Source: a virus. From it: a stretch of 24,680 nt of DNA. The stretch's first letter is position 1; each line of letters starts with the position of its first letter. Below the pieces are notes generated by a model that did not search any database, was not told where the DNA came from, and was given only the letters and a program-made list of their open reading frames with translations. Positions 1 through 24,680 of this stretch are shown one piece after another. A program made the translations under genes and the position numbers. The stretch covers positions 1 through 24,680 of IMG/VR virus record IMGVR_UViG_3300014839_000038. One strand, 5' to 3'.

Positions 1-1
1 G

Positions 2-181
2 GGCGCAACATCGTCAGAGGTCGTCGAGGTGGTTGCCCCACGCTGCGCCGTGATGATGGTTCCCGCGGTTGCAGCGGACTTCCTGCGGGAGTTCGGAAAC
101 CTCTACAATGCTGTCGCGAAGGGGGTTCGGAACGGGGCTGCTGAGGTGATGCCGGAAGACGAAAGCGGGAGGCCAAATTGA
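2..181 (+). CDS. 3' end of an unknown plus-strand protein (partial)
   Basis: An open frame enters from the left edge and ends in TGA at 179-181, giving at least 59 residues that end in MPEDESGRPN. It has no low-complexity or arginine-rich shadow character and contains a plausible helical stretch (VAADFLREFGNLYNAVAKGV). I do not recognise the family. Its stop overlaps the TTG start of the next small gene (TTGA), as in a coupled operon. It would be the end of a plus-strand gene set to the left that converges on the virion operon. Its 5' end and true length lie outside the window. Confidence 0.5.
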   Translation, partial: GATSSEVVEVVAPRCAVMMVPAVAADFLREFGNLYNAVAKGVRNGAAEVMPEDESGRPN

Positions 182-306
182 TCCTCGCCGGGCTCATCTA
201 CTTCGCCGGGCCTTACATCGTCATAGGGGCGATGGTGTGGCTTATGGTTTGGTTACTAACGGAGAAGTCCCCGCTCCGACGGCGGCCCCCGCCACGCCGC
301 CAGTGA
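178..306 (+). CDS. Small single-span membrane protein, 42 aa, TTG start
   Basis: The TTG at 178 is preceded by GGGAGG with 5 bases between, and overlaps the stop of the upstream frame (TTGA). The 42-residue product is one hydrophobic span at about residues 2-28 (ILAGLIYFAGPYIVIGAMVW then LMVWLL), followed by a short tail of Pro and Arg (SPLRRRPPPRRQ) that should sit in the cytoplasm under the positive-inside rule. No family is recognised. The last 65 bases overlap antisense with the 3' end of the large minus-strand gene ending at 242. A small phage inner-membrane protein is the natural reading; a chance frame is possible because it is short and starts with TTG. Confidence 0.5.
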   Translation: MILAGLIYFAGPYIVIGAMVWLMVWLLTEKSPLRRRPPPRRQ

Positions 307-2635
307 TGGGGACGTTCAGGAGCCGTGGGTTCTTCCCAATTCGCCCGAGCATCCTCGCCGCAGGTGGCAACGCCATCGCCGCAGCGGTCATAGCATACGG
401 CGGAGCCGTCGCCCCCAGCGACGCATCGTGGGCGTAGGACTCCGCGAGCTTCCCCGCCACGTACCCCACACTTCCCATCGAGGGGATTTCCGCCAAGTGT
501 TGGATGTTCATCAACGGCGACGGCGGCTTCCCCGACGACGAGTGAAGCACCAGACGGTCGAACGGGTTCGGCACCAGCGCTTCTTGCGTCGCGCGGGGCA
601 ACTTGGCCCACTTCTCGGGCTGGTTTCGGAGGAACGCCGCGGCGACTTCGTTAGCGGCCTCGGGAACCTGAGCGCGAAGGTTCGCAATCTCGCTTGAGTC
701 CTTCCGCATTCCACCCCACAGCGACTCAACGGCTTTGCCGCCCGCGACGGGGTCCTTCGTGGGATTTACGTCACTGGCGATTTTGCTGAGCATGTTGCCG
801 GCGTGATACAGCGACGAGGCTTTGGCGTTGTAGTCCGCCCAATCGTCCCCTGCGCCATAACGCTCCATGGTATTCCCGATGTCCTGAGTGAGGGACTTGT
901 ACAATGCGGAGGATTGCGCCTCCGTCACCCCCTTCGGCATCAGCTTTGGGTTGGAGATCCATTCGCCCACCGCGCTCCGCAGATCCATCGTGTCCTGCAA
1001 CGGAGCTTTGAACCCAATGACATTAGGTGTGGGTTTTTCGAACTTCGGCGGGTAAGCAGGCTCGGCCGGGCGAGTTGCGACGTCTTGTCGCGGGGTCGTA
1101 GATCCACTAGGAGCCTCATGCGGTGGCGGCGGGAAGTCATACGTCGGAATGTAATCCCCAACTTGGCGACTACCGGACATGTTTGGATCAACAGCCCCGA
1201 CCGGAGGTCCCCCACGAAGTACCGTCGAAGGCAACTGCACCCGAGACGACTCAACTCCCGGCGGAACTCCCATCACTCCTGGAGTAGCCATTCGTTGCTG
1301 GAGTGGGTTTGTTTGGGAAGGAATGCTCCTGGCCGCAATTGGAGTTTCGTTTGGTGGAGCAAGTAATCCAGCCGCAGGGGAACTCAACGCACTAACAGGA
1401 GTAGGTGAAGCCCCTTCGAGACCTTTCGCAGGTCCTCCTTGTTTCTGTGGGGTTAAATCTTCGCTGGTGGTATTGATGATTGGCGAATTGTCATTACGAA
1501 GTGGCCCCGATGGGACCTTCTCCTTCAGGGGCGGATACTCCACAATCGGGTTGTTCCGCTGAGCGATGCTCTCAAACATCGCCTTCATCCGCGGCGGGAG
1601 GTCGGACACGAAAGCGTGCATCACGTCCTTGTACACGCCGCCCTGCCCTGACAACTCCCCCAACGTTCGCATTGTTTCGGTGTTATCTGTCGTTGCTTCT
1701 GCCAGCGGAACCTTCCCGAACATTGTCGTTCCATACGTTCCGTCACCGAGATTTCCGAATGCCTCACCCTTTAGAGCCTCGAGCTTTGCGTTTAGGCCAC
1801 CCCTCCAATCCCGCACTTTCGCTTGCGCGACTTGACCCGCCTCGTCCGCGTTTGCGGAGTCGCCCAACTTCGCCGCAACGCCTTCGACGGGGTTGCCGCC
1901 GGCAAACCTATGTGCCGCGATCGCGGCAGTTGCCCCGATGGTCGCCTCGACCGCCGTTCGGACCCCCGGATCGAGCTTGTCGAGGTCGAGATTTCGCTCC
2001 GCTGCTTCGACGGTAACGCCAGGGATGGCACCGAGGATACCGGCTTCATGAAGCAACCTTGGAACCTCCGCAACGATTTCCTTTCCGCCAGCCTGAAGAA
2101 GCGCCGGAAGGCGGGAGATCGCTCCTCCGGCGAGCGCGGCGGTGCCGCCAGCGATAGCGGCACTTCCGTAAGCCTCCGCGGCATTTTGGGGCTGCGCGAT
2201 CTTCCCGAGGTCCGGTGTCGGCAACGACGGGATCGTTCCGCTGAGGTCCTTCGGGGGATGCTGACCGGCCAAATATCCCGGGAGGTCCGAAGTCGTCATG
2301 ATCTCCGGCAGCATCGGCGCGGTGTAACGATTGATAGCATCTGCGGCTTGGCCTGGGAAGTTGAGCAACCCCGTAACGCCCTGTGCCGCCGCTTGGAGCC
2401 CCATCGCGGGATAGTGTCCAAGGTCACCGAGGACGCGGCCGGCACTCCAGCCGGGGTCGGCGGGAGCCGAACTCGACGAAGCTGCCGACCCCGTCGAAGC
2501 CCCGCCGAGATGCGCCTTGATCTCGTCATCCGAGTACCCCGCAGCTCTCGCGGCGGCAATTCCGGATTGGATCTTCGCAATCTCCGCATCGGAGTGCCCA
2601 GCAGCACGAGCAGCATCGGCGTCGAAGTCGGCCAT
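242..2635 (-). CDS. Large internal virion / DNA-ejection protein (gp16 position), 797 aa
   Basis: This is the last gene of the virion operon, in the position of P22 gp16, an ejected protein that helps move DNA across the inner membrane. The start ATG at 2635 has AGGAG 9 bases upstream. The N-terminus carries two copies of an AARAAGxSDxEI motif 20 residues apart (about residues 8-19 and 28-39). A Gly/Ala-rich hydrophobic stretch at about 155-180 could be a membrane segment. Residues about 368-540 are a Pro/Ser/Thr-rich linker, followed by a helical domain (about 545-700) and a Gly/Ala-rich hydrophobic C-terminus. It is longer than P22 gp16 (609 aa), much of the excess being the linker. No lytic transglycosylase motif is visible. 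The role is inferred from position, size and composition, not from a recognised domain. Confidence 0.72.
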   Translation of the reverse strand: MADFDADAARAAGHSDAEIAKIQSGIAAARAAGYSDDEIKAHLGGASTGSAASSSSAPADPGWSAGRVLGDLGHYPAMGLQAAAQGVTGLLNFPGQAADAINRYTAPMLPEIMTTSDLPGYLAGQHPPKDLSGTIPSLPTPDLGKIAQPQNAAEAYGSAAIAGGTAALAGGAISRLPALLQAGGKEIVAEVPRLLHEAGILGAIPGVTVEAAERNLDLDKLDPGVRTAVEATIGATAAIAAHRFAGGNPVEGVAAKLGDSANADEAGQVAQAKVRDWRGGLNAKLEALKGEAFGNLGDGTYGTTMFGKVPLAEATTDNTETMRTLGELSGQGGVYKDVMHAFVSDLPPRMKAMFESIAQRNNPIVEYPPLKEKVPSGPLRNDNSPIINTTSEDLTPQKQGGPAKGLEGASPTPVSALSSPAAGLLAPPNETPIAARSIPSQTNPLQQRMATPGVMGVPPGVESSRVQLPSTVLRGGPPVGAVDPNMSGSRQVGDYIPTYDFPPPPHEAPSGSTTPRQDVATRPAEPAYPPKFEKPTPNVIGFKAPLQDTMDLRSAVGEWISNPKLMPKGVTEAQSSALYKSLTQDIGNTMERYGAGDDWADYNAKASSLYHAGNMLSKIASDVNPTKDPVAGGKAVESLWGGMRKDSSEIANLRAQVPEAANEVAAAFLRNQPEKWAKLPRATQEALVPNPFDRLVLHSSSGKPPSPLMNIQHLAEIPSMGSVGYVAGKLAESYAHDASLGATAPPYAMTAAAMALPPAARMLGRIGKNPRLLNVPITGGVAGAAVGAGTSPLVTKP

Positions 2636-2639
2636 CTAA

Positions 2640-2655
2640 CGAAGCTCCTACTTCG
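2640..2655 (-). promoter_or_regulatory. Ribosome site in the loop of a small inverted repeat
   Basis: Read on the minus strand, CGAAG-TAGGAG-CTTCG is a perfect 5-bp inverted repeat whose 6-base loop is the Shine-Dalgarno sequence of the 797-aa gene. A related arrangement (GAAG-GTCCTA-CTTC) precedes the next gene upstream at about 4350-4363. Displaying the ribosome site in a loop could aid initiation, but a 5-bp stem is weak and could be chance. Confidence 0.3.
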
Positions 2656-2658
2656 GGA

Positions 2659-4347
2659 TTATTTGAAGAAACTCTCAATGGGGGGACGCTTCGCCCCTAC
2701 GGTAGGTTCGCCGGTGCCACCTTTGAATCCCCGAGGCGACACCTCGCCGAGCGAGATTCCTTTTGGCGTCACGAGCTTCGCTTCGTCGAAGTCTTTATTG
2801 TACACACTCGGGAAGTCGGACACGTCGAGGCCCTCAACGGAGGGGTCCTTCCGAGCTAGGGCCTGTTTGAACTGGGTGAACTTCTGGCCCTGGTCGTATC
2901 CGACGAGCAACGTGTATCGCAAGTTCGACATGATCGTTGCGAGCGCTCGGGGATCCTGCGTTGCACCCATCATTTCGAGGTACCTGTCGACTTCTGACCG
3001 CATCACCCTGCCGGTGCCTTGTGCGTCAGCTTTGAGGGTCTGAACGCCAGCCCGTGAGACGAGGCTCTCAAACACCTGCTGCGCCGGCAACGACCCGTTG
3101 GAGATCTTCTGGATCGTTTCGTCTGTGATACCGCCAACCCCGGCATTACGGAGCCCTTGGGCGAGCTCGGCGAGCCCTTCGCGAATATCCGCGAACCCAC
3201 CAGTTTGGAACTTCTCCAACTCTTGGACCATCAAGTCAACCCGCTTTGCCATCGTTGGAAGCGATTTCGCGTTATCGTTGACTTCTTCTTGGATGGCCCC
3301 GCCGAGTTCCCCGGTCTTCTTCATGAACTCCGCCGAAGCGAGCGAAGGTCCCATCACCACGGAAGCTTCGTTTGGAGGGCCCTTCGTGGGCTCCGGCATC
3401 GGAGCGGGTGCACCCGGCGAAGCGGAAGTCCCTTGAGGCTTTGCCGACGGAGGTCCGCCCATCAGGATGGGGCTCGCCGTGGCAGGCCCCGTTGCGGAGC
3501 CTCCGCCCGACAGAATCGCCGGAACTTCCTGGCCCTGCGGCCCAAGCAACTTCGTCGGAGTCGGCGGAAGTCCCGCTGCTTGTTGGCCTCCGATCTTTTG
3601 CGATTCCGCTTGTGCCAACGTCGGACCAGTTCCAATGACTGTAGCGTTGGTTCCTTCGGTGCCTCCGCCGCTTACGATAGCCTTGTTCACCTGTCCTTGC
3701 GGCCCTGTGACATCCATCGCAGTCGGAGCAATTCCTCCCGTCATCGCATACACCTTGTCGAGCGGAAGACCAAACGCGGACCCAAGGTTCCGGGTGTTCT
3801 CGATCACTTTCGCTTTCGCGGCCTCGGGCGAAAGCTCCGAAGTCCCTCCGATGAGGCTCTGTTTGATCGCGGGGTATGCTTTGGCGAGGTCGGCTTGGAG
3901 TTCCGGCGGATACGCCGCAGTAGCGACTTTGAACGCATTGTCGAACTTCGTTGGGTCGCCCCCGGTCGCGGCGAGGGCACCCGCGAGAGGCCCCATTCCC
4001 GCGTTGACCATTCGCTGATGAACCTCGGCGGTCTCCGCCTGGGCCTTCTGGATGTCAACCCCAGCGAGATTCATCGCACGGTAGTTTGACAACTCCGGGG
4101 TGACGAAAGGTCCGTAGGGCTGGGATGCAGCTTTGTTCACACGTTCCTCGGGGCTTAGCCCCTGCGCCGACCAAACCGCCATATCCTCCCCAAGCTGGCG
4201 TCGGGCTTGCATCTGTTGCTGGAACAACAAATTTGCGTTTTGCCGATTCCGCATCTCTGCGATTTCGGACATCATCCCAATCGCCGCGGAGGGATTTAAA
4301 CCACCGCCGAGATTCGTGTCGACTACAGGATTCACGCCATCAGCCAT
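2659..4347 (-). CDS. Internal virion / ejection protein (gp20 position), 562 aa
   Basis: It sits between a 203-aa unknown protein and the 797-aa ejection candidate, the place of P22 gp20 (471 aa), one of three proteins ejected with the DNA. The start ATG at 4347 has AAGAAGG about 10 bases upstream. The N-terminal third is helical with a Gln/Met/Arg-rich segment (LLFQQQMQARRQLGED) typical of internal virion proteins. The centre, about residues 212-325, is low-complexity Gly/Pro/Ala/Ser with two loose copies of GPQGQ-(5-6)-I(V/L)SGGG. The C-terminal third (about 330-525) is helical again and looks like a folded domain. No enzyme motif or membrane span is visible. The assignment rests on synteny and composition. 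Confidence 0.68.
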   Translation of the reverse strand: MADGVNPVVDTNLGGGLNPSAAIGMMSEIAEMRNRQNANLLFQQQMQARRQLGEDMAVWSAQGLSPEERVNKAASQPYGPFVTPELSNYRAMNLAGVDIQKAQAETAEVHQRMVNAGMGPLAGALAATGGDPTKFDNAFKVATAAYPPELQADLAKAYPAIKQSLIGGTSELSPEAAKAKVIENTRNLGSAFGLPLDKVYAMTGGIAPTAMDVTGPQGQVNKAIVSGGGTEGTNATVIGTGPTLAQAESQKIGGQQAAGLPPTPTKLLGPQGQEVPAILSGGGSATGPATASPILMGGPPSAKPQGTSASPGAPAPMPEPTKGPPNEASVVMGPSLASAEFMKKTGELGGAIQEEVNDNAKSLPTMAKRVDLMVQELEKFQTGGFADIREGLAELAQGLRNAGVGGITDETIQKISNGSLPAQQVFESLVSRAGVQTLKADAQGTGRVMRSEVDRYLEMMGATQDPRALATIMSNLRYTLLVGYDQGQKFTQFKQALARKDPSVEGLDVSDFPSVYNKDFDEAKLVTPKGISLGEVSPRGFKGGTGEPTVGAKRPPIESFFK

Positions 4348-4362
4348 CGAAGTAGGACCTTC

Positions 4363-4974
4363 TTACTGGAGGAGTGACGGAGCAGGGGTGTTTGGTTGGG
4401 GCGGCGGAGGCGGCGAAGCCCCACCAAGCACTGGCGAAGCGGATGGCGGCGCAGCGGGCATTCCTCCGGTCGCTTTCGCATGAACCTCAAGGATCTTATG
4501 CACCGCTGCAACTCCCAGTTGGTGCTGCGCAAGCGCCATCGCAGGACGCAACTGCGCTTCCGCCGGAGCGATTAGTTGCCCCTCGGCGTTGCGAAGCCAC
4601 CCCGCAAGGGGCTCACCTCCCGGAGGCATCGGCCCCACGCCGGCTTGGGTGTTCCCGGCGATGATCGCCGCAAGCGACTTGGGGTCTGCTCCGTGAGCGA
4701 CAAGGTCCGCCATTTCGTCCAGCACATCGTCTGACGTCACCGAGTCGCCCTTTCCGACAAGGCCATCGAGCCCCTTTCGAATACGGCCCAACTGGGTGAC
4801 AACTTTCTTCACTGCGTCGTAACGTCCCTGGGCTTCGGAGAGCATCTTTGTCGAAAACGATGGCGGCGACGGAGGCGGCGAAGGCGAAGTGTCTCCACCT
4901 CCCGGCGAAGGAACCGACGGAACTCCCGTAGGCGGGACTCCTCCTAGCAACGGCGAAGGTGAGTTTTTTGACAT
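4363..4974 (-). CDS. Unknown virion-cluster protein, proline-rich ends, 203 aa
   Basis: The start ATG at 4974 has AGGAG 9 bases upstream. The protein has three parts: a Pro/Ser/Gly-rich N-terminus (about residues 5-40), a soluble helical core (about 42-110, with GKGDSVTSDDVLDEMADLVA) and a second helical part (about 125-170), ending in another Pro-rich tail (PPPPPQPNTPAP). I recognise no domain with a known activity. It lies between the gp7-like and gp20-like ejection candidates, so a minor internal virion component or an assembly factor for the ejection proteins is likely, but this is inferred from position only. Confidence 0.6.
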   Translation of the reverse strand: MSKNSPSPLLGGVPPTGVPSVPSPGGGDTSPSPPPSPPSFSTKMLSEAQGRYDAVKKVVTQLGRIRKGLDGLVGKGDSVTSDDVLDEMADLVAHGADPKSLAAIIAGNTQAGVGPMPPGGEPLAGWLRNAEGQLIAPAEAQLRPAMALAQHQLGVAAVHKILEVHAKATGGMPAAPPSASPVLGGASPPPPPQPNTPAPSLLQ

Positions 4975-5000
4975 CGGACGAAACTCCTACTTTGGTTTGG

Positions 5001-5822
5001 TCAGTCAAGCCCCGTGTCGTGTTGGTATTGGTCAGGAATCGAGGCACCACCATCTCCGCCGCCAGCCCCGAGAATTCCATACAGCAACGCCGAGGATGCG
5101 CCAGTGAGCCCGGCTGCTTGTGCGGCCGCGCCAGCCGTCGTAAGCGATCCGTACTGTCCCGCTCCCGTCATCAGCGTGTTTGCGCTCTGTCCTGACGCGG
5201 CCGAACCAGCACTAGTCACTGCCGCTCCGGCGGACTCTCCGATGTTTACCTGACCTGCAAGCATATTGTAGATTTGTTGGTTCTGCGTAAGATAGTTCTG
5301 AAACTGCTGCTGGTACGTCGTTGAGGCGAGACCTGTGACATAATTGGCGAGGGATTTACCAAGCGGCCCCGAAGGGCCAACTCCGGGGGTCTGGCCACTT
5401 CCGACTCCTGCAACTGCGGAGCCCATTCCTTGGGCGGACGACCCGGCTTGCGTCGCGAGTTCGCCCTGCTGAAGCGCAAACTGATACCCAGGGGTCTGCG
5501 CTAGTGCCGTCATCTGTGCGCCGGGCGTACTCGCAAACGGGGCCGTCAACGCCGACGTCAGAGGGTTTCCGCCGGCGTTCGTCCCCGTGAGCGACTGGAG
5601 TTGCGTCAGCGCAGACGTGCCGGCGTTGATGAACGGACTCATCATCGCTTTGTTTTGGCCGTAGATTCGTTCGATGAGAGAGTTGGAATTGTTCGCCTCA
5701 GTGAGCGACGTTTGGGCAGCGCTTCGCGCAGCAGAGGCCTGCTCAGACCCCGCATAAGCCGACACACCTGCGCCAAGGACCCCAGCGCCAATCACCGCAG
5801 CAGGCATAGAAATACTCGGCAT
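5001..5822 (-). CDS. Ejection-type internal virion protein (gp7 position), 273 aa
   Basis: The ATG at 5822 follows AAGGA with a 6-base spacer. The N-terminus (residues about 5-25, AAVIGAGVLGAGVSAYAG) is a Gly/Ala-rich hydrophobic helix. A Gln/Asn/Ser/Ala-rich body follows, with Y-x-F-A-L-Q-Q-G and YQQQFQNYLTQNQQIYNML segments. This make-up is common in short-tailed phage proteins packaged in the head and ejected with the DNA. Position matches P22 gp7 (229 aa), ahead of the gp20-like and gp16-like genes. It probably forms part of the envelope channel for DNA entry. No catalytic motif is visible. Confidence 0.68.
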   Translation of the reverse strand: MPSISMPAAVIGAGVLGAGVSAYAGSEQASAARSAAQTSLTEANNSNSLIERIYGQNKAMMSPFINAGTSALTQLQSLTGTNAGGNPLTSALTAPFASTPGAQMTALAQTPGYQFALQQGELATQAGSSAQGMGSAVAGVGSGQTPGVGPSGPLGKSLANYVTGLASTTYQQQFQNYLTQNQQIYNMLAGQVNIGESAGAAVTSAGSAASGQSANTLMTGAGQYGSLTTAGAAAQAAGLTGASSALLYGILGAGGGDGGASIPDQYQHDTGLD

Positions 5823-5824
5823 GG

Positions 5825-6310
5825 TTAGTCCTTCCGTGAAACTTTAAGGCGATAATGCACTGCGACTTTAGTTGCTCCCATCGCCTCGAACACCTTACCC
5901 AACCGTACACCTCGACCTACTGGTGGATGATGCAAATCAACCTCAACAGGCTCAATTATGTTACGTTGAATAAGCTGTAATGACTTTCGCAACAACCTCA
6001 TCCCAAGGGAGTACTTTGCGAACCTTTGCGACGCATAAAAAGGACCTTGACGATAGAGTGTTCGGCCCTTGCTCTCTAGATCTACATCAACCACCCATAC
6101 CAAATATGCCCCAATCGCACCGTTCACCCGAGCGGTCATCGGAACGAGACGGTTTTGTTGTGCCAATGCCCCCAGAACATCCGTATCCGGCATATGTGGT
6201 TTCCACAACTTCAACGCAGTTGCATATTCGTCGAACTCCTCTTGTGCAAGATCAATCGCATCAGGCCAGAACTCATCCCAAGGTTCAATGCGAAAGTCAA
6301 TTTGCGGCAC
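5825..6310 (-). CDS. GNAT-like acyltransferase fold protein, 161 aa, GTG start
   Basis: The GTG at 6310 has GAGGAA with a 7-base spacer and overlaps the upstream sulfotransferase-like gene by 14 bases. The chain has the run of a GNAT N-acetyltransferase: a substrate-side helix, strands around VPMTARVNGAIGAYLVWVVD, an R-Q-G-P-F-Y turn, a helix (FAKYSLGMRLLRKSLQLIQR) in the acyl-CoA region, and a C-terminal strand pair (GKVFEAMGATKVAVHYRLKV). A clean R/Q-x-x-G-x-G/A acetyl-CoA loop is not evident, so activity is uncertain. Phages often carry GNAT-like proteins in structural clusters; T7 internal protein gp13 is one I recall as GNAT-like. GC content is clearly lower than that of the genes to its left. 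It could modify a virion or host component. Confidence 0.55.
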   Translation of the reverse strand: MPQIDFRIEPWDEFWPDAIDLAQEEFDEYATALKLWKPHMPDTDVLGALAQQNRLVPMTARVNGAIGAYLVWVVDVDLESKGRTLYRQGPFYASQRFAKYSLGMRLLRKSLQLIQRNIIEPVEVDLHHPPVGRGVRLGKVFEAMGATKVAVHYRLKVSRKD

Positions 6311-6881
6311 GTTGGAGTTCCTCTTTCAACAAAGTCATCGCAACCGCACGAGCCTTGAGTTGCATTATACGTGCTTGCATATCTACTTGGATGTTTATCT
6401 GTGCAAGTAACTCGTCGTGCTCTAGCGAAAACGGAATCCCTGGCAACAAATATTCCCAAATCCACTTCCTACACCCCCGCTGCCGAAGGTCCACGAAGTC
6501 CACTCTCTCTGCGAAGCCTTCAGCCTCGATCTCATCTAACATCACTTCACGCTTCGCAAGTTCCTCATCCGCCTCGATTCCAAACCTCGCGAGGCTTTGT
6601 GTAACTTCTTCGAGGGGCCTCCGAACTGTTAGGAACCTTCCACCTGGTATCGCCTTCACAATCTGTCGCCAGCCTTCGATCGCCCCGGTTTCCACCGTTC
6701 CACACATACCATGAACGAAGCTTTGTTCGAAGTCCTTCACATGATTGCATTCGATCACAATGTCATGACCTACCGGATGTTCGGGCGCATGAAGCCAATG
6801 AGCAAGCCACGCTGTGCGGCTGCGTGGAAGAGCAAACACAACAAAAGGCCTTGCCTCGTTAGGTGAGAGTGACAGACCCAA
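6297..6881 (-). CDS. Sulfotransferase-like P-loop protein, 194 aa, TTG start
   Basis: The start is TTG at 6881: AGGAG lies 6 bases upstream and no ATG fits. It overlaps the preceding 84-aa gene by 23 bases. Residues 13-26 (FVVFALPRSRTAWL) match the 5'-phosphosulfate loop of PAPS-dependent sulfotransferases (hydrophobic strand, PRSGTTWL-like turn). Residues 82-97 (RFLTVRRPLEEVTQSL) match the 3'-phosphate site, an Arg at the end of a strand and a Ser about nine residues on. At 194 residues it is shorter than typical sulfotransferases (250-300 aa), so it may be a minimal or altered member. The predicted role is transfer of sulfate from PAPS to a sugar, lipid or protein. It pairs with the GNAT-like gene in a lower-GC insert within the virion operon. 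Confidence 0.6.
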   Translation of the reverse strand: MGLSLSPNEARPFVVFALPRSRTAWLAHWLHAPEHPVGHDIVIECNHVKDFEQSFVHGMCGTVETGAIEGWRQIVKAIPGGRFLTVRRPLEEVTQSLARFGIEADEELAKREVMLDEIEAEGFAERVDFVDLRQRGCRKWIWEYLLPGIPFSLEHDELLAQINIQVDMQARIMQLKARAVAMTLLKEELQRAAN

Positions 6882-7113
6882 CAGGGGCTCCTGTGTTTAC
6901 ATCGTAGAACGTCACCACCGCCGGCCCCGACGAAGTTTGGAGCCCGTAAACCATCGTCTGGGGCGTCGAATACTGCCCGCCCAACTTCCGCCACAACTGC
7001 TGAAACAAATAAAACCACGGCTGCGCGAAAGTATACGAAGTGTTAGGATTCTCCGCATCAGTGACGACGCCTTGGTTGAGCGGAACCCCAGCCTGCTGCG
7101 CAAACTTTACCAT
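6859..7113 (-). CDS. Small unknown virion-cluster protein, 84 aa
   Basis: The ATG at 7113 follows GAGGA with a 6-base spacer and lies 9 bases after the gp10-like gene. The N-terminal part contains a Trp/Phe-rich helix (FAQPWFYLFQQLWRKLGG), and the C-terminal part looks like a few beta strands (VVTFYDVNTGAPVGSVTLT). Its position after gp10 is where P22 encodes the tail needle gp26 and then gp14. It is far too short for a trimeric coiled-coil needle (233 aa in P22) and has no heptads. I do not recognise it; a small neck or head-assembly component is possible. Confidence 0.55.
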   Translation of the reverse strand: MVKFAQQAGVPLNQGVVTDAENPNTSYTFAQPWFYLFQQLWRKLGGQYSTPQTMVYGLQTSSGPAVVTFYDVNTGAPVGSVTLT

Positions 7114-7122
7114 CCCAAGTCC

Positions 7123-8661
7123 TCACACCTTCGCCACTGTCGCATCGAGCCAAGCGCCATTCAGCGCGGCTGCCCCAGCGAAGCTCCAACTCAGTTCGAA
7201 GACCGGCCACCGAGCGAGGCCGAGATTCTGCCACTGCGGCAGAATACGGTACGACGCCTCGATCGCGTCACCCCGATCGGACACCTGCGCGGTTGACTGG
7301 AGGATGTTTTGACCGAACGTCCGTCCCCGGTCGACGCTCAGTCGAAGCGCCAGTTGCGGCGGAGCGTTATTCGGTCCCAACACCCCGTCGCCACACTGAA
7401 AGTCCGCCAGGAACTTATTCAACACTATGCCCTTACCATCGGTGAGAGCCGCTCTACCGCCATCACCGATTGCAAAGACCTGTGGGAATGTTCGAATGCG
7501 CGGGATTGGCCTCGCAACGATGCCACCCCCGTCGCCGAGGTCTACATCCGCCGCGAAGTAATCCGGGGTGACATTGTAGAGCGTTCCGTTCTGCCAATCC
7601 TGGCCCATGTTAATGTTGTTCACCCACGCCATTGCAACAATGCGGGACCTGTTTAGGTTTCCTTGTGGGTCCAGAAACGCTTCTTGGTGCCATCCATCCG
7701 TCGGCGATCCAAGGGTCACATCAAGCACCCAAGTTTGGTTTCCCGCCGGAAACGTAAGGCCATAAAACATATGCCCATCACGCATGAACACAAACCCCAC
7801 CGCATCGGAAATCTGGGTCATCTGTTGGATGGCATACGAAAGCGCATAGTTTGACACAATTTGGGTCTGGTAGCCCGATTGCCGCAACACCAACCCCGCG
7901 CCGAGTTCGCTCTGCCCAAGCCAGAACACCCCTTTGTCGATAAAAACGATGCTGTACGGTGCAATACAACCGAACTCGATATAGGCGCCTGGCAAAATCG
8001 CGAACGGAAAGAGCGGATTTCCGGCGTTGTAGTGGATTTCACCACGGGTGTTCCCTAGCAGGACAATCTCTCGTTGCGATACCACGAACGTATTGATGAA
8101 GTCTGGGTAGCCATCCTTCACCCCGACGAGGGTCGAATTGAATGCCAACGCACCCTGCGTCGTGCAGCCGTATTCGTTCGTCAGCGGGTAGTTCCACACC
8201 AAATACCCGTCCAGAAAGTCCACCCGAGTCGCCCCCATGAACGTCCCAGAAGGATCAATCGTGCTATCGATTTCCTGGAACCCTGTGTTTGTTTGGATGT
8301 TCCACGTATAGCCCTTCGGGGAGTTGTCCACCAAAAGCGCCTGGACTCCGTTGTCCCTCATGGAACACATATAGGAGGAGTTTTCGCTCAACGTCCCGAG
8401 AAGTTGCAACCGGTTGTTCGGCAGGATCGCGTAGACATTCACCCCAACGACACAGTAGCCGTTGTTGTTGGAGGCCCGCCAGATTCCCCGACCTGCGGCG
8501 GGCACCGGCGGCACAATGAGAGACTTTAGACCCGCCGTCGGATAATGCGTCATTTTGTGAGAATTGCCCCGAGCGGGTTCGGGGAACAAATTGACACAGC
8601 GTTCGGAGGACCCCAGCACCGATCGGGTCGCGTAGGACCCCCCGACGAGTTGCAGAAGCAT
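7123..8661 (-). CDS. gp10-like packaged-DNA stabilization / tail hub protein, 512 aa
   Basis: The N-terminus (GGSYATRSVLGSSERCVNLF then PEPARGNSHKMTHYPTAGLK) matches the start of the P22 gp10 family, where a G-S-Y-x-x-R-S-x-x-x-x-x-R-C-V-N-L-Y/F-P segment is characteristic. The rest is beta-rich with repeated short strands, as expected for this tail-hub protein. In P22, gp10 (472 aa) attaches under gp4 at the portal vertex and seals DNA in the head. Here it follows the gp4-like gene with one 151-aa gene between them, close to P22 order. The start ATG at 8661 has a modest AAGG about 10 bases upstream. The assignment is by sequence pattern and synteny. Confidence 0.85.
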   Translation of the reverse strand: MLLQLVGGSYATRSVLGSSERCVNLFPEPARGNSHKMTHYPTAGLKSLIVPPVPAAGRGIWRASNNNGYCVVGVNVYAILPNNRLQLLGTLSENSSYMCSMRDNGVQALLVDNSPKGYTWNIQTNTGFQEIDSTIDPSGTFMGATRVDFLDGYLVWNYPLTNEYGCTTQGALAFNSTLVGVKDGYPDFINTFVVSQREIVLLGNTRGEIHYNAGNPLFPFAILPGAYIEFGCIAPYSIVFIDKGVFWLGQSELGAGLVLRQSGYQTQIVSNYALSYAIQQMTQISDAVGFVFMRDGHMFYGLTFPAGNQTWVLDVTLGSPTDGWHQEAFLDPQGNLNRSRIVAMAWVNNINMGQDWQNGTLYNVTPDYFAADVDLGDGGGIVARPIPRIRTFPQVFAIGDGGRAALTDGKGIVLNKFLADFQCGDGVLGPNNAPPQLALRLSVDRGRTFGQNILQSTAQVSDRGDAIEASYRILPQWQNLGLARWPVFELSWSFAGAAALNGAWLDATVAKV

Positions 8662-8681
8662 GGCGCGAAGCCTTTGGTCGC

Positions 8682-9137
8682 TTACGACGCTGCGTACAGC
8701 TGCTTCCAGATCCCAATAGTTGTGCTAACAAACGCCAACGTATACCCCGACGCAACCGTGATGGAAGTCACATTCGCGGTCTTTGACACCGTCGCGTTTG
8801 CGACGATCTGGTCAAGTGCGGAAGCATTGTTCACATTCGGCGATGCATTCGCATAGATCCTGGCGGTGCTTGCGCCATTGTTGTTGACGACAACACGGGC
8901 TCCTGGAATTGCAAATGGCAACTGCGTTGAGTCGTTCGTCGTAACACACGTAGTGATCTCGTTGGTACCATAAGCGAGCACAGGACTTCCGGCCTGTGCT
9001 CCCCCAGCGAGCGCGGTAATGCCGTTTTGGGTTCCCAACGTAAAGTTCGCAAGGTTCGTCAGGGCTCCCCGCGACACAAGAGCCTCACCGAATTTGCCAT
9101 AGAAGTCCGTAAGGTAGTTAAACAACGTGATTGTCAT
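8682..9137 (-). CDS. Unknown beta-rich virion-cluster protein, 151 aa
   Basis: The ATG at 9137 has AGGAG with a 7-base spacer. The protein has no signal peptide or membrane span. After an N-terminal helix (TLFNYLTDFYGKFGEALVSR) the remainder is Thr/Ala/Asn-rich beta sequence, with a segment (LPFAIPGARVVVNNNGASTA) like ones seen in phage surface or decoration proteins. It is inserted between gp4-like and gp10-like genes, which are adjacent in P22, so it may be a neck or head-surface component specific to this phage group. I cannot name a family. Confidence 0.55.
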   Translation of the reverse strand: MTITLFNYLTDFYGKFGEALVSRGALTNLANFTLGTQNGITALAGGAQAGSPVLAYGTNEITTCVTTNDSTQLPFAIPGARVVVNNNGASTARIYANASPNVNNASALDQIVANATVSKTANVTSITVASGYTLAFVSTTIGIWKQLYAAS

Positions 9138-9197
9138 TGGAGGGCTCCTTTACAACGCCACGGGGGTTTCTTCGTACCGGGCGGAACTTTGTTTCGC

Positions 9198-10028
9198 TTA
9201 CGTTGGACCGGACTGGTCCGAAAAGATGTTGTACATTCCAGGTCGAGGATACAACCCCGGCGGAATGCTCAGCAGCGGAATTTGGGTATTTCCCCGCCGG
9301 ATGGTGTCAAGCGCGTCACGGGCCTGCGCCGCCAGGATGTCCCCCGGAGTCATCGAGATGCCGTATTTCGGACGAACTTCCATCGCGATGTTCTTCACCA
9401 GCGCCCGATAGTACTCAAAGGGGATATTCAGCGTCACCGCAAGGGGGTTTCCTGCAAGCGAAAACGCCTGAGGAAGCTGTTCCCGCACAGTGATCCCGAT
9501 AGCATAAATGCCCGATTGCGGCCACGGCCACACGAAGAGGTTCCCATAAGGCCACGCGGGATCATAGTACGCAATGAGAGAAAAGTTCGTCAGTCCCTTC
9601 ATCCGGATCATATTGTAGTCTTCGAACGCCGGAAGGAGACGTAGCGGATAATCGACCGGACCATTCGGCGTAGTGATGAGCTGCCGAAAGAACGCGCTCT
9701 CAAGCCGGTTTGGTCGTGTCGTGAAGCCTTCGGACCCTACGGCAATCTGTGGCGGAGTGCCTGGAAGTCCAGTCGGGCCAATCGTGTAGGGCACGGGGTT
9801 TCCTGCGCCGTCGATGCTCTGGCCTGTTGCCTGCACTGTAAGGGTCTTGAGGTGGTACACCAACCACCGCTTACGCTCCCACTGCTGAAGGAGCCATATT
9901 CCTCGGGCACTTGCATCAAGGAGGTCTTCGCTAAGTGGGATCATACCGATCCCTAGTGCCCCCGAGTCACGAAGCGCCGCAGTGAGGAGATCACCCCAGG
10001 TTGTTGCTACAGGGTTCTGGGTGCTCAA
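9198..10028 (-). CDS. gp4-like head-completion / tail accessory factor, 276 aa, TTG start
   Basis: The start is TTG at 10028: GGAGA sits 7 bases upstream and no ATG or GTG lies nearby in frame. The N-terminus (TWGDLLTAALRDSGALGIGM then a helix ending RGIWLLQQWERKRWLVYHL) fits the helical start of the P22 gp4 family. Gp4 (166 aa in P22) binds beneath the portal after packaging and forms the ring to which gp10 attaches. The middle is loop-rich and the C-terminal third helical (YRALVKNIAMEVRPKYGISM). It is longer than P22 gp4. Position after coat and before gp10 matches P22 synteny. Confidence 0.8.
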   Translation of the reverse strand: MSTQNPVATTWGDLLTAALRDSGALGIGMIPLSEDLLDASARGIWLLQQWERKRWLVYHLKTLTVQATGQSIDGAGNPVPYTIGPTGLPGTPPQIAVGSEGFTTRPNRLESAFFRQLITTPNGPVDYPLRLLPAFEDYNMIRMKGLTNFSLIAYYDPAWPYGNLFVWPWPQSGIYAIGITVREQLPQAFSLAGNPLAVTLNIPFEYYRALVKNIAMEVRPKYGISMTPGDILAAQARDALDTIRRGNTQIPLLSIPPGLYPRPGMYNIFSDQSGPT

Positions 10029-10070
10029 GTGAGGGTCTCCTTCACTAGCGGCGCTTCGGACATAGCGGGA

Positions 10071-10619
10071 TCAGACCAGCCCAGCTTTCGCAACGTTCGA
10101 GTCGGCTTTCGACGGCGGCACGAATAGCCTGTCGCCCCCTTCGAGTTCCGTCTGTATTCGCTTCGCTTCCTCGAGCATCTCCGTAAGGCGCTTGTTCTGC
10201 TCTTCGAGGTCCGAAATGCGGGAGCCCGCAGAGACTGCCGGAACTGGCATCGGGCGGAGGCCCTGCTCCTTCCGCCAGGTTTCGTTTGCCGCCTTGATGG
10301 CCATCGCGGGGTGTTTGTGCCAGCCTTCCGCTAAGGCTTCGCCCAACTCCGCATCGTTCGTCACCTCGCGAGAGATGATTTCCCACTGTTCGCCGAAGGT
10401 CTCGACGGTGCCGTATGAGGTTCGCTCTTTGGTCCCCGGAACGCTGATACGTTCCTCGCCGCGAGGATGATACAGCATCATAGGGAACTTCACCGGCCCG
10501 ACATAGAGCGATCGTCCTTCGTTGTCCCGCGAATTGGGATTCGCTGGGTTCTTGTTGAAGTACCCTGACGCTTCCATGGCGTCGTAGACCGTGAAGCGGT
10601 CGCCGTTCTTCAGGGTCAT
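10071..10619 (-). CDS. Unknown head-cluster protein with C-terminal coiled coil, 182 aa
   Basis: The ATG at 10619 overlaps the preceding stop (ATGA), with GGGAG 7 bases upstream. The first half looks globular (FPMMLYHPRGEERISVPGTK; EQWEIISREVTNDAELGEAL). Residues about 135-163 form a short coiled coil (ISDLEEQNKRLTEMLEEAKR). No enzyme motif is visible. It shares an overlapping unit with the two genes before it, right after coat and ahead of gp4-like. A minor head or assembly protein is the likely role, from context only. Confidence 0.6.
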   Translation of the reverse strand: MTLKNGDRFTVYDAMEASGYFNKNPANPNSRDNEGRSLYVGPVKFPMMLYHPRGEERISVPGTKERTSYGTVETFGEQWEIISREVTNDAELGEALAEGWHKHPAMAIKAANETWRKEQGLRPMPVPAVSAGSRISDLEEQNKRLTEMLEEAKRIQTELEGGDRLFVPPSKADSNVAKAGLV

Positions 10620-11338
10620 CGGGGCTCTCCCGTGGTAGGATCGAAGGGAACATTCGGAGCGGCGCCGTAGCCCGGACTACGCACAGCACCAACAGGAGCG
10701 GATGATTGCGGAATCGAGGAAGGCAAGAACGACCTTGGCGCAGGCGGGGGCATCGGAGGCTGCGGAGCCGATGAAATCCCCGGAACTGGCGTTCCGACGG
10801 ACCCGAAAGCCTCCTGCGGATACACCCCACGGCTAGAAACGCCACCCGGAGCTTCGCTTGCGGGACCATTAGGCCCAAAGCCAGTTTCGGGCGAAGTGAA
10901 GCCCTTGTCATCGACGAAGGTGTTTGTGTCGAGGGTGGGAACTTCGGGCGCCGAGGCGTTGGAGGCTTCGGGGGAGACATACCCCGGAGGAACGTTGTCC
11001 GAAGTATTGGGGTTATCCGTGCCGAAGGGAGCAACGTAACCATCCGCTGGGGCTTCGCCAGGAACATCGACCGGAACGTCAAATCCCGCCGGGCTCACTC
11101 CGCCCGAGTTGAGCGGCGTCGGAGGCTCGCCAATCGCATGAAGCGGCCGCAACGAACTGGGGGCGCCTCGAAGCATTTGTGCTTGTTCCGCCGTGACAAT
11201 TTCGAAGTTGATGCCTTGGCGTGCGAGGTGCCCGAGCCATTCCTCGATCGGCCCCAGCGCTGCCAGGATCTGACCTTCTTTGTGCGAATGTGCGCCGAAT
11301 GTGAGGGCCGCCCATTCACGTAGTTCGGAAATTCTCAT
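10616..11338 (-). CDS. Unknown proline/glycine-rich head-cluster protein, 240 aa
   Basis: The ATG at 11338 has GGAGA 7 bases upstream; its first bases overlap the stop of the 40-aa gene (ATGA). The first ~60 residues form a compact helical domain (RISELREWAALTFGAHSHKE; ILAALGPIEEWLGHLARQGI). The remaining ~180 residues are Pro/Gly/Ser/Ala-rich with no predicted fold. A small ordered head with a long flexible tail would suit a tethering or surface-displayed virion component, but I recognise no family. A large frame antisense or out of phase over the same DNA (for example the Arg/Pro-rich frame at 10045-11082) looks like a shadow. Confidence 0.6.
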   Translation of the reverse strand: MRISELREWAALTFGAHSHKEGQILAALGPIEEWLGHLARQGINFEIVTAEQAQMLRGAPSSLRPLHAIGEPPTPLNSGGVSPAGFDVPVDVPGEAPADGYVAPFGTDNPNTSDNVPPGYVSPEASNASAPEVPTLDTNTFVDDKGFTSPETGFGPNGPASEAPGGVSSRGVYPQEAFGSVGTPVPGISSAPQPPMPPPAPRSFLPSSIPQSSAPVGAVRSPGYGAAPNVPFDPTTGEPR

Positions 11339-11457
11339 TTGGACTTCTCCTTTTTCGAAGGGGACTTCGCATCGCCCTTTTTGAGGTCAGCAGGTTTGAT
11401 CATCTTCCGAATGAGGGCTTTGTCTTCACGCTCATCGGAGTGGGAGGGTTTCTTCAT
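11335..11457 (-). CDS. Small charged protein, 40 aa
   Basis: This short gene fills the gap after the coat gene. ATG at 11457 has AGGAG with a 7-base spacer, and its TGA overlaps the next gene's ATG. The product is very charged: 13 Lys/Arg and 8 Asp/Glu among 40 residues, with SDEREDKALIRKMIKP in the centre and a Lys/Ser tail (SPSKKEKSK). There is no Cys, Trp or hydrophobic core, so it probably folds only on a partner or on nucleic acid. Function is unknown. The strong ribosome site and coupled overlap support it as real. Confidence 0.7.
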   Translation of the reverse strand: MKKPSHSDEREDKALIRKMIKPADLKKGDAKSPSKKEKSK

Positions 11458-11511
11458 TTGGAGGCTCCTGGGTTAGGGGGGGAAAGGATGTCCCTTTCCC
11501 CTTGAGATTGC

Positions 11512-12735
11512 TTAAACGACGTCTGCGACCACAACGGCCCATTCCGGACGAATCCAGAGGTAGCCGTAAAGGACGTCAAGCCTCGTCGGCATCTGGTCGG
11601 TGTTGATGATGTACTGAGTGAGCATCCTCATGGAGATGCCGTCGAACTCGGCCCGACTCGCCTCGTGAACCCCACGAGGGATTTCAAGGTCGGCCACCGC
11701 AAGCGTCACCGCCTCCGGCGCGAAGGCGAAGTTCTTCCGATACGACGTGCTCGCCGCGAGGCCGTTTGACGGATTCACCGCAGCACCATTGATCGGACTC
11801 ACCGTCACGGTCTGAAACTGCACCGCGTTGCCACCAACCGCTGGGATGATAGCGGGGAAGAGCGGAATCGACGTAGCGTTAATCGCTACGTTCGCCGTCG
11901 CAACGAACTGGCACAACTCGCCGGTGCTTTGCTTCGTGATCTTGTTGACCTTGTACACCCCGGCGACAGTGAAGATGTCGCCGATGTTGATCGACCCTGC
12001 AAGGGCATTCACTGCAAGGTTGAGCCCAGTCTGGCCGGACCCGAGGACGGTCGCCGAGCCCTGTGCAAGCGAGCCCGTTGTATGGATGATAGCAGTTTGG
12101 TCCCTCATCCAGATGAACGAGAGCGCATCATACATCCGCCCAGTGATGTACTGATTGGACAACTCAGTCTGCGGATTCAGAAGCCCGGTCAGCGATGCCA
12201 CAACACGAGCTTCCGTGCGGGGACCGTTTACGATCTTCCAATTCGCCGTCGGCGCCGAATTGATGCTGAGCGAAGCTCCGGCATTCAGATACGTCGAGGC
12301 ATTCGGCGTCAGGATGTTGTTATTGGCATCCTGGTTTGCTACGAAGTTGCAAATCCCGCCTTCAGACCCCGACATGATGTCAACCGCGACGGACCCAACA
12401 AGGTTGTTTACCGCAGGGGCCAGAACACGCCTGGAGTAATCATCCAGTGACATGGTCCGATCGACTGTAGTAAACGACACTCCGACGTTCTTCTGGGTCG
12501 AAACGACGAGGGTAGTGGACTGTTCGGCAGTGTCCTGGACCGAAAGGGTCGGACCCGTCGTGACGGTATAGTCATTCGGTAGCCGGATGCGAAGCGCAGT
12601 GCCAATCTTAGCGCCGCCAATGGCGAAGGAATCGTCATACTGCATGTCGACGTTCTGAATGAACGCGTTAGAGTTCTTCCAGAGGCGCACCGCCTCGCGG
12701 GTGATCATGTTGATGGTGAGTAGGGAATTGGCCAC
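11512..12735 (-). CDS. Major capsid (coat) protein, P22-coat family, 407 aa
   Basis: This forms the icosahedral shell. The N-terminus (residues 2-20 ANSLLTINMITREAVRLWK, then QYDDSFAIGGAKIGTALRIR) is typical of P22-like coat proteins, with the QYDDSFA segment and the following K-x-G-x-x-L-R-I-R-x-P strand. Length is close to P22 coat (430 aa). I choose GTG at 12735 because AAGGA lies 8 bases upstream; the in-frame TTG at 12741 is too close to that site. It lies downstream of scaffold and the Tat-coat chimera, behind a hairpin-rich 130-base leader that may support high expression. Its first ~56 codons are duplicated in the chimera. Confidence 0.92.
   Translation of the reverse strand: MANSLLTINMITREAVRLWKNSNAFIQNVDMQYDDSFAIGGAKIGTALRIRLPNDYTVTTGPTLSVQDTAEQSTTLVVSTQKNVGVSFTTVDRTMSLDDYSRRVLAPAVNNLVGSVAVDIMSGSEGGICNFVANQDANNNILTPNASTYLNAGASLSINSAPTANWKIVNGPRTEARVVASLTGLLNPQTELSNQYITGRMYDALSFIWMRDQTAIIHTTGSLAQGSATVLGSGQTGLNLAVNALAGSINIGDIFTVAGVYKVNKITKQSTGELCQFVATANVAINATSIPLFPAIIPAVGGNAVQFQTVTVSPINGAAVNPSNGLAASTSYRKNFAFAPEAVTLAVADLEIPRGVHEASRAEFDGISMRMLTQYIINTDQMPTRLDVLYGYLWIRPEWAVVVADVV
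12632..12717. repeat. Coat N-arm duplication, copy in the coat gene
   Basis: This 86-base segment of the coat gene aligns without gaps to 12960-13045, with 74 of 86 identical by hand count. It encodes coat residues about 7-35. Identity at DNA level, with mismatches clustered around one short stretch (12683-12689), indicates a direct repeat from duplication rather than distant protein similarity. Confidence 0.9.
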
Positions 12736-12741
12736 GGCCAA

Positions 12742-12871
12742 AGTCCTTTCGGGATTGAGCGTAATCGCTCGTCAGGGTGGCGAACCCCGGTTCGGCCGTG
12801 GCAAGGAACTTCGGGTTCCTAGGTCCGAGAGAGTTTAAGGGCCTCTCCGTGCCCGCAGAGTCAGACGGGAC
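12742..12871 (-). promoter_or_regulatory. Hairpin-rich leader upstream of the coat gene
   Basis: The 130-base gap before coat contains four short perfect inverted repeats: 12757-12770 (5 bp, loop 4), 12781-12794 (6 bp, loop 2), 12804-12820 (6 bp, loop 5) and 12829-12847 (5 bp, loop 9). None is followed by a T-run on the minus strand, so none is a standard terminator. No convincing -35/-10 pair is visible. A structured 5' leader, RNA-processing region or message-stabilising element for the abundant coat message is the best reading. Confidence 0.45.
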
Positions 12872-13228
12872 TCAGAACCGACGGAAAGCAGGTGGATTAT
12901 ATGTATTTGGGAGACGTATTTGAAGCACATTACCGACTGCGGCATTCAGAAAAAATGGGTCATCGTACTGCATGTCGACGTTCTGCATGAACGCGTTGGA
13001 GTTCTTCCAGAGCCTAATGGCCTCACGGGTGATCATGTTGACAGTTTGCAAACCATTTCGTCCACTCGAAGCAACCGGAACAATCGCTTGCAGAACCTCT
13101 TCATTTGGCATGACGCTAATCGGCATCAGCGAACTCATCCGAACGATCGCAGGGGCCGCAACAAGGGCCAGAAGACCCCCCAAGAAGCCCCTACGCGACG
13201 GACGAATGATTTCGCTCGGCTCGATCAC
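12872..13228 (-). CDS. Chimera of Tat-type signal peptide and coat N-terminal arm, 118 aa
   Basis: GTG at 13228 is the start: GGAGGA lies 7 bases upstream and the codon overlaps the scaffold stop (GTGA). Residues 11-16 are SRRGFL, a near-perfect twin-arginine (Tat) signal motif, followed by a hydrophobic stretch (residues 17-29, GGLLALVAAPAIV). Residues 62-110 closely match coat residues 7-56 (MITREAIRLWKNSNAF; QNVDMQYDDPFF; IRLPNTY), then the frame ends after 8 more residues (NPPAFRRF). It is therefore not a full coat protein. Roles one could consider are binding scaffold or coat, anchoring capsid parts at the membrane, or a relic of duplication. The good ribosome site, intact frame and coupled start argue against simple decay. 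The function is unknown. Confidence 0.8.
   Translation of the reverse strand: MIEPSEIIRPSRRGFLGGLLALVAAPAIVRMSSLMPISVMPNEEVLQAIVPVASSGRNGLQTVNMITREAIRLWKNSNAFMQNVDMQYDDPFFLNAAVGNVLQIRLPNTYNPPAFRRF
12960..13045. repeat. Coat N-arm duplication, copy in the Tat-coat chimera
   Basis: This is the partner of 12632-12717, a direct repeat with its start about 328 bases away. It encodes chimera residues about 62-90. Protein similarity continues to about residue 110 with more divergence and a one-residue difference in spacing. Confidence 0.9.
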
Positions 13229-14094
13229 GGAATAATCCTCCGGCCAGCACGCTTGTTCACCTCCGCGACGTGCTGTGCCCGACGCTCCATCCAAACCCGC
13301 ATGTCAATGGAGTCGCTCCGTTCCGGATCCTCCGCCGCGATGGCGACATGGGTCCGACCGACGCCAGTGATGGGGGTCAAGGGCTTCGGAGCCCCGGAAA
13401 CCCCCTCCACGTCACGGAACGCGAGTTTGCCCAACTCAACCCCCATCTTCGTCGGCGTAAGCGACATGATCCGGGCAGCTTCGTTGGGGTCCTCGCCCAA
13501 CGCGGCAATGAGCTTCGGGGCAGCGCCGGTGTCGAGCACCGCCTGCAACATACTGAGGTACTTCGACGCCGCTTCGGGATCGTTCTGATCATGAAGGACC
13601 CGCAACGCGGCGACGGCTCCATCAAACTTCTCGGCGCCGAACTCCTTCTGGCCCTCTGCGATGGCGCTATTCAGCGACGTCGTAAAGGTATTCCACGCAG
13701 CGATTTGGGTGGCCTTTTCCTCTGCCAGCTTCGTGGCCTTCTCGTCGATCTGCGCCTGCACCGCGACCGCATCGGCGGATTGGCCCGACTTCAGTTTCGC
13801 GACCTCCCGCTCAAGGTCCGCCTTCTGCGCAGTGAGTTTGTTGATGCGTTCTTGGGTCCGTTCGGCGGCATAGTCACGCTTCGGCGGAACGACCGCTGCG
13901 ATTTTTGCGGCCTCGGCAGCTTTTGCTGCGGCTTCTTGCGCTGCGACCTCCTCGGGCGTCGGCCCGTCCGGCTGGCTCGTCGCGGTCGTCACGGGCTCCG
14001 GAGCAGGTAGCAAAAACGACGCCGGGGGTATTTCTTCGGAGGGGTTTGCACCGCCTTGCGGGGCCACTACAGCGGCAGGATTCGGTGTAGCCAT
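13225..14094 (-). CDS. Scaffolding (capsid assembly) protein, 289 aa
   Basis: The position directly before the coat genes and the composition identify it. It has an Ala/Pro-rich disordered N-terminus, a highly charged coiled-coil region (about residues 73-145, ERTQERINKLTAQKADLERE), a helical middle, and a basic C-terminus (DMRVWMERRAQHVAEVNKRA). P22 scaffold (303 aa) is similarly helical and binds the coat N-arm through a small basic C-terminal helix-turn-helix. ATG at 14094 has AAGGA 9 bases upstream and overlaps the previous stop (TAATG). Its stop overlaps the chimera's GTG. It would direct procapsid assembly and be released before or during DNA packaging. Confidence 0.85.
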   Translation of the reverse strand: MATPNPAAVVAPQGGANPSEEIPPASFLLPAPEPVTTATSQPDGPTPEEVAAQEAAAKAAEAAKIAAVVPPKRDYAAERTQERINKLTAQKADLEREVAKLKSGQSADAVAVQAQIDEKATKLAEEKATQIAAWNTFTTSLNSAIAEGQKEFGAEKFDGAVAALRVLHDQNDPEAASKYLSMLQAVLDTGAAPKLIAALGEDPNEAARIMSLTPTKMGVELGKLAFRDVEGVSGAPKPLTPITGVGRTHVAIAAEDPERSDSIDMRVWMERRAQHVAEVNKRAGRRIIP

Positions 14095-14453
14095 TATGGT
14101 GCGTCCTTGGGTTGAGTTAGTGCCGGTGTGCGCCCACGCCCACGCATGAGGGTACCATCCAATAGCAATGCCTCATACAGTGCGTCCTTAGTTGCGTCGT
14201 CAAGCGGCCCTTGCAGGCGCGCAGCCATCATGGCCCGCGCAGCCGGCACAAACCAGAACATAAAAGTACGCATGAAAGCCAGTTCGAGGTGGCGTCGGCT
14301 AAAGCCGGGGTGTGATGTTCGCCATGCCTCCCAAATTCCATTTTCCGCCATCAGGGCCTCATACGCGGCGAGGCAGAGTTCCTTCGCCTGGTTCGCCACC
14401 GCCTCGTGCGCATGGAGCTTCCGCCCGGCGCCCTTCGAAATAAGCCCACTCAT
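14094..14453 (-). CDS. Unknown helical head-cluster protein, 119 aa
   Basis: ATG at 14453 is preferred over the adjacent in-frame GTG because AAGGGG lies 7 bases upstream of the ATG; the start overlaps the peptidase stop (TGATG). The protein is helical and rich in Ala, Met, Arg and aromatic residues (LELAFMRTFMFWFVPAARAM). It has no signal peptide, and the hydrophobic stretch is too mixed for a clear membrane span. No helix-turn-helix or coiled-coil pattern of a small terminase is visible. The function is unknown; it lies between peptidase and scaffold in a coupled unit. Confidence 0.6.
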   Translation of the reverse strand: MSGLISKGAGRKLHAHEAVANQAKELCLAAYEALMAENGIWEAWRTSHPGFSRRHLELAFMRTFMFWFVPAARAMMAARLQGPLDDATKDALYEALLLDGTLMRGRGRTPALTQPKDAP

Positions 14454-15307
14454 CACGAAACCCCTTTCGTCACATCAACCTTCTCGTCCAAGCCCTTCGG
14501 CACGAACTTCCAAGGATCGTACTCCACCTGAGCGATATTGTGTTGTGGAAACATCCCCTGCAACAAGCGAAGCTTCATGTCGTCGCGGAACACCTCGGCA
14601 GGGTTTGCCGAAGCATCAGGAGCCGAGGACGCCGAAGGCATTGTCTCGCTCGGTGTAACTCCGTTCCCTTGCGCTGCTTGCGGTGCGTGATCTCCGGCCA
14701 CGTTCGCCCCTGCGATCTGGAAGTGCCCAGGATCGCCGAAGTTTGCCCCTGGATAGAGTCCGAACTTCGGAGCATTCGCCACGAGCCAACTTTGGTTCTT
14801 CGGATCGCTGGCGTACATATCAACCGCGTTACCGTGGTTGTGATAGGACATTCCCGGAGGCGCTGCAATCCCTCCGGTGCCAGCTTTGTACTTTGCGTAC
14901 AGTCCTGCTTGTTGTTCGTTTGACCGATACCCTGATAATACAGTCGTATCAATCCCGGCGGCTTTCGCGGCCGCCTGTAACGCAGCAGCACGCTTCGCGA
15001 ACTCCGGGTTGAGTCCCTCGGTGTTGACATTCGGTGCGACCGAAAGGAACCCTCCCGAAGGTTTTCCCACTCCTGCAACGGGGGTAGGGTTCTTTGCGTA
15101 GTTGAGCAACGTATGCGGCGGGTCCGGCGAAGTTGCAGGAGCCACGTTGTTTGATCCTCCAACAATAGGACTCGTCGTCGCAGCTGCACTCGACGCTGGG
15201 GTGTTCAGAATCGGCGCCCCAACGAGCTTCGGCGATGTCGCAGCCCGAGGCATCCATCCTTGCGGAATGTTCGAGCCCACTAGGTCCGTTGAGTCGTCAT
15301 CGGCCAT
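14453..15307 (-). CDS. M15-family (D,D-carboxypeptidase-like) peptidase, virion-cluster, 284 aa
   Basis: This is a zinc peptidase of the VanY/L,D- or D,D-peptidase group that cuts peptide bonds in peptidoglycan. The signature is clear: SGYRS at residues 125-129, then S-Y-H-N-H-G-N-A-V-D (Zn ligands His156 and Asp163), then D-P-G-H-F (Asp192 and the third Zn ligand His195). An N-terminal ~90-residue Pro/Ser/Ala-rich linker precedes the domain, and a ~70-residue tail with DPWKFVPKGLDEKV follows. There is no signal peptide. Its place between portal and scaffold suggests a virion-associated enzyme that opens the wall during DNA entry; it could alternatively be the lysis endolysin. ATG at 15307 (TGATG overlap with portal) is preferred, with GGGA 8 bases upstream. 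Confidence 0.85.
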   Translation of the reverse strand: MADDDSTDLVGSNIPQGWMPRAATSPKLVGAPILNTPASSAAATTSPIVGGSNNVAPATSPDPPHTLLNYAKNPTPVAGVGKPSGGFLSVAPNVNTEGLNPEFAKRAAALQAAAKAAGIDTTVLSGYRSNEQQAGLYAKYKAGTGGIAAPPGMSYHNHGNAVDMYASDPKNQSWLVANAPKFGLYPGANFGDPGHFQIAGANVAGDHAPQAAQGNGVTPSETMPSASSAPDASANPAEVFRDDMKLRLLQGMFPQHNIAQVEYDPWKFVPKGLDEKVDVTKGVS

Positions 15308-17622
15308 CACGTCATTCCCGGAGTGTTGTGGAGTTGGGCCAGCGGAGCAACCTTAAGGTACTTCCCCTTCCGCGTCGGGTCGGTCAAGTACCACTCGCCA
15401 TCGGGCGCACGCAAAGCCCCCGGAATCGGTGGGGGCTCCTCTGGCGGAGTCTCACTCGCCACCGAGTCGCCCTTCGTCTGGACTTTGATCTCATCCATGA
15501 TCCCGCCAATGGAAGTCTGGAGGGAATCCTGAACAGCTTGAGCGATCAACGCTTGAAGTCCCGCAGGGTCCGTCGGGAGGAGCTTGCTGAGCGCTGCAAT
15601 TCGCTTCGTCTCGGCGTCATACACCTCAACTTCGCGGAGTTCGTCCTTGTTGTTCAGTTTAATACGGTCCCTCGCGTGGAGGTCCATCTCTTTCACGAGT
15701 GCCCCCTGGATCGCTTGGAGTTGCTGCTGGAGGAGTTGCTCCTGCTGAGTCGGGCCTTTCCCAAGTGCAACGGGAGGAACCATCCTACGGAGCCTCAGCG
15801 ACGCTTCCGCAGCGCCCTCAAACTGCATGTTCTTCAGGAGTACATCACCCAGAATTGGGATCAAGCCGGGGGCTTGCGTCAGGATGAGGGTCATATTCTC
15901 AACAGTCTCCTCGCGCCTCGTGTCGAACGACGGACCTACACTTGCGGCGACTTCATACTTCCCAACGAGGGGATTCATCACCCTCTTAATCACCTGGCCC
16001 TGGAAGTCCTGCTCCTGAGCAAAGCCCGCCCGCAACGAGGGGTCCAACACGAGGTCATACTCCAGTCCGTCCGACGCGACGATGCGTTTGATTCGCTTCG
16101 TGTCATACAACTTGGGATACAAATCGAGTAGTTGCTTCCCCAGCGCAATGAGCATCCCCTCGTAGTTGTCCTGGAAATGAAAGTTTGCTGTGGCGGACTG
16201 CGACCGCCGAGCATTAATCGCCGCTCCGGTGCGTTCATTTCCCGGCTCTCCGAGTTGGTTTTCGTACTGCCCCGAGACCATCATAATCTGCTGGCGCGAA
16301 TTCTCCATCGCCTGTTGAAACCCCGGCGATGCTTGTGGCGGATCAATCCGCTGAGGAGGCGGAATCGGCACCTCGGGGTTGCCTTCGGGGTCCACGTGAT
16401 TGTACGGAAGCACTGCTGGATTGTCAATGTTTGACATCCGCCAAATCGCTTCGTGCTCTTCGATGGCCTTTGCCGGAGCGAGCCACGGGGCTTTCGTCTG
16501 AAGCGCCAGACCCTCAATCTGGGCGGACGAGAAGTAATTGAACATCCTCTGCGCGTCCAACATATACCGAGTATGGCCCTTCCGGTCAAGGCGACCTTCG
16601 ATCACAGTCTCCTCGCCAAGACACCGAATAATAGGGATGTACTTTCCGAGCCATACTGTCTGCTCGATTACTTCCGACCCAACAATCAAGTACCATTCAA
16701 CCTCGTCCGATGTGACTTCGCGGAGCCTGGTGGTTTCCTTATCGAGGATTCCATCCCGAGCTTCTTTCTTCCGAATGAGACGTTCGAACCGATCCCGAGG
16801 AAAGTTAAACCTCTGGCCTTCATGAAGGAACGATACTAACTCGGATCGCTTCGGAACCTTGCGAAAGTACTCACAGACCCGAATGTGGCTTTCGCCCCTG
16901 CGATCGCCCGGTGATCCCCCGAGTCCCAGCGGCTCGGTGCCCTTTACCCGCGCCACGAGGTCCGGATATGCATCACGAAAATCCTGCCGCGGGACGTCAT
17001 CGAAGATGAACCCAAACTTCCCGTCGAGCGCATTCCCGCCGACATGGATGTCGGGGTCTAGGAACACCTGCATCGGGTCGTCAATGGGGTCCAAGTAGAC
17101 TTCCTGGTTGAACGAATCGTCCGCTTCGTACCGAGTGACAAGCCGGGCATACCCCACTCCGCCGTCAACCGCCCACGACCGTGCCACCGGAAGCGCCAAA
17201 TGCTGAGCATCTGAGATTTGTTGGGTGTGTCGAAAAAGGTCCTGCATCACATCCGCAGAGTCCTGCGTTGCGCCATTGCCCATGCCGAGAAACTTTACTT
17301 CGGACTTGTTTTTCCGCATCTCATTGGAAATCATTTTGTTGTGCGCGCGGATTAAATTGAGCGTCAAACAGGGCCTTGCAGTGTTTTCACGGGCGTTTCG
17401 GATTTCGCTGGGCCACTGGAATCCGTTCTCGGAGTCGCCATAAGCGAACTTAATGTCCCGCAGGAACCTCTGCCGCCACTCACCTTCCCACTCGTTACAG
17501 CGGTCAAAGCGCTTGCGAGCTTCCTGCACGACAGGATCGTCAGACAGCACGCTCGGGTCCATCGCGTCTTCGTCAGGAGCCACATCGCCTCGGCGACGGG
17601 GGCGTCCACTCATCTCATCCAT
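15307..17622 (-). CDS. Portal protein, P22-type, 771 aa
   Basis: The dodecameric portal is the head vertex through which DNA enters and leaves. Length is close to P22 gp1 (725 aa). Segments fit the P22 portal family: the early F-(x)-W-x-Y/F-G-x-x-Q-W-like stretch (FLRDIKFAYGDSENGFQWPS), then RPCLTLNLIRAHNKMISNEM, and a C-terminal Gln-rich helical region (QQEQLLQQQLQAIQGALVKE, about residues 640-690) that could form the barrel. The last ~60 residues are Pro-rich and variable. ATG at 17622 has AGGGGG 7 bases upstream and overlaps the terL end by 13 bases. The order terL-portal-scaffold-coat is conserved with P22. Confidence 0.92.
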   Translation of the reverse strand: MDEMSGRPRRRGDVAPDEDAMDPSVLSDDPVVQEARKRFDRCNEWEGEWRQRFLRDIKFAYGDSENGFQWPSEIRNARENTARPCLTLNLIRAHNKMISNEMRKNKSEVKFLGMGNGATQDSADVMQDLFRHTQQISDAQHLALPVARSWAVDGGVGYARLVTRYEADDSFNQEVYLDPIDDPMQVFLDPDIHVGGNALDGKFGFIFDDVPRQDFRDAYPDLVARVKGTEPLGLGGSPGDRRGESHIRVCEYFRKVPKRSELVSFLHEGQRFNFPRDRFERLIRKKEARDGILDKETTRLREVTSDEVEWYLIVGSEVIEQTVWLGKYIPIIRCLGEETVIEGRLDRKGHTRYMLDAQRMFNYFSSAQIEGLALQTKAPWLAPAKAIEEHEAIWRMSNIDNPAVLPYNHVDPEGNPEVPIPPPQRIDPPQASPGFQQAMENSRQQIMMVSGQYENQLGEPGNERTGAAINARRSQSATANFHFQDNYEGMLIALGKQLLDLYPKLYDTKRIKRIVASDGLEYDLVLDPSLRAGFAQEQDFQGQVIKRVMNPLVGKYEVAASVGPSFDTRREETVENMTLILTQAPGLIPILGDVLLKNMQFEGAAEASLRLRRMVPPVALGKGPTQQEQLLQQQLQAIQGALVKEMDLHARDRIKLNNKDELREVEVYDAETKRIAALSKLLPTDPAGLQALIAQAVQDSLQTSIGGIMDEIKVQTKGDSVASETPPEEPPPIPGALRAPDGEWYLTDPTRKGKYLKVAPLAQLHNTPGMT

Positions 17623-19040
17623 CCCAAGCCCCCTTCGACTCGCCCAATCGCAGCAGAGGTCGCTTTAGCTAGTCTCCCTGCAAGGGAGTCTCCCTGCGGT
17701 GGTCTCGCCTGTCCCACTCGCTTCACTTTCGTGCTCACAGCGAAATACTTAAATGCATCTGCACCATCGGAGTTCATCAGCACGGTGAGTTGCCCACGGT
17801 TGTCGGTCTTGAAGCAGTAGTGTCGGAGGACATTGAGCCCGTCCTCACAGCCGCTTTCGTCGAAGTAGCAATTCGGAAACACCACCCGTGCCGCGTTGAT
17901 TCCGTCGTTGTCGTTTGTCGCCGGGACAATCTGCACATTGTAGCCCGAAGTCCGAACTTGCTCTTCAATGCTCTGCTTGTAACCGAGGCGTTTGTGCTTC
18001 GCGTCGTGCGGGAGGAACATGCTTCCATAGAAGTACCCCCGACCCTGACAATACTTCAGATAGTGCGACAACTCCTCCCGATTCGCCTCGTAGTAGTGCA
18101 GAATCCGCCATTGCATCGCTACGCGTTGGACGAACCACAACGAAGTGTTGTTCGTCTTGCCGAGGTCCCAGAACACATCCACCGGAACGTCGGGCTCATA
18201 AGGAACGCCACAAATCCGACCCTCGAGCTGCGCCGCACGGAGTTCCTTCGCATACACCGCACCTTCGAGGTTCTGAATGGTCGCACCCTCATACACATGA
18301 AGGTACGAATCGTAATCCTCTTCTTTGAGTTTCTCCCGCTCCCGCTGAAGTACCGATCCAAACCACGGGTTGTCACGCCAACTGACCTTGATCGAAAGGA
18401 TGTCTGTTGACTCCATCACGGGGCACGTAATCGGTGCTAGTGTAAAATCCGATCCAAAGAGATGTTTTAGTGTTACTTCGCTTCCAAATCTTCGTACAGG
18501 ATCTTCAACCTTTACTAACCGCGAGTCTTTCACGAAATGCTTATACGTATAGTCTGTCTCTAGTTCTGGATTGAAGCTCAACCAAATCTCACTATCATTA
18601 GCTCTAATAGTTGGAATAAGAACTCCCCAGGAGTGCCGAGAGATGTTGGCTGCTTCTTCAGGCCAACAAATATCTACACCCTCATACGATCTAATGCTGG
18701 AGACATTATTCTTAATTCCTTCAAACGAAAACGTGGTGCCGTTGGCGCCGTAAATCTTTGCCTTCTCGATCTTGTAGAACCCACTGAGTCCGAGGGCAAG
18801 GATTTGCTGCTCTAGGAGCTTGTGTACCGAGTCATCGATGGATTTCTGTAATTCACGAACACACAAAATGGTAAGTTTTGTCTTTCCCGGAAACAAGATT
18901 TGAGGTGACATTCCCAACAGCAACAATGCACGGGCAATACACCAACTTTTTGCCGCTCCGCGGCCACCCCAAAACACCTTGTATCTCTTGGGCACAAAGA
19001 GCGGGATAAAGGGAGCCGGGAATGTGATGGGGCCGGACAT
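17610..19040 (-). CDS. terL: Large terminase subunit, PBSX/Terminase_3-type, 476 aa
   Basis: This is the DNA-packaging motor and nuclease that docks on the portal. Motifs: Walker A at residues 24-32 (WGGRGAAKS), Walker B with catalytic Glu at 121-129 (GVDICWPEE), coupling motif LSFNP at 154-158, RDNPWF at 222-227, and the start of the RNase H-like nuclease near residues 288-296 (VFWDLGKTN) with its first metal-binding Asp. Residues about 173-216 look like extra sequence compared with the usual short link between LSFNPELE and KVxWRDNPWF. DNA from about 18421 to 18720 is AT-rich (125/300 G+C by hand count, 42%), while 18181-18240 is 65%. The ATG at 19040 has no Shine-Dalgarno and no alternative in-frame start exists before an upstream stop. 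No small terminase gene precedes it. Confidence 0.93.
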   Translation of the reverse strand: MSGPITFPAPFIPLFVPKRYKVFWGGRGAAKSWCIARALLLLGMSPQILFPGKTKLTILCVRELQKSIDDSVHKLLEQQILALGLSGFYKIEKAKIYGANGTTFSFEGIKNNVSSIRSYEGVDICWPEEAANISRHSWGVLIPTIRANDSEIWLSFNPELETDYTYKHFVKDSRLVKVEDPVRRFGSEVTLKHLFGSDFTLAPITCPVMESTDILSIKVSWRDNPWFGSVLQREREKLKEEDYDSYLHVYEGATIQNLEGAVYAKELRAAQLEGRICGVPYEPDVPVDVFWDLGKTNNTSLWFVQRVAMQWRILHYYEANREELSHYLKYCQGRGYFYGSMFLPHDAKHKRLGYKQSIEEQVRTSGYNVQIVPATNDNDGINAARVVFPNCYFDESGCEDGLNVLRHYCFKTDNRGQLTVLMNSDGADAFKYFAVSTKVKRVGQARPPQGDSLAGRLAKATSAAIGRVEGGLGWMR

Positions 19041-19067
19041 GGGGGGCTCTGTTGGAGGGGAGGGGTC

Positions 19068-19106
19068 GCCCCGGCCAGGGGGTTATAGTGACTCCACGGC
19101 CGGGGC
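19068..19106. repeat. Perfect 9-bp inverted repeat before terL
   Basis: The arms gccccggcc (19068-19076) and ggccggggc (19098-19106) are perfect complements around a 21-base centre. In RNA from the minus strand this gives a strong GC stem between the fibre gene and terL. No T-run follows it, so it is not a typical intrinsic terminator. It may be an operator, an RNA-processing site or a packaging-recognition site. Confidence 0.6.
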
Positions 19107-19108
19107 AA
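19082..19108 (-). promoter_or_regulatory. Possible weak promoter for terL (inside the inverted repeat)
   Basis: On the minus strand TTGCCC (19108-19103) and TATAAC (19087-19082) resemble -35 and -10 boxes, with 4/6 and 5/6 matches to sigma-70 consensus. The 15-base spacer is shorter than the ideal 17. The predicted start would be near 19075, giving a leader of about 35 bases. It lies in one of the largest gaps of the operon and inside the 9-bp inverted repeat, so a repressor or activator could act there. The match is weak and could be chance. Confidence 0.2.
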
Positions 19109-19140
19109 CTTACACTATGTCAGGACTTTCGCCCCGCCGC

Positions 19141-20613
19141 TTACGGAAGCGCCGAGGCCGAGATAATTCCGACCGCCGACGAAGTCCCTAACGAGAGCAA
19201 CTGATTCGCCGTACCTGCCGCCCCAACCGACGCGGTGCAAGCGATCAACACACCAGTCGCCGAAGGCACCGTCGTCAGCGTCGACGCAGTCGCAAGCCCC
19301 GAGCACACACTGACGCTTGTCTCGCCCACTTGCGCGAACGCAGTGAACCCCGTGGTATACTGCATCGCCGGCGCAATCCTCATCGGCACCGGGAACTGCA
19401 AGTAGCAATTTGCCACCGTCGTCGCGGTGTTCTCGCATGACGCCACAGGCGCCACGAGCGTCTGCGACTCAAAGTTGTAGTACCAGTACGACAGGTCAAT
19501 GAGGGACTCGACCGACGCCGGACGACGCTCAAACGCGGTGGGAGTAACCACCCCGCTCGGCAACGTCGGAGTCACTGCCGAAGGCTTCGCTTCAAGCTGC
19601 AACCCTTGGAGTTCGATCCAGTCCGTCGTGATCGCAGTCGCGACAGTCGGGGTAAAGCACACCTGCACCGACACATCCGTCACCGCGGTCGTAGTTCCCG
19701 GGATGACAGTCGGAATCGGAGCCGCCACGGCATAACGGGTCCAAGTGGTCGATCCGGGGATCGTCACAAACCCACTCGACCCAAGCGTACCCGAAGTTCC
19801 CGCCACCAACACCGGCACCGCCGCAGTTTGGTTCGTCGGACCGGACGTCCCAAACGTAGTGGCGTTCGTTCCGATCGCGAACTTGGACCCCTGCGACCCG
19901 GCGTATCCCAACGTCGCTTGGGTTCCGACCGCAGCCGCCGCGGAGGAGTACGAAATCTCCACCGTAAAAGCCCCGCCAGTCGCGGACATCCCGGCTCCGT
20001 TTAGTTCGTAGAACGAGAACACCGCATTGGACCCAATCAGCGGAGCGCTCTGGTTGATGTCAAGCGTCTGCCCAACACACTCCAAAGCTCCCGTCGCAGC
20101 CGAAGTTCTCGCCAATCGCAACGCATGGGTTGACCCCAACGCCGGCAACACTTCGGTCGACCCTGACGCAATCGTCACAGTGTTGCTGGAGGTTCCTTTG
20201 CCGTAGAGCCACCAACCATCCGCCGACATCACCGCCGCGGTGGCAGTGATACCGGCGAGTGACGCAATGCCTTTCGTAGTGCTGAGCCGCTGCGCCAAGT
20301 TCGTATCAAAGTCTCCGCCGACGAGCCGATTCACCCCAAACGGAAGCCCCAACACTGACGTTGGCACGAGTTCCGTCTGGGGAAACTGCCCCGACGCCAA
20401 GCCCGTATCGACCGCGGTGGTCTCCGAGCCCGTCAGCGCAGGCGCTCCAGCCGGAACGTACCCCTGACACGACCCATTCACCGTGTTGTAGCAATACTGC
20501 GGGCCACCGACGAGTGGCACATTAGGATACCACCCCGCAGCAACAGCGACCGCCGCTGCTCCGATGCTCGTCGCGGCGATCAGCCCCGCGAGGATCTTTC
20601 TCTTCGCTCTCAT
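19141..20613 (-). CDS. Tail fibre-type protein with Sec signal peptide, 490 aa
   Basis: ATG at 20613 has GAGGAGA 6 bases upstream. Residues 1-26 look like a Sec signal peptide (MRAKRKILAGLIAATSIGAA then AVAVAA), with cleavage likely after VAA. The body is Thr/Ser/Gly-rich beta sequence. From about residue 115 it fits a carbohydrate-binding or jelly-roll type domain seen in phage fibre and host-recognition proteins: GNRLVGGDFD-like strand, ADGWWLYGKG, then WIELQGLQLE and a later FERRPASVESLIDLSYWYYN, resembling the common QLE-x(n)-TxFERRP-x(n)-CQRYY motif of phage fibres. Function is probably host-receptor binding. The signal peptide is odd for a virion protein assembled in the cytoplasm. Confidence 0.75.
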   Translation of the reverse strand: MRAKRKILAGLIAATSIGAAAVAVAAGWYPNVPLVGGPQYCYNTVNGSCQGYVPAGAPALTGSETTAVDTGLASGQFPQTELVPTSVLGLPFGVNRLVGGDFDTNLAQRLSTTKGIASLAGITATAAVMSADGWWLYGKGTSSNTVTIASGSTEVLPALGSTHALRLARTSAATGALECVGQTLDINQSAPLIGSNAVFSFYELNGAGMSATGGAFTVEISYSSAAAAVGTQATLGYAGSQGSKFAIGTNATTFGTSGPTNQTAAVPVLVAGTSGTLGSSGFVTIPGSTTWTRYAVAAPIPTVIPGTTTAVTDVSVQVCFTPTVATAITTDWIELQGLQLEAKPSAVTPTLPSGVVTPTAFERRPASVESLIDLSYWYYNFESQTLVAPVASCENTATTVANCYLQFPVPMRIAPAMQYTTGFTAFAQVGETSVSVCSGLATASTLTTVPSATGVLIACTASVGAAGTANQLLSLGTSSAVGIISASALP

Positions 20614-20651
20614 TTCACTCTCCTCGGGGGCACTTCACGCTCCCCAGCTTC

Positions 20652-20667
20652 GGGGGACCATTCCCCC
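20652..20667. other. GC-rich hairpin between the two tail genes
   Basis: GGGGGA-CCAT-TCCCCC is a perfect 6-bp inverted repeat with a 4-base loop. It lies between the stop of the head-binding tail gene and the ribosome site of the fibre gene. No T-run follows on either strand, so it is not a standard terminator. Nearby C-runs (by the GAGGAGA site) could pair with the G-run instead, which might tune translation of the fibre gene. Confidence 0.4.
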
Positions 20668-20688
20668 AAATCACGTCACACAACTTGC

Positions 20689-22812
20689 TCAATATGAGAG
20701 TTGTGCGATTAGTTGATGCGCCTGAACGTTAGTTGTAAACCGTCCTGCAATCGAGCCACCACCACTCGACCACTCAAGCGCTTGGTAGTATGTTTGTCCG
20801 ACCGCAGGAACACCCCCATAAGTTCCTGTAGCACTTCCCCCAACAATGCCCCCACCGTAAGCCTGTGCGACACCGCCGGCGCTACTCGCCACAGCGGTAG
20901 AATTCACCCCGACTTCGAAGTCGTAATTCTGTGCGCCACCACCGCTAACGAAGTCGGTAAACGTCACCGAAACACTATCCTCGGACTGCCCCGCCACGAC
21001 CGTAATGCGGTTTTTGTTGCTGGCATCCGATGCAGCGAAGGTGCTAGTTCCCGTTGCTGTCCAACTTGCCTTGCTATCCCGCGCTGCCGCACTCAACGGC
21101 ACGCGGTTGTATTCGTTCCACAACCCCACCCACGATGCGTTGCTTGGGCCGCCGGAAGCTGCCGCAGGGGTCGGATCAAACGTCACCGTTGGAGCAGAAG
21201 TCCATGTGACATTTAGTGTCAGGCTTGATCCCGAAGTAGACGTAGTGGCAATCGGGTTCGCCGGAGTGACGGGGCACAATCCTCCTGTTCGCAGTGCCGC
21301 CGACGTTACGACGCCCCCACCGCTTGCAGTCACCGTGAAGGTGGGTTCTACCGTGCAAACACCATCTGCAAGTGTTGCCACGTCTCCTGTGGTGTAGCTA
21401 GCTCCGCCAGCCGAAACCGTCGCGCTTATCGCCTTATACGGATCAGTTTCGATGGTCCCCAAATACGTACCGAAACCGGCTTTTGGTCCATTTACAACAT
21501 CAACCGAGTTCGTCAGAATCCCACTGACCTTCACAAGCACGTCCCCTGCCGCCGGCGTCGTCACATTCGTCCACGCAACATCCCGTGTCAACGTACAAGT
21601 TCCAGCGTTGTTCCACGCAACCACATCATACACCGATGATGCCACAGCCGCGGCAGGTCCGGCGTTTCCAGCTACCGAATTCGCCAACACATTCGACATA
21701 ACCGGACAAGGTGTTAGCACAAACGCGGAACCATTCCACAACGGCACTCCGTTTCCGCCATAGGGCTGAGCATAGACAGTTCCGACTCCCGTAGCCGATC
21801 CCACCGAAACCGCACTAGATGCCGAGGTTGAAAGCCGAAACTGTGGCGGCGATGCAAAAGTTTGTGCAGCAACAGGCATATACTGAATGATCTGCCATGC
21901 ACCTGATCCAAGATAAACCACCCAAGCACTATCCCCCGCAGCAGTTGTGATGTCAACCCCGTTTGGGGTCTGCATTGTCGCGCTTTCGGTGATCGTCAAC
22001 GCTCCCGCAAACTGCACCAAGTAGAGTGGCCACTGGACACTGGCGGTTGCGCCGAACGACGTAATTGTGGTTGTTCCACTTACAAACGCGTTGTGGTATG
22101 CCAGGGTTCCGAGGTCCGTTGTTGCAGCCGACGCAATCACGACTTGCTGCCCGATTCCCGGTGTCGGAAGTTGGGACCCCAAAATAAACGCATTCAACGA
22201 CGCAGAATACGTCGCGAACTCAAGATTTCCAATGACAATCTCCGAGCCTACAAGAAGCGTCGGACCCGTCGCAGAGTTCTTCTCCAACAACACACTTCCA
22301 AACCCCGAGGCATTAATTGTCGTCGAGGCGGTGTTGGTTGCGTTTGCAATGAACCCAACAGTCTGGCCATCCGTCGCTACGAACCCCGCTGGGGTCGAGA
22401 GGGTAATTGCGTTCGCGGTGCCGGTGGCAGTGCCGTACCAGATAACGCCTCCAGAACCCCCACTACTCGAAGCCGGACTCGCATAAGTGAGCTGATCCCA
22501 CACTACGTTTCCGTTAAGATCCTGAACAACCTGTCGGTATTCTCCGTTGCCCCAAATGATCGCACGGCCGTTTGCGTCCAGCGAAATTGGGTTGGTGTTC
22601 GGAGTATGCCCAAGGGGGTCCTGGTATGTTGGCTTCGGTGTCGTAGTGAACGGTACGTACATATACACATGACCACCGACGTAAGGAGCCCCGTTGCCAT
22701 CACTGAACTGGGTCATGCCGTTCGGCAGGATCGCTTCGGTCTGGGCAACTGCGTCAACAGCGTAACAGATAAGTCCCAACGTCGCTAGGAACTTTGTGAA
22801 TGCAGTTTTCAC
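20689..22812 (-). CDS. Tailspike/fibre with head-binding domain and Sec signal peptide, 707 aa
   Basis: I choose GTG at 22812: it overlaps the preceding stop (GTGA), and the resulting N-terminus is a clean signal peptide (MKTAFTKFLATLGLICYAVD then AVAQ), with cleavage after AVA or AVAQ. Residues about 27-112 (LPNGMTQFSDGNGAPYVGGH; PKPTYQDPLGHTPNTNPISL; DANGRAIIWGNGEYRQVVQD) match the head-binding, tailspike-type N-terminal domain common in short-tailed phages. Next come beta-repeat segments (TANAITLSTPAGF; NTASTTINASGFGSVLLEKN) of fibre type. The C-terminal half is Gly/Ser/Thr-rich beta sequence; I see no depolymerase active-site signature. It would attach to the virion and bind host surface sugars, probably with the following fibre gene. 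Confidence 0.75.
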   Translation of the reverse strand: MKTAFTKFLATLGLICYAVDAVAQTEAILPNGMTQFSDGNGAPYVGGHVYMYVPFTTTPKPTYQDPLGHTPNTNPISLDANGRAIIWGNGEYRQVVQDLNGNVVWDQLTYASPASSSGGSGGVIWYGTATGTANAITLSTPAGFVATDGQTVGFIANATNTASTTINASGFGSVLLEKNSATGPTLLVGSEIVIGNLEFATYSASLNAFILGSQLPTPGIGQQVVIASAATTDLGTLAYHNAFVSGTTTITSFGATASVQWPLYLVQFAGALTITESATMQTPNGVDITTAAGDSAWVVYLGSGAWQIIQYMPVAAQTFASPPQFRLSTSASSAVSVGSATGVGTVYAQPYGGNGVPLWNGSAFVLTPCPVMSNVLANSVAGNAGPAAAVASSVYDVVAWNNAGTCTLTRDVAWTNVTTPAAGDVLVKVSGILTNSVDVVNGPKAGFGTYLGTIETDPYKAISATVSAGGASYTTGDVATLADGVCTVEPTFTVTASGGGVVTSAALRTGGLCPVTPANPIATTSTSGSSLTLNVTWTSAPTVTFDPTPAAASGGPSNASWVGLWNEYNRVPLSAAARDSKASWTATGTSTFAASDASNKNRITVVAGQSEDSVSVTFTDFVSGGGAQNYDFEVGVNSTAVASSAGGVAQAYGGGIVGGSATGTYGGVPAVGQTYYQALEWSSGGGSIAGRFTTNVQAHQLIAQLSY

Positions 22813-23108
22813 GATGAATGCCCCATGAACGTCTTTGCCACGTATGTCACAACCGCTCCACCGGCTGCTGCAAAGCCCGAATACCATGCAATTCGGTTCT
22901 CGAGCCTTGCAACTCGGGGTTCGAGTTTATCATGCACAAATGAGCCAACTTCGTTTCCGGAACTCTGCTCTAGCTTCCGCAATCGCCCATCCAACTCGGT
23001 ATGCTGGTTTGCGTTCCGGGTGTCCTGGATGCCGAGTTGGTCCACAAGCTGCCTCGTTCGTCCGTCAATCTGGCCAACCAAAAAGTGAATGTCATCCAGA
23101 GTTGTCAT
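22809..23108 (-). CDS. Coiled-coil protein with C-terminal membrane anchor, 99 aa
   Basis: The ATG at 23108 has AAAGGA 7 bases upstream. Residues about 1-70 are charged coiled coil (DGRTRQLVDQLGIQDTRNAN; LDGRLRKLEQSSG; PRVARLENRI), followed by one membrane span at about 74-92 (WYSGFAAAGGAVVTYVAKTF). This layout is like XhlA-type hemolysin/holin-associated proteins. Its stop overlaps the tailspike GTG. It may help membrane disruption at lysis or anchor a tail-assembly step. A second protein of the same layout lies directly upstream. Confidence 0.65.
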   Translation of the reverse strand: MTTLDDIHFLVGQIDGRTRQLVDQLGIQDTRNANQHTELDGRLRKLEQSSGNEVGSFVHDKLEPRVARLENRIAWYSGFAAAGGAVVTYVAKTFMGHSS

Positions 23109-23143
23109 CGCACGATCCTTTTAGGCCCTTGAACTAGGCAACA

Positions 23144-23521
23144 TTAATGCGCTGTTCTGTAGAGTATCGTCGCAGCCGCCACCAAAAACATCGCAACCGA
23201 AAATACGATGTACCAAAGCTTGTCGCTGCCCTTTTCTGCCCCACGCATCAGGATCACGTCAGCCTCGACCGCAGTGAGCCTCGTTGTGGTAGATTCGTGT
23301 TTCCCCTCGAACTCCGCCCGCGGCAAGAACATAGTGGCCTGATCCGCCGCCATGCCCCGCATTTCATTGAGGCCAGTCTTAGCGACATCGAGAGCTTTAT
23401 CGCCCGCGTCGGCCCGTTGAACGACGAGTTCTTTGAGCGCTCCAATTTGGTCTGAGACGCGGGCAAACCGCTCGTCGAGAAACTTCTCAAAATGGCTGTT
23501 ATCAGGTTCAGGCATGGCCAT
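23144..23521 (-). CDS. Coiled-coil protein with C-terminal membrane anchor, 125 aa
   Basis: ATG at 23521 is preferred (AGGAA 9 bases upstream, TGATG overlap with the small lipoprotein stop) over the TTG just before it and the ATG two codons later. The N-terminal ~95 residues are soluble and helical with heptad character (FEKFLDERFARVSDQIGALK; TRLTAVEADVILM). A single membrane span lies at about 103-120 (LWYIVFSVAMFLVAAATILY). It has the same layout as the 99-aa protein that follows, so the two may act as a pair, but they are not clearly similar in sequence. A lysis-accessory (XhlA-like) function is a guess. Confidence 0.65.
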   Translation of the reverse strand: MAMPEPDNSHFEKFLDERFARVSDQIGALKELVVQRADAGDKALDVAKTGLNEMRGMAADQATMFLPRAEFEGKHESTTTRLTAVEADVILMRGAEKGSDKLWYIVFSVAMFLVAAATILYRTAH

Positions 23522-23631
23522 CAATTGCAGTTCCTAGGATCGAACATCGGACACGCCGCGAGATGAATGAGGCCGCACCCCGCCGCCGAAGCGGCGAGGA
23601 CCACGAGGATGACGAGTGCAACGACGCGCAT
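23521..23631 (-). CDS. Small lipoprotein, 36 aa
   Basis: ATG at 23631 lies one base after the stop of the 106-aa gene (TGACATG) and its own TGA overlaps the next ATG, which suggests coupled translation; no strong ribosome site is seen. The product is a signal peptide with lipobox (MRVVALVILVVLAASAAGC, Cys19), then only 18 residues with two more Cys (CPMFDPRNC). Outer-membrane spanins of the Rz1 type are also small lipoproteins, but they are usually Pro-rich, which this is not. Spanin or entry-exclusion roles are both possible. Confidence 0.55.
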   Translation of the reverse strand: MRVVALVILVVLAASAAGCGLIHLAACPMFDPRNCN

Positions 23632-23632
23632 G

Positions 23633-23953
23633 TCAAGCGACCGGCGGTGCGAGCGGATCGGTCAAGCCTTCGTCCTTGCCGGCCTGGACGAGGGCTGCGT
23701 CCAGCGTGGTGCTCATCGTTTCGAGCGCTGTCATCTGATCCGCAGTCAGCGGGCCACTGGACTGCACCGCCGCGATCATGTCCTTCACCGAGGCGATGAG
23801 GTTCGGGAACACGGCGATGACGTCGGGGATGATCTTATCGAGCAGGGAGATGATCTTCGCTGCCGCCGAGGTCGAGCCGCCCGTGACGTCCGGCAACAGG
23901 TTGACGACGAGATCGAGGATGGCCTGGATGATCAGGCCGGCTGTGGTGAGCAT
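23633..23953 (-). CDS. Small hydrophobic helical protein, 106 aa
   Basis: The ATG at 23953 has AAGGAA 7 bases upstream. The first ~70 residues are amphipathic to hydrophobic helices (LTTAGLIIQAILDLVVNLLP; AAAKIISLLDKIIPDVIAVF; PNLIASVKDMIAAVQ); the C-terminus is more acidic and soluble. A clean signal peptide or full transmembrane span is not certain. It lies in a block of small membrane-linked genes, so membrane association is plausible. I do not recognise the family. Confidence 0.6.
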   Translation of the reverse strand: MLTTAGLIIQAILDLVVNLLPDVTGGSTSAAAKIISLLDKIIPDVIAVFPNLIASVKDMIAAVQSSGPLTADQMTALETMSTTLDAALVQAGKDEGLTDPLAPPVA

Positions 23954-23978
23954 GTTGGGGTTCCTTCTGTGATGGTGC

Positions 23979-24380
23979 TCAGGAAGCGGGGTTGAGGCCG
24001 GCGCTGACGAGGTCCGCCTTGAGCGTCTGGTAGACCGTCATGAGCGTGTTGTAGTTGGCGACGGGGATCGAGCCCCCGTTGTTGGTGCGCAGCAGCTTGA
24101 GCACGGCGTCGCGGTCTTGGCCGTAGATGCGGAGGTCGGAGAACACTTTCTGCTCGGTTGCGCGGTTGCACGCCTGCGCCGTTCCTTTCAGCGAGTGGCA
24201 GGACGTGATGTAGCCCGTGCCGAGCCCTTCGGCCGTGTTGTAGGAGTCGACCAGCACCTGAGCGACCTGAGGTGTAACAGTCGCGCCGGTGATCGTGGTA
24301 GCGACGCCGCTGCAACTTGCCGCGGTCAGTAGCGGGAGAGCGAAGGCGATGACAAGGGCCGATGCGAGTTTGAGCTTCAT
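23979..24380 (-). CDS. Lipoprotein of unknown function, 133 aa
   Basis: I choose ATG at 24380, preceded by GGAGA 7 bases upstream, rather than the longer upstream frame. The N-terminus MKLKLASALVIAFALPLLTA-ASC is a signal peptide with a lipobox-like end, Cys at about residue 23. The mature part is mostly helical (QVAQVLVDSYNTAEGLGTGY; NRATEQKVFSDLRIYGQDRD) with two further Cys (about residues 61 and 71) that could form a disulfide in the periplasm. Function unknown; a role at lysis or in superinfection exclusion would fit an exported phage lipoprotein. Confidence 0.65.
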   Translation of the reverse strand: MKLKLASALVIAFALPLLTAASCSGVATTITGATVTPQVAQVLVDSYNTAEGLGTGYITSCHSLKGTAQACNRATEQKVFSDLRIYGQDRDAVLKLLRTNNGGSIPVANYNTLMTVYQTLKADLVSAGLNPAS

Positions 24381-24381
24381 T

Positions 24382-24680
24382 TCAGTCTCCAATCTTGGTG
24401 TTGAGGTTTCCAACTGGCGTGATTGGCGCATTGACCTGGGGGGCGCTCGCGGTGTCGGCGACAACCTTGACGCCGTTGGTCTTGTCTGCGTTGACCGCGG
24501 AGATCATTACAGTTTGCGAAACCTGATGTCTCTTGTACCAGCCAATAGCGGCTGACACACCGAGCCCGGCGACGAGAACAAGATCGTTGGCTAGTACCGA
24601 TTGGTCGGCGGCGGGGATAACGCCCTTGGAGGCTGCCCAGCCGACAGCCGACATCGCCAGACTCAGAGCGATCGTGGTCA
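24382..24680 (-). CDS. Two-helix membrane protein, holin-like (5' end at window edge)
   Basis: The frame stays open to the right edge. The ATG at 24654 has no clear ribosome site, and reading upstream extends the first helix (TTIALSLAMSAVGWAASKGV). The last two bases of the window (TG on the minus strand) could be the end of an ATG lying one base outside, so the start is probably at 24681. Two membrane helices are expected, at about residues 2-21 and 37-53 (LVLVAGLGVSAAIGWYKRH), followed by a soluble tail. This layout fits small phage holins. Its stop lies one base from the ATG of the lipoprotein gene. Confidence 0.6.
   Translation of the reverse strand, partial: TTIALSLAMSAVGWAASKGVIPAADQSVLANDLVLVAGLGVSAAIGWYKRHQVSQTVMISAVNADKTNGVKVVADTASAPQVNAPITPVGNLNTKIGD

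Follow-up and report, generated by a model that had tools for sequence, protein, structure and literature searches.

Between the scaffold and major coat genes of an uncultivated-virus record lies a short open frame that seems to join a twin-arginine (Tat)-type export signal to a piece of the phage's own coat protein. What such a chimera is, whether it is a maintained gene and why a phage would carry it are the questions raised by this locus. We addressed them in the window, i.e., the whole stretch of DNA analysed (an IMG/VR virus record of 24,680 bases), and in related viral loci, designated here by L numbers.

A chimeric gene in the head operon

As read from the sequence, the frame starts with GTG at 13228 on the minus strand and runs for 118 codons to a TGA stop ending at 12872. 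In its 5' flank, GGAGGATTATTCCGTGATC, GGAGGA is followed by 7 bases and the GTG, and the TGA of the scaffold gene shares bases with this start codon (GTGA). Both features match the original prediction, made from the sequence alone, and the neighbours it named are borne out by phrog_8865 for the scaffold and by PF11651 and phrog_283 for the coat (Table 1). The ribosome site, the overlap and the open frame agree with the prediction, a Tat-type signal fused to a coat segment in a gene that would appear to be expressed.

Table 1. Features of the window at the scaffold-coat junction.
Feature	Position	Strand	Basis
Major coat gene, P22-type; the copy derives from this family	11512..12741	-	PF11651, E 5.6e-24; phrog_283, E 1e-49
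Conserved leader 5' of the coat gene, right-hand cassette edge (TCTGAGTCCCGTCTGACTCTGCGGG...)	12742..12885	-	Seen in phages that carry the cassette and in phages that lack it
Accessory gene, Tat-type signal plus coat-segment copy, 118 aa	12872..13228	-	Open frame, ribosome site, GTGA overlap, orthologues
Copy of coat residues 5-58 (gene residues 58-110)	12899..13057	-	70% aa identity; pS 0.70, pN 0.18
Constant part SRRGFLGGLLALVAAPAIVRMSSLMP, residues 11-36	13121..13198	-	Family alignment; Pfam TAT_signal below cut-off
Scaffold gene, stop overlapping the chimera start	13225..14094	-	phrog_8865 head scaffolding protein, E 9.9e-9
Ribosome-binding site GGAGGA with 7-base spacer, inside the scaffold gene end	13229..13241	-	Sequence; same layout in L022

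Two further observations concern the surroundings of the gene. The leader ahead of the coat gene is strongly conserved in the window and its relatives, whether or not they carry the cassette, and contains a small inverted repeat, GAGTCccgtctGACTC; it is possibly a regulatory element. Elsewhere in the window, two long proteins (19141-20613 and 20689-22887, minus strand), which are probably tail fibres or spikes, start with Sec-like signal sequences (MRAKRKILAGLIAATSIGAAAVAVAAG...; ...FTKFLATLGLICYAVDAVAQ). Such starts are unusual for virion proteins.

An ancient copy of the coat N-terminal arm

The second half of the protein aligns to coat residues 5-58 with 70% identity over 54 amino acids (E 3e-20 against the window) and to coat DNA with 88% identity over 82 bp. 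The local alignment score of copy against coat is 199, and the maximum of 1,000 shuffles is 51. The near copy of the coat arm that had been predicted is present, with limits that extend beyond the residues 7-56 first proposed. It holds only this part of the coat, and the gene product has no match to the coat models PF11651 and phrog_283 in the two profile libraries. A tblastn search detected no coat-like sequence in the 130 bases from the chimera stop to the coat start; the frame is therefore not a coat gene that a stop codon recently truncated.

Compared with its own coat, the copy has a pS of 0.70 and a pN of 0.18. Such saturation of synonymous sites with conservation of the protein indicates an ancient copy kept as protein. 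The 88% DNA identity is no sign of youth, because this coat stretch is about 85-92% identical in DNA across many coats, and a distant one (L003) is closer to the copy DNA than the window's own coat. Recent duplication and assembly artefact were both rejected on the saturated synonymous sites and the existence of orthologues.

A maintained but accessory gene

Orthologues that share signal, linker and coat segment with the window gene fill the scaffold-coat slot in L013-L015, L018-L020 and L022, the last with the same GTGA overlap and GGAGGA, and at least three other phage lineages are represented. The slot of L021, L034, L040 and L078 holds further frames in which the Tat signal precedes a different second half. 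The chimera gene is missing from relatives whose coats are 91-95% identical: the scaffold stop directly joins the conserved coat leader in L010, L011 and L017, a clean absence, and no copy occurs elsewhere in the contigs behind L010 (57 kb) and L012 (49 kb). Orthologues in the same slot together with clean absence in near relatives point to a maintained accessory gene, not debris.

Orthologue dN is about 0.3-0.5, versus 0.06-0.07 for the coat. The coat-segment copy thus evolves about five times faster than the coat, yet it is conserved at the protein level. The presence of the same gene in relatives and a dN/dS of about 0.2-0.4 where measurable, not near 1, support the original reading of an expressed-looking gene and indicate that it is kept by selection.

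The Tat-type signal

The signal half opens with an S/T-R-R-x-F-L type motif, the predicted SRRGFL, at residues 11-16 of the window protein (SRRGFLGGLLALVAAPA), followed by a hydrophobic run and A-P-A. RR is invariant in the first eight relatives. A-P-A in the window protein and the family corresponds, on inspection, to a signal peptidase A-x-A site, and is itself part of the search pattern described below. The Pfam TAT_signal model matches residues 10-27 with 17 bits, below its cut-off of 22.7 (E 0.0058). Third codon positions are free across the family alignment of the signal, so the signal is conserved as protein. The invariance of A-A-P-A-I-V-R...M-P carries no weight here, because the search pattern itself required these residues. 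A structure model of the window protein was uninformative (pLDDT 54).

In the family signal, (S)LMPV(K) is conserved after A-P-A, past the expected cleavage site; conservation beyond the cleavage site is unusual for a signal peptide. Against a generic host Tat signal, the motif is absent from 385 genomes of the class of a Rhizobiales MAG that holds a 93% coat relative, a volume too small to establish phage specificity.

A large family of signal-bearing mini-genes

Viral contigs, most of them fragments, yielded 75 loci when searched with the signal part alone, and a DNA pattern for A-A-P-A-I-V-R-xxx-L-M-P-V yielded at least 119 stretches. The pooled searches comprise at least 143 non-redundant members with at least 101 groups of second halves. 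As judged by these searches, the window gene belongs to a large phage family of mini-genes in which a common signal is combined with differing second halves. Members adjoin terminase genes, HNH endonucleases or DNA methyltransferases, or sit in the head operon as the window gene does; several are separated from the capsid gene by 12-33 kb or run on the opposite strand, and L174, L236 and L265 each have two or three members.

In cultured phages, neither the signal nor whole members found a match, and the window protein matched only coat genes there. Comparison of the family with family databases returned no matching named family. The searchable literature, with most subscription papers outside reach, contained no relevant description of phage Tat-signal or capsid-fragment genes, and within that scope the original statement that no described system with this layout is known stands.

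One subfamily (L229, L176, L189, L216, L231, L241, L245, L256, L276, L277) has a conserved long second half of about 110 amino acids (...LQTAAIESRADEKAMRFFQHPEPQAFRLHHE..., dN/dS mostly 0.1-0.5), and the IMG record number of one of its members suggests an isolate genome. A tail collar domain piece forms the second half in L159, L164 and L129:3048-3395 (PF07484 in two; L129 by similarity), and a common cysteine-rich second half (PRCxxCFxxxGMCxxTGGP) is found in L157, L190, L209 and L228.

Capsid pieces among the second halves

Profile scans of 142 second halves (E 0.01) matched 18 PHROG families, of which 3 are unnamed; each of the 15 named ones is a virion protein family (major head, tail, tail fibre, collar). 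Pfam matches included GP7 and Gp23 major capsid, head-tail connector, collar and putative tail tube, as well as two families of unknown function. When second halves were compared with long open frames in the retrieved loci, 24 members gave in-frame matches, and every match in another frame was a self-overlap or an antisense shadow; random DNA capture was rejected by this test. Across the family, second halves have a dN/dS of mostly 0.1-0.5.

Capsid matches are found in 25 of the 143 members listed, versus 2 of 338 control small genes from the same contigs (Fisher p 3e-12), and in 20 of 137 when only loci found by the signal alone are counted. Both control matches lie in a gene block beside a family member, and the one in L095 is a divergent member. 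About one in six listed members hence holds a detectable piece of a major capsid protein.

These pieces derive from at least five unrelated capsid families (P22-type, GP7-type, phrog_9953-type, Mu gpT-like and Phage_capsid_3) and from different parts of the protein. In different members, GP7-type pieces cover residues 46-110, 113-150, 172-192, 216-243 and 290-342. P22-type pieces cover coat residues 5-58, the insertion domain (244-332 in L267, E 1e-20) and the C-terminal end (L236); they measure 20-90 amino acids and contain no complete capsid fold. L040 is an ordered mosaic of an N-arm-like stretch (recognised by eye), residues 81-133 and the C-terminal end of the P22-type coat. The order is permuted in one L236 member, in which PF11651 372-421 (C-terminal end, E 0.05) precedes the spine helix (by eye).

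A piece usually matches the capsid family of the phage that carries it. Own capsids of the same type occur behind L236, L128 and L040 (P22-type; the L236 pieces lie 14 kb from its coat), L210, L119, L269 and L281 (phrog_9953-type), L096, L153, L166, L174 and L126 (GP7-type), and L257 and L259 (Mu gpT-like). L227, L130 and L140 also have a Mu gpT-like capsid, their pieces being recognised by eye only, and the L265 pieces match the Phage_capsid_3 capsid of L252. No intact coat was seen in L267 and L095, which are short or partial records, and no own capsid was found for L110 and L147 (phrog_9953-type) or L124 (GP7-type). An origin of the pieces from foreign capsids is not supported, the carriers having the same capsid family. 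Where capsid-derived, the second halves are old, in-frame, protein-conserved capsid pieces behind a Tat-type signal; they are matched to the carrier, accessory and fast-changing.

A TatA-like gene within a block of coat pieces

In L095, a block in a DNA-metabolism region, flanked by an exonuclease and a Sak4-like annealing gene, contains, in order, an insertion-domain-like piece, a Tat signal with the coat spine helix, a TatA-like gene and a Tat signal with the coat N-arm. The TatA-like protein (70 amino acids, L095:3793-4005), between two Tat-signal coat-piece genes, matches PF02416 over profile positions 1-51 of 53 (E 3e-4; 20.4 bits versus a cut-off of 21), and its best PDB matches are TatA (E 0.0075). 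A search for close relatives of this gene found only itself, and the association with TatA is a single case. The first gene of the block (L095:3107-3376) is a small gene without a signal that lies beside the Tat-signal members and resembles, by eye, the P22-type coat insertion domain.

Possible functions

Tentatively, and with rather less than even confidence, we favour capsid mimicry as the function of the capsid-bearing members, a reading drawn from sequence comparison. The second half would mimic the phage's own capsid protein and thereby bait a host factor that binds the capsid, most probably an immune sensor that responds to freshly synthesised capsid protein. The bound partner would be pulled to the membrane or exported by Tat; it could leave with the signal half because folded complexes can pass through Tat when a single partner bears the signal. 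The sensor would be kept away from the real capsid protein. CapRel is triggered directly by newly made capsid protein and Lit by a capsid peptide (PMC9712102), and Tat exports partners that lack a signal (PMC4273604). Also in favour of mimicry are the excess of in-frame capsid pieces over control genes, their match to the carrier's capsid family, purifying selection despite fast divergence, the accessory distribution and the TatA-like gene of L095. An arms race of this kind would account for genes that change fast, for phages that carry several pieces and for the many phages that lack the gene. Counting against mimicry, the pieces come from all along the capsid, whereas a single region would be expected from a given sensor. 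In about five of six members, no similarity of the second half to a capsid can be detected, and the function common to the family may hence be another than mimicry. In the window's own group, the gene is part of the scaffold-coat operon and presumably late, which would suit a pre-emptive bait poorly. The broader proposition that phages dice their own major capsid protein into Tat-tagged baits, once together with their own TatA, to strip the cytoplasm of capsid-sensing immune proteins, as a form of anti-defence, is doubtful.

Gene birth is the main alternative, and a possible one: new envelope or periplasmic proteins would arise when a Tat-type signal is joined to any available foldable segment, often from the phage's own virion genes, with functions that vary between phages and with capsid similarity reflecting ancestry only. 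It is favoured by second halves that range from about 70% capsid-like to unrecognisable and by the diverse sources of the pieces, which include head, connector, tail and collar proteins and every part of the capsid protein; a piece would fold only if it were in frame. The parallel presence of two or three capsid pieces in L174, L236, L095 and L265, however, looks like shared purpose, and the copied arm has stayed conserved while synonymous sites became saturated. The present data fit mimicry and gene birth alike. We regard as unlikely that the tagged pieces bind or poison the coat of related phages and drag it to the membrane. The pieces belong to the carrier's capsid family and have diverged from the carrier's capsid, as interference would have it, but the carrier's own coat would also be hit, it is not obvious that parts like the insertion domain would inhibit assembly, and no long-lived carrier state was seen in these phages.

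The original prediction also suggested that the product tethers the phage's head assembly to the membrane or regulates it, and gave the N-terminal arm a special role through scaffold binding. In the window, L013, L018 and L022, the genes overlap and follow one another as scaffold, chimera and coat, which accords with a tether. Nevertheless, close relatives with 91-95% identical coats evidently assemble without the chimera, the distant or opposite-strand position of other members does not fit, and the variety of pieces and the frequent absence of the gene would be left unexplained; we consider this role very improbable. A special role of the N-arm finds no support: in other members the piece is the insertion domain, the spine helix or the C-terminal end of the coat, or comes from an unrelated capsid protein, and several are located far from scaffold and coat genes, some beside DNA-metabolism genes. 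Among the roles first proposed, a decoy seems to fit the sequences best. It is similarly improbable that the signal alone matters and that recombination left the second half as debris. The signal is indeed the sole shared feature and is strongly conserved as protein, but 24 members are in frame, with only self-overlaps or antisense shadows in other frames, and the dN/dS values of the second halves likewise speak against debris.

If capsid mimicry holds, the pieces mark the capsid parts recognised by the host, and the Tat pathway has been turned against bacterial immunity, a use of which we know no earlier case. If the pieces are not baits, the family is a clear natural case of new envelope genes built from virion genes.

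Comparison with known systems

The window gene resembles phage morons and other accessory genes in its clean insertion at the scaffold-coat junction and its presence or absence among close relatives. To our knowledge, morons are not export-tagged pieces of a phage's own virion proteins. Its second half and those of several relatives derive from P22-type coat proteins (PF11651/phrog_283), of which family members retain only a piece of 20-90 amino acids. As in Tat substrates and the Tat hitchhiker export of Escherichia coli HybOC and PaoABC (PMC4273604), a twin-arginine signal is found on a small protein, which may be able to carry a partner; unlike these, the window gene is phage-encoded and short, its cargo is capsid-derived and the conserved (S)LMPV(K) continues past the likely cleavage site. 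In capsid-sensing defence (CapRel, Lit-Gol; PMC9712102), the host naturally recognises a capsid segment; those are host systems, whereas here the phage itself carries the segment.
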